A stretch of DNA of 64,000 nucleotides from Methylophilus sp. 14 (GTDB taxonomy: Bacteria > Pseudomonadota > Gammaproteobacteria > Burkholderiales > Methylophilaceae): NCBI RefSeq assembly GCF_015354345.1, contig NZ_JADKYS010000005.1:1-64000 (forward strand), written 5' to 3'. The notes below the pieces were generated by a model. The model made no database searches. It was not told the origin of the DNA and saw only the letters and a program-made list of their open reading frames with translations. Shown in pieces: positions 1-64,000 of this stretch (position 1 is its first letter; each line of letters starts with the position of its first letter). The translations under genes were made by a program, and so were the position numbers.

Positions 1-141
1 GTGACCGCTTGTTTTGGTGAGCAACGCAGGAATCAAGCGGAAGCTAGGGTGCATTTCTTTTGGTTACTTATTCTTTGTGCAAGCAAAGAAAAGTAACTCG
101 CTATAAAAGCGAAAAGCAACAGCACAAACAACCACAACCGC

Positions 142-159
142 GTGGGCAAAAATGCCCAC
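142..159. repeat. Short inverted repeat (GTGGGCA stem)
   Basis: Perfect 7-bp stem GTGGGCA / TGCCCAC with an AAAA loop, followed by CCTAC. Units of this form, with GTAGGGTGGGC-type flanks, are common dispersed extragenic repeats in Proteobacteria. Its copy number elsewhere in this genome cannot be seen from here. Confidence 0.6.
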
Positions 160-213
160 CCTACAACGACCAATCTAAAGAACAACCTTTTATGGCTATC
201 TCACCCTGCCTGG

Positions 214-233
214 ATTCCGGCCTACGCCGGAAT
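214..233. repeat. Short inverted repeat (ATTCCGGC stem)
   Basis: Perfect 8-bp stem ATTCCGGC / GCCGGAAT with a CTAC loop, flanked by TGG on the left and GACG on the right. This matches the general form of the dispersed extragenic palindromes seen in many Beta- and Gammaproteobacteria. Confidence 0.65.
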
Positions 234-387
234 GACGAGGAAAGCCGCAAGACACGATATAAGCAAACCATCCGCGTGTGCACCTACGACCACCGTACGA
301 CGACTTCTTTAGTTACTTTCTGGGGGCAAACACCAGACTAAAGGCGACAGAAGTTAGGCGACCATCTCCAAAACTACGCAAACGAAC

Positions 388-402
388 GCACCAACTTGGT
401 GC
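388..402. repeat. Short inverted repeat (GCACCAA stem)
   Basis: Perfect 7-bp arms GCACCAA / TTGGTGC separated by one base. It lies in the gene-free left edge and could be a protein-binding palindrome or another small repeat remnant. Nothing ties it to a gene. Confidence 0.4.
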
Positions 403-644
403 ACCCAAAACTGACAGCCAGCTTACAAATGGCGCTTTTCTTCGAACTAGGCTTGATTGCGTCTTGTCATTCGCTATGTAAAAGCGTTTAATGTAAGCAA
501 TGTAAAGAGCATTTACGATAATATATTTTATGGCTGTGCCGATATTGACCGATCAGCCATCTCACTTTGAATAATGACTGCGCCTCTGGCGATATAACGC
601 ACACACCACTACAGAATTGACGTTTTATTTCCGTTAACTGACTT

Positions 645-974
645 ATGCATAAACATCTGAACACCGCCGCGTTGCAGCTCAGACTGTGGGTCGTCACAGT
701 GCTGCTGGCTGTGCTCGGCTTTGCATTGGTCGCTGAGTTCTCTGATCACTCCAGCTACAGTGACGACACGGTGCGTGTACGCGTGGCCGAAGTGGTCGAA
801 TACTCCAGTGATGGCGAAACACCTTTCAGTTCTCTTACCCCCCTGATTTCCCCTCCCGCAAGCATGACTGTTGCTTGTGTGGTGCTGTTTGCATTGCTGG
901 CCCTGCCTCGCCGCCGCGTGACCCCACGCCCGGTGTTTGTCCGTCACCTGCATTCGCGCGCACCGCCCGTCTAG
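645..974 (+). CDS. Small hypothetical membrane protein
   Basis: A 109-residue protein of no recognised family. It has a hydrophobic segment at about residues 12-30, an acidic and serine-rich stretch at about 32-62 (DHSSYSDD, YSSDGE) that would face the periplasm, a second hydrophobic segment at about 73-90, and a basic arginine-rich tail. This pattern suggests two membrane spans with both ends in the cytoplasm. It precedes the efflux pump genes by about 230 bases in the same orientation, as small accessory proteins of efflux loci sometimes do, but a functional link is only inference. No clear Shine-Dalgarno sequence precedes the ATG. It could also be a chance frame, since no homology supports it. 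Confidence 0.4.
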   Translation: MHKHLNTAALQLRLWVVTVLLAVLGFALVAEFSDHSSYSDDTVRVRVAEVVEYSSDGETPFSSLTPLISPPASMTVACVVLFALLALPRRRVTPRPVFVRHLHSRAPPV

Positions 975-1206
975 CCCAGGTGTCATTCGCGTTTGCGCCC
1001 TGCAATACGCCGCTGATCGCCGCTCTCTCCTCGTTGTTACCAGTATCTCCCCCAACGTCCACGCAGGACGGAGCCTAGGCTAGCGGTTGTGGTTTGCAAC
1101 AAGAAAGGATAGTCTGACAATCAAGAGCGGCCCGCTGCAGTCAAGCCTTCGCCAACCACCTGTTTTTGCAAGTATTTCTCTTCATTTTTTAAGATAAGAA
1201 CACATT

Positions 1207-2289
1207 ATGATTAAACAGAACTTAATCGTTTTAGGCTTGCTTGGCTCTCTGCTCAGCGCTTGTCATCAGGAAGAGGCGCACGAAGAAGCGCCACCAAAAC
1301 TCGAAGTCACCACGCCATGGCACAAAGACACCATGATCACCAAGGAATATGTCTGCCAGATTCATGCCATCCAGCATATTGAATTACGTGCGCTGGAGCG
1401 TGGTTACTTGCAGGACGTGTATGCTGGCGAGGGCCAGGTGGTCAAACAGGGTCAGCCCATGTTCAAGATCATGCCTAACGTTTACCAGGTCGATTTATTA
1501 AAAGCACAGGCCGAAGCCAAAACCGTGCAAATCGAATATGAAAACACCAAGGCGCTGGCTGAGAAAAAAATTGTCTCGCAAAACGAATTGGCGCTGGGCA
1601 AAGCCAAACTGGACAAAGCCAATGCCGAAGTGCAACTGGCACAAACCCACCTCAACTTTACCAATATCAACGCGCCGTTTACCGGCATTATGGACCATCT
1701 GCTGGTGCGTAAAGGCAGCTTGCTCGACGAAGGCGATTTGCTGACTACGCTGTCTGACAACAGCCGCATGTGGGTGTATTTCAACGTGCCCGAAGCCGAA
1801 TACCTGGACTTTAAAATTCATCAGAAAAACGAGAAGGGCGTGCCGGTCAAACTGCGCATGGCTAACGGTGCCTTGTTTGACCAGGCCGGTGCCATTGAAA
1901 CGGTTGAAGCCGACTTTGACAACAAAACCGGCAACATCGAGTTTCGGGCTGACTTCCCTAACCCGCACAGCTTGCTGCGCCATGGCGAAACCGGCACCAT
2001 TTTGCTAGACGTACCTTACCCTAACGCCATGCTGATCCCGCAAAAAGCCACCTTTGAAGTGCTGGATAAAACCTTTGTTTATGTGGTGAATAAAGACAAA
2101 AAAATCGAGCAACGCATGATTCAAATCGCTGCCGAACTGCCGCATTTGTTTATCGTGAAATCTGGCCTCAAAGACACCGACACGGTGCTGCTGGAAGGCC
2201 TGCGCCGCGTGAGAAACGGTCAAAAAATCGACACCGATTACCGAGCACCTGAAAAAGTCGTTCCCGAGCTGGAACTGTACGCAGAATAA
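1207..2289 (+). CDS. RND efflux periplasmic adaptor lipoprotein (membrane fusion protein)
   Basis: A HlyD/AcrA-family adaptor that would bridge the inner-membrane pump encoded next to the outer-membrane channel encoded after that. The N-terminus is a lipoprotein signal with a lipobox ending LLSAC (Cys19 modified). It is followed by a barrel-sandwich half (LERGYLQDVYAGEGQVVKQG), an alpha-helical hairpin at about 100-145, the second lipoyl half (FTGIMDHLLVRKGSLLDEGD), then beta-barrel and membrane-proximal domains. At 360 residues it is of usual length. The YVCQIHAIQHIELRALERGYL region resembles adaptors of multidrug (HAE1-type) rather than heavy-metal pumps. It is first in a three-gene operon, 19 bases from the permease. 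Substrate is unknown. Confidence 0.93.
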   Translation: MIKQNLIVLGLLGSLLSACHQEEAHEEAPPKLEVTTPWHKDTMITKEYVCQIHAIQHIELRALERGYLQDVYAGEGQVVKQGQPMFKIMPNVYQVDLLKAQAEAKTVQIEYENTKALAEKKIVSQNELALGKAKLDKANAEVQLAQTHLNFTNINAPFTGIMDHLLVRKGSLLDEGDLLTTLSDNSRMWVYFNVPEAEYLDFKIHQKNEKGVPVKLRMANGALFDQAGAIETVEADFDNKTGNIEFRADFPNPHSLLRHGETGTILLDVPYPNAMLIPQKATFEVLDKTFVYVVNKDKKIEQRMIQIAAELPHLFIVKSGLKDTDTVLLEGLRRVRNGQKIDTDYRAPEKVVPELELYAE

Positions 2290-2308
2290 CCCTTAAGGTG
2301 AAAAAAAC

Positions 2309-5300
2309 ATGTTAAACATCTTCCTCAGACGACCGGTGATGGCGATTGTGCTATCGCTGGTGATGATTTTCCTTGGGTTTCTGTCGATCAAAACCCTGCC
2401 GATTTCACAGTTTCCTGAAATTGCGCCGCCACGCGTCATTGTCACACTGGCATTTCCAGGCTCCAGTGCCGACGTGCTGGTGCAGTCATCACTGATTTCT
2501 ATCGAGCGCGCCATCAACGGTGTGCCAGGCATGAAATACATTGTGTCTGACGCTACCAGTGCCGGTGAAGCGACGATACAGGTCATTTTTGACCTCGGCG
2601 TAGACCCCAACGCGGCCATGGTGCTGGTGAAAACCAGGCTGGATCAGGTCATGAGCAAACTCCCCCCCTTGGTACAGTTAGAGGGGGTGATTGTGAACAC
2701 GGTACAACCGAGCATGCTGATGTATGTGAACTTGTACAGTAAAGATAAAAACGCCGACGAGAAGTTTTTGTTTAACTACGTCAACGTCAGCGTGATTCCT
2801 GAAATTCAGCGTGTACACGGCATTGCGCAGGCACAAAACCTGGGTAGCCGCCAGTTTGCCATGCGGATCTGGCTCAACCCTGAGCGTATGCGTGCTTACA
2901 AGGTGTCCAGTAAAGAAGTCATGGATGCGATCAGCAGCCAGAGTGTGATCGGCCGCCCAGGTCGGTTAGGCCAGAGCTCAGGGATTTACGCGCAATCCAA
3001 AGAATATGTACTGGTCTACAAAGGCCGCTACAACAAGCCTGAAGAGTACGGCAACATTATTATCCGCGCTGATTCCAACGGCGAAATCTTGCACCTGAGA
3101 GACATTGCCAAAATTGAGTTAGGCAGTGAGTTTTTTGATATTTACTCCAACAAAGACGGCTACCCATCGGCCGCGATTGTGCTCAAGCAAAACTACGGCA
3201 CCAACGCCAGCGAGGTGATTGCTGACGTAAAAACCAAAATGGAAGAGCTGAAGCAAAGCTTTCCGGCAGGCATGGACTATGAAATCAATTACGACGTCTC
3301 CAAGTTCCTCGATGCCTCGATTGAAAAAGTGATCCATACGCTGGCAGAAGCCTTTATCCTGGTGGCGCTGGTAGTGTTTATCTTCCTGGGTGACTGGCGC
3401 TCGACGCTGATCCCAACGCTGGCGGTGCCGATTTCGCTGATTGGCGCGTTTTTTGTCATGAAAGCGTTTGGGCTCAGTATTAACCTGGTCACGCTGTTTG
3501 CACTGGTGCTCGCCATTGGCGTGGTGGTGGATGACGCCATCGTGGTGGTGGAAGCGGTGCATGCCAAAATGGCCTCTGACCATGTCGGCCCTTACAAAGC
3601 GGTGCAACGCGTGCTGGGTGAAATCGGCGGCGCGATTGTGGCAATCACATTGCTGATGACCTCTGTGTTTATCCCGATTACCTTTATGCCAGGCCCGGTG
3701 GGCGTGTTTTACCGCCAGTTCGCGATTACCATGGCCTCTTCTATCGTATTGTCCGGTGTAGTAGCGCTGACTTTAACACCCGTGCTGTGCGCCATGATTC
3801 TCAAAGACACACATGGCCAACCCAAACGCAAAACACCAATTTCAGTGTTTCTGGATGGTTTTAACTGGGTGTTTGAAAAAGTCACTGGCCGCTATACCAA
3901 CTTTTTGGAAAAAGTGGTCACCCTGCGCACAGTTACATTTATCGTACTGGCGCTGTTCTCGGCTGGTATTTTCTATGTCGACAAAATCTTGCCGGCCGGA
4001 TTTATCCCCGGTGAAGACCAGGGCATGATTTACGCCATTATTCAAACGCCACCTGGCTCCACGCTGGAAACCACCAACAAGGTGGCGCGTCATCTGCAAA
4101 CGCTGGCCAAGCAAGTGGAAGGTGTGGAATCTGTGTCTTCACTGGCCGGTTACGAGGTGTTGACTGAAGGGCGTGGCTCTAACGCCGGCACGTGTATTAT
4201 CAACCTCAAAGACTGGTCTGAGCGCAAGCAATCGGTGAAGCAGATCATTGAAGAACTGGAAGAAAAAACCAAGAACTTTGGTGCGGTGGTTGAGTACTTC
4301 CAGCCACCAGCAGTGCCTGGTTATGGTGCCGCGTCTGGCCTGTCACTGCGTTTGCTGGATAAAACCACCAGCGCTGACTACTACGTGTTCGATAAAATCA
4401 ACAAGGAGTTCATGCAAAACCTGGGCAAGCGCAAGGAGTTAACCGGCTTGTTCACGTTCTATGCGGCCAACTATCCGCAATATGAGTTGATTATCGACAA
4501 CCAGTTGGCGATGCAGAAAAAAGTGTCTATCGAAGATGCCATGAACAACCTGGACATCCTCATTGGTAGTACTTATGAGCAAGGCTTTATCCGCTTTAAT
4601 AACTTCTTTAAAGTCTATACCCAGGCAGGGCCGGAGTTCCGCCGCTACCCAAGTGATGTGCTGAACTACTTTGTCAAAAACGAAGATGGTGAAATGGTGC
4701 CTTACTCGGCATTTATGACGCTGAAAAAGCGCCAGGGGCCTAACGAGATTACGCGTTACAACCTTTACAACTCAGCGGCAATTCGGGCTGAGCCCGCACC
4801 TGGCTACACGACGGAATCAGCCATTAATGCGGTGAAGGAAGTGGCGCGTGCCACCCTGCCAAAAGGCTACGACATCGCCTGGGAAGGCCTCTCATACGAT
4901 GAAGAAAAACGCGGCAATGAAGCGCTGATGATCTTTATCGTGGTGCTGGTGTTTGTGTATATGGTGCTGGCGGCACAGTATGAGAGCTTTATTTTGCCGT
5001 TTGCGGTGATTCTGTCGCTGCCTGCCGGTATTTTTGGCTCGCTGTTCCTGCTCAAAATACTGGGGCTCGCTAACGACATTTACGCACAGGTCGGCCTGAT
5101 TATGCTGATTGGCCTGCTGGGTAAAAACGCCGTGCTGATTGTGGAGTTTGCCGTGCAAAAACATGGCCAAGGCATGTCTATCCGCGATGCAGCGATTGAA
5201 GGCGCTAAAACCCGTTTCCGCCCTATTTTGATGACCTCGTTCGCCTTTATTGCAGGCCTGATTCCACTGGTGATTGCCACCGGCGCAGGCGCGGTGGGTA

Positions 5301-5497
5301 ACCGCACCATTGGTACATCAGCCATGGGCGGCATGCTGTTCGGCACCATCTTCGGTGTGATCGTGATTCCTGGCTTGTACTATATTTTTGGTACGCTGGC
5401 CGATGGCAAGTCCATGATCCGCAGAGAAGAGACCGAACCTCTGACCGAGACTTACAAATACAACTCCCATCAGGATGATGATGACGATGAAGAATAA
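2309..5497 (+). CDS. RND multidrug efflux permease (HAE1 / AcrB-like)
   Basis: A 1062-residue inner-membrane proton/drug antiporter of the AcrB family, the usual length. The N-terminus (LNIFLRRPVMAIVLSLVMI) is the typical first span. The proton-relay residues are present: Asp408-Asp409 in VVVDDAIVVVEAVH (span 4) and Lys939 in LLGKNAVLIVEFA (span 10). Two large periplasmic porter/docking loops lie between spans 1-2 and 7-8. The C-terminus ends in an acidic run (DDDDDEE), which is unusual and probably cytoplasmic. The start is supported by AAGG at 2295-2298. The stop lies inside the beginning of the channel gene, so translation of pump and channel is coupled. No regulator gene is adjacent, so drug specificity cannot be judged. 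Confidence 0.96.
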   Translation: MLNIFLRRPVMAIVLSLVMIFLGFLSIKTLPISQFPEIAPPRVIVTLAFPGSSADVLVQSSLISIERAINGVPGMKYIVSDATSAGEATIQVIFDLGVDPNAAMVLVKTRLDQVMSKLPPLVQLEGVIVNTVQPSMLMYVNLYSKDKNADEKFLFNYVNVSVIPEIQRVHGIAQAQNLGSRQFAMRIWLNPERMRAYKVSSKEVMDAISSQSVIGRPGRLGQSSGIYAQSKEYVLVYKGRYNKPEEYGNIIIRADSNGEILHLRDIAKIELGSEFFDIYSNKDGYPSAAIVLKQNYGTNASEVIADVKTKMEELKQSFPAGMDYEINYDVSKFLDASIEKVIHTLAEAFILVALVVFIFLGDWRSTLIPTLAVPISLIGAFFVMKAFGLSINLVTLFALVLAIGVVVDDAIVVVEAVHAKMASDHVGPYKAVQRVLGEIGGAIVAITLLMTSVFIPITFMPGPVGVFYRQFAITMASSIVLSGVVALTLTPVLCAMILKDTHGQPKRKTPISVFLDGFNWVFEKVTGRYTNFLEKVVTLRTVTFIVLALFSAGIFYVDKILPAGFIPGEDQGMIYAIIQTPPGSTLETTNKVARHLQTLAKQVEGVESVSSLAGYEVLTEGRGSNAGTCIINLKDWSERKQSVKQIIEELEEKTKNFGAVVEYFQPPAVPGYGAASGLSLRLLDKTTSADYYVFDKINKEFMQNLGKRKELTGLFTFYAANYPQYELIIDNQLAMQKKVSIEDAMNNLDILIGSTYEQGFIRFNNFFKVYTQAGPEFRRYPSDVLNYFVKNEDGEMVPYSAFMTLKKRQGPNEITRYNLYNSAAIRAEPAPGYTTESAINAVKEVARATLPKGYDIAWEGLSYDEEKRGNEALMIFIVVLVFVYMVLAAQYESFILPFAVILSLPAGIFGSLFLLKILGLANDIYAQVGLIMLIGLLGKNAVLIVEFAVQKHGQGMSIRDAAIEGAKTRFRPILMTSFAFIAGLIPLVIATGAGAVGNRTIGTSAMGGMLFGTIFGVIVIPGLYYIFGTLADGKSMIRREETEPLTETYKYNSHQDDDDDEE

Positions 5498-6947
5498 GCA
5501 TTTAACATGGATGGTTGCCGGTGCAGTGTCTTTGATGCTGCAGTCGTGCGCGATTCCGTTGATTACCAGCAAACAGGCAGACACTAGCCTGCCCACGCAG
5601 TATCAGGAAACCGTCACGCCGGCAGGCAGCAGTGCCAGCGTGAAGTGGCAGGATTTTTTCGAGGATCCTCACCTGACTGCGCTGATTGATACTGCGGTTA
5701 ACAACAACAAGGAAATTCATATCATGGCGCAACGCATTACGGTTGCCCAGAATGAAATCCAGGCCCGTAAAGGTGAATATTTGCCGTTTGTCGGCATCGG
5801 CGCCAGCGCCGATAAAGAGAAAGTCGGCAAGTACACCCGTAACGGCGCGGTGGAAGAAAACCTGGATATCAAGGAAGGCCGCTCTAACCCACGCTTTTTA
5901 GGCAACTACCAGTTTGGGCTGGTCGCGTCATGGGAGCTGGACGTGTGGAAGAAACTGCGTAATGCGACCAAAGTGGCAGTCATGGAGTACATGGCGACTA
6001 TTGAAGGCAAAAACTTCCTGGTCACCAACCTGGTGGCCGAAGTGGCACATGCCTATTACGAGCTGGTTGCACTGGACAATGAACTGGATACGCTGGATAA
6101 GAACATCAAGATTCAGCAAAATGCGCTGGATGTGGTGAAGCAGTTGCAGCAATACGCGCGCGCCAACTCACTGGCCGTGAAACGGTTTGAAGCCGAAGTG
6201 CAGAAAAACCAGAGCCGCCAGTATGTGCTCAAGCAAAGCATTGTTGAGACTGAAAACCGCATCAACTATCTGCTGGGGAGAACGCCACAACCGATTGCAC
6301 GCGCCTCGGCTGATTTTATGGCCATGCAATCCAAGATGGTGCAAACCGGTGTGCCGTCCGAGTTGTTAGCTAACCGCCCGGATATCCGCCAGGCCGAGTT
6401 GGAACTGTCTGCCGCCAAACTGAATATTGATGTGGCCAAAGCCAACTTCTATCCGTCGTTCTCTATCCGCGCAGGTTTAGGCTTTCAGGCGTTTGATCCT
6501 AAATACCTGCTCAATATTCCGGCATCCGTCATGGCTTCATTTGGTGGCGAGTTGGTCGCTCCGCTGATCAACCGGAACGCAATTGAAGCGCAGTACAAGA
6601 GCGCCAACGCCATGCAGATTCAGGCAGCTTACGACTACGAGCAAAAGATTATCAATGCCTATATGGAAGTGGCTAACCAGATTGCCAATATCGACAATCT
6701 GGATAAAAACTACCAGCTCAAGAACAAGCAAGTGGAGGCATTGACGCAATCCATTGACGTCGCCAACCAGCTGTTTAAAGCCGCGCGCGCAGACTATATG
6801 GAAGTATTGCTCACGCAGCGTGATGCTTTGGATGCCAAAATGGAGTTGATTGAAACCAAGCAACAGCAGGTCTCAGCAGTGGTAGATTTGTACCGCTCAC
6901 TGGGCGGCGGCTGGCAAACGGCAGAAGCAGTGCCAACCAAGCAATAA
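5475..6947 (+). CDS. Outer-membrane efflux channel lipoprotein (OprM/NodT family)
   Basis: A TolC-like outer-membrane factor completing the tripartite pump. The lipobox is LMLQSC (Cys25 if the first ATG is used), so the mature trimer would be lipid-anchored. Two repeated outer-membrane-efflux domains at about 60-255 and 275-470 carry the long helices (VVKQLQQYARANSLAVKRFEAEV; VEALTQSIDVANQLFKAARADYMEVL) and the conserved ELLANRPDIRQAE motif that begins the second repeat. The reading frame overlaps the permease end by 23 bases. Four in-frame ATGs lie at 5475, 5478, 5481 and 5487, and AGGA at 5472-5475 fits 5481 or 5487 better than the first. The gene ends at a bidirectional terminator. Confidence 0.94.
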   Translation: MMMTMKNKHLTWMVAGAVSLMLQSCAIPLITSKQADTSLPTQYQETVTPAGSSASVKWQDFFEDPHLTALIDTAVNNNKEIHIMAQRITVAQNEIQARKGEYLPFVGIGASADKEKVGKYTRNGAVEENLDIKEGRSNPRFLGNYQFGLVASWELDVWKKLRNATKVAVMEYMATIEGKNFLVTNLVAEVAHAYYELVALDNELDTLDKNIKIQQNALDVVKQLQQYARANSLAVKRFEAEVQKNQSRQYVLKQSIVETENRINYLLGRTPQPIARASADFMAMQSKMVQTGVPSELLANRPDIRQAELELSAAKLNIDVAKANFYPSFSIRAGLGFQAFDPKYLLNIPASVMASFGGELVAPLINRNAIEAQYKSANAMQIQAAYDYEQKIINAYMEVANQIANIDNLDKNYQLKNKQVEALTQSIDVANQLFKAARADYMEVLLTQRDALDAKMELIETKQQQVSAVVDLYRSLGGGWQTAEAVPTKQ

Positions 6948-6961
6948 CACTTGTCGCATAT

Positions 6962-6996
6962 AAAAAGGGAGAACGCCACTGGCCTTCTCCCTTTTT
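6962..6996. terminator. Bidirectional rho-independent terminator
   Basis: 12-bp perfect stem AAAAAGGGAGAA (6962-6973) / TTCTCCCTTTTT (6985-6996), with a small GCC/GGC inner pair in the loop. A-rich and T-rich outer arms give a U tract in both directions. It separates the plus-strand efflux operon from the minus-strand DUF4186 gene that ends at 7012. Confidence 0.88.
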
Positions 6997-7011
6997 TATG
7001 TTTAGCAGCTC

Positions 7012-7374
7012 TTATACCGGCATTTGCAGATAGCGCTCCAGCCAATGCTCAATTACCACCACGATATACGCCTGCTCTTCCAGGGTCAGTGCCCGGCCCT
7101 CTTGCAAGCGATGCCATTTGGCGAGGCAGCCACGGCAGCAGGTAGCCGTGGCGTGTTGCGCCACAAACACCGGATGACCGCGCATAGGGGTTTGCTGGCC
7201 ATCGTTGGCGACTACCGCAGGTGCTAACCGCTCGGCAACAAAGCGTTCGGCATGATCCAAAATGATAGGCAGGCCTTTTTGTTGCAGATAGTGCAGGTCT
7301 TTGGCATTTAATTTGAAACGGGCGCGAAAATCAGAGCGTTGCAGGGCTTGAAACAACGACTCCAGATCACGCAT
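7012..7374 (-). CDS. DUF4186 family protein
   Basis: A 120-residue cytoplasmic protein matching the DUF4186 family by its characteristic central block (NDGQQTPMRGHPVFVAQHAT followed by ATCCRGCLAKWH) and the RAL-x-EEQ-x-YIV tail. The two histidines and the CCRGC cysteines look like a possible metal site, but no function is established for the family. It lies 4 bases downstream of the MFS exporter gene on the same strand, so the two are probably cotranscribed. Any role linked to the exporter is inference. Confidence 0.85.
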   Translation of the reverse strand: MRDLESLFQALQRSDFRARFKLNAKDLHYLQQKGLPIILDHAERFVAERLAPAVVANDGQQTPMRGHPVFVAQHATATCCRGCLAKWHRLQEGRALTLEEQAYIVVVIEHWLERYLQMPV

Positions 7375-7378
7375 GGCA

Positions 7379-8611
7379 TTAATGTAACTGCGAAAGATGC
7401 AGGTCGCGTAACTTGGGTGCCTTGACCGCCGTCACGCCCACCACGGCGATGGTCATGCAGCCACCAAAGATCACTGACGGCACCAGCCCCATGAGCCTGG
7501 CGGTGAGGCCAGACTCAAATGCCCCCAGCTCATTGGACGAGCCGATAAAAATACCGTTGATGGCTGACACACGGCCACGCATATTGTCTGGCGTCGCCAG
7601 TTGCAGAATGGTTTGCCGCAAGATCACTGACACCGCGTCCATCATGCCGGAAATGGCCAGAATCACAATGGCCAGCCAGTAGGTACTGCATAATCCAAAC
7701 GCAATCATGCACAACCCAAACCCTGCGACCGCCAGCAACAGCCAGCGGCCACTATGCTGATGAATCGGGTGTTTTGCCAGCCACAGGCTGGTCACAATCG
7801 CCCCCACGGCAGGTGCCGCACGCAACACCCCCAGGCCCTCCGGGCCCATTTGGTAAATATCGTGCACAAAGGCGGGCAGCATGGCCACCGTGCCGCCAAA
7901 CAACACCGCAAACATATCCAGCAACTGCGCGCCCAACACCACCTGTGTACGGCGCACAAATTGCAAGCCTTCGCCTATGCTGGCAAAGACTTTCATCGGT
8001 TCATGACTACGATGTTCGGCTACGCGCAATATACTGGCCGCCATCGCAGCCGCCAGTGCAAGCGTAGCAGACAAGCCATAAGCAATCGATTTATCGGCAA
8101 AACCAATCAGCAGGCCACCGATGGCAGGCCCCACAATCAGGCCGATCTGGAACATAGAGCTGCCAATACCGGAAGCCTTGGCAATCGAAGCGCGCGGGAT
8201 AATCAGCGCGAATAAGGTATTGTAACTTGGCGAAATCAAGGCACGCGCAAACCCAGTCAGCGCGACCGTGCCGTAAATCCACCAGACCGTCTGTGCCGTC
8301 GGGTGCTGGGTAATCAAGACCAGCAAACCGGCATTCAATGCCAGAAACAGGGCAGACACGACCGCGAATCCACGGCGCGAAAAATAATGGTCAACCGCAT
8401 GCCCGGCAAACAGGGCGCTGCCCATATAAGGGATGACTTCTGCCAGTCCAATTAAACCCAATGACCAGGGATCATGCGTGAGTTCATAAATGTGCCAGCC
8501 GATGGCCACCATCATCATTTGGTATGAAAGCACCATGAAAATACGGTAGGTCAGCAATTTAGGGAAAGCATAGCCCTGATGGGCCAGAATCTGACGGACG
8601 GATAAAGACAT
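7379..8611 (-). CDS. MFS transporter (EntS-like exporter)
   Basis: A 410-residue major facilitator with about 12 predicted membrane spans. The N-terminal half carries YELTHDPWSLGLIGLAEVIPYM then FAGHAVDHYFSRRG, the loop 2-3 signature region of the MFS_3 group that includes the enterobactin exporter EntS. The middle contains GFARALISPSYNTLFALIIPRA, typical of the same group. Substrate is not predictable because there are no siderophore genes nearby. It heads a minus-strand pair with the DUF4186 gene and is divergent from the deacetylase-like gene, with 185 bases between the start codons. Confidence 0.88.
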   Translation of the reverse strand: MSLSVRQILAHQGYAFPKLLTYRIFMVLSYQMMMVAIGWHIYELTHDPWSLGLIGLAEVIPYMGSALFAGHAVDHYFSRRGFAVVSALFLALNAGLLVLITQHPTAQTVWWIYGTVALTGFARALISPSYNTLFALIIPRASIAKASGIGSSMFQIGLIVGPAIGGLLIGFADKSIAYGLSATLALAAAMAASILRVAEHRSHEPMKVFASIGEGLQFVRRTQVVLGAQLLDMFAVLFGGTVAMLPAFVHDIYQMGPEGLGVLRAAPAVGAIVTSLWLAKHPIHQHSGRWLLLAVAGFGLCMIAFGLCSTYWLAIVILAISGMMDAVSVILRQTILQLATPDNMRGRVSAINGIFIGSSNELGAFESGLTARLMGLVPSVIFGGCMTIAVVGVTAVKAPKLRDLHLSQLH

Positions 8612-8796
8612 AGCTTGAATTATACGCTATCGCCATGCATGGCAGATTGCCGCGGAATCTCCTACAATGGCATGGCGGGTGCAGTGAATCAGGCAGTAGG
8701 CGAATACGCTGATGAGCCGTCGTTGACTCCGTGCGACCCTGCCGATATAGATGGAGCGCACCCGCCCTGACCGCTCACCCAGCCGGGAACACCCAC

Positions 8797-9705
8797 ATGC
8801 GCGCCTGTTTACGAGTCTTGCTGATGACCATATGGCTTTATCTGCCGCCACCTGCGATGGCACAAGAGGTGATGCAGGTGTGGGTCACGGTCGACTGGGA
8901 AGGCTTGTCACTGCAAGATGACAACCTGCAAGCTATGCAAAAATTCCGGCAACAGTTTCCGCAGGTGCCATTGTTGCACCTGCTAAACCCGGCTTATTTT
9001 CTCCAGCCCGGTGTCAACCGGGCACAAGTTGGTAGCCAGATACGCAGTACCTTGCGACCGCAGGACACCATAGGCCTGCATATCCACCCCATGCGCACCC
9101 TGGTAGAGTATTGCGGCGTCCGCTACCAGGCTGCACCGTCTATTTCTGATAGTGATGAACACTGTGCGCAAGCCAGTTGCGGCCATACTGTCAGCCTGGA
9201 ATATGCCTACAGCCAGACTGAGCTCACCCAACTGGTGAGTTGTGCCAGTGCGCTGATGGTCAGCAACGGATTCAAATATCCACGGCATTTCCGCGCCGGG
9301 GCCTGGCAATTCGGCCCCAAACTGCAAGCGGCACTCGAAGCCAATCATTTCTTATGGGATAGCTCACGCATAGACGCCAACTTACTCACGACGCGCTGGC
9401 ATGTCGACAGCCCGCTGGTGAAGCTGCTACAGCAACTACACCCGCAAAGCACACCGCTAGACCAACCCTATGCCTTGGGTTATCAACTGATGGAGTATCC
9501 GGATAACGCCGCGATGGCAGACTACACCAGCACCAGGCAACTGCTGGCACTGTTTGAACAATTGCTCAATGCACGCCAACCCGTCATGGTGATGGGCTTT
9601 CACCAGGAGTCCGCCGCAGATTACCTGCTGCGGCTGGAGCGGGCGATTCCACGCATGGAGCAGTTGGCCAAGCAGAGGAATATCTCTATTCAATGGATGC
9701 CTTAG
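8797..9705 (+). CDS. Secreted polysaccharide deacetylase-like protein
   Basis: A 302-residue protein with a signal peptide (about residues 1-22, ending PPAMA-QE), so it should be periplasmic. It has the hallmarks of the carbohydrate esterase 4 / NodB-like barrel: TVDWE (Asp33) as motif 1, HIHPM with His95 and His97 as the metal-binding motif 2, FRAGAW followed by ALEANHFLWDSS as motif 3, and MGFHQES near the end for the last histidine. These residues would bind a metal and remove N-acetyl groups from a glycan, but the substrate is unknown. The ATG at 8797 is chosen because it starts exactly at a good signal peptide; a longer frame from 8731 is less likely. AlkB follows after 3 bases. Confidence 0.75.
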   Translation: MRACLRVLLMTIWLYLPPPAMAQEVMQVWVTVDWEGLSLQDDNLQAMQKFRQQFPQVPLLHLLNPAYFLQPGVNRAQVGSQIRSTLRPQDTIGLHIHPMRTLVEYCGVRYQAAPSISDSDEHCAQASCGHTVSLEYAYSQTELTQLVSCASALMVSNGFKYPRHFRAGAWQFGPKLQAALEANHFLWDSSRIDANLLTTRWHVDSPLVKLLQQLHPQSTPLDQPYALGYQLMEYPDNAAMADYTSTRQLLALFEQLLNARQPVMVMGFHQESAADYLLRLERAIPRMEQLAKQRNISIQWMP

Positions 9706-9708
9706 GCC

Positions 9709-10347
9709 ATGGACTTATTTGCTGACCAGGCTCACGAGGCCATGCCACTGGCACCGGGCGCCTGCTGGTTGCCTGGTTTTGCCTTGCCAAACATGGCCGC
9801 GCTCTGGTCGTGCCTGCAGCACCACTTGTCTATCTATCCTGCGCAACAGATGATGACGCCCATGGGGCACCTCATGTCGGTCAATACCAGCAGCATGGGC
9901 ACCTGGGGCTGGGTCAGCGGCCCGCAAGGCTATGGCTACAGTGCACACAACCCAGCCACCCAACAGCCATGGCCCGCCATTCCGGCGGTGATCCTGCAGC
10001 TTGCCGCAAACGCGGCAGAAAAAGCAGGCTACCTCAAGTTTGTGCCTGATAGCTGCCTGATTAATATTTATACGCCAGGCAGCAAAATGGGCTTACATCA
10101 GGATAAAGACGAACAAGATTTTTCACAGCCCATCGTCTCCGTATCCATCGGCCTGCCAGCGACATTCCTGTTTGGCGGTGCCCAACGCGGCGACAAAGCA
10201 GTGCGTATTCCCCTGCAACATGGCGACGTGGTGGTCTGGGGCGGCGAGAGTCGGCGCTATTATCACGGCGTGGCTGCCATCCGTCCCAACCAGCACCCAC
10301 TCACCGGCAACCTGCGGATTAACCTCACTTTGAGAAAGGCAAAATAA
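9709..10347 (+). CDS. alkB: Alpha-ketoglutarate-dependent DNA repair dioxygenase AlkB
   Basis: A 212-residue Fe(II)/2-oxoglutarate dioxygenase that would reverse N1-methyladenine and N3-methylcytosine lesions by oxidative demethylation. All key residues are visible: the iron ligands His130 and Asp132 (GLHQDKDE) and His186 (YYHGV), and the oxoglutarate-binding Arg203 and Arg209 in RINLTLR. Their spacing is nearly identical to E. coli AlkB. The substrate-recognition region (MGTWGWVSGPQGYGYS) is also typical. It sits 3 bases after the deacetylase-like gene, probably cotranscribed, with no ada or other alkylation-response gene visible. Confidence 0.94.
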   Translation: MDLFADQAHEAMPLAPGACWLPGFALPNMAALWSCLQHHLSIYPAQQMMTPMGHLMSVNTSSMGTWGWVSGPQGYGYSAHNPATQQPWPAIPAVILQLAANAAEKAGYLKFVPDSCLINIYTPGSKMGLHQDKDEQDFSQPIVSVSIGLPATFLFGGAQRGDKAVRIPLQHGDVVVWGGESRRYYHGVAAIRPNQHPLTGNLRINLTLRKAK

Positions 10348-10545
10348 TCCGCCAGCAAGCGCCCGCAGACGCGCATACCTAGGCAAAAAAAGTCTGCACA
10401 ATTTCTGATTAACATCAAAAAACCGTTTCACTTCCGGGTTGCATCTGTTTCTCAAAAGAGTAAACTGAAACTGTCTTATCGAACTTTCACTTCTTTTTTA
10501 TAGGTGAAAAATCCGATGGGATAATTTCAGAAAAAGGAGTTTGTC

Positions 10546-10872
10546 ATGAATTTACAACTTACAGGACATCATTTAGAAATCACTCCGGCACTGCGTGAGT
10601 ACGTGTCATCCAAGTTCTCCCGCATCAGCAATCACTTCGATCACGTGATTGATGTCAAAGTCACCATGTCTGTTGAAAAGCTTGCCCAAAAGGTTGAAGC
10701 CACGCTGCATGTTCCAGGCAACGATTTGCACGCTGCCTGCACCGACGAGAATATGTATAGCGCCATCGACATGCTTACTGACAAACTTGACCGTCAGGTA
10801 TTGAAACATAAGGAAAAAAACGGTGACCACCATAAATCCGGTGGTGCAGTCAAACATCAGTTAAGTTCCTAA
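10546..10872 (+). CDS. hpf: Ribosome hibernation promoting factor (short HPF/YfiA)
   Basis: A 108-residue protein of the ribosome-associated inhibitor family (LQLTGHHLEITPALREYVSSKFSR, then KVEATLHVPGN and a lysine-rich end). It binds the decoding centre of the 30S subunit and promotes 100S dimers in stationary phase. The length fits the short HPF class. A strong Shine-Dalgarno AAGGAG lies at 10534-10539, six bases from the ATG. In relatives this gene sits between rpoN and the PTS genes; here rpoN is not upstream, while hprK, rapZ and the PTS genes follow. A TTGCAT (10439-10444) and TAAACT (10461-10466) pair is a weak promoter candidate. Confidence 0.95.
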   Translation: MNLQLTGHHLEITPALREYVSSKFSRISNHFDHVIDVKVTMSVEKLAQKVEATLHVPGNDLHAACTDENMYSAIDMLTDKLDRQVLKHKEKNGDHHKSGGAVKHQLSS

Positions 10873-10884
10873 GTCTTGCCTACG

Positions 10885-10910
10885 ATTCTCTACCCGTACG
10901 GGTAGAGAAT
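10885..10910. repeat. Perfect 26-bp palindrome after hpf
   Basis: A fully self-complementary 26-bp sequence (half-site ATTCTCTACCCGT) beginning 12 bases after the hpf stop codon. As RNA it would form an 11-bp stem with a GTAC loop, but no U tract follows, so it is not a standard terminator. It may be an RNA 3' stabiliser or processing hairpin that lets hpf accumulate independently of hprK, or an operator for a dimeric regulator. Confidence 0.7.
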
Positions 10911-11038
10911 TCACCCACCACCAACTCAGCTCCACTGCAATACCAGCGCACCACCACTTTTACGTCGTTTCACTCCCACCAGCCTGCATTCAGTTGTAAA
11001 ATGGATGTCAACATCCTGTTTACATGCTTACAACACGT

Positions 11039-11989
11039 ATGGCGCAAATCTCAGTCGCTGATTTGTACAAGCAGATACGCAGCAAACTCAAATTGAAATG
11101 GGTGGCTGGCGAATCTGGTAGTCAAAAAATCCTGAACTCCGGCACCGTGACCAAACCGTCGCTGGCGCTGGTCGGGCATTTGAATTTTGTGCACCCTAAC
11201 CGCGTGCAAGTGCTGGGCTGTGCCGAAATGGACTACCTGGCGGGCCTGAGTATCCTAGCGCTGCAACAGGCAGTGAGCAATTTATTTTCAACCGACCTGG
11301 CCATGGTGGTCATCGCCAACGGCGAAAAAGTGCCGCCCATCATGCTGGAAGCCGCCCAGCAAACACAAACCCCTTTATTTACCACACCCATGATCAGCCC
11401 GCAGCTCATGGAGTTGCTCAGCCATTATCTGGCGGTGTCCACCGCAGAAACCACCAGCATGCACGGTGTGTTTATGGAGGTGCAGGGGTTTGGCGTGCTG
11501 ATTACCGGCAGTGCGGCCATTGGTAAAAGCGAACTGGCGCTGGAGCTGATTTCACGTGGGCACCGCCTGGTGGCAGATGATATTGTCGACTTTTACCGCA
11601 TCTCCCCCGAGCGCATTGAAGGGCGCTGCCCCGAGTTATTGCAGGATTTTCTGGAAGTGCGCGGCCTGGGCATTTTGAACATCCGCGCACTCTATGGCGA
11701 TAATGCGGTCAAACCGACTAAACCGCTGGATATGATGATACAGCTGGAACTGGCCGATGAAATGAAGCCACAAGACCTGGACCGCTTGAGTGCAAACCGG
11801 CAAACCCAGCATGTGCTGGATGTTGAGGTCAGCAAGGTCATTATCCCGATTGCGGCTGGCCGCAACATTGCGGTGCTGGTTGAAGCCGCCGTGCGTAACC
11901 ATATGCTGTTGCTGCGCGGCGTCAATGCCACCAAGCAGCTCACCCAGCGGCAAAAACAAATCATGCTCAGAGAAAGCAAATTACGATGA
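11039..11989 (+). CDS. hprK: HPr kinase/phosphorylase
   Basis: Bifunctional enzyme that phosphorylates and dephosphorylates Ser46 of HPr. From the ATG at 11039 (MAQISVADLYKQ) it has 316 residues, the normal length and N-terminus for proteobacterial HprK; an ATG five codons upstream is less likely. It has an N-terminal MurF-like domain (about 1-130), then the P-loop GSAAIGKS at 157-164, His142 (SMHGVF), the VADD acids at 180-181, and the LEVRGLGILNIRALYG signature. The stop lies 19 bases before rapZ. Its partner HPr, encoded four genes downstream, retains Ser46, so the regulatory loop is complete here. Confidence 0.95.
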   Translation: MAQISVADLYKQIRSKLKLKWVAGESGSQKILNSGTVTKPSLALVGHLNFVHPNRVQVLGCAEMDYLAGLSILALQQAVSNLFSTDLAMVVIANGEKVPPIMLEAAQQTQTPLFTTPMISPQLMELLSHYLAVSTAETTSMHGVFMEVQGFGVLITGSAAIGKSELALELISRGHRLVADDIVDFYRISPERIEGRCPELLQDFLEVRGLGILNIRALYGDNAVKPTKPLDMMIQLELADEMKPQDLDRLSANRQTQHVLDVEVSKVIIPIAAGRNIAVLVEAAVRNHMLLLRGVNATKQLTQRQKQIMLRESKLR

Positions 11990-12008
11990 ACAAAAAGTGG
12001 TCACGCGC

Positions 12009-12890
12009 ATGCAACTGGTGATTGTCACAGGCTTATCAGGCTCGGGTAAAACCATCGCGCTGCGTGTGTTTGAAGACAGCGGTTATTACTGTATTGATAA
12101 CCTGCCCGCCACCATGCTGCCGCATATTCAAAGCCACGTTGCCGACCGCGATGCCGCCAAAGTGGCAGTCAGCGTTGATAGCCGCAGCATTGCCATTGAG
12201 TCTTTGGCCGACATCGTACAAGCCCTGAAAACACAAGGCATTGCCGTGCATCTGCTGTTTCTGGACGCCAGCCTGGAAACCCTGGTCAAACGCTTTTCTG
12301 AAACACGCCGCAAACATCCACTCAGCACACCCGATCAGGCGCTCGCTGAAAGCATCAACCACGAACGAGACCTGCTCTCTGGCCTGAATAACCAGGGGCA
12401 TCATGTAGACACCAGCAACCTCTCCGCTAATGCCTTGCGCCACCATACGCGCGACTGGATGCTGCAAATTGAGCAAGGCTATCAGGAGGCACGGCCGCAC
12501 TCGCTGGTGTTGTCGTTTATTTCGTTTGGCTTCAAACACGGCATCCCGCTCGATGCCGACTTTGTGTTTGATGTGCGCAGCCTGCCTAATCCGCATTACG
12601 ACCCGGTTTTGCGTCCTTACAATGGCAAACAAGCGCCTATCCAGCAATTTTTACAAAACGAAGCCATGGTGCTTGAAATGCAGCGTGACATTCAGCACTA
12701 TATAGAAAAATGGCTACCAAGCTTTTATCACGACCATCGCAGCTATGTCACCATTGGCATTGGCTGCACAGGGGGGCAACACCGTTCCGTCTATCTGGTG
12801 GAACAACTAGGGGCATATTTCAAGCAACAGCATCAGGTCATGATCCGTCATCGTGAATTACAGGATGCCCATGCCACGGTTAGCCCTTAA
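12009..12890 (+). CDS. rapZ: RNase adapter protein RapZ
   Basis: A 293-residue P-loop protein. The ATG at 12009 starts directly at the conserved MQLVIVTGLSGSGKT (Walker A 8-15); the frame is open further upstream inside hprK but that part is not protein-like. The C-terminal half has FDVRSLPNPHYDP and IGIGCTGGQHRSVYLVE, the family signatures. In E. coli RapZ senses glucosamine-6-phosphate and delivers the sRNA GlmZ to RNase E; in this class of bacteria the RNA target is not established. Its position between hprK and the EIIA gene is the classic PTS-regulatory arrangement. Confidence 0.95.
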   Translation: MQLVIVTGLSGSGKTIALRVFEDSGYYCIDNLPATMLPHIQSHVADRDAAKVAVSVDSRSIAIESLADIVQALKTQGIAVHLLFLDASLETLVKRFSETRRKHPLSTPDQALAESINHERDLLSGLNNQGHHVDTSNLSANALRHHTRDWMLQIEQGYQEARPHSLVLSFISFGFKHGIPLDADFVFDVRSLPNPHYDPVLRPYNGKQAPIQQFLQNEAMVLEMQRDIQHYIEKWLPSFYHDHRSYVTIGIGCTGGQHRSVYLVEQLGAYFKQQHQVMIRHRELQDAHATVSP

Positions 12891-12914
12891 ATTACGGAGT
12901 CTGAGAGCAAAATT

Positions 12915-13322
12915 ATGATTGGTGTATTGATTATTGCGCATGGCAGTCTGGGCCCCAGCCTGATCGATTGCGCAACCCATGTGATGGGCAATCGCCCGGC
13001 ACAGCTGGATTTCCTGGAAATTTCCAAACATGATGACCCGGCCAGCGTATTGCCCAAGGCGCAGGTACTGGTAAAGCAACTGGATAGTGGTCAGGGTGTA
13101 CTGGTGTTGTCAGATATTTATGGCGCGACACCCTGCAACATTGTCACCCGCTTGCTGACGCCTGACGAAATTGAAGGCGTCGCCGGGGTCAACCTGCCCA
13201 TGCTGGTACGCGTGTTGAATTACCGTCATGAAGGCCTGCATTCCTGTATCCAGAAAGCCCTCAGTGGCGGCCGCGATGGCGTCGTCCACTTTACCAAAAC
13301 CACTTGTCACCACGCCCAATAA
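12915..13322 (+). CDS. PTS mannose-type EIIA component
   Basis: A 135-residue stand-alone EIIA of the mannose (Man) family. The phosphorylatable His9 is in VLIIAHGSLGPS, and VLVLSDIYGATPCNIVTRL is the typical second motif. No EIIB, EIIC or EIID gene follows, so it probably acts as a regulatory phosphoacceptor at the end of the EI-HPr relay rather than in sugar transport. GGAG and GAGAG stretches lie just before the ATG. It sits between rapZ and ptsH, in the order found in many Betaproteobacteria. Confidence 0.93.
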   Translation: MIGVLIIAHGSLGPSLIDCATHVMGNRPAQLDFLEISKHDDPASVLPKAQVLVKQLDSGQGVLVLSDIYGATPCNIVTRLLTPDEIEGVAGVNLPMLVRVLNYRHEGLHSCIQKALSGGRDGVVHFTKTTCHHAQ

Positions 13323-13333
13323 CTTAAACCTCT

Positions 13334-13603
13334 ATGGCAAAACTCTCTCTCGAAATCATCAACAAACTCGGCTTGCACGCACGCGCCTCCACCAAATTCA
13401 CCCAAACTGCCAGCCAGTTTAAAAGTGAGGTCTGGGTGGAGAAAAATGGCAGACGCGTCAATGCCAAAAGCATTATGGGGGTGATGATGCTGGCCGCGGC
13501 CAAAGGCAGCATCATTGATATCGAAGCCACGGGCGCAGATGAAGAGCAAGCAATTGCGGCGCTGCAGGCGCTGGTGAACGACTACTTTGGTGAGGGCGAA
13601 TAA
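13334..13603 (+). CDS. ptsH: Phosphocarrier protein HPr
   Basis: An 89-residue HPr with the EI-phosphorylated His15 in NKLGLHARAS and the HprK-phosphorylated Ser46 in NAKSIMGVMML. It relays phosphate from enzyme I to EIIA. Presence of Ser46 together with hprK in the same cluster argues that kinase control is active. It starts 11 bases after the EIIA stop, without an obvious Shine-Dalgarno sequence, and its TAA stop abuts the TTG start of ptsI. Confidence 0.96.
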   Translation: MAKLSLEIINKLGLHARASTKFTQTASQFKSEVWVEKNGRRVNAKSIMGVMMLAAAKGSIIDIEATGADEEQAIAALQALVNDYFGEGE

Positions 13604-15355
13604 TTGACCAGTTTCAGCATGCACGGCGTGGGCGTGTCCAGTGGCATTGCCATTGGCCATGCACATTTGATCTCCCATGCCTTGCTGGAGGTGGTGCATT
13701 TTAAAATTGATGCCGATGGCGTCGATGAAGAGATTGCACGTTTTGAACGCGCCATTGGCTTGGTCAAGCAGGACCTGGAGCAACTCAAAGCACAATTACC
13801 CAAAAATGCGCCTGCCGAGCTGAGTGCATTTATTAACACCCATTTGGCCATGCTAACGGATAAGTCACTCTCCGAGGCACCCAAGACGATTATCCGCAAT
13901 GAGTTGTGCAATGCCGAATGGGCGCTCAAGCAGCAAATGGACGATATTGTTGCCCAGTTTGACGCCATCGAAGATGCCTATTTGCGTGAGCGCAAACAGG
14001 ATGTGGTGCAAGTTGTTGAGCGGGTGATCAAGGTATTGCTGGGCCGCGACCAACTGGCTGCCAGCGAAAAGAAACTGCAGGCGCGGCAAGAGCGCGCCAT
14101 GATCCTGGTCGCACATGACGTGTCACCAGCCGACGCCATCCAGTTTAAACACCACCAGTTTGCTGCGTTTATCACCGATGTCGGCGGCGTCACCTCGCAC
14201 ACCGCCATCCTCGCTCGCAGTCTGAATATTCCATCCATTGTGGCACTGCAACGCGCCCGTGACTTAATCAACGATGGCGAGCTGATGATCGTCGATGGCG
14301 CGGCAGGCGTCGTCATCGTCAATCCAGACCCGGAAGTCCTGTCCGAGTATCAACTCAAACAAAACCAGTGGCAACTGGCACAACAAAAACTACAACTGAT
14401 CAAAACGACCAAAGCAGTGACCGTGGATGGCGTGGCGATTGATTTATTCGCTAACATTGAAGTGCCGGAAGACGTGATCAGTGCCAAAGCCTCCGGTGCG
14501 GTGGGCGTCGGTTTATACCGGACCGAGTTTCTGTTTATGAACCGTGCAGAAATGCCAGACGAGCAGGAACAATTCGAGGCCTACAAACACGTGGCCGAGG
14601 CCATGAAAGGCCATCCGGTGACCATCCGCACACTGGATATCGGTGCCGACAAACAGCTCAACCCAGACGAAGTGGTCACCGCCACCAACCCGGCATTAGG
14701 CTTGCGCGCCGTGCGTTATTGCCTGGCCGAGCCACATATCTTCCATACGCAGTTTCGCGCGTTGCTACGCGCGTCGCATTACGGGCAAGTTAAAATCCTG
14801 ATTCCCATGCTGTCGACCCTGGCAGAACTGCGGCAAACAAAACTATTGCTAGAACGGGCCAAAGAGTCGTTACGCCAGCAAAAAATTCGGTTTGACGAGC
14901 AGATCCAGCTCGGCGGCATGATAGAAATCCCTGCTGCCGCCATTAATGCAGACGCCTTTGCACAAGAGCTGGACTTCTTATCAATAGGCACCAACGACCT
15001 GATTCAATATACGCTGGCGATTGACCGCGCCGATGACGCCGTCGCACATTTGTATAACCCGCTGCACCCGGCAGTGTTGCGTCTGATCCAGATCACGATT
15101 CAGGCCGCGGCCAAATATGGCAAATCCGTCTCGGTCTGTGGTGAGATGGCTGGTGATATCAAATTGACGCGCCTGCTGGTTGGCATGGGCATGCGCCAGT
15201 TGTCCATGCACCCGGCGCATATCCTGAGCGTGAAATCGCAAATCCTGCAAAGTGAAGAGAATGTGCTGGCCAAGCAGGCCAAAAAAATCCTGTCATTCAA
15301 TGACCTGGAAAAAATTGTCCCGCTGATTAAAAAATATAATGGTGAGCTGCTCTAG
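13604..15355 (+). CDS. ptsI: PTS enzyme I (phosphoenolpyruvate-protein phosphotransferase)
   Basis: A 583-residue enzyme I that autophosphorylates from phosphoenolpyruvate and passes phosphate to HPr. The swivelling His199 is in TDVGGVTSHTAILARS; the PEP-binding barrel has GVGLYRTEFLFM, the FLSIGTNDLIQY block and the catalytic-cysteine motif SVCGEMAGD. The start is taken as TTG at 13604, immediately after the ptsH stop, because GAGGG at 13592-13596 is correctly spaced for it; an in-frame ATG at 13619 is 22 bases from that site. It closes the PTS operon. No clear terminator follows. Confidence 0.96.
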   Translation: MTSFSMHGVGVSSGIAIGHAHLISHALLEVVHFKIDADGVDEEIARFERAIGLVKQDLEQLKAQLPKNAPAELSAFINTHLAMLTDKSLSEAPKTIIRNELCNAEWALKQQMDDIVAQFDAIEDAYLRERKQDVVQVVERVIKVLLGRDQLAASEKKLQARQERAMILVAHDVSPADAIQFKHHQFAAFITDVGGVTSHTAILARSLNIPSIVALQRARDLINDGELMIVDGAAGVVIVNPDPEVLSEYQLKQNQWQLAQQKLQLIKTTKAVTVDGVAIDLFANIEVPEDVISAKASGAVGVGLYRTEFLFMNRAEMPDEQEQFEAYKHVAEAMKGHPVTIRTLDIGADKQLNPDEVVTATNPALGLRAVRYCLAEPHIFHTQFRALLRASHYGQVKILIPMLSTLAELRQTKLLLERAKESLRQQKIRFDEQIQLGGMIEIPAAAINADAFAQELDFLSIGTNDLIQYTLAIDRADDAVAHLYNPLHPAVLRLIQITIQAAAKYGKSVSVCGEMAGDIKLTRLLVGMGMRQLSMHPAHILSVKSQILQSEENVLAKQAKKILSFNDLEKIVPLIKKYNGELL

Positions 15356-15475
15356 CCGCCGCCTTGTATTTAGTAAAACTCATCACCATCATCAATATAT
15401 ACAATCACCCAAACGTGAACATTTGGCCAATAATAGGCCTCTATCAGATATTGCAAACCCTCAAAGGATACCGTT

Positions 15476-17506
15476 GTGAGCACTAATCCATTACTCGTTT
15501 TTAACGGCCTGCCAAAATTCAATGACATCCGCCCCGAGCATGTGTCGCCGGCGATTGACAGCCTGCTGACTGAAGGCCGTGCCCTGGTTGAGCAGTTAGC
15601 CACGGCCAGCGAGACGCCTGACTGGCAAAACTTTGTGCAACCGATTGAAAACTACTCTGAAAAATTATCACGTAGCTGGGGGCCAGTCGGCCATATGAAT
15701 GCCGTGGTCAACACGCCAGAACTGCGTGAAGCCTACAATGACAACCTGGCCAAGTTAACTGATTTTTATAGCGATTTATCACAAGACGAACGCCTGTATA
15801 ACAAATACAAGGCAATCCAGTCCAGCGCAGGCTACAGCAAGCTTAGCCGTGCACAGCAAAAAATCATCGACAATGAAGTCCGTGGCTTTAAACTCGGTGG
15901 CGCCGAATTGCCCGCCGCAGAAAAAGTGCGCTTTAAAGAAATTGCCGAGCAATTATCCAAGCTGGGCAGCAAGTTTGAAGAGAACATCCTCGACAATACT
16001 AACGACTTCAAGCACCTCGTCGCCACCGCGGAAGAGCTTGGCGGCCTGCCCGAAGATGCCTTGCAGGCAGCAGCCGAAGCCGCCAAGGCCGAAGGCAAAA
16101 CCGGTTACCTGTTCACGCTGCACTTCCCGTCTTATATGCCGGTCATGCAATATTGCGAAAACCGCGCCCTGCGGGAAACGCTTTATCGCGCTTACGCCAC
16201 GCGCGCCTCAGAGTTCAGCAAAACAGAGTGGGATAACACCCACCTGATTGCCGACCTGCTCAAACTCAAACGCGAAGAAGCGCAACTGTTAGGTTTTAAC
16301 AATTATGCCGAACTGTCGCTGGCCACCAAAATGGCTGACACGCCAGCACAAGTGATTGAATTTTTAGACACGCTAGCCAAACGCGCCAAACCCTATGCTG
16401 AAAAAGACATGGCCGAATTGAAAGCCTATGCCGAAAAACTTGGTTTTAGCGATATGCAAGCCTGGGATGTGGCGTTTATCAGCGAAAAACTGCGCGAAGA
16501 AAAATATGCTTTCTCTGACCAGGAAATGAAACAATACTTTCCCGAAGACAAAGTGCTGGCTGGCTTGTTTAAAGTAGTCGAAACCATTTTTGGCGTACAA
16601 GTGCGCAAAACCGATGCCCCACTGTGGCATAAAGATGCCAGCTTTTACGAGATCAGCGACCAGCAGCGCCAGCCAATTGCCTATTTCTATATCGACTTGT
16701 ACGCGCGCCATGGCAAACGTGGCGGCGCATGGATGGACGAATGCATTACGCGCCGCAAAACCGCCAACGGCATTGAGCTGCCTGTCGCCTACCTGACCTG
16801 TAACTTCTCGGCCCCGGTCGGTGATAAACCCGCCTTGTTTACGCACGACGAAGTCATCACCCTGTTCCATGAGTTTGGCCATGGCCTGCACCACATGCTG
16901 ACCCAGGTTGATGAGTACAGCGTGTCTGGCATCAAAGGCGTCGAATGGGATGCGGTAGAACTGCCTAGCCAGTTTATGGAAAACTTCTGCTGGGAATGGG
17001 ATGTGTTGCGCCATATGACAGCGCATGTAGACAGCGGTGAACAATTGCCCCGCGCCCTGTTTGACAAAATGGTCGCGGCCAAAAACTTCCAGGCCGGCAT
17101 GCAGACAGTACGCCAGATCGAGTTTTCATTGTTCGACATGCGTTTGCATAGCACCTTTGACCCCGCAGGCAAACAAACCGCGCTGGATGTGCTGGAACAA
17201 GTGCGCAACGAAGTGGCTGTGTTACGCCCACCAGCATGGAACCGCTTCCCCAACAGCTTTAGTCATATTTTTGCCGGTGGTTATGCGGCTGGTTACTACA
17301 GCTACAAATGGGCGGAAGTACTCTCTGCCGATGCCTACAGCCTGTTTGAAGAGCTGGGCGTGCTGTCTGAAACCGCAGGTAGTCGCTTTAAAAATGAAGT
17401 TCTGGCCCAAGGCGGTGCCCGCCCGGCCATGGAGTCATTTGTCGCCTTTAGAGGCCGCGAGCCAAGCATGGATGCGTTGCTCAGGCATAACGGCATGGCT
17501 AATTAA
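15476..17506 (+). CDS. prlC: Oligopeptidase A (M3 family zinc metallopeptidase)
   Basis: A 676-residue cytosolic thimet-type peptidase that degrades short peptides, including cleaved signal peptides in E. coli. The zinc motif HEFGH is at 465-469 in TLFHEFGHGLHHML, and the family C-terminal block SHIFAGGYAAGYYSYKWAEVLSADAY is present. Length is normal. The start is a GTG preceded by AAAGGA at 15463-15468, seven bases away. The gene stands alone between the PTS operon and a strong terminator. Confidence 0.96.
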   Translation: MSTNPLLVFNGLPKFNDIRPEHVSPAIDSLLTEGRALVEQLATASETPDWQNFVQPIENYSEKLSRSWGPVGHMNAVVNTPELREAYNDNLAKLTDFYSDLSQDERLYNKYKAIQSSAGYSKLSRAQQKIIDNEVRGFKLGGAELPAAEKVRFKEIAEQLSKLGSKFEENILDNTNDFKHLVATAEELGGLPEDALQAAAEAAKAEGKTGYLFTLHFPSYMPVMQYCENRALRETLYRAYATRASEFSKTEWDNTHLIADLLKLKREEAQLLGFNNYAELSLATKMADTPAQVIEFLDTLAKRAKPYAEKDMAELKAYAEKLGFSDMQAWDVAFISEKLREEKYAFSDQEMKQYFPEDKVLAGLFKVVETIFGVQVRKTDAPLWHKDASFYEISDQQRQPIAYFYIDLYARHGKRGGAWMDECITRRKTANGIELPVAYLTCNFSAPVGDKPALFTHDEVITLFHEFGHGLHHMLTQVDEYSVSGIKGVEWDAVELPSQFMENFCWEWDVLRHMTAHVDSGEQLPRALFDKMVAAKNFQAGMQTVRQIEFSLFDMRLHSTFDPAGKQTALDVLEQVRNEVAVLRPPAWNRFPNSFSHIFAGGYAAGYYSYKWAEVLSADAYSLFEELGVLSETAGSRFKNEVLAQGGARPAMESFVAFRGREPSMDALLRHNGMAN

Positions 17507-17510
17507 GTAT

Positions 17511-17540
17511 AAAAAACCAAGCTTAAAAACTTGGTTTTTT
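17511..17540 (+). terminator. Rho-independent terminator after prlC
   Basis: 11-bp perfect stem AAAAAACCAAG (17511-17521) / CTTGGTTTTTT (17530-17540), 8-base loop, with the U tract in the right arm and two more T further on. It begins five bases after the prlC stop. Confidence 0.85.
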
Positions 17541-17632
17541 TATGGCATCATAGTTCACATGGGTAAGCGGACAGTTCAACAATTTCAGAAACTCGTCCGG
17601 AACCAACCGCAAACAACGCAAAGTTACAATAA

Positions 17633-18589
17633 ATGTTTAATTCCATTGAAATATGTGCAGGCGCAGGCGGCCAAGCGCTGGGGCTGGAGCAGGCAGGATT
17701 TAGTCATGCCAGCTTGGTAGAGCTGGATGTACAGGCGTGCCACACGTTACAGCTTAATCGCCCCCATTGGTCTGTCACGCAGGGTGACTTACGCACATAC
17801 CAGGCAGTCTCACTTCAAGGGATTGAATTGCTTGCTGGCGGTGTTCCCTGCCCACCTTTCTCCAGAGCGGGCAAACAACTCGGGCATGAAGACGAAAGAG
17901 ACCTGTTCCCAGAAGCGATTAGACTAGTTGCAGAATGCAAACCTAAAGCCGTCATGCTTGAGAATGTACGCGGCCTACTAGACACCGTTTTTGATGAGTA
18001 TAGGACCAAGCTAGTTAATGATTTGCGCAAACTGGGCTATGTTGCCGAGTGGCGCTTACTGAACGCAAGTGATTTTGGCGTGCCTCAATTACGCCCAAGA
18101 GTCATCTTTGTGGCAATAGAAAAAAATGCTGCTGAACACTTTTCATGGCCCGTCCCAAACGAGAAAAGACCTCCAACAGTTGGAGAGGCATTGTACGACC
18201 TCATGGCTGCTGATGGTTGGTATGGTGCACAAGCATGGCGTGAGTTTGCTGCAGACATCGCACCGACTTTAGTGGGCGGCAGCAAAAAACATGGAGGCCC
18301 TGACTTAGGTCCTACGCGGGCAAAAAAAGCTTGGGCAACACTTGGAGTCGACGGCATGGGAATTGCGAATGAACCTCCTGCGAAAGACTTTGTTGGCATG
18401 CCGAGGTTAACTGTCAGAATGGCTGCCAGAATTCAAGGCTTCCCAGACACATGGCAGTTTTATGGCAAAAAAACTTCTGCTTACAGGCAAATCGGCAATG
18501 CCTTTCCTCCACCAGTCGCCTGCGCTGTCGGAAAACAGATTAAGGTCGCATTAGAACTGGCCGCAAAACCAAAGTTAAAAAGAGCATAG
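17633..18589 (+). CDS. DNA (cytosine-5) methyltransferase
   Basis: A 318-residue C5-cytosine methyltransferase. The motifs appear in the usual order: I (EICAGAGGQALGLEQAGF), IV with the catalytic Cys73 (GGVPCPPFSRAG), VI (MLENVRG, 109-115), VIII (PQLRPRVIFVA, Gln152-Arg154-Arg156), a short target-recognition region at about 190-255, IX (RLTVRMAARIQGFPDTW) and X (AYRQIGNAFPPPVA). The short recognition region suggests a small target such as 4-6 bp, which cannot be predicted from sequence. An HNH nuclease starts one base after the stop, so this is probably the protective half of a type II restriction-modification unit. It lies between two terminators and looks more AT-rich than its neighbours. 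Confidence 0.93.
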   Translation: MFNSIEICAGAGGQALGLEQAGFSHASLVELDVQACHTLQLNRPHWSVTQGDLRTYQAVSLQGIELLAGGVPCPPFSRAGKQLGHEDERDLFPEAIRLVAECKPKAVMLENVRGLLDTVFDEYRTKLVNDLRKLGYVAEWRLLNASDFGVPQLRPRVIFVAIEKNAAEHFSWPVPNEKRPPTVGEALYDLMAADGWYGAQAWREFAADIAPTLVGGSKKHGGPDLGPTRAKKAWATLGVDGMGIANEPPAKDFVGMPRLTVRMAARIQGFPDTWQFYGKKTSAYRQIGNAFPPPVACAVGKQIKVALELAAKPKLKRA

Positions 18590-18590
18590 T

Positions 18591-19199
18591 ATGGCAGCAG
18601 GAGATAAAAAATTGCGCGGTGGTGCTAGAGGTAAACTCAGAGCACATTTTCTTGCCAATATTGGCAGGGTAATGGACTCGGATGAACTGCGCGTCATTGC
18701 AGACAATCAATCCGAATGGGGAAGAAGAGTCAGGGAACTGAGAACTGAAGAAGGCTATCAGATTCTGACACACAATGACCGCAGCGATCTTAAACCAGGT
18801 CAATATCTGCTGGAAACGCCAAAGCCTCAGCCAGCTTTTGCCAGAGCTATTTCAAAGGAAACTCGAGCTTTTGTGCTTGATAGAAATGGTTTTACCTGCC
18901 AGATGTGTGGTGCCGTTGCCGGTGAGCCACACCCTTACGACAGCACCAGAAAAACCAGGCTGCACATTGGCCATGTGATCGATAAGAGTGTAGGCGGCAC
19001 TGATGATCCCTCTAACTTGCGGGCAATCTGTTCTGTATGTAATGAGGGCGCATCCAACGCAACACTTACCAGACCAGACTTGCAAAAACTACTCATACAG
19101 GTGCGTCGGGCGACCTCACCGGATCAGCTAGAAGTGTTGCAGTGGCTGATTAAAAAATTCCCCAAACAAGCGACAGCGCTTACTCAAACGGCCGATTGA
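18591..19199 (+). CDS. HNH restriction endonuclease (type II R-M)
   Basis: A 202-residue predicted endonuclease. The N-terminal part (about 30-75) contains RRVRELRTEEGYQILTHNDR, a conserved winged-helix-like segment found in a group of HNH restriction enzymes. The C-terminal HNH fold has zinc pairs Cys103/Cys106 (FTCQMCG) and Cys147/Cys150 (ICSVCN) around the catalytic GHVIDKSVGGTDDPSNL stretch (His128, Asn142). It starts one base after the methyltransferase gene, so the two are translationally coupled with the methylase first, which would protect the host as the unit establishes. Cleavage specificity is unknown. The gene is intact. Confidence 0.85.
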   Translation: MAAGDKKLRGGARGKLRAHFLANIGRVMDSDELRVIADNQSEWGRRVRELRTEEGYQILTHNDRSDLKPGQYLLETPKPQPAFARAISKETRAFVLDRNGFTCQMCGAVAGEPHPYDSTRKTRLHIGHVIDKSVGGTDDPSNLRAICSVCNEGASNATLTRPDLQKLLIQVRRATSPDQLEVLQWLIKKFPKQATALTQTAD

Positions 19200-19226
19200 C
19201 TTTTGACACCCAATATTGGAGTTCGC

Positions 19227-19532
19227 ATGCGATCAACACTACTCACCATCTTATTTCTCTTATTGCCTCAGATTGTTTTTGCCACCCAGGCGGCAGACGA
19301 TGATATTCAAGCCAAAACACCAGAAGGCGATGAAGTGATATTGCACTCGAACGGCTACTGGGAATTTAAAGATGCCAAAAAGGCTGAGGTAGCTAAAGTC
19401 AAAGTAGAAGAGTTTGAGCGCAGCAATGGTTGCCCAATCGGCATGCGCCCGAGTTTTCTCGGCATGGGGCGTTGCATTTCCTACGACGACCCGATACTCA
19501 AGCGCGGCTCGCTCAGTGGCAAGGGCCGCTAA
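19227..19532 (+). CDS. Small secreted protein of unknown function
   Basis: A 101-residue protein with a clear signal peptide (MRSTLLTILFLLLPQIVFA), so probably periplasmic. The mature part contains PEGDEVILHSNGYWEFKD, which resembles a short beta-hairpin repeat seen in small envelope proteins, and two cysteines (GCPIGMRPSFLGMGRCISY) that may form a disulfide. The ATG at 19227 is preferred over an upstream in-frame TTG at 19203 because GGAG at 19218-19221 is well placed and the signal peptide begins there. It is close behind the nuclease gene and followed by a hairpin. No family assignment is secure. Confidence 0.7.
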   Translation: MRSTLLTILFLLLPQIVFATQAADDDIQAKTPEGDEVILHSNGYWEFKDAKKAEVAKVKVEEFERSNGCPIGMRPSFLGMGRCISYDDPILKRGSLSGKGR

Positions 19533-19554
19533 TTCGCCTGAACACAGGCACTAA

Positions 19555-19580
19555 AACAGGGCAGCGATAGCTGCCCTGTT
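19555..19580 (+). terminator. Probable terminator after the restriction-modification region
   Basis: 11-bp perfect stem AACAGGGCAGC (19555-19565) / GCTGCCCTGTT (19570-19580) with a GATA loop. The following sequence ACTTTAATGG is only weakly T-rich. Confidence 0.65.
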
Positions 19581-19708
19581 ACTTTAATGGCGTAGCAAAC
19601 GTCTACAATCACACTGATTTGACGCCATTGTGCGGATATTTACGCACGCAGGCCAACCTGGGTACGCGCCTTGCTTAAACATGGTTTTACATTTAATGTT
19701 TGTACACC

Positions 19709-20956
19709 ATGATCAACTCTCTCGACTTTGCCCGCCACGGCGATAAACAAAATTCCGCCTTCTTTGAGGAATATCTGCAAAAGCTGCTGGAAGAGCGTGA
19801 CCAGATGGGCCTGACCGAGATGATTCAGGAAATTGATGCGTTGATGATTACGGTAGACCCGGATCATTCGATTCAATATATCGCCGAACTCTCGCTGATG
19901 ACGTCTTACCACTACCTGGTCACGCTGGAGAGTGAAAAGCATTGGACCCATGTATTGCGCATAGACCTCAACTCGCCGGATTTGCTGGTGCGCGAGGTGA
20001 AAGACCCTAATCTGCGCGGCATTTTCCGCTCACTGAATGAAATTTATCCGGTAGGCGCGCGCAAACCTAACAGCCGTTATATGGGCGAGATCATCCGCGT
20101 CAGCAATATGCATGAAGTGGTGAAATTACAGGAGGAACGCGAGTTCCGCTTCTTTACGCAAGACGAGGTACGCAAACTGGAGCTACCGGGCAATGTGGCT
20201 ATCAGCAAGCCGTCACCATATACGCACAATATCGTCGGCTATATGAAACGTGAGCCCGGCGAACTGCGTGTGTATTCGCTAGGCATCAGCACCATACGCG
20301 CGGATGTTCAAGCCGCCTATGAGCAAGCCAAAGACCAGCAAGCCAAGCTGCGTATCGACGACCTGATTTTGCCGGTGGATCACCTGGCCACGCGCGTCTA
20401 TAGCCAGAACCGCGAAGTGGCCATTTTGGAATATTTATCCTGGTCCAGCTATTTCTTCTGGGGCGCTTACAATATCTGGGACCAGAACTCGTCTACCAAC
20501 GTCACGAAAAGCGTGCACGGCTTTGCCGAAACCAAGAGCCCGGCCAAGGTGTTCACGGCCAATAACACGCCTTATTTTGTCAATCATCTGGAAAAACTGC
20601 CCTCACCTACCGAAACCTTTGTGCGTAACTATGGCCCGCGTTTGCATCATATTGCTTTGTCGGTGAAAGACGGCACGCGCGATGGCAAAGAAAATATCGA
20701 CTTTGTCGTCAATGCCATCGCCAGCCAGGGCAAGGGCTTTTTGCTGGATGTGATAGGCTCAAAAGAAGAAGGCCTCAAACAAATATTTTCTAATGCCTCT
20801 GAGCATTCATCGCTGATTATTGAATATGTACAACGTTATGATGGCTTTGATGGTTTTTTCACGCGCGACAACGTCGCCAAACTCACAGAAGCCGCCGGGG
20901 TGGAAGAAGGGGTACTGGAAGCACAAGCCAAACTGAGCCAGTTAGCGGGCAAGTAA
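19709..20956 (+). CDS. 4-hydroxyphenylpyruvate dioxygenase-like VOC protein
   Basis: A 415-residue protein whose C-terminal half resembles the vicinal-oxygen-chelate fold of 4-hydroxyphenylpyruvate dioxygenase. The three expected iron ligands are present in order: His225 (LPVDHLATRV), His314 (LHHIALSVKDG) and Glu372 (IIEYVQRYDGF). The tail FFTRDNVAKLTEA also recalls that family. The N-terminal half (1-210) is not recognisable as the first VOC repeat and is rich in helices. Whether it acts on hydroxyphenylpyruvate is doubtful, and no tyrosine catabolism gene is nearby. The ATG at 19709 is chosen over a TTG at 19700; neither has a clear ribosome binding site. Confidence 0.65.
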   Translation: MINSLDFARHGDKQNSAFFEEYLQKLLEERDQMGLTEMIQEIDALMITVDPDHSIQYIAELSLMTSYHYLVTLESEKHWTHVLRIDLNSPDLLVREVKDPNLRGIFRSLNEIYPVGARKPNSRYMGEIIRVSNMHEVVKLQEEREFRFFTQDEVRKLELPGNVAISKPSPYTHNIVGYMKREPGELRVYSLGISTIRADVQAAYEQAKDQQAKLRIDDLILPVDHLATRVYSQNREVAILEYLSWSSYFFWGAYNIWDQNSSTNVTKSVHGFAETKSPAKVFTANNTPYFVNHLEKLPSPTETFVRNYGPRLHHIALSVKDGTRDGKENIDFVVNAIASQGKGFLLDVIGSKEEGLKQIFSNASEHSSLIIEYVQRYDGFDGFFTRDNVAKLTEAAGVEEGVLEAQAKLSQLAGK

Positions 20957-20997
20957 TCTGCCTTATACTATGCGCTGCTTTTCATGACCTAAATACC

Positions 20998-21636
20998 ATG
21001 CATCACGACTTCTGGCATCAGCGCTGGCAACACCAGCAAATCGGCTTTCACTTAGGTGAGGTGAACCCGTTTTTATTGGCTCACTTTCAGGCATTGCAAT
21101 TGCAGCCAGGCCAACGCATATTGGTGCCGCTCTGCGGCAAAACGCTAGATATTCATTGGCTGTTAGCGCAAGGTTTGCAAGTGGTGGGAGTCGAACTCAG
21201 CGCATTGGCCGTAGATGCCTTGTTTGCTGAGCTCAACCTCACCCCGCAAATCACGCAGACAGGGACGCTCAGCCACTACCGCGCAGGCAATCTAGAGATA
21301 TTTCAAGGGGATTTTTTTGCACTGGACCAGCCGCTGCTGGGGCAAGTGGATGCCGTATATGACCGTGCCGCCCTGATTGCGCTACCGAATGAAATGCGCA
21401 GGCAATACAGCCAGCACTTAATCAATCTCACGCACACCGCGCCGCAACTCCTGATTAGTTTTGCCTATGACCAGTCTTTAGTGCCCGGCCCGCCGTTTAG
21501 CGTCAGCCAAGAGGAAGTTGGCACACACTACCAGGCAGACTACCAGTGCACAGTACTGGGCAGTGTCTTCATGGAAAAAGGCTTGAAAGGACAATATCCT
21601 GCTGAAGAAACGGCCTGGTTACTGTCTCAGCCATAG
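20998..21636 (+). CDS. tpm: Thiopurine S-methyltransferase
   Basis: A 212-residue SAM-dependent methyltransferase of the TPMT family. The N-terminal FWHQRWQHQQIGFHLGEVNPFL is the family signature. RILVPLCGKTLDIHWLLAQG is the SAM-binding motif I, and VDAVYDRAALIALP is motif IV. In bacteria these enzymes methylate thiopurines and can methylate selenium or tellurium oxyanions; the natural substrate is unclear. It follows the HPPD-like gene by 41 bases and is convergent with the HAD gene. A small hairpin (ATAGCA / TGCTAT, 21633-21648) lies across the junction. Confidence 0.93.
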   Translation: MHHDFWHQRWQHQQIGFHLGEVNPFLLAHFQALQLQPGQRILVPLCGKTLDIHWLLAQGLQVVGVELSALAVDALFAELNLTPQITQTGTLSHYRAGNLEIFQGDFFALDQPLLGQVDAVYDRAALIALPNEMRRQYSQHLINLTHTAPQLLISFAYDQSLVPGPPFSVSQEEVGTHYQADYQCTVLGSVFMEKGLKGQYPAEETAWLLSQP

Positions 21637-21644
21637 CAGTCTTG

Positions 21645-22313
21645 CTATAACACACAACCCGCAAGCGTCTCATGGTGCATCAGCCAGTGCTGCAAACTCT
21701 CGACCACCCGATGCGCCCCTGCGCGGACTTGGTCACTAGGTTGCCTAAGGTCTGGCACCACCACTACGCGCAAGCCAGCCGCAATCGCCGCTTGCGCGCC
21801 TAGCTCGCTGTCCTCAAAGGCAATGCATTCGTCTGCATGCAAGCCCAGTTTTTCCAGCGCCAGCAAATAAATATCTGGATTGGGTTTGCCGCGCTTCACC
21901 TCTTGCCCGCTGGTGACATGGCTAAAGTAATCCAGCACACCAGTGTGGGTTAAACGATGTGTGATATGCGGCATGGGCGAAGAAGACGCCACGCTGCAGA
22001 CAATGCCTTGCGACTGATAGTACTGCAACAAGGCATGCGCGCCGTCTTTGAGCGGGAACACATGATCGCGCGCGTCGAGAAAAGTATTCAAGCCCTGCAT
22101 CACATGCTGAAAATTAGCTTCACTGCCTAACTGCTGCGTCATCAGACGGGTCGAGTCCGACCAGACGCGCCCGACTAACTCGACATATTCGGCCTGGGTA
22201 TAAGTAATGCCTATGCTGGCAGCTGCCTGTATACAGCCCTGCATAATAATGCGCTCGGAGTCGATCAACAGACCGTCCATATCAAAAATCGCTGCTTTAA
22301 TCACGGCCAACAC
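21645..22313 (-). CDS. HAD-superfamily sugar-phosphatase / phosphoglucomutase-like protein
   Basis: A 222-residue HAD hydrolase of the beta-phosphoglucomutase-like subfamily. Motif I is FDMDGLLIDSE (nucleophile plus acid/base aspartates), motif II lies in SVASSSPMPH, and the lysine and motif III/IV are in KRGKPNPDIYLLA and CIAFEDSELGAQAA. It has an alpha-helical cap between motifs I and II. Such proteins dephosphorylate sugar phosphates such as 2-deoxyglucose-6-phosphate, but substrate cannot be assigned. The start appears to be GTG at 22313; no ATG in frame fits. Confidence 0.88.
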   Translation of the reverse strand: MLAVIKAAIFDMDGLLIDSERIIMQGCIQAAASIGITYTQAEYVELVGRVWSDSTRLMTQQLGSEANFQHVMQGLNTFLDARDHVFPLKDGAHALLQYYQSQGIVCSVASSSPMPHITHRLTHTGVLDYFSHVTSGQEVKRGKPNPDIYLLALEKLGLHADECIAFEDSELGAQAAIAAGLRVVVVPDLRQPSDQVRAGAHRVVESLQHWLMHHETLAGCVL

Positions 22314-22533
22314 TCATTGCGGAAATAAACCGCTATTTTACCGCGCCTGAGTTGCGGTCAAACACACACTTTTTTGCGCAAGTGGTTTTATTTAGCGCTC
22401 ACACGCAATCAAAACAACACAACTTAACAAAGGGTGGCTAATATAAAACCACATGACAGTCGCAGAGGCTGTTCATGCCATACAGAGATCGCCACAGCAG
22501 CGTGGATGAACAGGTGGCGGCACTTAAACAATC

Positions 22534-22539
22534 AAGGAG
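22534..22539 (+). promoter_or_regulatory. Ribosome binding site that sets the amidase start
   Basis: AAGGAG seven bases before the ATG at 22547. It decides between this start and an in-frame ATG at 22475 that has no such signal. Confidence 0.75.
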
Positions 22540-22546
22540 CCCCTCC

Positions 22547-23440
22547 ATGGATAAAGCAAAACTGTATACCTTGCGCTGGTCAGCCATGCAAATTGCCAGG
22601 CTGTCTGCCGACCCCAAAGTCGATGCACTGGCGCTAAGCCAGATTGAAATCCTGTCGCAACTGCTCGAAGAGCCGGTTCCCGAAGAGTTCAGGCCACCGG
22701 AACCACCGCGCCCCAGCCTGCATCCTGAGGAAGCTGCCCCAGAAAAAAAGCGTTATCCTGTCGGCGAAAGAAAGTTGTGGTACCCGGAAGCCGTCATACG
22801 CACAGACATTAAACGCGCCGCCCAGGGCGAATACCCGAAAGCCTATCCTTATGGCGCCATCGTGCACTTTACGGCAGGGCAATACACCAAAGGCCTGGAA
22901 AACGCGGTGAGTGCGATTGCTAGCAGCCCGTATTTCTTTTGCTGCATCAGCACCGATGGCAAACTGGTGCAGGCAAACCCTCTCAACCAATGGGGCTACC
23001 ACGCAGGTGAAAGTGCCTGGACCATTGCTGGCGAGAAACGCAATGGCGTGTCCAATTTTTTGGTCGGCATAGAAATCACCAACCCGGGGCGGCTAGAGGT
23101 GCATAACGGTAAGTACTACACCTATTGGGATAGCGGCCATAAGCAACCGATAGACGCCAAAAAAGTGCGCGTGATTGATAAAAATAGCGACAACATTCTG
23201 GCTGGGGCTTATCTCCCCTACACTAAAGCACAGGAAACCACCCTGATTGAGTTTTTGCTGTGGGCCAAGGCAAACAACCCCAGCGTCTTTGATTTTGATT
23301 ATGTCCTCGGTCATGACGAAGCGGCAGGCCCCAAAGGCATAGGCCGCTGGCGCAAAAATGATCCTGGCGGCGCCTTGTCGATGACCATGACTGAATTCAG
23401 GCAATTACTTAAAGACGAATATAAGAAACGCTATGGCTAA
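22547..23440 (+). CDS. N-acetylmuramoyl-L-alanine amidase (Amidase_2 family)
   Basis: A 297-residue protein with a T7-lysozyme/AmpD-like zinc amidase domain at about 75-275. The zinc histidine His107 (AIVHFTAG), His142 (QWGYHAGES) and the late GHDEAAGPKGIGRWRKNDPGG motif are visible. It would cut the amide bond between muramic acid and the stem peptide. No signal peptide or membrane segment is seen from either possible start. The domain is preceded by a helical and proline-rich region (about 1-65). It could therefore be a cytoplasmic recycling enzyme, or an endolysin-like protein needing another export route. No holin or phage gene is adjacent. Confidence 0.85.
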   Translation: MDKAKLYTLRWSAMQIARLSADPKVDALALSQIEILSQLLEEPVPEEFRPPEPPRPSLHPEEAAPEKKRYPVGERKLWYPEAVIRTDIKRAAQGEYPKAYPYGAIVHFTAGQYTKGLENAVSAIASSPYFFCCISTDGKLVQANPLNQWGYHAGESAWTIAGEKRNGVSNFLVGIEITNPGRLEVHNGKYYTYWDSGHKQPIDAKKVRVIDKNSDNILAGAYLPYTKAQETTLIEFLLWAKANNPSVFDFDYVLGHDEAAGPKGIGRWRKNDPGGALSMTMTEFRQLLKDEYKKRYG

Positions 23441-23451
23441 CAGCGACAGGT

Positions 23452-23477
23452 AAAAAAATGCCCCGACAAGTCGGGGC
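23452..23477 (-). terminator. Rho-independent terminator of the transglutaminase operon
   Basis: 8-bp perfect GC-rich stem GCCCCGAC (23460-23467) / GTCGGGGC (23470-23477). On the minus strand it is followed by an A and then seven T (23458-23452), a textbook terminator for the operon whose last gene ends at 23590. On the plus strand no U tract follows, so it may end the amidase transcript only weakly. The 110 bases between it and the operon hold nothing recognisable. Confidence 0.82.
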
Positions 23478-23589
23478 TAACGTGGACTTTACTACTTACC
23501 TACTCCTCACAGGACGTAGATTAACCGTTGTACGAACGACGAGAGTTGATCAATATCAAATCAACGGCTAAATAGCGCTGAAAGTGACG

Positions 23590-24480
23590 CTAGGCTACGG
23601 CGTACGCTAGTGGCGTCACCGTCACACTGACTGTCAGTTGCTGCTGGCCGCCCCCCAGCACCACGCCGCGCATGGGCGACACATCCCCAAAATCGCGCCC
23701 CCAGGCCACGGTGATATGTTCCTGCTGCACCAGACAATTGTTAGTCGGGTCAAAGTCCACCCAACCATTGACCGGGCAATAGACAGACACCCAGGCATGC
23801 GAAGCATCTGCGCCAACCATGCGTGGCTGGCCTTCTGGCGGATGGGTCAGGATATAGCCACTGACATAACGGCATGCCAGGCCCAATGAACGCAAAGCAC
23901 CGATCATGAGGTGGGCAAAATCCTGACAGACGCCACGGCGGCCTTTGAGTACTTCGTCCAGCGGCGTTGATATATCCGTTGCCTGCGCATCAAACTCAAA
24001 CTCGGCGTAAATCTGCTGTGTCAACGCCATGGCGGCCTCCAGCAACGGACGTTGCGGCGTAAAACACGTTTGTGCAAACGTGGCCAACGCCTCACTGCAT
24101 TTCACTCTTGCCGTGGCATAAATAAACGGCGTGGCTTCGAGATGCTGCGTCCCCTGCAATTGCAACATAGCCTGCACCTGCTCCCAAGCGGGGCTTTGCG
24201 TGAGTGTTTGCATGGTGGGGCGTGGCTGTACCTCCACCTGGAAACGTGAGGTGACTTCCAGTGACTGATGCGGGGTCAGCAGTGTCAAATAATCATTATG
24301 GTTGCCAAAAAAATCACAGCGCCGCGACTGTTCGGCGGGCGGTGGCTCACACGCCAGCGTATAAGAAACACACTGCTGGAAGTCCGTCTGGCGCGGCATC
24401 ATATGCAATAACTGTTGCGACTGGATCACAGACGTATCATAGCTATATATGGTTTGATGTTCGACCTGGTAGCGCATCAT
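23590..24480 (-). CDS. Transglutaminase-like cysteine peptidase (small)
   Basis: A 296-residue protein of the bacterial transglutaminase-like family. It has an N-terminal beta-sandwich domain (about 1-95), then the catalytic fold with Cys185 (RRGVCQDFAHLM), His228 (DASHAWVSVYC) and Asp244 (WVDFDPTNN) all present. No signal peptide is seen, so it should be cytoplasmic. It is the last gene of a three-gene operon, six bases after the ATP-grasp/Alpha-E gene. Comparative work on amidoligases (Iyer, Aravind and colleagues) noted this gene set and proposed that the ATP-grasp partner forms amide links which the transglutaminase-like partner cleaves or edits. Substrate is unknown. Confidence 0.9.
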   Translation of the reverse strand: MMRYQVEHQTIYSYDTSVIQSQQLLHMMPRQTDFQQCVSYTLACEPPPAEQSRRCDFFGNHNDYLTLLTPHQSLEVTSRFQVEVQPRPTMQTLTQSPAWEQVQAMLQLQGTQHLEATPFIYATARVKCSEALATFAQTCFTPQRPLLEAAMALTQQIYAEFEFDAQATDISTPLDEVLKGRRGVCQDFAHLMIGALRSLGLACRYVSGYILTHPPEGQPRMVGADASHAWVSVYCPVNGWVDFDPTNNCLVQQEHITVAWGRDFGDVSPMRGVVLGGGQQQLTVSVTVTPLAYAVA

Positions 24481-24486
24481 TTTCCC

Positions 24487-27027
24487 TTAATGCCCGGGCG
24501 TCACCAGCGGACTGGCATAACTGAAAAAACGCAGACTCAAGCGATCCGACAAGGTGAGCGTCACCGCATAGGTGTGGTTAAGCCACTCGGCCAAAGCAGT
24601 ATTTCCTGCCGTAAAGCATTGATCAGGATCGAGTTGCAGCAATGCCTGCCAGCAATCATTCAGTTCGGTGGCGATGCCGCCTGCATTGTCTTGCGCGTCC
24701 ATTTCTTCCAGATACTTGACCAGGCCTTTGATCTGAAACACCACAGAATTAGGGTTATTGTCATCCATCAACAACAAGTCCAGCACAGGCAACCACTCTG
24801 GCTGTGCAGCATAGCGTGCCCGATAGGTGACCAGGTTATTGGTCACTTGCAACAACCATTCCAGGTTGCTGTGTTGTGGCATGGCCAAGGCGCGGCTCAA
24901 CAACACACACATAAACTGCAAGCGCTCTATACGCCGCCCCAGGGACATAAAACGCCAGCCCAGGTCACGCGTCATCCAATCCATGGCAAAGCCGGTCAAC
25001 GTCACAAAATGATTGATTGCCTGCTCAATATAAGACAAGGCATCCTGCAGGGTGGCATGCTGATGGCGGGTAATAAACAGGCGTGACAATACGTTCACCG
25101 TCCGCCAATGGTCATTCGAAATGCGCTCACGCAGGTTAAATGCCTGCTGAAACAGTTGCTGCACACTGGTGGCCAAACTGCTGGACTGTTGTGAGAATAC
25201 GGCCTGGATCAGCAACGGTTCAATATCATCATCCGTCCAGGGTTGCCAACTGGCAATCGCCTCTTCGTCTTCCGGGTTGGGTAACAGGTCAAACCACTGG
25301 CACAAGCCCTGCATGGTTGCCCACTCGCCGTCGCGCATCTCCGGCGTGTACTCGAGCAAGGCGCGGATGGTGGCACGTAACATGATGGCTTTTTGCAGAT
25401 TGCGCACCGAGTAACGGCCATACCAAAACAGGTTTTCTGCCATGCGGCTGGACAGGTAGGCATTTTCACGCACCAGGTCCTGGCTGGAATTGGTTTTACG
25501 CAACAAACTGAACGGCGGTTGGCTGTCATGCGACAACACCCAGGTATCTTTGCTGGTACCGCCGCGCTGCATGGTCACGACGCGGGCATCTTTACCACTG
25601 GCCACGCGCGACAAACCACCCGGCAGGATGGCATAGCCGTTGGGCGTCGCAAAGGCATACACCCGCAAGCTCACGGCCAGCGAGCCGATTTGCGGGTGGC
25701 TCTGGTGGCTGGTCAGCACCGGCGCATGTGAAATATCCACTTGCTCCTGCGCAATATAGTGGTCGGGTTGTGCACGCAACTTGGCGATCAGCGACTCTTT
25801 TTGGCCCGGGTTCAAATCCTCACCAAAAATAGGCGACGACCGCACTTGCGGATAAGCCGGTTTGATCACCAGGTCATCCAGGTGCTGGATGACGTACTCC
25901 AGGGCGGCTGGCTCACCACACCACCAGGTCGCCACCGAAGGCATGCGTAAGGTTTCGCCTAAGACTGACTGGCATAAATTAGGCAAGAAACCGAGCAAGG
26001 CTCCAGATTGCAGCAAATTGGCACCCAAGGCATTGGCAATCAACACATTGCCCAATCGCGCGGCCTGCGTCAAGCCAGCCACGCCCAGCAAGGACTCGGC
26101 ATTCAGCTCCAGCGGATCACAGTAGTCGTCATCAATACGCCGCAAAATCGCATGCACAGGCTTGAGCCCGGCAATGGTTTTTAGCCACACCACGCCATTG
26201 CGTACGGTGAGGTCACTGCCTTGCACCAGCGGGTAGCCCAGGTAGCCCGCCAGAAAGGACTGCTCGTGGTAGGTTTCGTTATAAGGTCCGGGGGTCAAAA
26301 TAACCACCAATGGCGGCTCACCCTGACCCAGCGCGGTGATGCCGGGTACCGTTCGTGCCTGGTTATCCGCCACGCGGTGTCCCCAGTGCGCCAAACTATC
26401 GCGCATGCTGGCAAAAAAGCCGCTCAGGCGCTCAATATTCAGATCACGGAACAGCTCGGGAAACGCACTCGAAATAATGGTACGGTTTTCCAGCGCATAG
26501 CCTGCGCCAGTCGGCCCTTGCGTGCGGTCAGACACCACCCACCACTGGCCGTTAGGTGCGCGCGCAATATCGACGGCATAGTTATGCAAGGCAATATTGT
26601 CATAATGTGGAATCCCGACACATGACGGCAAAAAACCGTTATGCCCGTAAATCAATGCCGGGGGCAATTGACCATCGGCCAACAGCCGCTGCTCGCCATA
26701 CACATCCAGCAATACCTGGTTAAGCAAGGTCGCGCGTTGTGCAACCGAAGCGGCAATGTGCTGCCATTCGTCTTGCGGAATAATCAGTGGCAGGACATCC
26801 AGATCCCAGGGCCGCTGCACGCCATGGGTATCGGCATAGACATTATAGGTGACACCATTATCCCGCACCTGGCGCTGCACGGCTTCCACGCGTTTACGCA
26901 TGGCGGTCGGCTCTTCAGACTCCAGCTGTGCCAGCAAGGCCTGCCAGTGCGGACGCGCCTGTCCGCTGCTATCCAACAGTTCGTTGTAGCGGTCAGAAAA
27001 ATACAGCTGGTTAAGCACTGGTTGCAT
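24487..27027 (-). CDS. Circularly permuted ATP-grasp fused to Alpha-E domain
   Basis: An 846-residue fusion. Residues about 1-480 are the circularly permuted ATP-grasp of the DUF404/DUF407 type (NDGVTYNVYADTHGVQRPWDLD near the start, NETYHEQSFLAGYLGYPLVQGSDLTV, GGLSRVA). Residues about 510-840 are the Alpha-E (DUF403) helical domain, starting LSSRMAENLFWYGRYSVRNLQ. In many genomes these are two adjacent genes; here they are one polypeptide. The ATP-grasp is predicted to ligate an amino acid or peptide by an acyl-phosphate route. It is 56 bases after the large transglutaminase gene and 6 bases before the small one. Confidence 0.9.
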   Translation of the reverse strand: MQPVLNQLYFSDRYNELLDSSGQARPHWQALLAQLESEEPTAMRKRVEAVQRQVRDNGVTYNVYADTHGVQRPWDLDVLPLIIPQDEWQHIAASVAQRATLLNQVLLDVYGEQRLLADGQLPPALIYGHNGFLPSCVGIPHYDNIALHNYAVDIARAPNGQWWVVSDRTQGPTGAGYALENRTIISSAFPELFRDLNIERLSGFFASMRDSLAHWGHRVADNQARTVPGITALGQGEPPLVVILTPGPYNETYHEQSFLAGYLGYPLVQGSDLTVRNGVVWLKTIAGLKPVHAILRRIDDDYCDPLELNAESLLGVAGLTQAARLGNVLIANALGANLLQSGALLGFLPNLCQSVLGETLRMPSVATWWCGEPAALEYVIQHLDDLVIKPAYPQVRSSPIFGEDLNPGQKESLIAKLRAQPDHYIAQEQVDISHAPVLTSHQSHPQIGSLAVSLRVYAFATPNGYAILPGGLSRVASGKDARVVTMQRGGTSKDTWVLSHDSQPPFSLLRKTNSSQDLVRENAYLSSRMAENLFWYGRYSVRNLQKAIMLRATIRALLEYTPEMRDGEWATMQGLCQWFDLLPNPEDEEAIASWQPWTDDDIEPLLIQAVFSQQSSSLATSVQQLFQQAFNLRERISNDHWRTVNVLSRLFITRHQHATLQDALSYIEQAINHFVTLTGFAMDWMTRDLGWRFMSLGRRIERLQFMCVLLSRALAMPQHSNLEWLLQVTNNLVTYRARYAAQPEWLPVLDLLLMDDNNPNSVVFQIKGLVKYLEEMDAQDNAGGIATELNDCWQALLQLDPDQCFTAGNTALAEWLNHTYAVTLTLSDRLSLRFFSYASPLVTPGH

Positions 27028-27083
27028 GCGAGATCAGGAGAAGAAAGACATTACATAACAAGACAATGAGTGTAACAGGATGT

Positions 27084-30000
27084 TCACGCCTTGGCCTGCC
27101 AACGCAGGTCCAGCGTAAACGGAAAACGCGGATTCGGTGGTTCTTTTACCACATCCATCTCGCCCGGCGTGTGTCCATGCGCCCAGAAACGCGCAAATCG
27201 GCGCGCCTCTGCCTCATTGGCATTAACCGGGAAAGTATTGTAATTGCGCCCACCCGGATGTGACACATGATAGGTGCACCCACCTAATGACTTGCCACTC
27301 CAGGTATCTACCAGGTCGAACACCAAAGGCGCTTGCACCGGGATGGTCGGATGCAAGGCTGACCACGGATTCCAGGCGCGGAAGCGGACGCCCGCCACAT
27401 GCTCGCCCGCATTGCCGGTTGCCTGCAAGGGCAGCGGACGACCATTGCAGGTCACCACATGGCGGCCATCGGTCAGGCCACGGACGCGCAGCTGCATGCG
27501 CTCCACGGACGAGTCCACATAACGCGCAGTGCCGCCGCCAGACACCTCTTCACCCAGCACGTTCCAGGGCTCTATGGCCTGCCGCAGTTCCAGCTCTATG
27601 CCGTGATAAGCCACGGTGCCATAACGTGGAAACCGGAACTCGACAAATGGCTCAAACCAGCGTTGCTCAAAGGCATAGCCTGCTGCACGCAAGTCGGCCA
27701 CCACATCGGCCATATCCTGCGCCACAAAATGTGGCAGCATCCAGCGGTCATGTAATTCAGTGCCCCAATGCACCAGTTTGCCGGTATAAGGCGTTTTCCA
27801 GAAACGTGCAACCAGCGCACGTAACAACAAGCTTTGCAGCAGGCTCATGCGCGCATGCGGTGGCATTTCAAACGCCCGGAACTCCACCAGCCCCAGCCGC
27901 CCGGTCGGGCCATCTGGCGAATATAGTTTGTCGATAGAAAACTCGGCGCGATGCGTGTTACCGGTCAAATCGACCAGCAAATGCCGTAACAAGCGGTCGA
28001 CCAGCCAGGGCTGCGCACTTTCTTTGCCCGGTGGCAGCATTTTTTCCATCTGCTGGAAAGCAATGCCCAGCTCGTACAAATTATCGTCGCGCGCCTCATC
28101 CACCCGCGGTGCCTGGCTGGTGGGGCCAATAAAAGTGCCTGAGAACAAATAAGACAGTGCCGGGTGGTTTTGCCAGTAGGTAATCAGGCTGCGCAACACA
28201 TCCGGCCGCCTTAACAGCGGGCTGTCGGCGGCTGTTTCGCCGCCCAGCGTCACATGGTTACCACCGCCAGTCCCCGTATGGCGGCCATCCAACATGAATT
28301 TTTCTGTGCCTAACCGGCATACACGCGCCGCCTCATATAATGTGCTGACATTCGCAACCAGCTCCTTCCAACTGCTGGACGGATGAATATTGACTTCAAT
28401 CACGCCGGGGTCTGGTGTCACACTGAGTAACTTCAGGCGACTATCCCGCGGTGGCGTATAGCCCTCCAGCCACAGCTTGAGCTTGAGGTCACTGGCGGTC
28501 TGCTCAATGGCACTCAGCAAATCCAGGTAATCCTCCAGTCGGGTCACCGGTGGCATAAATACATATAAGCGGCCTTGCCTGACCTGCACACACAAGGCGG
28601 TATGAATCACTTCGCGTGCGGCGGGCTGGTTTGTTTTGTGTTTTAACCTGACCTTGGGCACCTTGGCATCACCCAGCGCCGCCTGCTCAGCAAACGAGTC
28701 CAGCGCAAATTCAGGCTCAATCTCCGCAGGCAATTGCCATGGCAATGAAGACAACGGCAAGCGCAACCCCATCGGCGAATCGCCCGCCAGCAAATAGAGA
28801 TGCTCGCGCCGCAACGGCCACTTGCTGGTCAGCCATTCACCGGCCGCTTGCGACTCTACCGGTTTCAATGGCATGACATAACCGACGACCGAGCCTAAGC
28901 CCTGATTCAGCACATTGGCCAGCCGCTTACGCTCGGCACCATCCTTCAAGTCGGCCTTGAGCGGGTCAATATTGTGCGCCAACTGTTGCTCTTGCTGTGC
29001 CAGCGACCACACATCTTCATAGGCAGGCACCACACAGGCTGGCGGGAATCCAAGCATATCGGCAAGATGCCGCGCAAATGCCTGCGCCTGTTTGGCGGTG
29101 TAGCCATCCTGACCACTTTCGGCTGAAAACAGGCTGGCATCGCGCCATACCGGCTTGCCATCAGGCCGCCAGTAGATATTAATCGCCCAGCGCGGCAACG
29201 GCTCACCGGGATACCACTTGCCCTGGCCGTAATGCAAAAAGCCGTGAGGCGCGAACTGGGCCTTGAGCCGCCCTGCCAGCTCCCCTGCCAGTTGGCGCTT
29301 ATGCTCCCCCAGCGCCAGGGTGTTCCACTGCGCGCCATCCATATCATCAATCGAGACAAAGGTCGGCTCCCCCCCCTGCGTCAGGCGCACATCCATCTTG
29401 TTCAGTTGTTTATCGACCTGCTCGCCCAATTTCACGATGGCTTGCCAGTCTTGCTCGCTATAAGGCTTGGTCACACGCGGATCTTCGTGAATACGGGTGA
29501 CACGCATCTCGTGGCTAAACGTCACTTCGGCGACATCGGTAAATCCCATCACCGGTGCGGCCGAGGATGGCAACGCCGTGCAGGCCAGCGGAATATGCCC
29601 TTCGCCTGCCATTAAACCGGACGTTGGGTCCAGCCCGACCCAGCCAGCACCGGGGATAAACACCTCTGTCCAGGCGTGCAGGTCAGTAAAATCCTTATCC
29701 GTGCCACTGGGGCCATCCAGCGCTTCCACATCTGCTTTTAGCTGTATCAGGTAGCCAGAAACAAAACGCGCCGCCAGGCCAAGCTGACGCATTACTTGCA
29801 CCAACAACCAGGCGGAGTCACGGCAGGAACCCGTACGTTTTTGCAAGGTGTCTTCGGGCGTCTGTATGCCTGGTTCCATGCGCACGGTGTAGCCAATCGC
29901 TCCTTGCAGGCGCTGGTTTACCGCCACCAAGAAATCGACAATCCCAACCTCCGGCTGCACCACCTCACTGCGTATAGCATCCATCCAGCCCGTGAGCAAA

Positions 30001-30380
30001 GGCCCCATGGGCTCCGCTTGCAAATAGGCGGTCAGCTCAAACGCCTGTTGCTCGGTGTAATTAAATGGGAAATGCTCGGCATACTTCTCCACAAAGAAAT
30101 CAAACGGGTTGATGACAGTCATGTCTGCCACCAAATCGACCGTAAAATCGAGCTCACGCACCATTTCGGGGAATACGAACCTGGCAATATAGTTGCCGTA
30201 AGGGTCTTGCTGCCAATTGATAAAGTGCTTTTCCGGATTCACCGTCAATGAATACGACAACACAGGCGTGCGCGCATGCGCGGCAGGCTTTAAGCGGACT
30301 TCATGTGGGGATAAATTGACCAGTCGGTCGAACTGATAACGCGTGCGGTGATGTAAAGCGACACGGATAGCCACTGCCAC
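27084..30380 (-). CDS. Transglutaminase / DUF2126 large protein
   Basis: A 1098-residue protein. The N-terminal part (about 1-290) is a transglutaminase-like enzyme with Cys186 (RTGSCRDSAWLL), His235 (FTDLHAWTEVF) and Asp251 (WVGLDPTSG). The remainder matches the DUF2126 family (RLTQGGEPTFVSIDDMDGAQWN, the LDGRHTGTGGGNHVTLGG segment, RWFEPFVEFRFPRYG). No secretion signal is seen. This two-part architecture normally occurs with the ATP-grasp/Alpha-E and small transglutaminase genes, as here. It is the first gene of the operon. DUF2126 recalls glutamine-synthetase-like amidoligases in some analyses, but its activity is unproven. Confidence 0.9.
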   Translation of the reverse strand: MAVAIRVALHHRTRYQFDRLVNLSPHEVRLKPAAHARTPVLSYSLTVNPEKHFINWQQDPYGNYIARFVFPEMVRELDFTVDLVADMTVINPFDFFVEKYAEHFPFNYTEQQAFELTAYLQAEPMGPLLTGWMDAIRSEVVQPEVGIVDFLVAVNQRLQGAIGYTVRMEPGIQTPEDTLQKRTGSCRDSAWLLVQVMRQLGLAARFVSGYLIQLKADVEALDGPSGTDKDFTDLHAWTEVFIPGAGWVGLDPTSGLMAGEGHIPLACTALPSSAAPVMGFTDVAEVTFSHEMRVTRIHEDPRVTKPYSEQDWQAIVKLGEQVDKQLNKMDVRLTQGGEPTFVSIDDMDGAQWNTLALGEHKRQLAGELAGRLKAQFAPHGFLHYGQGKWYPGEPLPRWAINIYWRPDGKPVWRDASLFSAESGQDGYTAKQAQAFARHLADMLGFPPACVVPAYEDVWSLAQQEQQLAHNIDPLKADLKDGAERKRLANVLNQGLGSVVGYVMPLKPVESQAAGEWLTSKWPLRREHLYLLAGDSPMGLRLPLSSLPWQLPAEIEPEFALDSFAEQAALGDAKVPKVRLKHKTNQPAAREVIHTALCVQVRQGRLYVFMPPVTRLEDYLDLLSAIEQTASDLKLKLWLEGYTPPRDSRLKLLSVTPDPGVIEVNIHPSSSWKELVANVSTLYEAARVCRLGTEKFMLDGRHTGTGGGNHVTLGGETAADSPLLRRPDVLRSLITYWQNHPALSYLFSGTFIGPTSQAPRVDEARDDNLYELGIAFQQMEKMLPPGKESAQPWLVDRLLRHLLVDLTGNTHRAEFSIDKLYSPDGPTGRLGLVEFRAFEMPPHARMSLLQSLLLRALVARFWKTPYTGKLVHWGTELHDRWMLPHFVAQDMADVVADLRAAGYAFEQRWFEPFVEFRFPRYGTVAYHGIELELRQAIEPWNVLGEEVSGGGTARYVDSSVERMQLRVRGLTDGRHVVTCNGRPLPLQATGNAGEHVAGVRFRAWNPWSALHPTIPVQAPLVFDLVDTWSGKSLGGCTYHVSHPGGRNYNTFPVNANEAEARRFARFWAHGHTPGEMDVVKEPPNPRFPFTLDLRWQAKA

Positions 30381-30427
30381 TCCTTTTAGGAATTATGATT
30401 TTAGGCAGTGAAGATGCAGGAAATATG

Positions 30428-30461
30428 CCAGCTGCGAGCAAACAGGCCACAACGCAGCTGG
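30428..30461. repeat. Inverted repeat between SPFH and transglutaminase genes
   Basis: 9-bp perfect arms CCAGCTGCG (30428-30436) / CGCAGCTGG (30453-30461) with a 16-base spacer. It may terminate the SPFH-gene transcript or bind a regulator upstream of the transglutaminase operon; no strong U tract follows in either direction. Confidence 0.4.
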
Positions 30462-30495
30462 AAAACAAAAGAAACAGGCGACAGTGAGGGATGAC

Positions 30496-31338
30496 TTATT
30501 TGCCGCCGCCCACCAGGCTTTTCACAGCGCTGACGACATCGCCCGGCATGACCACGATTTTACTGTTATTGGAATCCGCCATTTTTTGCAGGGATTGGAT
30601 ATAACGGTCGCCGAGCAAGAACGTTGCCGAGGCGTTATTTTCTTTCACCGCTTCGGTAATCATTTTGATCGCCTCGGCTGACGCCTTGGCACCGACCATC
30701 TGCGCCTCTGCATCTTTGCGCGCCGCTTCCAGACGCGCTTCCGCATTCAGAATCAGGGATTGTTTGGCACCTTCGGCCTCGGTGACCACTGCCACGCGCT
30801 CACGCTCGGCAGCGGCTTGCCTTTCCATCGCATCCTGCATATTGGCAGAAGGCTTGATATCCTGAATCTCAACACTTTTCACGGTCAAGCCCCAATCCAG
30901 CGCCTCATCGGCAATCGCCTCTTTCAACTCTGCCTTGATGCGGTCACGCGAGGTCAATGCATGGTTTAAATCCATGCCACCAATAATTGAACGCAAACTA
31001 GTTTGCACCATATTGCGCATGGCCTCACGGAAATTTTCAATCCCGTATACAGCGCGCTCAATGTTAGTCACCTTGATAAAGGCAACCGCATTGGCCAGAA
31101 TCACTGCGTTATCGCGGGTAATGACTTCCTGCTCAGGCACATCGAGGATGATGTCTTTGGTGGTCACTTTATAGCTAATCGTGCTCAATATGGGATTAAT
31201 CACATGCAAGCCCGGCGTTAAAATACCGGCAAACTTGCCAAGGCGTTCAACTACCCACTCTTCGCCCTGCGGCACAATGCGCACGCCTTTAACGATGGCA
31301 ATAATCGCCAATATCAATATGATGATGCTGATTTCCAT
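30496..31338 (-). CDS. SPFH/Band 7 (stomatin-like, QmcA family) membrane protein
   Basis: A 280-residue stomatin-like protein with one N-terminal membrane span (ISIIILILAIIAIVKG), an SPFH domain (about 20-190: VPQGEEWVVERLGKFAGILTPG onward), a coiled-coil stretch rich in Ala, Glu and Arg (ERQAAAERERVAVVTEAEGAKQ), and a C-terminal region ending SLVGGGK. Such proteins form large ring or cage oligomers in membrane microdomains. The ATG at 31338 is preferred over a frame start 15 codons upstream because AGAGGA precedes it. Its NfeD partner is encoded just upstream, the usual pairing. Confidence 0.93.
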   Translation of the reverse strand: MEISIIILILAIIAIVKGVRIVPQGEEWVVERLGKFAGILTPGLHVINPILSTISYKVTTKDIILDVPEQEVITRDNAVILANAVAFIKVTNIERAVYGIENFREAMRNMVQTSLRSIIGGMDLNHALTSRDRIKAELKEAIADEALDWGLTVKSVEIQDIKPSANMQDAMERQAAAERERVAVVTEAEGAKQSLILNAEARLEAARKDAEAQMVGAKASAEAIKMITEAVKENNASATFLLGDRYIQSLQKMADSNNSKIVVMPGDVVSAVKSLVGGGK

Positions 31339-31408
31339 GTGGTTTCCTCTGCTGAAAAATATTGAGCTGCTGCATGCAGCCACCCCAAACGTCTTGGGCC
31401 GGTGTAGT

Positions 31409-31870
31409 TTAGTGTTGTGTCAGTGGCGCAACACGCAAGCCATTGCCTTCCACTGCGATGATTCTGGCAGGCTGATCGACCGCGATGTCTACGTCAGCAT
31501 AGGCGGTCCATTCTTTGCTGCCCATCACGCCCTGGCTAAACCGAATTTTGCCTGGCTGGGCCGGGCTGACGGCAACGGTGATCACGCCCTGACGACCAAT
31601 CTCTTCCCCCTGTGCCTGCCCGACGCGCGGCGCCGGATGCGCTTGTTCGCGCTTGCGCCAGATGGCGACGGCCAATACGGAAAACATGGCATAGATGACG
31701 ATTTGCCAGGCCAGACCAAAGGCTGGAAATGCCCAGGAAAATAACGCCATGACCAAGGCTGCGACGCCAGGCCAAAGCAAATACAAAGTCCCGGACATCA
31801 TTTCCAGACACAATAAAATCAGGCCAATAACGCCCCAACTCCAGACCAGTTGCACCGTGCTCACCCCCAT
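31409..31870 (-). CDS. NfeD family membrane protein
   Basis: A 153-residue short NfeD protein: membrane spans in about residues 8-70 and a C-terminal OB-fold domain (about 85-150: GRQGVITVAVSPAQPGKIRF, WTAYADVDIAVDQPARIIAVEGNGLRV). The serine-peptidase domain of long NfeD proteins is absent. Members work with SPFH proteins in membrane organisation, and the SPFH gene follows in the same direction after 70 bases. It is divergent from the LemA gene, with about 125 bases between starts. Confidence 0.9.
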   Translation of the reverse strand: MGVSTVQLVWSWGVIGLILLCLEMMSGTLYLLWPGVAALVMALFSWAFPAFGLAWQIVIYAMFSVLAVAIWRKREQAHPAPRVGQAQGEEIGRQGVITVAVSPAQPGKIRFSQGVMGSKEWTAYADVDIAVDQPARIIAVEGNGLRVAPLTQH

Positions 31871-31995
31871 TGTTTTGAATACATCCTACCAGAAAAGAAC
31901 GTATTTTTGCTGCCTATTGCATCCATGGTAATACCCCTGCCTGTATTAGCATGCATAAGTTATCCGCTTAACGTCGTTACCAAACAGGGAGTATT

Positions 31996-32562
31996 ATGGA
32001 GATCGTCACCTTAGTCATATTCGCAGTGTTAACGCTTTATATCATCATGCTGTATAACAGTTTGGTCAGCGTTAAAAACAACATTGCCAAAGCCTGGTCA
32101 AATATTGAAATACTGCTGAAGCAGCGTCATGACGAGTTGCCTAAACTGATTGATACCTGCAAACAATATATGAAGCATGAACAAGACACCCTGGAAAGGG
32201 TGATGTTAGCCAGGTCACAGGTGTCTAAAGCGCAGCAGTCACATGACGTGAACGCCTTGGGCACCGCCGAAGGGGCATTGCGCACTGGCTTAGGCCATTT
32301 GTTTGCCGTGGCAGAAGCCTATCCTGAATTAAAAGCCAACGAAAATTTCCTGCATTTACAATCTCGCATCAGTGGGCTAGAGAACGCCATTGCTGACCGC
32401 CGTGAGTTTTACAATGAAAGCGTGAATATCAACAACGTACGTATCGAACAGTTTCCCGATCTGTTAGTGGCGAAACTATTTAACTTTCCCCGCTTTGAGC
32501 TCATGCGTTTTGCCAGTGAAGAACTACGAGACATCGATATCGGCAAACGCTTTAATAGTTAA
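31996..32562 (+). CDS. LemA family protein
   Basis: A 188-residue LemA protein: an N-terminal membrane span (IVTLVIFAVLTLYIIMLYNSLV), then a cytoplasmic or periplasmic helical bundle with the family motif SLVSVKNNIAKAWSNIEILLKQRHDELPKLI and FYNESVNINNVRIEQFPD near the end. A strong ribosome site AGGGAG lies just before the ATG. Function is uncertain; LemA proteins often pair with a membrane peptidase or, as here, with a GIDE-domain protein eight bases downstream. Confidence 0.93.
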   Translation: MEIVTLVIFAVLTLYIIMLYNSLVSVKNNIAKAWSNIEILLKQRHDELPKLIDTCKQYMKHEQDTLERVMLARSQVSKAQQSHDVNALGTAEGALRTGLGHLFAVAEAYPELKANENFLHLQSRISGLENAIADRREFYNESVNINNVRIEQFPDLLVAKLFNFPRFELMRFASEELRDIDIGKRFNS

Positions 32563-32570
32563 ATTGCACC

Positions 32571-33482
32571 ATGTTGCAGTTTTTACGCGGTCACGATAAC
32601 GACGCGATTACATCCGTTGGCCATCTGACCTTGTTGCTGATGGCCGTGTATGCCCATAATCAACGGGTATGGATAGGCTGTTGCAGTGTGATCGGCCTCA
32701 TCAGCCTCTGGGCCTGGGCAGCCAACTATCAAAGATGTCGTGTCATTTCAGATACACCGACCTCACGCATCGCCTCCGCTGCACAAGGCTATGTTGAACT
32801 ATATGGGCGCACTGCGATGGCGTTTAACAATTTACTGATTAGCCCCTACAGCCATACGCGCTGTATTTGGTACCGTTATCGCGTCTATGAAAAAGAAGAC
32901 AAAGGCTGGCGCCAGGTCAGCAATCAGACCAGTGACAGTATGATAGAGATGAGCGATGGCACGGGCAGCTGTGTGATCGATCCAGATCACGCAGAAGTCA
33001 TTTCTCCCGATCGCAAGGTAGTGAGCCAAGGCGGCTTTAAATACGTGGAAGAGCTGCTGAGGAGCGACGCAGTGTATGCCTTAGGCGAGTTCACAACCAT
33101 AGGCGGTGCCAACGCCATGCTCGATTTGAACTCAGATGTAGCGGTCTTGCTGGCATCCTGGAAAGAAAACAAACAATCTTTGTTGCAACGCTTTGACCTG
33201 GATGGCAATGGCGAGATTGACCTGAAAGAGTGGGAGTTAGCACGCAGGGCGGCGATGCGTGAAGTCGAGAAAGAACATCGAGAGATCCGCGCAGCAGATG
33301 GCATCCATGTGATGCGGGCACCAAAGAATGGTCGGCCATTTCTATTATCCAATCTATCACCACAAAAGTTACGCAACACCTATCGATGCTGGGGTGCCGT
33401 GCATTTAACCATTCTCTTTCTGGCAGTTGCAGGCGCACTATGGTTCTGGCAAAGCAATACGCTGATCGAACTGTTTACTTAA
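32571..33482 (+). CDS. GIDE-domain membrane protein with EF-hand
   Basis: A 303-residue protein with a hydrophobic N-terminus (about 17-50), a GIDE-like domain (about 60-180: GYVELYGRTAMAFN, SPYSHTRCIWYRYRVYE, a WR-x5-SD stretch, GSCVIDPDHAEV) and a C-terminal membrane span (about 277-293). Between them, residues 209-220 form a perfect 12-residue calcium-binding EF-hand loop (DLDGNGEIDLKE). GIDE domains occur in the mitochondrial ubiquitin ligase MUL1 and in bacterial proteins beside LemA, where no RING domain is present. The gene is coupled to lemA. The EF-hand suggests calcium-responsive control, which is inference. Confidence 0.75.
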   Translation: MLQFLRGHDNDAITSVGHLTLLLMAVYAHNQRVWIGCCSVIGLISLWAWAANYQRCRVISDTPTSRIASAAQGYVELYGRTAMAFNNLLISPYSHTRCIWYRYRVYEKEDKGWRQVSNQTSDSMIEMSDGTGSCVIDPDHAEVISPDRKVVSQGGFKYVEELLRSDAVYALGEFTTIGGANAMLDLNSDVAVLLASWKENKQSLLQRFDLDGNGEIDLKEWELARRAAMREVEKEHREIRAADGIHVMRAPKNGRPFLLSNLSPQKLRNTYRCWGAVHLTILFLAVAGALWFWQSNTLIELFT

Positions 33483-33621
33483 ACTGTCTGAAAGCGCGCA
33501 ATAGAAGAAGTCGTGCTGCCTAACTGCCCAAACCTTACTACCATCCTGCCTGCACAAACCGCCTCTGAGCAACGATGAATATTTGAAAGCATGGCATGAC
33601 TACTTGTGTCAAAATGCTGCA

Positions 33622-34851
33622 ATGACTCAACCGCCTACGCGTATCACGCTTGCCTCTGACCGTTACGAACGGCTGGCACAAATCCGTGACTGCTTTCCGC
33701 AAGCCTCGGGGCCAGACTTGTCCCCGGCTTGGCAAGGCGGACGTGCGTCTGCATTAGCGCGGCTATCGGCGGTGGATGCTGAAGACTATGCGCGTAGCCG
33801 CAACCAGCTCACAGGCGCAGCGACCGGCTTATCGCCCTACCTGCGCCATGGCTGCCTGTCGCTGCAAGAAACCATGGCGGACGTGCAGGCACGGTTTGGC
33901 AAACACTCGCACAAACTCGCCGCAGAACTCAGTTACCGAGATTATTTCCGCCAGGTCTGGTACCGATTTGGTGAAGCGATCATGCAGCCCATGGAGTCTC
34001 CCAAGGTAGGCTTAGGCGATAAACCCATGCCAGACTTTATTGCACAAGGCTTCACCGGGCTGGTGTGCATGGATGAAATCGTGCGCCAATTGCAGCAACA
34101 TGGCTATGTACACAACCATGCACGCATGTGGTTTGCGGCTTATGTCGTGCATTGGCTCAAGGTAGACTGGCGACAAGCTGCCGATTGGTTTGAAACACAA
34201 CTACTGGATGGCGACACGGCATCCAACCATCTATCCTGGCAATGGATCTCCTCCAGTTTCAGCAGCAAGCCTTATATTTTCAACAAAGAAAATCTGACCA
34301 AGTTTGGCGGCGAATCCTGGTGCCAGCAATGTCGTGTCAGCTGCCCGTTTGAAGGCAGTTATGAACAACTGTATCAACAACTGTTTACTGAGGCAGTGGT
34401 CGCACCCCCACCCGCCCATCATATAAAACCGCCGCCCCCCACGCCCAAAGGCGTCGCGAGCCTGGTATGGATACACGACGAGATGCTGTCACCAACGCAT
34501 GCGCTATGCGCCTTTAACCTGCCCGCTGTATTTATATTCGACCCGGCACTGTACCAGCACTGGCCACTCAAGCGCTTGCAATTCATGGCTGACTGCCTGG
34601 CTGAAATGCCAGGGGTAGATATCTGGCTGGGACAAACCAATCAAGTACTGGCGCGGCTCGCGCAGGGTCGGATCATCACCCAAAACACGCCGCAACAGGC
34701 ACTCAAACAAGCGGCAGCAGGGCTGGATATTGAGTGGCGCACCGAGCCTGTTTTGACAGAAACGCCGTTAAGCGACCACCAACTCATGCGTTTCAGCCGC
34801 TACTGGAAAGCGGTAGAACCCAGCCTCACGCGCGGCCTTTGCACAAACTAG
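33622..34851 (+). CDS. Photolyase/cryptochrome-like FAD protein with swapped domain order
   Basis: A 409-residue protein. Residues about 35-255 match the FAD-binding helical domain of photolyases: GGRASALARL, SRNQLTGAATGLSPYLRHG, AELSYRDYFRQV, YVHNHARMWFAAYVVHWL and DGDTASNHLSWQW. After a proline-rich linker (256-278) comes a domain (about 279-377) that resembles the alpha/beta antenna domain normally found first in photolyases: SLVWIHDE, VFIFDP, then a helix starting KRLQFMADCLAEM and DIWLGQTNQVLARLAQ. Cys234, Cys237 and Cys241 (SWCQQCRVSCP) could hold a metal. The ATG at 33622 is chosen over an upstream TTG at 33583. Activity could be photorepair or light sensing. Confidence 0.8.
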   Translation: MTQPPTRITLASDRYERLAQIRDCFPQASGPDLSPAWQGGRASALARLSAVDAEDYARSRNQLTGAATGLSPYLRHGCLSLQETMADVQARFGKHSHKLAAELSYRDYFRQVWYRFGEAIMQPMESPKVGLGDKPMPDFIAQGFTGLVCMDEIVRQLQQHGYVHNHARMWFAAYVVHWLKVDWRQAADWFETQLLDGDTASNHLSWQWISSSFSSKPYIFNKENLTKFGGESWCQQCRVSCPFEGSYEQLYQQLFTEAVVAPPPAHHIKPPPPTPKGVASLVWIHDEMLSPTHALCAFNLPAVFIFDPALYQHWPLKRLQFMADCLAEMPGVDIWLGQTNQVLARLAQGRIITQNTPQQALKQAAAGLDIEWRTEPVLTETPLSDHQLMRFSRYWKAVEPSLTRGLCTN

Positions 34852-34899
34852 CGCCTGCGCCTGCGCTGCGAGCCTGTGTGGCGTGGTAAAATCCCGCGC

Positions 34900-37797
34900 A
34901 TGAATACTCCGACATCAAACACTCAAACCAACCGCGAACTCGCAAAATCATTCGACCCAAAAACCATAGAAAGCCAATGGTATGCTTTTTGGGAAGGTAA
35001 AGGCTTTTACGCCGCCGGCATGAACCCGCAAGTGCAAGATAACTTCTGCATTTTGCTGCCCCCACCCAACGTCACCGGCACGCTGCACATGGGCCATGGT
35101 TTTAACCAGACCATTATGGACGCGCTGACGCGTTACCACCGCATGCGTGGCGACAACACCTTATGGCAACCAGGCACCGACCACGCAGGCATTGCCACGC
35201 AAATTGTGGTGGAACGCCAGCTCGACGCACAAGGCGTGAGCCGCCATGATCTGGGTCGCGAAAAGTTTCTGGAAAAAGTCTGGGAGTGGAAAGAATATTC
35301 CGGCGGCACCATCACCAAACAGATGCGCCGCCTGGGCACCTCGCCCGACTGGCAGCGCGAGCGCTTCACCATGGATGCAGGCCTCAACAAGGTGGTTACT
35401 GAGACCTTTGTACGCCTGTATAACGAAGGCCTGATCTACAGAGGAAAACGATTAGTTAACTGGGATGTGAAACTGGGCACCGCCGTGTCCGATCTGGAAG
35501 TAGTCCAGGAAGAAGAAGACGGCTCCATGTGGCATATCAATTACCCACTGGCGGATGGCTCCGGCTCGCTGACTGTAGCGACAACGCGCCCGGAAACCAT
35601 GCTCGGTGACGTGGCTGTCATGGTTAACCCAGAGGATGAACGTTATGCGCATTTAATTGGCAAAAACGTCACACTCCCGTTGTGCAACCGCGAAATCCCG
35701 GTGATTGCCGACGAGTATGTCGATAAAGAATTTGGTACCGGCGTGGTAAAAGTCACGCCAGCCCACGACTTTAACGACAATATGGTTGGTCAACGCCAGG
35801 GCCTGGACAAAGTCGTCATCCTCAACCTGCAGGGCTTTGTGCCTGCAAGCGCTGAAGTCTACGCCGCTGACGGTAGCGCCAAAGCCGCAATCACCTTACC
35901 TGCCAATCTGGTCGGGCTGGAGCGTTTTGCTGCGCGCAAACAAGTCGTGGCAGACCTCGAGTCCGGTGGCTTTTTGGTCAAGGTTGAAAAACACAAATTG
36001 AAAGTGCCACGTGGCGACCGCACCAATGTGGTGATTGAGCCCATGCTCACCGACCAGTGGTTTGTGGCCATGAGCAAAGCAGGTCACGACGGCAAGAGCA
36101 TCACCGAAAAAGCGCTGGAGGTGGTTGCTAATGGCGAAATCAAGTTCTACCCGGAAAACTGGGTGAATACTTATAACCAGTGGCTGAACAACATTCAAGA
36201 CTGGTGTATTTCTCGCCAATTATGGTGGGGTCACCAAATCCCGGCCTGGTATAGCGAACACGGTAAAGTCTATGTAGCGCACGATGAGGCTGAGGCAAAA
36301 GCCATGGCCGCTAAAGACGGTGACACCGGGGCTCTAACGCGCGACAACGATGTGCTGGATACCTGGTACTCGTCTGCCCTGTGGCCATTCTCTACCCTGG
36401 ACTGGACGGGCGATGACGCGATTGACGCGCAAAACCAGGCTTTACAGCAATTCCTGCCATCATCAGTGCTGGTCACCGGCTTCGATATTATCTTCTTCTG
36501 GGTAGCGCGCATGGTCATGATGACCAAGCACATCACCGGCAAAATTCCGTTCAAGCACGTTTACGTGCACGGCCTGATCCGCGATGCAGAAGGCCAGAAA
36601 ATGTCCAAGTCCAAAGGCAATGTGCTGGATCCGATAGATCTGATTGACGGGATCGACCTGGAATCACTGGTGAAAAAACGCACCATCGGCCTGATGAACC
36701 CGAAAGATGCCGAGAAAATCGAGAAGCGCACACGCAAAGAGTTTCCAGAAGGCATTGCCGCTTATGGCACTGATGCGCTTCGCTTCACCTTTGCCAGTCT
36801 GGCTTCGCCTGGTCGCGACATCAAATTTGACCTGCAACGCTGCGAAGGCTACCGCAACTTCTGCAACAAACTGTGGAACGCGACCCGCTTTGTGCTCATG
36901 AACACTGAAGGCCAGGACAACGGCTTTGGCGCAGAAAGCTGCGAAGCTGGTGGCCGCAAATTCAGCCAGGCAGACAGATGGATTGTGTCGCTGCTGCAAC
37001 GCACCGAAGCCGAAGTGGAGCGCGCGTTTAACGACTACCGCTTTGACCTGGCAGCCAAGGCCATTTATGAATTTGTCTGGGATCAGTATTGCGACTGGTA
37101 CCTGGAAATCGCCAAGGTACAAATCCAGGGCGGCAGCGAGGCCGAGCAGCGCGCCACCCGTCGCACCTTGTTGCGCGTACTGGAAACCATTTTGCGCCTG
37201 GCACACCCGATTATTCCGTTTATTACCGAAGAAATCTGGCAGACCATCGCGCCAATGACCGAGCTGAAAGACAAGTCACGCAGCACTGAGAGCATTATGC
37301 TGCAGACTTATCCAAAGGCAGACCTGGAAAAAATTGATGAACAGGCTGAAGCGTGGGTGGCCACTCTGAAAACAGCGGTAGAGGCTTGCCGAAGCTTGCG
37401 TGGCGAAATGAGCATTTCACCTGCCGCCAAGGTGCCATTGATTGCCGCGGGTGACGCTGAGCAACTGGCCGCTTTTGCACCTTACCTCAAGTCACTGGCC
37501 AAGCTGGAGAACGTCGACATTGTGGCGGAGCTCCCAGAAGCAGATGCGCCAGTGATGCTGGCGGCTGACTTCAAACTGATGCTCAAAGTGGAAATTGATG
37601 TTGCCGCTGAAAAAGAGCGCCTGAGTAAAGAAATTGCGCGTTTGCAGGGTGAAATTACCAAAGCCAACGGCAAACTGGGCAACGAAAGCTTTGTCGCCCG
37701 CGCCCCGGCAGCCGTGGTGGAGCAGGAAAAAGCCCGCCTGGCTGAGTTCAGCGCCAGTCTTGAAAAGTTACAAGCCCAATTAAATAAACTCAAATAA
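34900..37797 (+). CDS. valS: Valyl-tRNA synthetase
   Basis: A 965-residue class I synthetase charging tRNA-Val. The HIGH-type motif is HMGH at 63-66 ([16 protein letters not shown]) and KMSKS is at 567-571 ([14 protein letters not shown]). The editing domain lies between them ([17 protein letters not shown]), and the C-terminal coiled coil, which contacts the tRNA, is at about 895-965. The ATG at 34900 is preferred over an in-frame GTG at 34876. It is separated by 48 bases from the photolyase-like gene and ends at a large hairpin. Confidence 0.97.
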
Positions 37798-37806
37798 TTG
37801 CAGCCT

Positions 37807-37855
37807 ACAAATGTGACATCGTCGCCTGGCAATCAGGCGACGGTGCCACATTTGT
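37807..37855. terminator. Large hairpin between convergent genes
   Basis: Nested inverted repeat: inner stem CGTCGCCTG (37820-37828) / CAGGCGACG (37834-37842), outer arms ACAAATGTG (37807-37815) / CACATTTGT (37847-37855). It begins 10 bases after the valS stop and overlaps the last codons of the convergent zinc-ribbon gene. It probably ends both transcripts, although U tracts are weak. Confidence 0.6.
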
Positions 37856-38864
37856 GGCAGAACTTGGCAAAAGCATTTTTTCGCGCATTGCAGCCAGTGC
37901 AATAATTGTGCAGACAAATGCCACAGTGCATGCAAAAGTCATTGTGCTCATTTTTGAGATCTACCTGCCGCTCACAGCCCGGGCAAATACTCTTGCCCAA
38001 GCGCTCTAAGGCAGTGTCATACCCCAACTCTTCCCGGCGCTGGAACTCAGGTTGCGATTCGGCCAGTTGCTGCTGCGCCAGATACCGCTGCAATGCGGCA
38101 ATAGCATATTTGCCACCAACCACAGTGAGCAAAATACCGACAATATAGCGTACATAACCGCCATAATCTGGCAAATACGGCACTAGTTCAACGAAGAAGG
38201 CCATCAACGCAAAGATAATAAAGCCCCAGACAAAGGGCCAGTACTGGGATTTGCGTTGCTTCACAAACAACCAGGCGGCGAGCCCCAGCAAAGGCAGGGT
38301 CAGGAGCAAGCGGTACAAAAACACGCGTGTGGCCTTGTGCTGGTAAGCCTCGTCAAATTTTTTACGTGCCACCTCTTCCATGGCATTGATCTGCGTTTGC
38401 AATTGCGCCTCATGCTGGAACAGGTTCGTTTGCTTCTGCTGAATCTGCTCTATCGACTTCTCAGCATGACGCTCCTGCACTTTGAGTGCATCCAGCTGTT
38501 GCGTGCGCCTGACCAGCTCATCATCCTGCGTTGATAACTGCGTCACATCTCGCGTTGCCACCCAGTTATCAAAAGTACTGCGCGCGGCCTGATAGTCTTT
38601 TTGCCGTATCGTCAGCTGCAAACTGGCTTGTTCCTGCTGGTCAGCCAATCGCTGCCGCTGCTGGGCAATGCCGCTCAGTTGCGTGCGCAACGGCTCAATG
38701 GCACGCTGGTTAACGTAGTGCTCGGTGGTGTATTCGGTTTCCACGCGTGGCAGGTCACCGATAATATTCTTACCCAACCCCGTTAAAAACCAGGCGAAGA
38801 TAAAAGCCACGGCCCACAATGCGCGGTTAAACCACTTTTCAGATAAACGAACGCCTTTACTCAT
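37833..38864 (-). CDS. Membrane-anchored coiled-coil protein with double zinc ribbon
   Basis: A 343-residue protein of unassigned function. It has an N-terminal membrane span (about 14-33), a long coiled coil rich in Gln, Glu and Arg (about 50-185), and three more hydrophobic segments (about 190-270). The C-terminal 50 residues carry four CxxC-type pairs (CPGC, CMHC, CTGC, CHKC) that form two zinc ribbons. The start at 38864 is supported by AGAGGA just upstream; the frame is open further but the extra part is not protein-like. The coiled coil would be extracytoplasmic and the zinc ribbons cytoplasmic if four spans are right. Confidence 0.75.
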   Translation of the reverse strand: MSKGVRLSEKWFNRALWAVAFIFAWFLTGLGKNIIGDLPRVETEYTTEHYVNQRAIEPLRTQLSGIAQQRQRLADQQEQASLQLTIRQKDYQAARSTFDNWVATRDVTQLSTQDDELVRRTQQLDALKVQERHAEKSIEQIQQKQTNLFQHEAQLQTQINAMEEVARKKFDEAYQHKATRVFLYRLLLTLPLLGLAAWLFVKQRKSQYWPFVWGFIIFALMAFFVELVPYLPDYGGYVRYIVGILLTVVGGKYAIAALQRYLAQQQLAESQPEFQRREELGYDTALERLGKSICPGCERQVDLKNEHNDFCMHCGICLHNYCTGCNARKNAFAKFCHKCGTVA

Positions 38865-38992
38865 CTGACAGTCCTCTCGTAGAGATGTTATGCATGCTAG
38901 CGGGCTTTCACCATCGCAGCAAGTATGTGCAAAAGTTGTAGAAACTGGCACAGCACGGGCATCTGCCTTAAAATTCAACTTTAAAGGATAGT

Positions 38993-39196
38993 ATGCGGAT
39001 GGCGGACACTGAAGAAGAAAACCCGAAAGAAGTCTTGTGCAGTTGCAGCGGCACAACGCGGGGCTTGATTATTGAGCTGGTCGCGCAAGGCAAAGACCTG
39101 GACGCCATTTCACGCTACTCAGGCGCACTGAGCGGATGTGGCGGGTGCGAATGGGAGATTACCGAACTGGTGAATGCCCTCAACGCAAAGACTTAA
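38993..39196 (+). CDS. BFD-like [2Fe-2S] protein
   Basis: A 67-residue protein with the cysteine pattern of bacterioferritin-associated ferredoxin: Cys16-x-Cys18, then 30 residues, then Cys49-x2-Cys52 (VLCSCSGTTRG, SGCGGCEWE). These would hold a [2Fe-2S] cluster. No bacterioferritin, nitrite reductase or NifU gene is adjacent, so the partner is unknown. AAAGGA at 38983-38988 serves either the ATG at 38993 or, with more usual spacing, the ATG at 38999. The stop overlaps the convergent moeB stop by four bases. Confidence 0.8.
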   Translation: MRMADTEEENPKEVLCSCSGTTRGLIIELVAQGKDLDAISRYSGALSGCGGCEWEITELVNALNAKT

Positions 39197-39945
39197 ACAC
39201 GCGGCCCACAGACCGCGCACGTCGGGTCTTTTTTCAGGCGTATGGTGCGCCATTCGGCACTCAATGCATCCAGTAACAGCAACCTGCCCTGCATGGTTTG
39301 GCCGATATTGAGCAAAACCTTGATGGCCTCCGCTGCCTGTGCGGTACCTATCATGCCAACGAGCGGCGCAAACACGCCGTTATCAGCACAACGCAGTTCC
39401 TGATCACCCCCTACATCAGGATACAGGCAGTGATAGCAAGGGCTTTCATCATGACGAAAATCAAACACGCTTAATTGCCCCTCAAAACGAATGGCGGCAC
39501 CAGAGATTAATGGTGTTTTGTGGTTAAAACACAACTGGTTCAATAAGTAGCGCGTCGCGAAGTTATCCGAGCAATCAATGACTACATCTGCAGCCGCAAC
39601 ACGCCCGGCAAGCGCCTCTGCGTTGAGTCGGAGGGTTTCAACATGCACATTGACCTCAGGATTTAAGCTGCCAATCGTCGCCTGCGCAGACAGGGCTTTG
39701 TTTTGTCCAACCGCCGCGGTGGTATGGATAATCTGGCGTTGAAGGTTGGTTAAATCGACCTGGTCAAAATCACAAATGGTTAAAGTGCCCACACCAGCGG
39801 CAGCCAGGTACATGGCTACTGGCGCGCCCAAGCCACCCGCACCAATCATCAGCGCATGGCTTTGCGTGAGCTTCTCTTGCCCGGCAAATTCAATTTGCGG
39901 CAACATGATGTGCCGACTATAACGTAACAATAAATCGTCTTGCAT
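39193..39945 (-). CDS. moeB: Molybdopterin-synthase adenylyltransferase MoeB / ThiF-like
   Basis: A 250-residue E1-like enzyme that adenylates the C-terminus of a small sulfur carrier such as MoaD or ThiS. The nucleotide-binding motif is IGAGGLGAPVAMYLAAAGVG, followed by DFDQVDLTNLQRQ and DCSDNFATRYLLN. Two zinc-binding pairs, CYHC and CAVC (C-terminal), are retained. It lacks the rhodanese tail of longer MoeB homologues. No moaD, thiS or thiG is nearby, so MoeB versus ThiF cannot be decided. It sits 12 bases after the last gene of the pilus-like operon and may be cotranscribed with it. Confidence 0.88.
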   Translation of the reverse strand: MQDDLLLRYSRHIMLPQIEFAGQEKLTQSHALMIGAGGLGAPVAMYLAAAGVGTLTICDFDQVDLTNLQRQIIHTTAAVGQNKALSAQATIGSLNPEVNVHVETLRLNAEALAGRVAAADVVIDCSDNFATRYLLNQLCFNHKTPLISGAAIRFEGQLSVFDFRHDESPCYHCLYPDVGGDQELRCADNGVFAPLVGMIGTAQAAEAIKVLLNIGQTMQGRLLLLDALSAEWRTIRLKKDPTCAVCGPRV

Positions 39946-39957
39946 GAAACATCCGTT

Positions 39958-40686
39958 TTAAGGCAGGCGCTGCGCCTGCACCATTTGCTGTATTAACACT
40001 TTGGGCGACAACATCACCAAACGGTCATCAAACACCGCGCCACCCACCTGCTGCTGGGCTTTATCGACAAAAACCAGGTCGCCATCAGCGTTTTCCTGCT
40101 CATCCACATGCACAGGGGCGGCCATCACAAAGGCTTGCCCGCCAGACACCGATTGTATGCCACCCAGCCCGTTTTCGCCATGCGAAAGGATAATGGCAGC
40201 CGGGCGGCTAGGCGCACTGATTAATGCCCCGACGTCACCTACCACTTGAATATTGCTGGCATTCTCGGCCGCAGACACAGAGAACCATTGTGTGTGGTGG
40301 GTAAAGGTACTATCCGCACGGTAGCGCAAAAACCGTCCCCAGGCATCGGTCGCCACCAGGCCTAGTTGCAGCCATGGCAGCACGCCTTCATCCCCTGCAC
40401 AACTTTGGTTTGCCGATACATTTTCCCAGCCATCTGGCGGCTGGTCGGTATCCGGGCAGGGCAAATAATGATAAATAATCGCGTGGCCAAGCAATGCTTG
40501 CTGTGCCGCATAAAGCCGCTGTTCTGTTTGCTGATATTTTTGCAAGGCTTGCTGCACCCGCAATGGCGTCATTAGCCAGCCCATCATCAAACTTAAAATC
40601 ACCAATGCCAGCGCCATTTCGAGCAAGCTAAACCCCGACATGACGGCCCGGAGGCGAATTGGGCGAGTTTGCGGCACCGGATTCAT
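39958..40686 (-). CDS. Type IV pilin-like protein (prepilin N-terminal domain)
   Basis: A 242-residue pilin-like protein. The prepilin signal is at the N-terminus: a short basic leader, cleavage expected after Gly18, then FSLLEMALALVILSL with Glu at mature position 5. After the helix comes a motif YLPCPDTD, a cysteine, then GVLPWLQLGL and DAWGRFLRY, which the larger neighbour also shows (LPCPD, a cysteine, then GRLPWKTLGV). It is the last gene of the operon and overlaps the preceding gene by four bases. A minor pilin or pseudopilin role is likely. No dedicated prepilin peptidase lies in this window. Confidence 0.82.
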   Translation of the reverse strand: MNPVPQTRPIRLRAVMSGFSLLEMALALVILSLMMGWLMTPLRVQQALQKYQQTEQRLYAAQQALLGHAIIYHYLPCPDTDQPPDGWENVSANQSCAGDEGVLPWLQLGLVATDAWGRFLRYRADSTFTHHTQWFSVSAAENASNIQVVGDVGALISAPSRPAAIILSHGENGLGGIQSVSGGQAFVMAAPVHVDEQENADGDLVFVDKAQQQVGGAVFDDRLVMLSPKVLIQQMVQAQRLP

Positions 40687-41882
40687 GGCCGACTCACCTT
40701 ATCCTGCAGATCATTGCTCGGCAGATTAAGCACAGAGGCATCTTGCAGATGCAGCGCAAGCAAGGTGGAGGCCTCAAGATAGGCGTTCAGATGCAGTTTA
40801 TCCGTAGCACTGTCACGGATCTGCCCGGCCAAACGCTCACCCGCCAGGATAATACTGGCCTGCGCTTGACCTGGCAGGTAAAACACTTGTTCGCGCCATG
40901 CATTTTGCTGAAACCAGTGGTGTTGTGGATTACCGTCCAGCACATGCTCTGTCGCCCATGGCCAGTGCGCGTTCGCATCGAGCGGCAAGCGGCCGATGCT
41001 GGCCGCCGCAGAAAGGCATTGTCCGGCACTCAAGGCCTGGTTACCCAAACAACTACTATCGTCAACGGCTGCGGGTATCGGATAAGCAAGGCATGGCAAC
41101 GCAACACAGCGCAGACTGCGTTTTACCTCTGCCAGCACTTGTTTTTGCATGACCTGATGCATTTGGCTAGCAGTCATCGGCCAGACAACATCATTAAAAT
41201 GTATGCTGGATGATGTCCTGACAAAGCTACGTGCTGCGTTTTCCTGCGGATTGGCATTATCGCTAGCCCCCTGTATATCCAGGTAATGCTTCGCTACTTC
41301 ACTGGTCGCGTCCATGCGTTGCTGCACCCAGCCATCCTCCCGCGTGAGCGGCTGCATGGGCGCAATTAACACGGCAACCACCCCATTGCCTTGCGTCGCA
41401 TCCCACACCACACCTTCTGACGAAACCACACTCCATGTGCCTGCCGTATCCAGATTTAACGGTCGCAGGCGCGGATTGTTTTTGTAGCGCTCGGAGACGG
41501 CATACCATAAGCGCTCACCACTGCCATCACGCACATCACCCACCCCCAGGGTTTTCCACGGCAACCGCCCTATGCGAGAGGTATTGCTACACGAGGTTTC
41601 AGCAATGCCATCATTATTGCGGTCCGGGCAGGGCAAATCACCAGGACGCGGACAATTCAATTCACACGGAGTCGTCCCCAAAGGCTGCTGGGCATAAGAC
41701 AATAAGGCTTGCTGCGCTATCGCCAATGACGCGATTGTTTGCTGCATCGCTCGTTGCCGGGCAGGATAGTTTCCAGGTACCTTATACAGCATCCATGTGC
41801 CCATGCCAGACAACAACAGTAACACCATCCAGATAGCGACACCGGTTTGCACGCCTCGGGCAACATGGGCAGACCTCATCAT
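40683..41882 (-). CDS. Large pilin-like / pseudopilin-associated protein
   Basis: A 399-residue protein with an N-terminal hydrophobic helix (about 13-33: TGVAIWMVLLLLSGMGTWML). It lacks the glutamate at position 5 of class III pilins, as in GspK-type tip proteins. It carries the same module as the neighbouring pilin: GDLPCPDRNNDGIAE (also a possible calcium loop), SCSNT, GRLPWKTLGV and GERLWYAVS. A second, degenerate copy (GRLPLDANAHW) lies near residue 300, together with several cysteines. It overlaps both neighbours by four bases. A filament tip or minor component is plausible. Confidence 0.65.
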   Translation of the reverse strand: MMRSAHVARGVQTGVAIWMVLLLLSGMGTWMLYKVPGNYPARQRAMQQTIASLAIAQQALLSYAQQPLGTTPCELNCPRPGDLPCPDRNNDGIAETSCSNTSRIGRLPWKTLGVGDVRDGSGERLWYAVSERYKNNPRLRPLNLDTAGTWSVVSSEGVVWDATQGNGVVAVLIAPMQPLTREDGWVQQRMDATSEVAKHYLDIQGASDNANPQENAARSFVRTSSSIHFNDVVWPMTASQMHQVMQKQVLAEVKRSLRCVALPCLAYPIPAAVDDSSCLGNQALSAGQCLSAAASIGRLPLDANAHWPWATEHVLDGNPQHHWFQQNAWREQVFYLPGQAQASIILAGERLAGQIRDSATDKLHLNAYLEASTLLALHLQDASVLNLPSNDLQDKVSRP

Positions 41883-42502
41883 TGCGCACCCATCAGCTCA
41901 GCGGGTAGCACATGAGGGAAATTAAACAGGTCCAGGTCGCATTGCGCAGCGATCATCTCGGCGCCTTCCGCCAATATCCAGCTGCAACGACGCACCAGCA
42001 ACAATCCGCCATATGCATGCTCAAGCCGCTGCAACCAATCGATGACGGCAGACTCATGAGGCACTGACCAGCGCAGTTGTATGGACGTCGCCGTGAAATT
42101 CAAGGTCGGCGGCTGACTGGCTGGCCATTGCGCACGACAGGCATCTGCAGGACACGACACCGTCGGTGCAATTTCATAAGCAACATGTGGCAAGGCAAAC
42201 TGTTGCTGCATGGAGACCAAATTGCCATCCCAACGATCGAAATCCGGCGACTGCATTAAGCCATGGGCTTGCCAACCGATACGATGCGCAAGAAAGTAAT
42301 GCATATCAGGCTGATAACTGGCTTCAAGCTCTGTTTGCTGCTGCTGTTGCCGCCATTGACGCCTGGCCTGACTCCAGCCATCGTCAGCAACCCGTTGGTC
42401 ATTTAATGTGATAGCCATCACAGCGACAAGCAGGCACAGCACGACTAGCCAACCGATCAAAGTTGCACGTAACGCTGGCCAGTAAGCAGTGACTTTCATC
42501 AA
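41879..42502 (-). CDS. PilO/GspM-like assembly protein
   Basis: A 207-residue bitopic protein: a short cytoplasmic start, a membrane span (about 13-33: ATLIGWLVVLCLLVAVMAITL), a coiled-coil-prone segment (RRQWRQQQQQTELEAS), and a periplasmic domain ending SVPHESAVIDWLQRLEHAYGGLLLVRRCSW. The layout and position after the PilM-PilN-like gene match PilO, GspM or MshJ of filament alignment complexes. Sequence similarity is weak, as is typical for this family. Two cysteine pairs may form disulfides. Confidence 0.7.
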   Translation of the reverse strand: MMKVTAYWPALRATLIGWLVVLCLLVAVMAITLNDQRVADDGWSQARRQWRQQQQQTELEASYQPDMHYFLAHRIGWQAHGLMQSPDFDRWDGNLVSMQQQFALPHVAYEIAPTVSCPADACRAQWPASQPPTLNFTATSIQLRWSVPHESAVIDWLQRLEHAYGGLLLVRRCSWILAEGAEMIAAQCDLDLFNFPHVLPAELMGAQ

Positions 42503-44007
42503 GTGGCCGCCTGATTCACATCCCGCAGATATAGCTTAAGCACGGGTGGCTGATCCGGCGCTGGCGCCTGACCTGTATTGCCTTGCCGCTGAGCGTTGCT
42601 TGCGGATGCTGAAGGCGTGAGCACCTCTACTTTTTCGATCTCAGGCAACCCTCGTAATCGCGTCAGTAATTGCTGCCATTCCATCGCCGCCTGTTCGCTA
42701 CGATCACCCTGCAACCATGTCACAGTGAGCGTTTCCCGCCAGCGAGAGGGATGCTGCGTAGCGGCATCAACCTGCGGGGAGCTCTCTGAGAAATCCCACG
42801 CCAGTGAGGCTACCTGCCAGTGAGGGAGGCCCGTTAACACCTGCTGCATCAGGGCCAAGGCATGCTCTGGCAATCGCACAGAAGCCTGTAACCCTTGCAC
42901 GGCTTGCGTCAATGCGCGTATGCCAGAGAACTGTGCCTGATTGATATGCTCAGCGGGTGTGCGCTGCCCAACTTGCAGTTGGCGCTTCACCTGCTGCATT
43001 TGCACCTGCGCCTGGTAGGTGGCTTGTATGCTGACCCAGCAGATCAGAGCCGTCAAGCAAACCATCGCTGCCCCTGCCCAATGCAAGTGACGCTTCATAC
43101 GCGCACTGCTATCCAGCAACAACACAGGCTCAGGGGCCAGATTAGGCAACGGACCACCCTTTAATATAGGCTGTATCGCCGCCCATTCCATGGCATGCAG
43201 CCCAGATGGCAAGCCCCGGTTTCTTGAATGCCCATCCATATCTGAGACCTCAGCCCATACACATCCAGCAGGCAACTGCGCTTTGATTAATAGCAGGTTT
43301 ACAGGCGCCTGGCCCAGCCAGACAAGTGATAATGCATCAGCCTCTTGTAACCAATGCTGATGAATTAAAGTCATGCGTATTTGCGCCACCTCCTGCGCAA
43401 TCCGGCCAACAAAATCCTCTGGCGTAGAAAGCGTGTCTGACGGCAACGAAATCAGGCGGCTAAAGAATAGGCGCCGCTGGTGGATATAACTGAAACGGAC
43501 TTGTTGTGCCGTATATTGCACACACAACCCGTGCATCACCCCTTGCAGCGTTGCGGGTAGCCAGCAAACCAGGCTCAAGGCTTGTGTGTACACCCCCTGG
43601 ACGCGAATAGGCTGTGCTTGCAACACCGACAGCCAGTGAGCCAGGGCTGGATAAGCGAGTGCCACAAACAGGAAGCGGCTCTCCCGGCGTAATGTTTTCA
43701 CATGGCCCAAACGACAAACCGCATGCATGCCTTGCGAAAAAGGCCATGCTGCCAGCTTGCGCATTAACAACTGGCGCCCGGCCGACCCACGCACCTTCGG
43801 CAAGGTTTCCACGTGATAATGCTCATCCGCATGATTGGTCAGGAACGAGACTCTTGCCTGCGGAAACTGTTGCCACCAACGCAAGATTTCCTGGCGACGA
43901 CTATCGTCACACTCAAACGTGCGCATGGCTAACGCTTGCTGACCGCACACATGCACTACACGCCAGCACGTTTGATCGACCAGAACAATGAAATGATGGC
44001 TTGCCAT
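42499..44007 (-). CDS. GspL-like protein (PilM-like and PilN-like domains in one chain)
   Basis: A 502-residue protein. Residues 1-300 form a degenerate actin-like cytoplasmic domain (IVLVDQTCWRVVHVCGQQ at the start) without obvious nucleotide motifs. A single span lies at 308-327, and the rest is a PilN-like coiled coil plus ferredoxin-like periplasmic region ending TVTWLQGDRSEQAAMEWQQL. The two halves correspond to PilM and PilN of type IV pili, joined as in GspL of type II secretion. The gene starts two bases after the GspF-like gene and overlaps the PilO-like gene by four bases. A complete separate pilM and pilN exist at 59019-60682. Confidence 0.72.
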   Translation of the reverse strand: MASHHFIVLVDQTCWRVVHVCGQQALAMRTFECDDSRRQEILRWWQQFPQARVSFLTNHADEHYHVETLPKVRGSAGRQLLMRKLAAWPFSQGMHAVCRLGHVKTLRRESRFLFVALAYPALAHWLSVLQAQPIRVQGVYTQALSLVCWLPATLQGVMHGLCVQYTAQQVRFSYIHQRRLFFSRLISLPSDTLSTPEDFVGRIAQEVAQIRMTLIHQHWLQEADALSLVWLGQAPVNLLLIKAQLPAGCVWAEVSDMDGHSRNRGLPSGLHAMEWAAIQPILKGGPLPNLAPEPVLLLDSSARMKRHLHWAGAAMVCLTALICWVSIQATYQAQVQMQQVKRQLQVGQRTPAEHINQAQFSGIRALTQAVQGLQASVRLPEHALALMQQVLTGLPHWQVASLAWDFSESSPQVDAATQHPSRWRETLTVTWLQGDRSEQAAMEWQQLLTRLRGLPEIEKVEVLTPSASASNAQRQGNTGQAPAPDQPPVLKLYLRDVNQAAT

Positions 44008-44009
44008 AT

Positions 44010-45209
44010 TTAATAGCGCAGGCTTGAAAAGCTGTCATACACCGGCAACATCACCGCGGCCATTAAAAACAACAACATCATGCCCAGTGTGATGGTAAGT
44101 GCAGGCTCAAGCAACCGCAATAACATCTGCAGTTGTGACTGCACCTCCCGGTCATAAACCATTGCCAGCTGAAACAACATGCGATCTAGCGCACCCGTTG
44201 TTTCACCGACACTTAACATACGCAACATCAGGGGTGGGAACTGCTGGGTGGCGGCAAATCCTGCCGTCAGGCTTTCCCCGGCCTGAACGCGCTGATACAC
44301 CTCCGCCAGCGCCTGCTCCATGACGCGCTGTTGCAATAAAGGCTGGCACCAGGCCAAGGCTTGTAATAAAGGGATTCCCGTCTGATACATCAAGCCAAGA
44401 AAGCGACAAAGCCTGGCCAACACCAGTTGATGCACCAACCGCCCAACCACCGGCAACCGCAACAGTTGTTGGTCCAGAAAAAAGGCAAAGACCGGTGAAC
44501 GGTGTATCGCCAGCGTGAATACAGTCACCATGGCGATGATGCCTAGCAACAACCATCCACCATAAGCCATCATTCCATCAGACAGTGCCAGCAATAGGCG
44601 GGTAGACCAAGGCAGTGCCTGGCCCAGACTTTGTAAGAAACTGGCCATTTGCGGCACCAGAAAAGTCAACATGACATAGGCAGCAATTGCCACCATGACA
44701 CATAACACCGCCGGGTAAGTCAGCCCACGACGGACTTGTGACCGCAGCTCGGCCTGCCACGATAATGTACGTGTCAAATGCCCGAAAATTTCGGGTAACT
44801 GGCCAGTACGCTCACCCGCATCAATCAACTGCCCCAGCAAAGGCGGAAAAACTTTGGGTTGCGCTTGCAACGCTTGCGACAATAACTTGCCAGCTTCAAG
44901 ATCACGTTGTACGGTGCGCAATGCCGCCTTCATGCCTTGATGTTCGTTTTGTTCAGCAAGATCGGCAAGCGCCTGCAACAATGGCACACCTGCTTGCAGT
45001 AATTGCTCCATTTGCACACAAAATAAAATCAGCGTCTGCGTATTGACCCTGGGTTGCCGCCACAACCATGGCTGGCCCATCCTGAAAGTCAGCAACTCCA
45101 GGCCCTGTTGCTGCAAACTCACCGTGAGCATCTGCTCATTGGGCAGCTCCAGCACCCCACGGTGCCGTTGGCCATATTGGTCTATAGCGGTATAGCGATA
45201 ACTGGTCAT
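44010..45209 (-). CDS. Type II secretion / pilus platform protein (GspF/PilC/MshG family)
   Basis: A 399-residue inner-membrane platform protein with the two repeated T2SSF domains (about 65-190 and 265-390) and three membrane spans (about 165-190, 215-240, 365-392). Signature stretches are FCVQMEQLLQAGVPLLQALADLAEQ, LIDAGERTGQLPEIFGHLT and its second copy MLRMLSVGETTGALDRMLFQLA. It couples the assembly ATPase encoded upstream to pilin extraction. It overlaps that ATPase gene by four bases. Confidence 0.93.
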   Translation of the reverse strand: MTSYRYTAIDQYGQRHRGVLELPNEQMLTVSLQQQGLELLTFRMGQPWLWRQPRVNTQTLILFCVQMEQLLQAGVPLLQALADLAEQNEHQGMKAALRTVQRDLEAGKLLSQALQAQPKVFPPLLGQLIDAGERTGQLPEIFGHLTRTLSWQAELRSQVRRGLTYPAVLCVMVAIAAYVMLTFLVPQMASFLQSLGQALPWSTRLLLALSDGMMAYGGWLLLGIIAMVTVFTLAIHRSPVFAFFLDQQLLRLPVVGRLVHQLVLARLCRFLGLMYQTGIPLLQALAWCQPLLQQRVMEQALAEVYQRVQAGESLTAGFAATQQFPPLMLRMLSVGETTGALDRMLFQLAMVYDREVQSQLQMLLRLLEPALTITLGMMLLFLMAAVMLPVYDSFSSLRY

Positions 45210-46936
45210 GGGCTAGCCACTTCGGTCTCAAGCGCACTTAAATCGACAACCCGGCGCAGCTCCTGCACACTGGTCTCCCCCGCGTTAACCAGTTGCAGCC
45301 CCTCCTCCGCCAGGGTTGTATAGCCATGCAGCCGCGCCTGTTGCTGTACTTGCGACATGACCATGGGTTGTGCCAGCATGGCATGCATCTCGGCATGCAT
45401 GGTCAACACCTCCATAATGACCAACCTGCCGTGATAGCCACTCATGCGGCAATGCACGCACCCTTCTGCCTCGAACACAGGCCGCGACCAGGTCTGTACT
45501 GGCGCGCAGGTGTGGCGCAACAACTGCTCCAGCGCACGATCAGCCACCGTTTGGCGCTTGCAGTGACGACATAAACGTCTTAGCAAGCGTTGCGCAATCA
45601 CCCCTACCAGACAACCCGCCATCATATGCGGGCTGACGCCCAGATCTTGCAGCCGCGAAAAAGCGGCGGTTGCACTATTGGTATGCAAGGTAGTCATCAC
45701 CAAATGGCCTGTCATTGCCGCCCTCACGGCCATGGCCGCGGTAGACTCATCGCGGACTTCGCCGATCAGGATGATGTCAGGATCCTGCCGTAAAATGGCC
45801 CGGATACCATTGATGAAATCGACTTTGTTTGCCGCATTGACCGAGGTCTGCCGCATAAGCGAATGTGGATACTCGACCGGGTCTTCCAGCGTCATGATAT
45901 TGACGTGCTCATGATTAAGGTAACCCAGCATGGAGTACAAGGTGGTGGTTTTCCCGCTGCCCGTCGGGCCCGTTAAAATCAGCAAGCCTTCCGGCTTTTC
46001 CAGCATGTTTTTGACACGCTGCAATTGTGGCGCGCGCAAGCCCATGGACGCCAGCGGGATAATCGCCTTGTCGCGGTCCAATACCCGCAATACAAGATTT
46101 TCACCATGCAATGTCGGGTGGCTGGACACCCTGAAATCAATTTGCCGCCCACATAAAAACATATTGACCCGGCCATCCTGTGGCGTGCGCTGCTCGGCAA
46201 TATCCATCCCGGCCAATATCTTTAGCCGTACACACATGGCAGGCCAATAGCGGTCATGCAGGCAGCGAATCTGCCATAACACACCATCGATACGGTAACG
46301 TATCCTCAGAAAAGCATGCTCAGGCTCAAAATGGATATCCGACGCGCCTTGTTTGACTGCATCAATCAACACGGCATTGACCAGCCTGATGACTGGCCGG
46401 GATGCCTGCTGCGCGGCGAGCGAGGCTGGCGCGTTACCCTCCTGCTCAATTTCACGCAAGAGACTGTCCAACAACAAGCTATGCCCATAACACTTATCCA
46501 GCGCCTGCTCCAAATGTGCTTCCGTTGCCAATACCGATTTGAGCTGTATGCTGCCACCCAACGTATGCCGCAGCGCATCTAACACCAGCATATGATTGTG
46601 ACCAGACAAGGCCACACGCATGACTTGCTTGTCTGCGGACAAATCCAGCGGTAACAATTTATGCTGGCGGGCAAAAGCTTCCGGCACCAGCGCCAGCGCT
46701 TCGGGATCCACAATCACCTGCTGTAAATCAATGCTTTCCTGCGCGTGATGCTGCGCCAACACATCCCGTATCATGGCGTCTGTGACAAAATGCAGCCTGA
46801 CTAACTGCTGCCCTAACAGAAGCTGGTGTTTTTGTTGCTCAATTAAAGCGATCTCCAGTTGATCTGCGGTAATCATGCCTTTTGCCAACATCCACTCTCC
46901 AAGACGGCTTTTGTCTGCGGCGGCCAACATGCTCAC
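45206..46936 (-). CDS. Assembly ATPase (GspE/PilB/MshE family)
   Basis: A 576-residue secretion/pilus ATPase. It has an N-terminal MshEN-type domain (about 10-160: AKGMITADQLEIALIEQQKHQ), then the P-loop GPTGSGKT at 323-330, the Asp box (YPHSLMRQTSVN area), Walker B (DPDIILIGEVRDEST) and the His box (MTTLHTNSA). A zinc-binding cysteine set (LCRHCK and GCVHCR) lies near the C-terminus. MshEN domains in related ATPases bind c-di-GMP, and a diguanylate cyclase gene lies just upstream of this operon; the link is inference. It overlaps its neighbours by four bases. Confidence 0.94.
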   Translation of the reverse strand: MSMLAAADKSRLGEWMLAKGMITADQLEIALIEQQKHQLLLGQQLVRLHFVTDAMIRDVLAQHHAQESIDLQQVIVDPEALALVPEAFARQHKLLPLDLSADKQVMRVALSGHNHMLVLDALRHTLGGSIQLKSVLATEAHLEQALDKCYGHSLLLDSLLREIEQEGNAPASLAAQQASRPVIRLVNAVLIDAVKQGASDIHFEPEHAFLRIRYRIDGVLWQIRCLHDRYWPAMCVRLKILAGMDIAEQRTPQDGRVNMFLCGRQIDFRVSSHPTLHGENLVLRVLDRDKAIIPLASMGLRAPQLQRVKNMLEKPEGLLILTGPTGSGKTTTLYSMLGYLNHEHVNIMTLEDPVEYPHSLMRQTSVNAANKVDFINGIRAILRQDPDIILIGEVRDESTAAMAVRAAMTGHLVMTTLHTNSATAAFSRLQDLGVSPHMMAGCLVGVIAQRLLRRLCRHCKRQTVADRALEQLLRHTCAPVQTWSRPVFEAEGCVHCRMSGYHGRLVIMEVLTMHAEMHAMLAQPMVMSQVQQQARLHGYTTLAEEGLQLVNAGETSVQELRRVVDLSALETEVASP

Positions 46937-47649
46937 TCCTCCAACTGCATTAAAAACAGGTCGTCATCGGGCGCATAATCCGGGATCTCACTACGGAGTC
47001 TGCTTAAGTAGTCTTCACGCTGCTGAATCTCACCGCGCTGACTGGTGACAACGAGCATGCCCGCCAGGGCAATCACTTGATGCGGATCTTGCTGCAACAC
47101 CCGCTCAAACGAGTCACTTGCCTGCGCCAATTGGCCTGAAAGCAGTTGTTGTACCGCTATATTGAGTGCTGGTTTTAGGCTGGCGTGTAATTGCGGCAGC
47201 GTTTGAATATGCAATGCCAGATGCAGTGGTTGCGTAGCAGGCTTGGCTGCTGGCTGCACCATCTGGGCCTCAGGTGCATGAAGGCTGACGTCTTTAGAAG
47301 AATGCGCGCCCACGGGTTTAAATCTAAATAGACTGGGCAATTGATTGGATAGGGCGATCTTTGCCAATACGGGGACTTGGGGTGGGTTAAACCCGCTGAC
47401 CGATTGGCTCAAGCCAGTAGGTCTTTTTGCGGCCAAGCCATCGTCACCACCAAACCAGAAGTGATAGCCAGCGGGCCAGAGCAGACTACTCATCAACACC
47501 ACACAAGCCCATAACAAGTAACTTAATCCTACCTCAACGCGCTTGAGGTCTGTGTGTATCAATGCGTTGCGGTAAGCATTCAGGGCTGCGCGCCTTGGCA
47601 CCTGCCACGAAACCAGCGACCGCATGCAACGATGAAAGGCTGGTTTCAT
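46933..47649 (-). CDS. MshN-like protein with one membrane span and C-terminal repeat
   Basis: A 238-residue bitopic protein: basic N-terminus, a membrane span at about 40-60 (VGLSYLLWACVVLMSSLLW), a proline-rich periplasmic linker, and a C-terminal helical part (about 165-235: NIAVQQLLSGQLAQASDSFERVLQQDPHQVIALAG) that looks like a single TPR. MSHA loci have a comparable gene, mshN, between the secretin and ATPase genes, and the position is the same here. It may help secretin assembly or link it to the inner membrane. Confidence 0.65.
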   Translation of the reverse strand: MKPAFHRCMRSLVSWQVPRRAALNAYRNALIHTDLKRVEVGLSYLLWACVVLMSSLLWPAGYHFWFGGDDGLAAKRPTGLSQSVSGFNPPQVPVLAKIALSNQLPSLFRFKPVGAHSSKDVSLHAPEAQMVQPAAKPATQPLHLALHIQTLPQLHASLKPALNIAVQQLLSGQLAQASDSFERVLQQDPHQVIALAGMLVVTSQRGEIQQREDYLSRLRSEIPDYAPDDDLFLMQLEE

Positions 47650-49556
47650 GAGGGCTCCCCCACATTGATTTCAAAGGCATCAGCAGGTAACTCATCAGGC
47701 AATAAAGGTTGAAACGATTGCAAATCCCCCGACCGCACATCGGCTCGCCCGATAACAGTCGGCCTGAGAAACACAATCAACTCCGTCTTTTTCGCTGCCT
47801 GATTTTTGCCGGTAAACACTTGCCCCAGTACTGGCAACCTGGACACACCAGGCACGCGGTCGGTGAATTCGCGTTGATCCTCCTGCATCAGGCCGCCCAG
47901 CACAGCAATATTGCCACTGGCAATATTCAGCACAGACTCCATTTCACGCACCTGTATTTCAGGAATGCTGCTGACAATCCGTGTACTGCCGCTGCCTAAT
48001 TGCGGATTGGGGTCTTCGATATACCGCAACACTTTGGACACCGTGGGGCGTACATTCAGGTTCACCCGCTGATGGCTGTTAATTTGTGCGGTAACAGCCA
48101 TCACCAGCCCTACCGGGACGGTATTGGCAGTGGTGGTGACTGCCTGTAAGTTGCTGCCGCTATTGCTGCTGCTTTGGGAAATTTGCGATTGAATCGTGAA
48201 ATACACCAGGTTATCGACGACCTTGAGAATCGCAGTCTGGTTATTGAGCACCATTAATTTAGGGCTGGATAACACGCGTGTTTTGCCAAATTGCTCAAGC
48301 AAGGTCACGCTGGCGCTTAAATTACCCAGACGACTAAACGGATTAAAGTAACCGAGCATGAATGCCACGCTGCCATTATTCTGGCCTAGTGCATTTTTGC
48401 TGTTATTACTTTCCCAGCTACCTGCGGCGCGATTGAACTGTGCCGCATCACTGCCTAGCGATTGCGCCAACTGCCATCCGCGCTGCTGCGCAGAGGCTGA
48501 CAACCGGCTCCAGTCTATGCCCATCTGAAAACTTTTACCCAGCTCAACTTCTACAATCGTGGCCTCAATAAGCACTTGCCTGGCCGCCACTTGCATCACT
48601 GACTCCAGGTAAGCCCTGACTTGTGCCTGCTGGCTTTGTGACGCCCGGATCGTCAGAATACCGGTTTCAGGATTGGCAATCAGCCTCGAAGCATGCCAGC
48701 GGACATGTGCCTGTTTTATTTTTTCCAAGGCAACCGGTGTAGTGACCGATGGCTGCGCTGACACTTCACCAGCATGTTGAGAGGCTTGCATGCTGGTGGC
48801 CGAGTCGGCCGCTGGTGCGGGGATATCCAAACGTGACGCAGCCCCCTCCAGCACTTCATCACGGGCCGTGCTGGCCTTATCCGTTTCCTCTAACAGCGCC
48901 TGTATATTCTCGACAACGCTTTCCCACAAGTGATAACGCGATTGCGAAGTCACCGCCGTTCTTGAGCTATTGCTGTTACCTCCCTGCGCCAAGACCGCTT
49001 GTGAACCACTGCCATTACCCGCTGCGGCCCGGCCAGCGCTATTGATTTCACTGGCGACCCCTATATAGCCAGTGGTGTCTCGACTCATATTGACATAATT
49101 CAATTTATAGCTGCGAATGACGGGCATGTCTGGCGTAATCAACCACACACCATGCGACCATTCGTAATACATATCCAACTGCTTGGACATGCGCGCCAGG
49201 ATAGATGGCACCGACTGCTGGATCGCATGCAGGCTCACCTTGCCGCGCAAGCCTGGGTGCACATCAATATTCAAACCGCTTTCGCGCGCAATGGCCAGCA
49301 ACACCTCCTGCACAGGCGCATCATGCACAACCAGGTTAATCAATAAGGTGGGGGTCGCTGATTTTAAGGGCGGCGTGATCGCGCGCGTAGATTCGATCTC
49401 GGAGATATCGACTTCAGGATAAACGGCAACAGGACTGGTTTCTGCCGGGAGACTGTCTGGCAAATGCAACGTGGAGTGTGTAGACGCATCCAGCGGCTGC
49501 CGTATACATGCAGCGAGCCAAACACAACACAGCAGGATGATAGCAAAGCGCATCAA
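47646..49556 (-). CDS. Secretin lipoprotein (MshL/GspD/PilQ family)
   Basis: A 636-residue outer-membrane secretin. The lipobox is VWLAAC (Cys17). A short N-terminal STN-like domain (GLNIDVHPGLRGKVSLHAIQQS) is followed by an asparagine/serine-rich loop (about 175-205), a further domain (RASQSQQAQVRAYLESVMQVAARQVLIEATIVEVEL) and the secretin pore, ending ESVLNIASGNIAVLGGLMQED, VPGVSRLPVLGQVF and TELIVFLRPTVI. It heads an eight-gene operon in which most genes overlap by four bases. A distinct pilQ is present at 55595-57844, so this belongs to a second filament or secretion machine. Confidence 0.93.
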   Translation of the reverse strand: MMRFAIILLCCVWLAACIRQPLDASTHSTLHLPDSLPAETSPVAVYPEVDISEIESTRAITPPLKSATPTLLINLVVHDAPVQEVLLAIARESGLNIDVHPGLRGKVSLHAIQQSVPSILARMSKQLDMYYEWSHGVWLITPDMPVIRSYKLNYVNMSRDTTGYIGVASEINSAGRAAAGNGSGSQAVLAQGGNSNSSRTAVTSQSRYHLWESVVENIQALLEETDKASTARDEVLEGAASRLDIPAPAADSATSMQASQHAGEVSAQPSVTTPVALEKIKQAHVRWHASRLIANPETGILTIRASQSQQAQVRAYLESVMQVAARQVLIEATIVEVELGKSFQMGIDWSRLSASAQQRGWQLAQSLGSDAAQFNRAAGSWESNNSKNALGQNNGSVAFMLGYFNPFSRLGNLSASVTLLEQFGKTRVLSSPKLMVLNNQTAILKVVDNLVYFTIQSQISQSSSNSGSNLQAVTTTANTVPVGLVMAVTAQINSHQRVNLNVRPTVSKVLRYIEDPNPQLGSGSTRIVSSIPEIQVREMESVLNIASGNIAVLGGLMQEDQREFTDRVPGVSRLPVLGQVFTGKNQAAKKTELIVFLRPTVIGRADVRSGDLQSFQPLLPDELPADAFEINVGEPS

Positions 49557-49683
49557 CGTCCCCCGTTACGAATATGACATTTTTTAACACATATTAATTA
49601 ATATTAATAATGAATGTCAAATACTCATGCGGAAAAACGCATCCCACTGACGAGATTGTCAGTCGGCGGACACTATTTTAGTG

Positions 49684-49773
49684 CCCATGCTACTCAATCA
49701 GCCCATGCTACTCAATCAGCCCATGCTACTCAATCAGCCCATGCTACCCAATCAGCCCATGCTACCCAATCAG
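49684..49773. repeat. Five-copy 18-bp tandem repeat
   Basis: Five back-to-back copies of CCCATGCTACTCAATCAG (49684, 49702, 49720, 49738, 49756). The last two have a C for T change at position 11, so copies 1-3 and 4-5 are identical within each group. The array lies between the diguanylate cyclase stop (49785) and the start of the secretin operon (49556). Its left edge is 128 bases upstream of the secretin start codon. There are no spacers, so it is not a CRISPR. Confidence 0.92.
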
Positions 49774-49784
49774 CAAGTGAAAAA

Positions 49785-50792
49785 CTAAAACAACTCGATT
49801 TCGCCGGTAATCATGCTGTCCTTGAGCAGGCCTTGCGCGATCAGCGTTTCATAGTAGCAAATTTGATTTCTACCATGCTCTTTGGCGTAATACAAAGCCT
49901 CATCCGCATGCTCAAGCACGGTGTTCGGCAACACATTCAGTGCCATTTTTGAGCAGCCGATACTGATGGTCACCTGCCCTACTTGCGGGAACGCATACGC
50001 GGCTAACGCCTCTTTAAACCGATCGAGCAATACGACGATGTCATTTTCTTCGGCACAGGAAAATACGCCGACAAACTCTTCGCCACCAAAACGGAACAGC
50101 AAGTCACCATCCCGGAAAGCTTCTTGCATCAAACGGGATAACAACAGCAGTACTTCGTCACCAATTAAATGGCCGTAGGTGTCGTTAATCCGTTTGAAAA
50201 AATCAATATCGAAAATCACCAGGTAGTGGTGCAAGGGGAATCGGTATTCCGGCTTATAGTCATTAAGCAGGATTTTGCCTACGCATTGATCAAATGTTTT
50301 CCGATTGAGCAGGCCGGTTAAGGCATCGCGTTCGTTTTCAATAATCAACCCGGCGTAGTGCTGGAACATCTGCAAGCATTGTTCCACCAGATCGATCTCT
50401 TCCGTCGAAAGCGCTTCGTGCTGGATCAGCAGGATGGCATTTTTGTGGGAAATACTTTGTTTGAGTGGGAACACATGCAGCTTGCCGCTGGCGGTATCAA
50501 AACAGGCATGCTGACGATGCTCTTGATTCAAATAACCCAATAGCATGGTATACACTTCTGGCGGCCAGGCTTCAAAGGTTGGGTCTGTGCTGGACTCCTG
50601 GGTATCCATCACGGAGACCAGTTGCCGTTTGGACAACACCTGCATCCTGACCGGCTGTGCCTGGGTCGCAAACACGGACATCCAGTGCTGCATTAATGAA
50701 AGCAACGCCGGATCAAGTGCAAGGCTCTCCCTGACCTTGGTCAGGTCAATCAGGCTTTGCATAAATTTTTTCAAACTCAAAGGTGTATTCAT
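49785..50792 (-). CDS. Diguanylate cyclase (GGDEF domain)
   Basis: A 335-residue protein that would make c-di-GMP from two GTP. The C-terminal GGDEF domain (about 152-320) has an active GGEEF site at 236-240, and RDGD at 227-230, five residues before it, is a canonical inhibitory RxxD site, so product feedback is expected. The N-terminal 150 residues form an unidentified, probably sensory, helical region without membrane spans. The ATG at 50792 is used; the frame runs on upstream into the tRNA-His gene and is not protein there. It lies downstream of the tRNA operon and upstream of the pilus-like operon, all on the minus strand. Confidence 0.92.
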   Translation of the reverse strand: MNTPLSLKKFMQSLIDLTKVRESLALDPALLSLMQHWMSVFATQAQPVRMQVLSKRQLVSVMDTQESSTDPTFEAWPPEVYTMLLGYLNQEHRQHACFDTASGKLHVFPLKQSISHKNAILLIQHEALSTEEIDLVEQCLQMFQHYAGLIIENERDALTGLLNRKTFDQCVGKILLNDYKPEYRFPLHHYLVIFDIDFFKRINDTYGHLIGDEVLLLLSRLMQEAFRDGDLLFRFGGEEFVGVFSCAEENDIVVLLDRFKEALAAYAFPQVGQVTISIGCSKMALNVLPNTVLEHADEALYYAKEHGRNQICYYETLIAQGLLKDSMITGEIELF

Positions 50793-50905
50793 GTTCGCGA
50801 CAATTGTTTTTTCGAACACTTTAGCAAAAGCATGGCGTTGACCTATTGGTAAACAGAGCCAATTTAAGCAACCATTTTTGAATTTAAGACAGAAGAGAAT
50901 AAGAA

Positions 50906-50982
50906 TGGGGTGGCTAATGGGGCTCGAACCCACGACAACCGGAATCACAATCCGGGGCTCTACCAACTGAGCTATAGCCACC
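50906..50982 (-). tRNA. tRNA-His (GTG)
   Basis: 77 bases including encoded CCA. The anticodon loop is TTGTGAT, giving GTG. The extra 5' G typical of tRNA-His is encoded (GGTGGCTATAG), and the T-loop GGTTCGAGCC is normal. It is the third gene of the Pro-Arg-His operon. Confidence 0.96.
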
Positions 50983-50996
50983 ACTGGGAAAGATTT

Positions 50997-51073
50997 TGGC
51001 CTGCCCGACAGGAATCGAACCTGTAACCCCCAGCTTAGAAGGCTGGTGCTCTATCCAGTTGAGCTACGAGCAG
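50997..51073 (-). tRNA. tRNA-Arg (TCT)
   Basis: 77 bases with encoded CCA. The acceptor CTGCTCG pairs with CGGGCAG (one G-T pair), the anticodon loop CTTCTAA gives TCT, and the T-loop is GGTTCGATTCC. It lies 14 bases from tRNA-His. Confidence 0.95.
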
Positions 51074-51113
51074 ATAAAGTAGTTACATGCCGATCAGGCA
51101 ATCCAGAGAAAAC

Positions 51114-51190
51114 TGGTCGGCGTGGAGAGATTCGAACTCCCGACATCCTGCTCCCAAAGCAGGCGCGCTACCAGACTACGCTACACGCCG
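51114..51190 (-). tRNA. tRNA-Pro (TGG)
   Basis: 77 bases with encoded CCA. The acceptor CGGCGTG pairs with CACGCCG, the anticodon loop TTTGGGA gives TGG, and the T-loop is AGTTCGAATCT. It is the first gene of the operon and starts about three bases after the predicted transcription start. Confidence 0.95.
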
Positions 51191-51199
51191 AAGACGGAA

Positions 51200-51228
51200 A
51201 TATAACCGATTTTCTGATTTCGTGTCAA
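51200..51228 (-). promoter_or_regulatory. Near-consensus sigma-70 promoter of the tRNA operon
   Basis: On the minus strand, TTGACA (51223-51228), a 17-base spacer, then TTATAT (51200-51205). The position fits a start point just before tRNA-Pro. Confidence 0.85.
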
Positions 51229-51273
51229 TGTCGATGTGATAAAATTCTATTTTTTACGACAAATATTTTGTTC

Positions 51274-52131
51274 ATGAGCGCTCATATTATTGATGGCAAG
51301 CAAATTGCCGGTCAACTGCTAGAAGATATTAAAGCCAATATCGATCAACGTGTGCAGGCCGGAAAACGTGCGCCCTGCCTCGCGGTGATTTTAGTAGGCG
51401 ATGATCCTGCTTCTGCTATTTATGTGCGCAACAAACGCCTGGCTTGCGAAAAAACAGGTATCGTTTCAGTCGCACACAACTTACCCTCCAGCACATCTCA
51501 AGAGGAATTGTTTGCGCTGATTAGGCAGTTGAATGCGGACAATGGAACGGATGGCATTCTGGTGCAATCGCCATTGCCACACCATATAGATGAAACAGAA
51601 ATCCTGGCCCTGATTGATCCAGCCAAAGATGTCGATGGTTTTCACCCTTACAACATTGGCCGCCTGGCGGTACGCCAGCCCTTGCTGCGCTCCTGCACAC
51701 CTTATGGTGTGATCAAAATGCTGCAAGCCAGCGGCATCGCTCTCAAGGGCCTGGATGCCGTAGTGGTGGGCGTCTCCAATCATGTCGGCCGCCCCATGGG
51801 TCTGGAGTTGCTATTGGCCGGTTGCACCGTGACCAGTTGCCACCGCCACACCAAAGACCTGGCTGCGCATATTGGCCGCGCCGACTTAATTGTGGCCGCA
51901 GCGGGCAAAGCCGGCCTGATCAAAGGGGAATGGATTAAACCTGGCGCGATTGTGGTCGATATTGGTATTAACCGCTTGCCGGATGGCAAGATTACCGGCG
52001 ACGTGGATTTTGCCGTTGCCAGCCAGCGCGCCAGCCATATTACCCCGGTGCCAGGTGGCGTTGGCCCGATGACCGTCGCCACCTTAATGGAAAACACATT
52101 AAAAGCGCTGGAACTGCGCGAGCAAGTCTAG
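51274..52131 (+). CDS. folD: Bifunctional methylenetetrahydrofolate dehydrogenase / cyclohydrolase
   Basis: A 285-residue FolD that interconverts 5,10-methylene-, methenyl- and 10-formyl-tetrahydrofolate using NADP. Signatures are the [14 protein letters not shown] catalytic region (Tyr and Lys), [13 protein letters not shown], and the NADP-binding [17 protein letters not shown] where many relatives have GRS-x-VG-x-P; here GVSNHVGRP is a mild variant. The C-terminal [19 protein letters not shown] is typical. In methylotrophs this enzyme also serves one-carbon flux. The ATG at 51274 is used; the frame extends upstream through the tRNA genes and is not coding there. Confidence 0.96.
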
Positions 52132-52163
52132 CCGCTGCCAGTTTAACGCCCATAAAAGAAACT

Positions 52164-52191
52164 TTGCATGGTGGTTAAACTGGTGTACACT
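52164..52191 (+). promoter_or_regulatory. Candidate promoter of dksA
   Basis: TTGCAT (52164-52169) and TACACT (52186-52191) with a 16-base spacer, about 85 bases before the dksA ATG and downstream of the folD stop. Confidence 0.5.
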
Positions 52192-52275
52192 CGCGCGATT
52201 GTTGATTGACGTAATGCAGTAAACCACGCCTTTTTTGGCAATAACTATTCAGTAGTTTCGTTGTTTGGAACCATC

Positions 52276-52698
52276 ATGGCAGATACCGTTAACAAATCCT
52301 TCACCCCTTACCAGCCAGCCGCCGGTGAGGAATACATGAACAAAAAGCAGCAGGATCACTTCCGCAAAATCCTGAATGACTGGAAATCCGAACTGAGTCA
52401 CGATATTGACCGTACCGTGCATACCATGCAGGACGAAGTGACCAGCTTTGCTGACCCGAATGACCGCGCCAGCCAAGAGTCTGACATGGCGTTGGAATTG
52501 CGTAACCGCGACCGCGAACGCAAACTGATCAAGAAAATTGACGAGACCCTGCGCAATATTGACAGCGGTGATTATGGCTACTGCGAAGGTTGCGGCATTG
52601 AAATCGGCCTCAAACGCCTGGAAGCCCGCCCGACGGCCACTTTATGCATCGACTGCAAAACACTGGACGAAATGCGCGAGAAACAAGTCGCAAAATAA
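52276..52698 (+). CDS. dksA: RNA polymerase-binding transcription factor DksA
   Basis: A 140-residue DksA that enters the RNA polymerase secondary channel and works with ppGpp on stable-RNA promoters. The coiled-coil tip acids Asp60 and Asp63 are in [11 protein letters not shown], and the zinc finger has Cys103, Cys106, Cys124 and Cys127 (YCEGCG, LCIDCK). The ATG at 52276 (MADTVNKSF) is taken over a TTG five codons upstream. It stands alone between its own promoter candidate and a strong terminator. Confidence 0.96.
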
Positions 52699-52720
52699 TC
52701 TTGGCAAGCAATGCATCATA

Positions 52721-52748
52721 AAAAAGGCTGCAGTATTGCAGCCTTTTT
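52721..52748. terminator. Bidirectional terminator between dksA and dgt
   Basis: 12-bp perfect stem AAAAAGGCTGCA (52721-52732) / TGCAGCCTTTTT (52737-52748) with a GTAT loop and one more T. The A and T arms give a U tract either way, ending dksA and the convergent dgt operon. Confidence 0.92.
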
Positions 52749-52762
52749 TATTGCCTCCAGCG

Positions 52763-53887
52763 TTACCAGCTTTCTTCCACAGCAAACAAGCGTCGGTGCT
52801 CCCGAATCGCATAGCGGTCCGTCATGCCAGCCACATAGTCAGCGACGGCACGCGCCTGATTCTGCTTGGCAGCTAATTGATACTCATCCGGCATCAGGGC
52901 AGGATTATCCATAAACGCCGTAAACAATTCTTCAATAATGCGGCGCGCCTTGGCGCTCATGCGATTGACACGATAGTGCTGGTAAAGATGCTTGCGCAAA
53001 AACTGCTTGAGCTCCAGGTTTTTTTCATCCAGCGCCTGGCTAAAGCCAACCAGATAGTCAGGCGTCTTACGCACATCGTCAATACTGGCCGGATTCAAAG
53101 CGGCAATGGCCTGCTGGCTTTGCTGGCATAAATCGACCACCAGCACATTGATCATGCGGCGTATGGTTTCATGCACCAGCCGTTTTTCTTCTATGTCACC
53201 ATACAGTTTTTTGACTTCGGCCATGTTTTCGGCAAATAGCTGGATACCGGACAACTGTTGAATCGTAATCAAGCCTGAGCGAAGACCGTCGTCTACATCA
53301 TGATTGTTATAAGCGATTTCATCGGCAAAATTGGTGACTTGCGCCTCCAGGCTGGGTGATTCGCCGCGTAAAAAACGCTCGCCGACATCACCTAGCATCT
53401 GTGCATTTTTGCGTGAGCAATGCTTGAGGATGCCTTCACGCACTTCAAAAGTCAGGTTCAGGCCATCAAAACTGGCATAGCGGTTTTCCAGCACATCTAC
53501 GACGCGCAAGGACTGCAGGTTATGTTCAAACCCACCGTAGTCGCGCATGCAATGATTGAGTGCATCTTGCCCGGCGTGACCAAATGGCGTGTGACCAAGG
53601 TCGTGCGCCAGCGCAATCGCTTCGGCCAGGTCCTCATGCAGCCCCAGTGTACGTGCAATCCCCCGGGTGAGTTGTGCCACCTCGATACTATGGGTGAGCC
53701 GGGTGCGGAACAGGTCGCCTTCATGATTGACGAACACCTGTGTTTTATACTCCAGGCGGCGGAAAGCCGTGGAGTGGATAATACGGTCGCGGTCGCGCTG
53801 AAACACATTGCGCAACGGTGACTCTTGCTCACCGACCTTGCGGCCTCGCGTCTGTTCAGGATGGGCGGCAAACCGGGCTAAGGTCAT
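52763..53887 (-). CDS. dgt: Deoxyguanosinetriphosphate triphosphohydrolase-like protein
   Basis: A 374-residue HD-domain dNTP triphosphohydrolase. The metal residues are in [31 protein letters not shown] and the later [13 protein letters not shown]. The N-terminus [31 protein letters not shown] is typical of the Dgt type 2 group. It hydrolyses dGTP or other dNTPs to the nucleoside and triphosphate. It is the last gene of the pilM-to-dgt gene row, 15 bases after aroB. Confidence 0.94.
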
Positions 53888-53902
53888 GTCGAGTCTCTGT
53901 GC

Positions 53903-54982
53903 TTACACCGTGAGCGACAGCGTCTGTTTTAATTTATCAGCGTCATAATCTGCCGTCATCACCGCCTTGCCAATATCCTGCTGCAAGATCAGCCGGATAC
54001 GGCCATCGGACACTTTTTTGTCCAACTGCATCAGGCGCAGATACTCGTCTGCACCCAGGTCTGGGGCGTCTATGGGCAACTTTGCTGCCTGCATAATGGT
54101 TTTAATGCGGGCAATTTGCGCCGCATTGAGCCAGCCCATGCGCTGCGACAGATCTGCCGCCATCACCGTACCTGTCGCCACGGCTTCCCCGTGCAGCCAA
54201 ACCCCGTAACCCATGGCATTCTCAATGGCATGGCCGAAAGTATGGCCCAGGTTGAGCAAAGCACGCTCGCCCTGTTCGTGCTCATCAGCCACCACCACCT
54301 CAGCCTTATTCTGGCACGAGCGATAGATCGCATAGCTGGCAACGGCGGTGTCCAACGCCATCAGGGCGGACATATTGGTTTCCAGCCAGTCAAAAAAGTC
54401 TGCATCGCGAATCAGGCCATATTTGATCACTTCGGCGATCCCGGCTGACAACTCGCGTTGTGGCAATGTTTTCAAGGTATCAATGTCAGCCAACACCAGT
54501 TTGGGCTGATAGAACGCACCTATCATGTTTTTGCCCAGTGGATGGTTGATGCCGGTTTTACCACCGACGCTGGAATCCACTTGTGACAACAAGGTCGTCG
54601 GCACCTGGATAAACGGCACGCCTCGCAAATAGGTGGCCGCGGCATAGCCGGTCAAATCTCCAACCACACCACCGCCCAGGGCGATTAGAGTGGTATTCCG
54701 CTCACAGCGATTTTGCAGCAAATGATCATAGATGATTTGCAAGGTCTGGTTATTTTTGTGCGCTTCACCATCCGGCAGAATAATTTCAATCACGCTAACA
54801 CCCGCGTCGCGCAAGGGCTGCGCAATCGCCTGCATATATAACGGCGCTACCGTGGTGTTACTGACAATGGCCACTTGCTTGCGTTTGAGGTAGGGTAAAA
54901 TAAGCTCTGCCTGCCCCAGCAGGCCACTGCCGATATGAATAGGATAGCTACGGTCAGCCAGGCTGACGGTTAAGGTTTGCAT
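53903..54982 (-). CDS. aroB: 3-dehydroquinate synthase
   Basis: A 359-residue AroB, second step of the shikimate pathway, using NAD and a divalent metal. Signatures are [39 protein letters not shown] and [17 protein letters not shown] (metal histidines), with [10 protein letters not shown]. The start overlaps the aroK end by 13 bases, so the two are translationally coupled. Confidence 0.96.
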
Positions 54983-55512
54983 GATGGCTCCACCGCATTG
55001 AGGGCGTTTTCAATTTTTTGGATAATCACCGACACTGGCTGATGTCCGGTATCAACAATCAGGTGTGCAGTTTCGGTATAAAGTGGATTGCGTGCGTGAA
55101 ACAACTGCTCCAGCTTGGCTTTCACATCCACATTTTGCAGTAAAGGACGGTTTTTATCGTTGCGCGTGCGCAGATACAACTCATTGACGTTGGCGCGCAG
55201 ATAAATCACATAGCCATAACGTCTGAGAATGTCTCGGTTCTCCGGCGCGATAATCGCGCCCCCGCCAGTAGCGAGCACAATATTATCCTGCTGCGCAAAC
55301 TCTTCCAGGGTCAAGGTTTCGCGCTTGCGGAAGCCAGCTTCCCCTTCTAACTCAAAAATAGTCGGAATCTTGACGCCGGTGCGCTGTTCAATCACATGAT
55401 CCGTGTCGTAGAAGGTCTTGCCCAGACTTTTGGCAATCAATTTGCCAACCGTGGTCTTGCCTGCCCCCATCAAACCGATCAAAAATATGTTGTTTGGTAT
55501 TTGCGCACCCAT
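54970..55512 (-). CDS. aroK: Shikimate kinase
   Basis: A 180-residue AroK that phosphorylates shikimate with ATP. It has the P-loop [12 protein letters not shown], shikimate-binding [30 protein letters not shown] and the GGGAI loop, and [11 protein letters not shown] in the lid. The ATG at 55512 (MGAQIPNN) directly follows the T run of a terminator hairpin and has no ribosome site of its own; a TTG at 55524 lies inside the hairpin. It overlaps aroB by 13 bases. Confidence 0.94.
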
Positions 55513-55539
55513 AAAAAAGCCCAACTGTTTCAGTTGGGC
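55513..55539 (-). terminator. Terminator between pilQ and aroK, abutting the aroK start codon
   Basis: On the minus strand, stem GCCCAACTG (55539-55531) / CAGTTGGGC (55527-55519) with an AAA loop, then six T (55518-55513) and immediately the aroK ATG. It is a well-formed rho-independent terminator that could also work as an attenuator for the aromatic genes. Confidence 0.85.
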
Positions 55540-55594
55540 ATTTTAAGGCAAAGCCTGTCGGCTGTCAGTAATCGCGCACGTTTGTGTACGCTAA

Positions 55595-57844
55595 TTAGTT
55601 CAAGGCCAGTGTTTCATCCATCACTTTAGGGGTGATAAAAATCAGCAACTCGGTTTTATCTTCTTGCTTGGTGTTGCGTTTAAACGCGTAACCGACCACA
55701 GGCAAGTCACCAAAGAAAGGTACTTTGTCGGTCGATTTGCGAGAAACCTGCTCGTAAATCCCACCCAATACCACGGTCTCGCCGTTGCCAACGAGGACCT
55801 GCGTTTGTACGTTTTGCGTATTAATCGCCACACCACCGGGCAAGGTTTCACCACGACTGTCTTTGCGTACATCCAGATCCATAATAATTTTCTGGTCTGG
55901 CGTAATTTGCGGGGTCACCTCCAAACTGAGCTCAGCCTTTTTAAAGCTGACTGCAGTTGCACCACTGCTGGTGGCACTTTGGTAAGGAATCTCCACCCCC
56001 TGCGCAATACGCGCTTTCTGCTGGTTGGCCGTGGTCACGCGCGGACTGGAAATCACCTTACCACGTGAATCTGCTTCCAAAGCGGATAATTCAAGGTTCA
56101 GCAATAAATTGGCCGACAACTTGAGCAAACTCAGCGCAATACCGCCATAAGCGTTGGTCACTGGCAGGTTGGACATCAAATCAGGCTGGCCATTGGAGCT
56201 AACGGTGTAGTTACCCAGCGTCGCACTCTGTACGGTCCCCCCTTGCGTACCCAGTGTATAAGTCCCAGTACCGCCTGCCGTTGTCGGTGCAGTATAGGCA
56301 GTGGCTTTGTTGCCTAGCGAACCACCGATAGACAGATTGGTATTGCTCCCTGGTGTCCCAGTTTGCGAAATACCAAAGCGTGCACCCAAGGCTTTAGAGA
56401 AGGTATTGGAAGCGATCACCATACGCGACTCGATCATGACCTGTTTCACCGGCACGTCCACCTTGTTAATGATGGTCTGAATTTCGTCCAGTTTTCTTGG
56501 CGTATCCTGCACAAAAATGGTATTGGTGCGCGCATCAAATGTCACGCTACCACGTTGCGACAGAATGCGGTTCATACGACCAGCCGATGCGCCACCTGAC
56601 GAACCGGTAGACGTGCCAGACGTCGAGCCACCTGAACCACTGGTGCCGCCGCCAAGCAGCATATTCCTGAAGTCCACCGCCTTCTGGTATTTCAATGAAA
56701 ATACTTCTGTACGCAAGGTTTCCAGCGTCTCGCGCTCCGCCTCAGCCGTGAGCTGCGCTTTCTCTTTGGCGGCAAACTCTTCTGCTGGCGCAATCGAAAT
56801 CACACTACCATTGACACGCATGTCCAGGCCTTTGCTTTTCATGATCACATCCAGCGCCTGGTCCCATGGCACATCTTTCAGGCCGATGGTTACGCTGCCA
56901 GACACTGAGTCGCTGACGACGATGTTCTTACCGGTGAAGTCAGCAATCACTTTCAATACATCCCTGACGTCTACACGTTGGAAGTTCAGAGACAATTTTT
57001 CACCCGCATAGCCTTGCTTGGAGCCTTGGATGAGTTTGTTAGGGTCTTTTGCCAATGGGCGGATATCGACTACCAGGCGCTTATCGGTCTGGTATGCAGA
57101 CTGCTCCCAATCCCCTTGCGGCTCAATCACGACTTGTGCCTGGTTGTGATGCCGTAACGCATCCACATACAACACAGGCGTATTAAAGTTGATCACATTC
57201 AGGCGGCGTTGCAAGGCTTCTGGCAGTTCAGTATCGGCAAAATCGATTACCACCGTTTTCCCCGCATTGCGCACATTGACGCCCACACGGTTATCCGACA
57301 AATCCACCAAAATACGGCCTTCACCATTTTTGCCACGCACAAAGTCTATCTTCTGGATTTTGTGGCCAGCAGACACTTCCTGCTCAGAAAAGCGCTTGGC
57401 GGCCACAGCCGCAACAGGTACCTCAGCGCCTTCTTGCGTCAGGCCCACCAGCAAGGTTTGCTCCTGCAACTGTAATTGATGCTGGACCGGCTTGGATAAA
57501 TTTAATACAACACGGCTGCGATCACTCGCCTGTGCAACCTGTACTGACTTCAATACTCCCTGATTCACCGGCAACACATTTTTACCGGTAGCGTTGACGG
57601 TATTGGGAATATCAAACACGATTCTGGGCGGATTACTCAAGATGAAACTGACCGGTGCTGCCGCCAATGGCTGCGACAGTTGCAGTTGCACATCCAGGCG
57701 CCCTCCCGGCTGCGCTGTGACATCTACCGCCTGCAACTGGTTACTGGCCGCGGGCACCTCCGCCGCCATGCCAACACCCTGTAGCGCCAGCGCCACAGAC
57801 AAGAATGCCACCCTGGCCATAAAATAGCTTAAATTTTTCATCAT
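55595..57844 (-). CDS. pilQ: Type IV pilus secretin PilQ
   Basis: A 749-residue secretin. It has a signal peptide (ending about GVGMAAE), two AMIN domains (about 35-130 and 160-265) that hold it to peptidoglycan, an STN-type domain (VLKVIADFTGKNIVVSDSVSG), N-domain repeats, and the C-terminal secretin (ITTANQQKARIAQGVEIPYQSATSSG; GNGETVVLGGIYEQ; KVPFFGDLPVVGYAFKRN; ELLIFITPKVM). A serine/glycine-rich loop (about 400-428) interrupts an N-domain. It ends the pilMNOPQ operon and overlaps pilP by four bases. Confidence 0.96.
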   Translation of the reverse strand: MMKNLSYFMARVAFLSVALALQGVGMAAEVPAASNQLQAVDVTAQPGGRLDVQLQLSQPLAAAPVSFILSNPPRIVFDIPNTVNATGKNVLPVNQGVLKSVQVAQASDRSRVVLNLSKPVQHQLQLQEQTLLVGLTQEGAEVPVAAVAAKRFSEQEVSAGHKIQKIDFVRGKNGEGRILVDLSDNRVGVNVRNAGKTVVIDFADTELPEALQRRLNVINFNTPVLYVDALRHHNQAQVVIEPQGDWEQSAYQTDKRLVVDIRPLAKDPNKLIQGSKQGYAGEKLSLNFQRVDVRDVLKVIADFTGKNIVVSDSVSGSVTIGLKDVPWDQALDVIMKSKGLDMRVNGSVISIAPAEEFAAKEKAQLTAEAERETLETLRTEVFSLKYQKAVDFRNMLLGGGTSGSGGSTSGTSTGSSGGASAGRMNRILSQRGSVTFDARTNTIFVQDTPRKLDEIQTIINKVDVPVKQVMIESRMVIASNTFSKALGARFGISQTGTPGSNTNLSIGGSLGNKATAYTAPTTAGGTGTYTLGTQGGTVQSATLGNYTVSSNGQPDLMSNLPVTNAYGGIALSLLKLSANLLLNLELSALEADSRGKVISSPRVTTANQQKARIAQGVEIPYQSATSSGATAVSFKKAELSLEVTPQITPDQKIIMDLDVRKDSRGETLPGGVAINTQNVQTQVLVGNGETVVLGGIYEQVSRKSTDKVPFFGDLPVVGYAFKRNTKQEDKTELLIFITPKVMDETLALN

Positions 57845-58371
57845 TGATGTTCCTGCAGTTCCAATGTTGTCATTTGCTCAGACCACTCACCGCTCCCAGG
57901 GTCTTGAATCGTCTCTTTGATTTTTAATTCATACTTCAATGTCTGACGGTTTTCTGTCAGTGCCGTAATGACGCCAAACTTCTCCCCTAGGTGCGAGCCA
58001 GGTTTGACCTGATACACCAGGTTATCCGGGGTCTGGATAGTGGCAAACATGCTGTTCTTTTTGCTTAATACGCCGACAAACTTGAGGTTCTCTAGCGGAT
58101 AGGCTTCCAATGGCTCCTTGCGTCGCGTCAGGTCAGGCTGGTTAGTGTTCTGCACTGCCGCTTTGCGGGGCACAAACGGATCATGCAGCGTGCTATCCGC
58201 GTTATATTGCTTGGGGGCAAACCCTTGCACTTGAGGCAACGGCTCTACCGGTGCCCCCATGGTCTGGCTGGCCTCTTCCATAAAGCGGGTCAAATCGTCA
58301 TCTTGTGATGAGCCGCATGCGGACAGCAATAGCGTTGGAATCAGGGCAATTAAGTAGTGGTTACGCATCAT
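57841..58371 (-). CDS. pilP: Type IV pilus lipoprotein PilP
   Basis: A 176-residue inner-membrane lipoprotein with lipobox LLSAC (Cys19), a flexible linker, and a C-terminal beta domain (LENLKFVGVLSKKNSMFATIQTPDNLVYQVKPGSHLG). It links PilN/PilO to the PilQ N-domains. It overlaps pilO and pilQ by four bases each. Confidence 0.95.
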   Translation of the reverse strand: MMRNHYLIALIPTLLLSACGSSQDDDLTRFMEEASQTMGAPVEPLPQVQGFAPKQYNADSTLHDPFVPRKAAVQNTNQPDLTRRKEPLEAYPLENLKFVGVLSKKNSMFATIQTPDNLVYQVKPGSHLGEKFGVITALTENRQTLKYELKIKETIQDPGSGEWSEQMTTLELQEHQ

Positions 58372-59012
58372 TTCTTCCCTGCCTTACTCTCCTGAGCCTT
58401 ACGTGCAGCCACCTCTTCTGCATCCAGGTAACGGTAAGTTTTTGCCACGGCCTCCATCACCAGCATATCCTTGTGCGGCTGCTTATCCTCTTTACCGGCA
58501 GGCTGTATCTGCAAATTGTGTAGAGTCACGATACGTGACAGTTTGGCCACCTCTGTCACAAAAGCCCCCAGCTCGTGGTAATGCCCCAACACCTTGATAT
58601 TGATGGGCTTCTCGGCATAAAACTCGGCAAAAATTTCCGGCATCGGCACAAAGCCTTCAAACGATAAGCCCTGGCTCAAGCCAGCCTGGTTAATATCGGT
58701 CAGCAAGCCATCCATTTCAGATTTGTCCGGCAACTGCTTGAGCAGGGTGCCAAAGGTGCGTTGGATATCAACGACCTGTTGCTCATAGGCTTTAATTTTG
58801 ACTGCCTGTACTTTTTTAGCCAGGTATTCGTCACGCAGACCCTGCTCTTTTTCTTGTTCGGCTTTCAATGCCTTCAGGTTAGGGCTGAGCAAAAACACGT
58901 AGCCCAATACCAGCAATGCACCAGCCAAAATCGCCAGCAACACGGCTTTCATCGGTAGCGGTAAATTACCGGCCGTTTTTAAGTCAATATTATTAAAATC
59001 TGAAAGTTGCAT
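58368..59012 (-). CDS. pilO: Type IV pilus alignment protein PilO
   Basis: A 214-residue bitopic protein: a membrane span at about 25-45 (MKAVLLAILAGALLVLGYVFLL), a coiled coil (about 47-100) and a ferredoxin-like periplasmic domain (VLGHYHELGAFVTEVAKLSRIVTLHNLQI). It pairs with PilN. It starts six bases after pilN and overlaps pilP. Confidence 0.95.
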   Translation of the reverse strand: MQLSDFNNIDLKTAGNLPLPMKAVLLAILAGALLVLGYVFLLSPNLKALKAEQEKEQGLRDEYLAKKVQAVKIKAYEQQVVDIQRTFGTLLKQLPDKSEMDGLLTDINQAGLSQGLSFEGFVPMPEIFAEFYAEKPINIKVLGHYHELGAFVTEVAKLSRIVTLHNLQIQPAGKEDKQPHKDMLVMEAVAKTYRYLDAEEVAARKAQESKAGKK

Positions 59013-59018
59013 TCTCGC

Positions 59019-59612
59019 TTATCCTTTGGCCCCGGCAGGCTTATGTTTAGCGGGGTCCTCTTTGGCAGTTTCGCGTTTTAAAGATACCCGCAACACAAAC
59101 TCATATTCTTTGATACCCAGTGCATTGGTGTTGGCCTTGATTTCAACCAGATTAGGGTTGTGCATAATCGGCGAAGCGCCAAGGTTATGAACCAGCGTGG
59201 CAATCCTGGCATTGGTGTCAGCCACGCCCTTGAGTTCAATCTCATCTTCCAGTTGTTTGACGCTCTTGAGAAACACGCCTTCTGGCAACTGCCTGGCTAA
59301 CTCATCCAGAATCGATACTGCCTGGTTACGGTCACTCTGCAAGCCCTCGACAATTTGCTTGCGCTCCAGCACATGTTTAATCTGCTCTTTCAAATTGCCG
59401 ATGATGGCAATTTCCTTGTCCAGGCGCGCCATCTCATCCTGCAGGCGCTGGTTACGTGCCTGCTGCGCATCCATTTTGCTATGAATATAGCTCCAGCTCA
59501 CAAACAGGATGGCCGCAGCGGCAATGGCCACCAGCGACGCCATAAGCCCAAACTCGCGCTGGCGCTCGGCACGCTTGATTTGACGGTGAGGTAACAGGTT
59601 AACTTTAATCAT
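59019..59612 (-). CDS. pilN: Type IV pilus assembly protein PilN
   Basis: A 197-residue protein with the conserved N-terminal MIKVNLLPHRQIKR, which binds the groove of PilM, one span (about 22-43), a coiled coil, and a ferredoxin-like domain (LPEGVFLKSVKQLEDEIELKGVADTNARIATL). It overlaps pilM by four bases. Confidence 0.95.
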   Translation of the reverse strand: MIKVNLLPHRQIKRAERQREFGLMASLVAIAAAAILFVSWSYIHSKMDAQQARNQRLQDEMARLDKEIAIIGNLKEQIKHVLERKQIVEGLQSDRNQAVSILDELARQLPEGVFLKSVKQLEDEIELKGVADTNARIATLVHNLGASPIMHNPNLVEIKANTNALGIKEYEFVLRVSLKRETAKEDPAKHKPAGAKG

Positions 59613-60682
59613 GCATCCACTCCCCGCAGGGCGAGGCCACAGGCAATCATCAGTGCTGGCGCATCTGTTTCAAGCTGTGAAGACTTGATCTTGTTTGCCA
59701 GCGCCATCCCCTTGAAAGCATTGGCCACCAGCGTATGCACACCAGTTTTCTCTTCTATCAATGGCGCTAGGCCTTCGGTCGCCGAAACGCCACCGGCCAG
59801 CAACACATGGTCGACCTTGTTATATTGGGTAGAGTTGGTGAAAAAGGACACGGCACGCGCCGCCTCACCCGCCAGGTTTTGCAGGAAAGGTTGCAATACC
59901 TCAGCCTCATAAGACTCAGGCAAGCCGCCCTGACGCTTGGCGATTTCACTCTCTTCAGGCGACAGACCAAACCGGCGCTGGATCTCCTGTGACAGCATGG
60001 CGCCACCAAAGGCTTGCTCCCGAGCATAAATCGACTGTGTACCGACCATGACATTGACATGGGTCACATGCGCACCGATATCCAGAATCATGGTGACGGT
60101 CTTTTTGCTGTGTTGCGGCAACTGTTTGAGAATCTGACGATAGGCAGTTTCGGTAGCATAGGCATCCACGTCCATAATGCTCACCTTCAGGCCAGCTTCC
60201 TCTGCCACGGCAACCCGGTCATCAATTTTTTCTTTCTTGGCCGCCACAATCAACACTTCAACTTCATCCGTGCTTTTGCCCATAGGACCCAGCACCTGAA
60301 AATCGAGGTTCATTTCTTCAAGCGGGAAAGGAATATACTGATTGGCTTCTGACTCCACCTGCAACTCCAGGTCTTCGTCACGCATGCCAGCTGGCATGAT
60401 CACACGTTTGGAAATCACCGCGGCTGTTGGCAATGCCAGCACCACCTGTCGCGCGCGCGATCCCAGCAAACGCCAAGCCGAACGCATGGTGTCAGCCACC
60501 AGCGCCAAATCGTTAATATTGCCATCACTGATGACCCCTTTAGGCAGGGTCACATTGGCATAGCCATCCAGTCGGAATTGTTGTTTGCCCACGGCGCTCA
60601 GTTCCACCATTTTGATGGCGGTTGCGCTGACATCTACACCAATAAAACTGGTTTTTTTGCGTTGTAAAAAGCCCAGACTCAA
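59609..60682 (-). CDS. pilM: Type IV pilus actin-like ATPase PilM
   Basis: A 357-residue actin-like cytoplasmic ATPase that anchors PilN. It has GVDVSATAIKMVELS near the start, the phosphate-binding ILDIGAHVTHVNVMV, and VLLAGGVSATEGLAPLI. The start is TTG at 60682, supported by AAAAAGGG (60698-60691) eight bases away; no ATG is suitably placed. It heads the pilMNOPQ operon and is divergent from the PBP1A gene. Confidence 0.95.
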   Translation of the reverse strand: MSLGFLQRKKTSFIGVDVSATAIKMVELSAVGKQQFRLDGYANVTLPKGVISDGNINDLALVADTMRSAWRLLGSRARQVVLALPTAAVISKRVIMPAGMRDEDLELQVESEANQYIPFPLEEMNLDFQVLGPMGKSTDEVEVLIVAAKKEKIDDRVAVAEEAGLKVSIMDVDAYATETAYRQILKQLPQHSKKTVTMILDIGAHVTHVNVMVGTQSIYAREQAFGGAMLSQEIQRRFGLSPEESEIAKRQGGLPESYEAEVLQPFLQNLAGEAARAVSFFTNSTQYNKVDHVLLAGGVSATEGLAPLIEEKTGVHTLVANAFKGMALANKIKSSQLETDAPALMIACGLALRGVDA

Positions 60683-60876
60683 CTGTATTGCCCTTTTTTA
60701 ATATTTGGATGCTCGTTAGCTTATGCATCAACCATGCCAACTCACACCATTTCATGGCGACAAGCAAATTCCCGGCCTTAATGGTAGCCAGAAGAATGCT
60801 GATTATTTACATGATTCCATAATTAACTGCCATTGAATTGGCAAAAAAAGATTACAATTCATGGGTAATTCTCACG

Positions 60877-63318
60877 ATGGCAGCAAGACGCATGAACTCA
60901 AGAAACTGGTTGCAGTCCCTTCTTTTTCTTTCCATTACCGGCAGCTTGATCGTCGCCGCCCTGCTGGTGCTGATGATCAGCATCCTCTATCCGTCACTGC
61001 CTTCACTGGATGCCCTTACGGATTACCATCCGAAATTACCGTTGCGCATTTACGATGCCGAAGGTGGCCTGATTGCCGAGTTTGGCCAGGAACGCCGCGC
61101 CTTTGTGCCGATTGAGCAAACGCCCAAAGTCATGAAAGACGCGATCCTGGCCATTGAAGACCGTCGCTTTTACCAGCACAACGGTATTGATACCACCGGC
61201 ATCTTGCGCGCCATCCGCAACAATCTGACCGGCCGCGGCCATGAGGGCGCCAGCACCATCACCATGCAGGTGGCTAAAAACTTCTTCAGCAACCCGGATA
61301 CACCACGTAATATCTGGACCAAGATTAAAGAAGCCATGCTGGCGATCAAAATTGAGAACGCCATCAGCAAAGACAAGATTCTTGAGCTTTACCTGAACCA
61401 GATTTATCTGGGCGAGCGCGCTTATGGCTTTGCCACGGCATCCAAAACCTATTACGACAAAGACCTGAAGCAACTCAACCTGGCGGAGGCCGCCTTGCTG
61501 GCTGGCCTGCCAAAAGCACCGAGCAAATACGACCCTTATATTCACCCGGACTTCGCCATCAAGCGCCAGCATGAAGTGCTGCGCGACATGCACCGCTACG
61601 GTATGATCAGCGACCGCGAATTTGAGCAGGCGATGAACACGCCGCTCAAGTTCCAGTCGTCGAGACGACAAGTGCAAGCCCTGGGCGGCGAATACGTGGC
61701 TGAGATTGTGCGGGCGACTTTGTATAAACGTTATGGCGAAAAAGCGTATACCAGTGGCCTGCGTGTTTACACCACCATCAATAACAAACACCAGGCAGCG
61801 GCGAACACCGCCGTGATCCAGGGCATGATCAATTTTGAATTGCGCCATGGATTCCGTGGTGCCGAGCAGATTATTTCGCTACCAGCAGGCAAACTGACCG
61901 CTAGCGGTGCCAGCGAACTGTTGCGGGATTTTGTCACTTATAACCAGTTTGTGCCCGCCTTGGTCACCAAGGTTGAGCCCAACCTGCTCACTTTGGTGAC
62001 CAAGCGTGGCACCGTGCTCAAATTGCAGGACAAAGCCATTTTGCTGGTGAAAAACCATATGCCACCCGCCAAACGCACGCCATTGTCGCTGGTGCCTGGT
62101 GCGGTGATCCGGGTTTACCAGCAGAATGACGGCTGGTCAGTGGTGCAATTGCCAGAGGTGGAAAGCGGTTTTATGGCACTCAATCCGGAAACCGGGCAGG
62201 TACAGGCCCTGATCGGCGGTTTCAGTTTCCAGCGCAACAAATACAATCATGTGACGCAAGGCCGCCGCCAGCCGGGCTCCAGCTTCAAGCCATTTATCTA
62301 CTCGGCCGCACTCGAAAAAGGCTATAGCCCGGCCAGTGTGTTTGAAGATGCGCCTATCAGCTTCACCTCTACCGAAACAGGTAGCAATAGCAGTTGGGAG
62401 CCACGTAACTACGATGAGAAATACGCAGGCCCGATGCGCTTGCGCGAAGCCCTGGCACAATCAAAAAACACCATTTCCATCCGCCTGATGAATGCTATTG
62501 GTGCCCGCTATGCCCAAGACTACCTGCGCAGATTCGGCTTTGACCCCAAAGATCATCCGGCTTACCTGTCTACTGCGCTAGGTGCAGGCTCTTCCTCAGT
62601 CTGGCAAATGGCAGCCGCCTACGCCACCTTCGCCAACAGCGGTTACCAGGTACACCCTTACCTGATTGAAAAGATTATCGACAGCCGCGGCAAGGTGATT
62701 CAAGCCGTGCAGGCAGGCAAACATGTGTCGCAACAACGTGTAATCGACCAGCGTAACGCCTTTATCATCACTACCATGCTGCAAGATGTGGTGCGCGACG
62801 GTACGGCCAGGGCCGCGCTGTCATTACGCCGCCCGGACATCGCCGGTAAAACCGGTACCACCAATGACCAGTTTGATGCCTGGTTTGCGGGTTATCATCC
62901 GAAAGAAGTGGCAGTGGCCTGGGTCGGTTATGACAATCCGCACAACCTGGGGCGTGGTGAGACTGGCGGCCGTGCCGCATTACCCATCTGGATCAATTAC
63001 ATGCAACAAACCCTGACCGGCTTGCCTATCTACCAATACAAAGTGCCTGACGGGGTCTTGCAGTTGAAGGTCGATGCATACACTGGTGCGCAAGTGGGTG
63101 AAGATGACCCTGGCATTTATGAATACTTCTACGAAGAGCATTTGCCGCAATCACAGCCAGAAAACCTGCCAGGCTTGTTTGACCCAGAGGCAGAGCATGC
63201 GCCAGAGGACAACGAGCCGTCTTTTCTGGAGCGTCTGATTGGCGATCATAGCGGTGGCAACAATGAGGACAAAAAGCTGCAGGTAAACCCGGCGGCAAAG
63301 TTACTCAGCCCCAATTAG
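60877..63318 (+). CDS. mrcA: Penicillin-binding protein 1A
   Basis: An 813-residue class A bifunctional synthase. A short basic start and membrane span (about 10-35) precede the glycosyltransferase domain (about 65-240: IEDRRFYQHNGID with the catalytic Glu, then GASTITMQVAKNFF), an OB-like insert, and the transpeptidase with SSFK (Ser near 468), SKN and KTGTT. The C-terminal extension is acidic. The true start is uncertain: ATG 60877 is used here, with ATG 60892 and a TTG at 60838 as alternatives. It is divergent from pilM, with about 195 bases between, a conserved arrangement in Proteobacteria. Confidence 0.95.
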   Translation: MAARRMNSRNWLQSLLFLSITGSLIVAALLVLMISILYPSLPSLDALTDYHPKLPLRIYDAEGGLIAEFGQERRAFVPIEQTPKVMKDAILAIEDRRFYQHNGIDTTGILRAIRNNLTGRGHEGASTITMQVAKNFFSNPDTPRNIWTKIKEAMLAIKIENAISKDKILELYLNQIYLGERAYGFATASKTYYDKDLKQLNLAEAALLAGLPKAPSKYDPYIHPDFAIKRQHEVLRDMHRYGMISDREFEQAMNTPLKFQSSRRQVQALGGEYVAEIVRATLYKRYGEKAYTSGLRVYTTINNKHQAAANTAVIQGMINFELRHGFRGAEQIISLPAGKLTASGASELLRDFVTYNQFVPALVTKVEPNLLTLVTKRGTVLKLQDKAILLVKNHMPPAKRTPLSLVPGAVIRVYQQNDGWSVVQLPEVESGFMALNPETGQVQALIGGFSFQRNKYNHVTQGRRQPGSSFKPFIYSAALEKGYSPASVFEDAPISFTSTETGSNSSWEPRNYDEKYAGPMRLREALAQSKNTISIRLMNAIGARYAQDYLRRFGFDPKDHPAYLSTALGAGSSSVWQMAAAYATFANSGYQVHPYLIEKIIDSRGKVIQAVQAGKHVSQQRVIDQRNAFIITTMLQDVVRDGTARAALSLRRPDIAGKTGTTNDQFDAWFAGYHPKEVAVAWVGYDNPHNLGRGETGGRAALPIWINYMQQTLTGLPIYQYKVPDGVLQLKVDAYTGAQVGEDDPGIYEYFYEEHLPQSQPENLPGLFDPEAEHAPEDNEPSFLERLIGDHSGGNNEDKKLQVNPAAKLLSPN

Positions 63319-63346
63319 AAACGAATTCAACTTAAAGCCTGATGCG

Positions 63347-63988
63347 ATGTTTGACGACTTTTCAAGTGATCTAAGGCAAGAAATAGCACAGTCCGCCGCA
63401 CGCCTGATGTTTGAGGAAGGCATTAGCGACTATGGCCGCGCCAAGCGCAAAGCGGTCAAGCTCATGGGCATACAACAGGATGCACCACTGCCGACCAATG
63501 CTGAGATTGACTCCGCGTTGCGCGAGTATCACGCGCTCTATGCTGATGAAAACGATGCCGCGCACCTGCTGGAGTTGCGGCAAGCCGCCTTGCACACCAT
63601 GCAGTTACTCAAAAAATTTAACCCGCACCTGATTGGCTCGGTGATGGAGGGCACGGCAGGCCCTTACGCAGACACCGATATCCACGTGTTTGCTGAAAGT
63701 GGTAAAGAACTGGAGATTTACCTGCTCAACCAGAATGTGCCTTACCGGCTGGATGAACAGCAATTCCGCATGTCTGACCGTCCTGGCAAGCAAAAACATG
63801 ACCTGGTCCGCAAACGGGTGCCGGTGTTACTGGTGGAAACGCGCTTTGGCACGCAACGCATCAGTGTGTTTGAAACCGATGATATCCGCACCGCACCGCG
63901 TAAAAATGGCGAAAAGGCTGGCATACACCGCATGAACCTGCTGCAACTGACCGAAGCCCTCTCCCCGGGTAAATCCGGCAGTGAATAA
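63347..63988 (+). CDS. Nucleotidyltransferase-like protein
   Basis: A 213-residue protein. The N-terminal half is helical (about 1-85) and the C-terminal half carries LIGSVMEGTAGPYADTDIHVF, which resembles the GS-x(n)-D-x-D core of minimal nucleotidyltransferases, with a further acidic residue in a strand (RISVFETDDI). Sequences of this type are usually labelled hypothetical. It follows the PBP1A gene by 28 bases and may be cotranscribed. The target is unknown. Confidence 0.65.
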   Translation: MFDDFSSDLRQEIAQSAARLMFEEGISDYGRAKRKAVKLMGIQQDAPLPTNAEIDSALREYHALYADENDAAHLLELRQAALHTMQLLKKFNPHLIGSVMEGTAGPYADTDIHVFAESGKELEIYLLNQNVPYRLDEQQFRMSDRPGKQKHDLVRKRVPVLLVETRFGTQRISVFETDDIRTAPRKNGEKAGIHRMNLLQLTEALSPGKSGSE

Positions 63989-64000
63989 TCTTACTGCAAG

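Follow-up and report, generated by a model that had tools for sequence, protein, structure and literature searches.

The gene at positions 33,622 to 34,851 of the window (the whole 64,000-nucleotide stretch of the Methylophilus contig analyzed here) very probably encodes a single-chain FAD photolyase of the Phr6 type, with its two domains in reversed order, a probable 4Fe-4S cluster, an origin by gene fusion, and CPDs as a likelier substrate than (6-4) lesions. The protein belongs to the reversed-order photolyases that have already been described; its unusual order is true and conserved, and it carries Fe-S-type cysteines. We found no earlier report of overlapping split gene pairs being so widespread among its relatives, of the fused form nesting within them, or of their bearing on short photolyases that are supposed to lack an antenna.

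The gene and its catalytic domain

The open reading frame, which runs from an ATG to a TAG (Table 1), is genuine. Matches at E ≤ 1e-100 were found in 72 of 150 Methylophilaceae genomes (counting the source genome and including three partial matches), and the nearest protein, from Methylophilus sp. QUAN, is 92% identical. We calculated dN/dS against two relatives, L004 and L005, whose proteins are 92% and 84% identical to the source protein. The FAD part gave ratios of 0.17 and 0.10, respectively, and the C-terminal domain 0.08 and 0.04 (the last value with saturated dS); both domains are under purifying selection. The linker between them gave 1.85 and 0.22; it is fast-evolving and varies freely. 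For two further relatives (L006 and L007), dS was saturated, and hence no ratio is given for the FAD part or the C-terminal domain. Conservation and dN/dS together rule out a chance or decayed reading frame.

The gene precedes valS, and genes for ValS and LemA are frequently close to the photolyase gene in Methylophilaceae loci. At 31996-33482 of the window, a LemA gene is followed by one whose GIDE-like product has a stretch weakly resembling an EF hand, and relatives of both are found near the photolyase in many Methylophilaceae loci. Other, ordinary photolyase-family genes are also encoded in the same genome. In a Methylotenera locus, a photolyase gene with PF00875 and PF03441 lies directly upstream of the fused gene (L011:3243-4832), and L009 has a similar frame. 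DPRP-type photolyase genes lie directly upstream of a split pair (L213:2-1492) and of a NewPHL-like gene (L227:2-1480). Judging by these four loci, photolyase genes cluster. A strict-pattern search of 33001-34000 returned no LexA-like site, and a scan of viral contigs returned no relative of the reversed photolyase.

Table 1. Features of the reversed-order photolyase gene, in window coordinates
Feature	Position	Strand	Details
Reversed-order photolyase CDS	33622..34851	+	409 aa; 17 complete fused relatives among 42 loci (L004-L045)
FAD-binding catalytic domain	33727..34386	+	Residues about 36-255; Pfam, PDB matches, AF2
Cys149, putative first 4Fe-4S ligand	34066..34068	+	28/29 fused rows (remaining row gapped), 23/23 split rows
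Cys234, Cys237, Cys241, putative other 4Fe-4S ligands	34321..34344	+	29/29 fused rows, 23/23 split rows
Proline-rich flexible linker	34387..34455	+	Residues 256-278; low pLDDT, dN/dS, ends of split proteins
Alpha/beta antenna-type domain	34456..34827	+	Residues 279-402; AF2, hhalign, PDB profile search, PF00875 in family members

The FAD domain stands first, as a first-pass annotation of this DNA had claimed, since FAD_binding_7 of Pfam matches residues 101-219 (E 2.7e-23) and all matches to solved photolyases, among the 40 PDB sequences that match the protein at E ≤ 0.001, fall within residues 16-239. Only about 35 residues lie N-terminal to the domain. In searches to E 10, PF00875 had no match in the full protein, so the N-terminal antenna that defines ordinary class I enzymes was not found, and PF04244 (DPRP), which defines FeS-BCP enzymes, likewise had none up to E 10. 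The three best PDB matches were a Synechocystis cryptochrome (1np7), a Thermus photolyase, and a class III photolyase; a Drosophila (6-4) photolyase also matched well, and the sole FeS-type (6-4) enzyme, 8ijy, was last of the 40. The AF2 model of the whole protein (pLDDT 91.2, pTM 0.90) has pLDDT means per ten residues of 80 to 98 across the FAD domain, and its 50 best structure matches are photolyases or cryptochromes over 226 to 297 columns, which we take as covering the FAD part.

We surveyed conserved residues across 29 fused rows (drawn from 48 fused or fused-fragment loci, with frames on the + strand only), 23 split rows, and 38 NewPHL-like rows. E102, R106, N165, R168, M169, W183, D196, D198, N202, and W206 are kept in nearly all rows of the three sets, and we take the roles of these positions (FAD, catalytic, or Trp) to be those known from E. 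coli photolyase. Furthermore, the N-x-x-R-M motif and the DGD...N...WQW stretch align with E. coli, Anacystis, and class III photolyases. Tyr105 aligns with E. coli W277, presumably a substrate contact; at this position the fused rows have Trp (16) or Tyr (12), while Trp is present in 23/23 split rows.

A cysteine triad at residues 234, 237, and 241 had been pointed out in the first-pass annotation as a possible metal site. The cysteines are where it placed them, while its spacing of CxxCxxxxC is by count CxxCxxxC, and the triad forms a quartet with Cys149, whose near-invariance strengthens the idea of a metal site. Judging from this pattern, the protein probably carries a 4Fe-4S cluster, with C149, C234, C237, and C241 as putative ligands. 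In a wider set, all four cysteines are present in 52 of 114 fused rows, in 29 of 30 rows labeled split (which include L017, a fused gene cut at a contig end), and in the source protein, with the same genomes duplicated from two collections. The triad is absent from all NewPHL-like rows (L046-L083), in which single cysteines occur at these positions; the source protein has the triad and a separate place in the tree, and so lacks this mark of a NewPHL. One split pair (L214) has a FAD protein without three of the four cysteines. Meanwhile, five reversed photolyases without the quartet (L219, L220, L224, L225, and L231) have a C-terminal part that matches the antenna profile (E 6e-5 to 2e-9), and they could form a link between the antenna domain of the Fe-S enzymes and the Z-domain of NewPHLs.

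An antenna-type domain at the C terminus

The proline-rich linker noticed in the first-pass annotation is borne out by the AF2 model, in which pLDDT falls below 50 at residues 265-276, and the FAD proteins of split relatives terminate at about its first residue. Beyond the linker, residues 279-402 are predicted to alternate strands and helices, with five strands, and the domain modeled alone reached pLDDT 89.3 and pTM 0.75. Judged by profile comparison and the predicted fold, these residues are related to the N-terminal antenna domain of ordinary photolyases, a kinship that had been claimed for residues 279-377. Neither outcome that had been named as speaking against it, the lack of a Rossmann-like fold or homologues with an unrelated C-terminal domain, was found.

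The C-terminal domain of the source protein, searched as a single sequence, had no Pfam match, PF00875 included, and no PDB match of use, so that the antenna case is built on the family profile. A match of this domain to FtsL was below the cut-off and of no use, and one split antenna protein searched against the PDB had only one match, which was unrelated (E 0.72). In hhalign, the family profile aligned to ordinary N-domains with P 95.8, a score of 57.0, and E 7e-9 (for one pair of profiles), and with fewer rows P was 94.4 and the score 51.9. Column shuffles scored at most 25.6 in 100 trials and 20.7 in 200 more. Controls scored 7.5-16.2 overall (Usp, ETF, and reversed N, Usp, and ETF profiles), with Usp and ETF at 9.0 and 12.9 in one run and 10.6 and 16.2 in the other; the domain's own reversed profile scored 25.7 with P 13.6, and P for the other controls was at or below 0.4. 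The N profile comprised 30 rows (L130 was omitted as a copy of L002), and the Usp and ETF profiles were made from 21 and 25 of 30 loci, respectively, chosen by frame length. Searched against 177,635 PDB sequences, the family profile returned 12 matches up to E 10, of which the ten best were photolyases or cryptochromes; these were weak (E 0.033 to 0.44), and several were versions of one protein. The matches fall at N-terminal residues 25-114 or, in one fusion, at 263-295. Similarly, PF00875 was matched by 16 of 38 family members at E ≤ 1 (best 2.2e-4), followed by DPRP, also a photolyase family, with four members and ten other families with one each; the domain from L045 scored 15.5 bits against PF00875, with a curated cut-off of 26.6. 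A Foldseek search of 350,542 chains placed a single class II CPD photolyase, represented by three entries, at ranks 1 to 3 (E 5e-3 to 3e-2, TM 0.39-0.41), with nothing reaching E 0.001 and other alpha/beta proteins from rank 4.

These four approaches agree, each being weak or limited alone. We consider it very unlikely that the C-terminal domain is instead an unrelated Rossmann-like domain, for example of Usp or ETF type, that was joined to a short photolyase and does not act as an antenna. The failure of the source domain to match anything by single sequence, the weak Foldseek scores, and the other alpha/beta proteins from rank 4 could be read that way. However, photolyases head the Foldseek, Pfam, and PDB profile searches alike, and the Usp and ETF profiles scored no better than reversed ones (9.0-16.2, compared with 51.9-57.0 for ordinary N-domains), on which ground a generic Rossmann domain was rejected.

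Split relatives and the origin of the single chain

The same order recurs in homologues, as the first-pass annotation had suggested looking for. Among the 42 loci L004-L045, there are 17 complete fused genes, two fused fragments at contig ends (L017 and L021), 20 adjacent pairs, and three FAD-only loci. The genes of the split pairs stand in the same order as the domains of the fused form, and 14 of the 20 pairs overlap by 4 bases, two by 1, and four by more, as reckoned from script-chosen starts (in L025 and L026 the antenna gene lacked an identifiable ATG, and its start is a guess). One FAD-only locus lies at a contig edge (L031), and in the other two another gene comes next. In these two Chloracidobacterium loci (L043 and L044), the FAD/Fe-S gene is followed by a pyridine-nucleotide-disulfide-reductase-like frame (named by eye), with no antenna gene directly downstream, and they are possibly truly antenna-less.

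Split pairs are spread over Verrucomicrobiota, Chlorobiales, Acidobacteriota, Betaproteobacteria (including Ferrovum), and one Deinococcus plasmid; two adjacent genes for the domains are seen at many loci of Acidobacteriota and Verrucomicrobiota. Further pairs, with the FAD gene first, were found in L204 and L210-L214. Among Deinococcus plasmids, one annotated pair overlaps by 4 bases and three others have fused genes; the genes on these plasmids (L203, L204, L236, and L237) are annotated just as FAD-binding domain-containing protein, and the split antenna gene as hypothetical protein. A search at the level of the order matched 56 of 399 genomes at E ≤ 1e-40. Thirty of the order's loci were examined: four from Methylophilaceae are fused, the next five by rank (L210-L214) are split, and the remaining 21 lack the cysteine quartet and consist of a single gene (that of L229 being stop-interrupted). 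A contig binned as Paceibacterota (L032) bears a Verrucomicrobia-like pair, reflecting either misbinning or transfer.

We then compared architecture with trees of the FAD domain, in which the fused and split states of the Fe-S forms require three changes. The fused Methylophilaceae clade is sister to the split Ferrovum (support 98/97), and the two are joined by further split Betaproteobacteria with support of 96/92 in the first tree and 95/90 in the second. The second tree omits L011up, an outgroup row that was poorly placed on a branch of 8.1, as well as L204, L018, and L214; nesting and the three changes were unchanged by the removal, and NewPHL support was lower. Both trees label L031, L043, and L044 as split, and among their split rows are two that duplicate others, from a second collection. 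AU tests rejected a single clade of all fused Fe-S forms (p-AU 0.00064) and a single clade of all split Fe-S forms (p-AU 2.8e-8), for groups that were defined by architecture but after the first tree had been seen. As outgroups the trees had only class I photolyases from the order, and the root within the reversed clade is weakly supported (72/48), so the direction of change is supported for the Methylophilaceae branch only.

From the arrangement of these sequences, the single chain most likely arose by fusion of two adjacent genes on the line to Methylophilaceae. The first-pass annotation had favored a circular permutation, which would involve tandem duplication and trimming of an antenna-FAD gene, with the split forms as later fissions. 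The need for three changes leaves some room for it, and the weak deep root is compatible with an ancestor that was fused and later split several times. However, at two successive nodes the closest relatives of the fused Methylophilaceae clade are split, with adjacent and often overlapping genes in the same order; split FAD proteins stop where a freely varying linker begins; and the pairs span all of the lineages listed above. Permutation in the true sense therefore appears quite unlikely to us. Fusion would have joined an ancestral pair, catalytic gene first and antenna gene second, that was probably translationally coupled, and it offers a simple origin for the odd domain order.

Function and relation to described photolyases

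The protein is most likely a light-driven pyrimidine-dimer photolyase. The C-terminal domain would pack against the FAD domain in the way known from ordinary photolyases, and with its bound chromophore would absorb near-UV or blue light and pass the energy to FADH-. FADH- would then donate an electron to a flipped-out pyrimidine dimer, which splits, while the Fe-S cluster may keep the fold together. The chromophore is probably not 8-HDF, which we consider an unlikely candidate since CofG (TIGR03550) was above the cut-off in 1 of 21 genomes; in the source genome it reached 19.5 bits, with a cut-off of 213.35.

As for the lesion, a CPD is more likely than a (6-4) photoproduct. PMC9426592 argues from the Fe-S cysteines for a (6-4) role of Phr4/Phr5 and Phr6, and the source protein has four cysteines like those of FeS-BCP (6-4) photolyases; in that account, loss of phr4/phr5 cut survival after UV-C and not after UV-B. 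Nevertheless, the N-x-x-R-M and WQW residues align with CPD photolyases (in an alignment that does not display (6-4) residues), the FeS-type (6-4) enzyme trails a list of PDB matches led by a cryptochrome and the Thermus and class III enzymes, and SPLs are reported, in Xu et al. 2021 as cited in PMC9649867, to be CPD photolyases with an Fe-S cluster. We therefore regard the (6-4) reading as unlikely, if still deserving some weight. A cryptochrome that senses light and has lost repair activity is a very unlikely alternative: the ordinary photolyase-family genes of the genome could do the repair, but Glu102 and the substrate-side residues are kept family-wide, and phr4/phr5 are described as protecting E. 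coli from UV-C (PMC9426592). A light-driven CPD photolyase thus remains our preferred reading.

The first-pass annotation was aware of no permuted photolyase, yet the architecture is in print. PMC9426592 (mBio 2022) describes reverse domain order in picocyanobacteria, with split Phr4/Phr5, fused Phr6, and four Fe-S cysteines, and PMC13274461 describes NewPHLs and SPLs with inverted domain topology. No other report of a permuted, reversed, or inverted photolyase was apparent by title, within a coverage that excludes preprints and most subscription papers. In PMC9426592, the Phr6 and Phr4/Phr5 proteins of Cyanobium and marine Synechococcus have the FAD domain first and the photolyase domain second, like the source protein, and are fused or split in adjacent genes, like the reversed Fe-S family here. 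The Fe-S ligands given there for Phr4 of Synechococcus RS9916 (C169, C254, C257, and C263) share with the source protein a first spacing of 85 residues (C169-C254 and C149-C234) and a CxxC, but three residues precede the last cysteine in the source protein and five in Phr4. Furthermore, the cyanobacterial genes are separated by seven G-C base pairs (PMC9426592), unlike the 4-base overlap of most split pairs here. The phr4/phr5 genes are reported to have little effect after UV-B. The likeness to Phr6 and Phr4/Phr5 is by this published description. Our results extend the range of reversed-order Fe-S photolyases beyond picocyanobacteria, so that it takes in Methylophilaceae, Acidobacteriota, Verrucomicrobiota, Chlorobiales, and Deinococcus plasmids, among other groups.

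NewPHL, or Phr7, of Dinoroseobacter and Methylobacterium has a FAD domain followed by a Z-domain, the same order as the source protein. From lineage and architecture, we infer that L046-L083 are NewPHLs. Their FAD domains group with the source family against class I outgroups (100/100) and form a separate branch, with support of 98/83 in the first tree and 81/63 in the second, and unlike the source protein they have no Cys234/237/241 triad. In hhalign, the Z-domain aligned to the source-type C-terminal domain with P 93.9 (76.7 in the other direction) and a score of 48.7, and directly to ordinary N-domains with P 13.7 only; two of 38 loci (L048 and L079) were dropped from the Z profile because the cutting motif was absent. 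In the null for this comparison, a single shuffle out of 100 reached 129.98, an unexplained outlier that exceeds the 48.7 of the actual pair, and 200 others scored at most 22.5.

FeS-BCP enzymes (PhrB and CryB) have four cysteines for a 4Fe-4S cluster and FAD, matching the putative set here, but their antenna is N-terminal and of the DPRP type, and they are more distant in sequence, 8ijy being the worst of the PDB matches. Class I and III CPD photolyases have both domain families and share FAD and substrate residues with the source protein, but with the antenna domain first; to our knowledge they have no Fe-S quartet.

Finally, SPLs, attributed to Xu et al. 2021 in PMC9649867, PMC9178010, and PMC9498864, resemble the source protein in having a CPD-type FAD domain and no N-terminal alpha/beta domain, with an Fe-S cluster in the form treated by PMC9649867; this likeness is by description in those papers. 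As described there, SPLs are without an alpha/beta domain and a possible ancestor, whereas the source family has one at the C terminus or in the next gene. We suggest, as an idea about evenly balanced between right and wrong, that the short, supposedly antenna-less photolyases of the reversed clade are mostly two-subunit enzymes, in which a FAD/Fe-S protein works with a detachable antenna protein from a coupled gene, and that the two were re-fused in reversed order at least twice (in Methylophilaceae and in Deinococcus and Acidobacteriaceae lines, and perhaps in NewPHL with its Z-domain). If this is true, an overlooked gene underlies the proposal that SPLs represent the photolyase as it was before gaining its antenna. 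The published idea thereby becomes testable, as short photolyases are either antenna-less and ancestral or have their antenna in a second gene, and split pairs would allow antenna energy transfer to be studied by adding or omitting a subunit.
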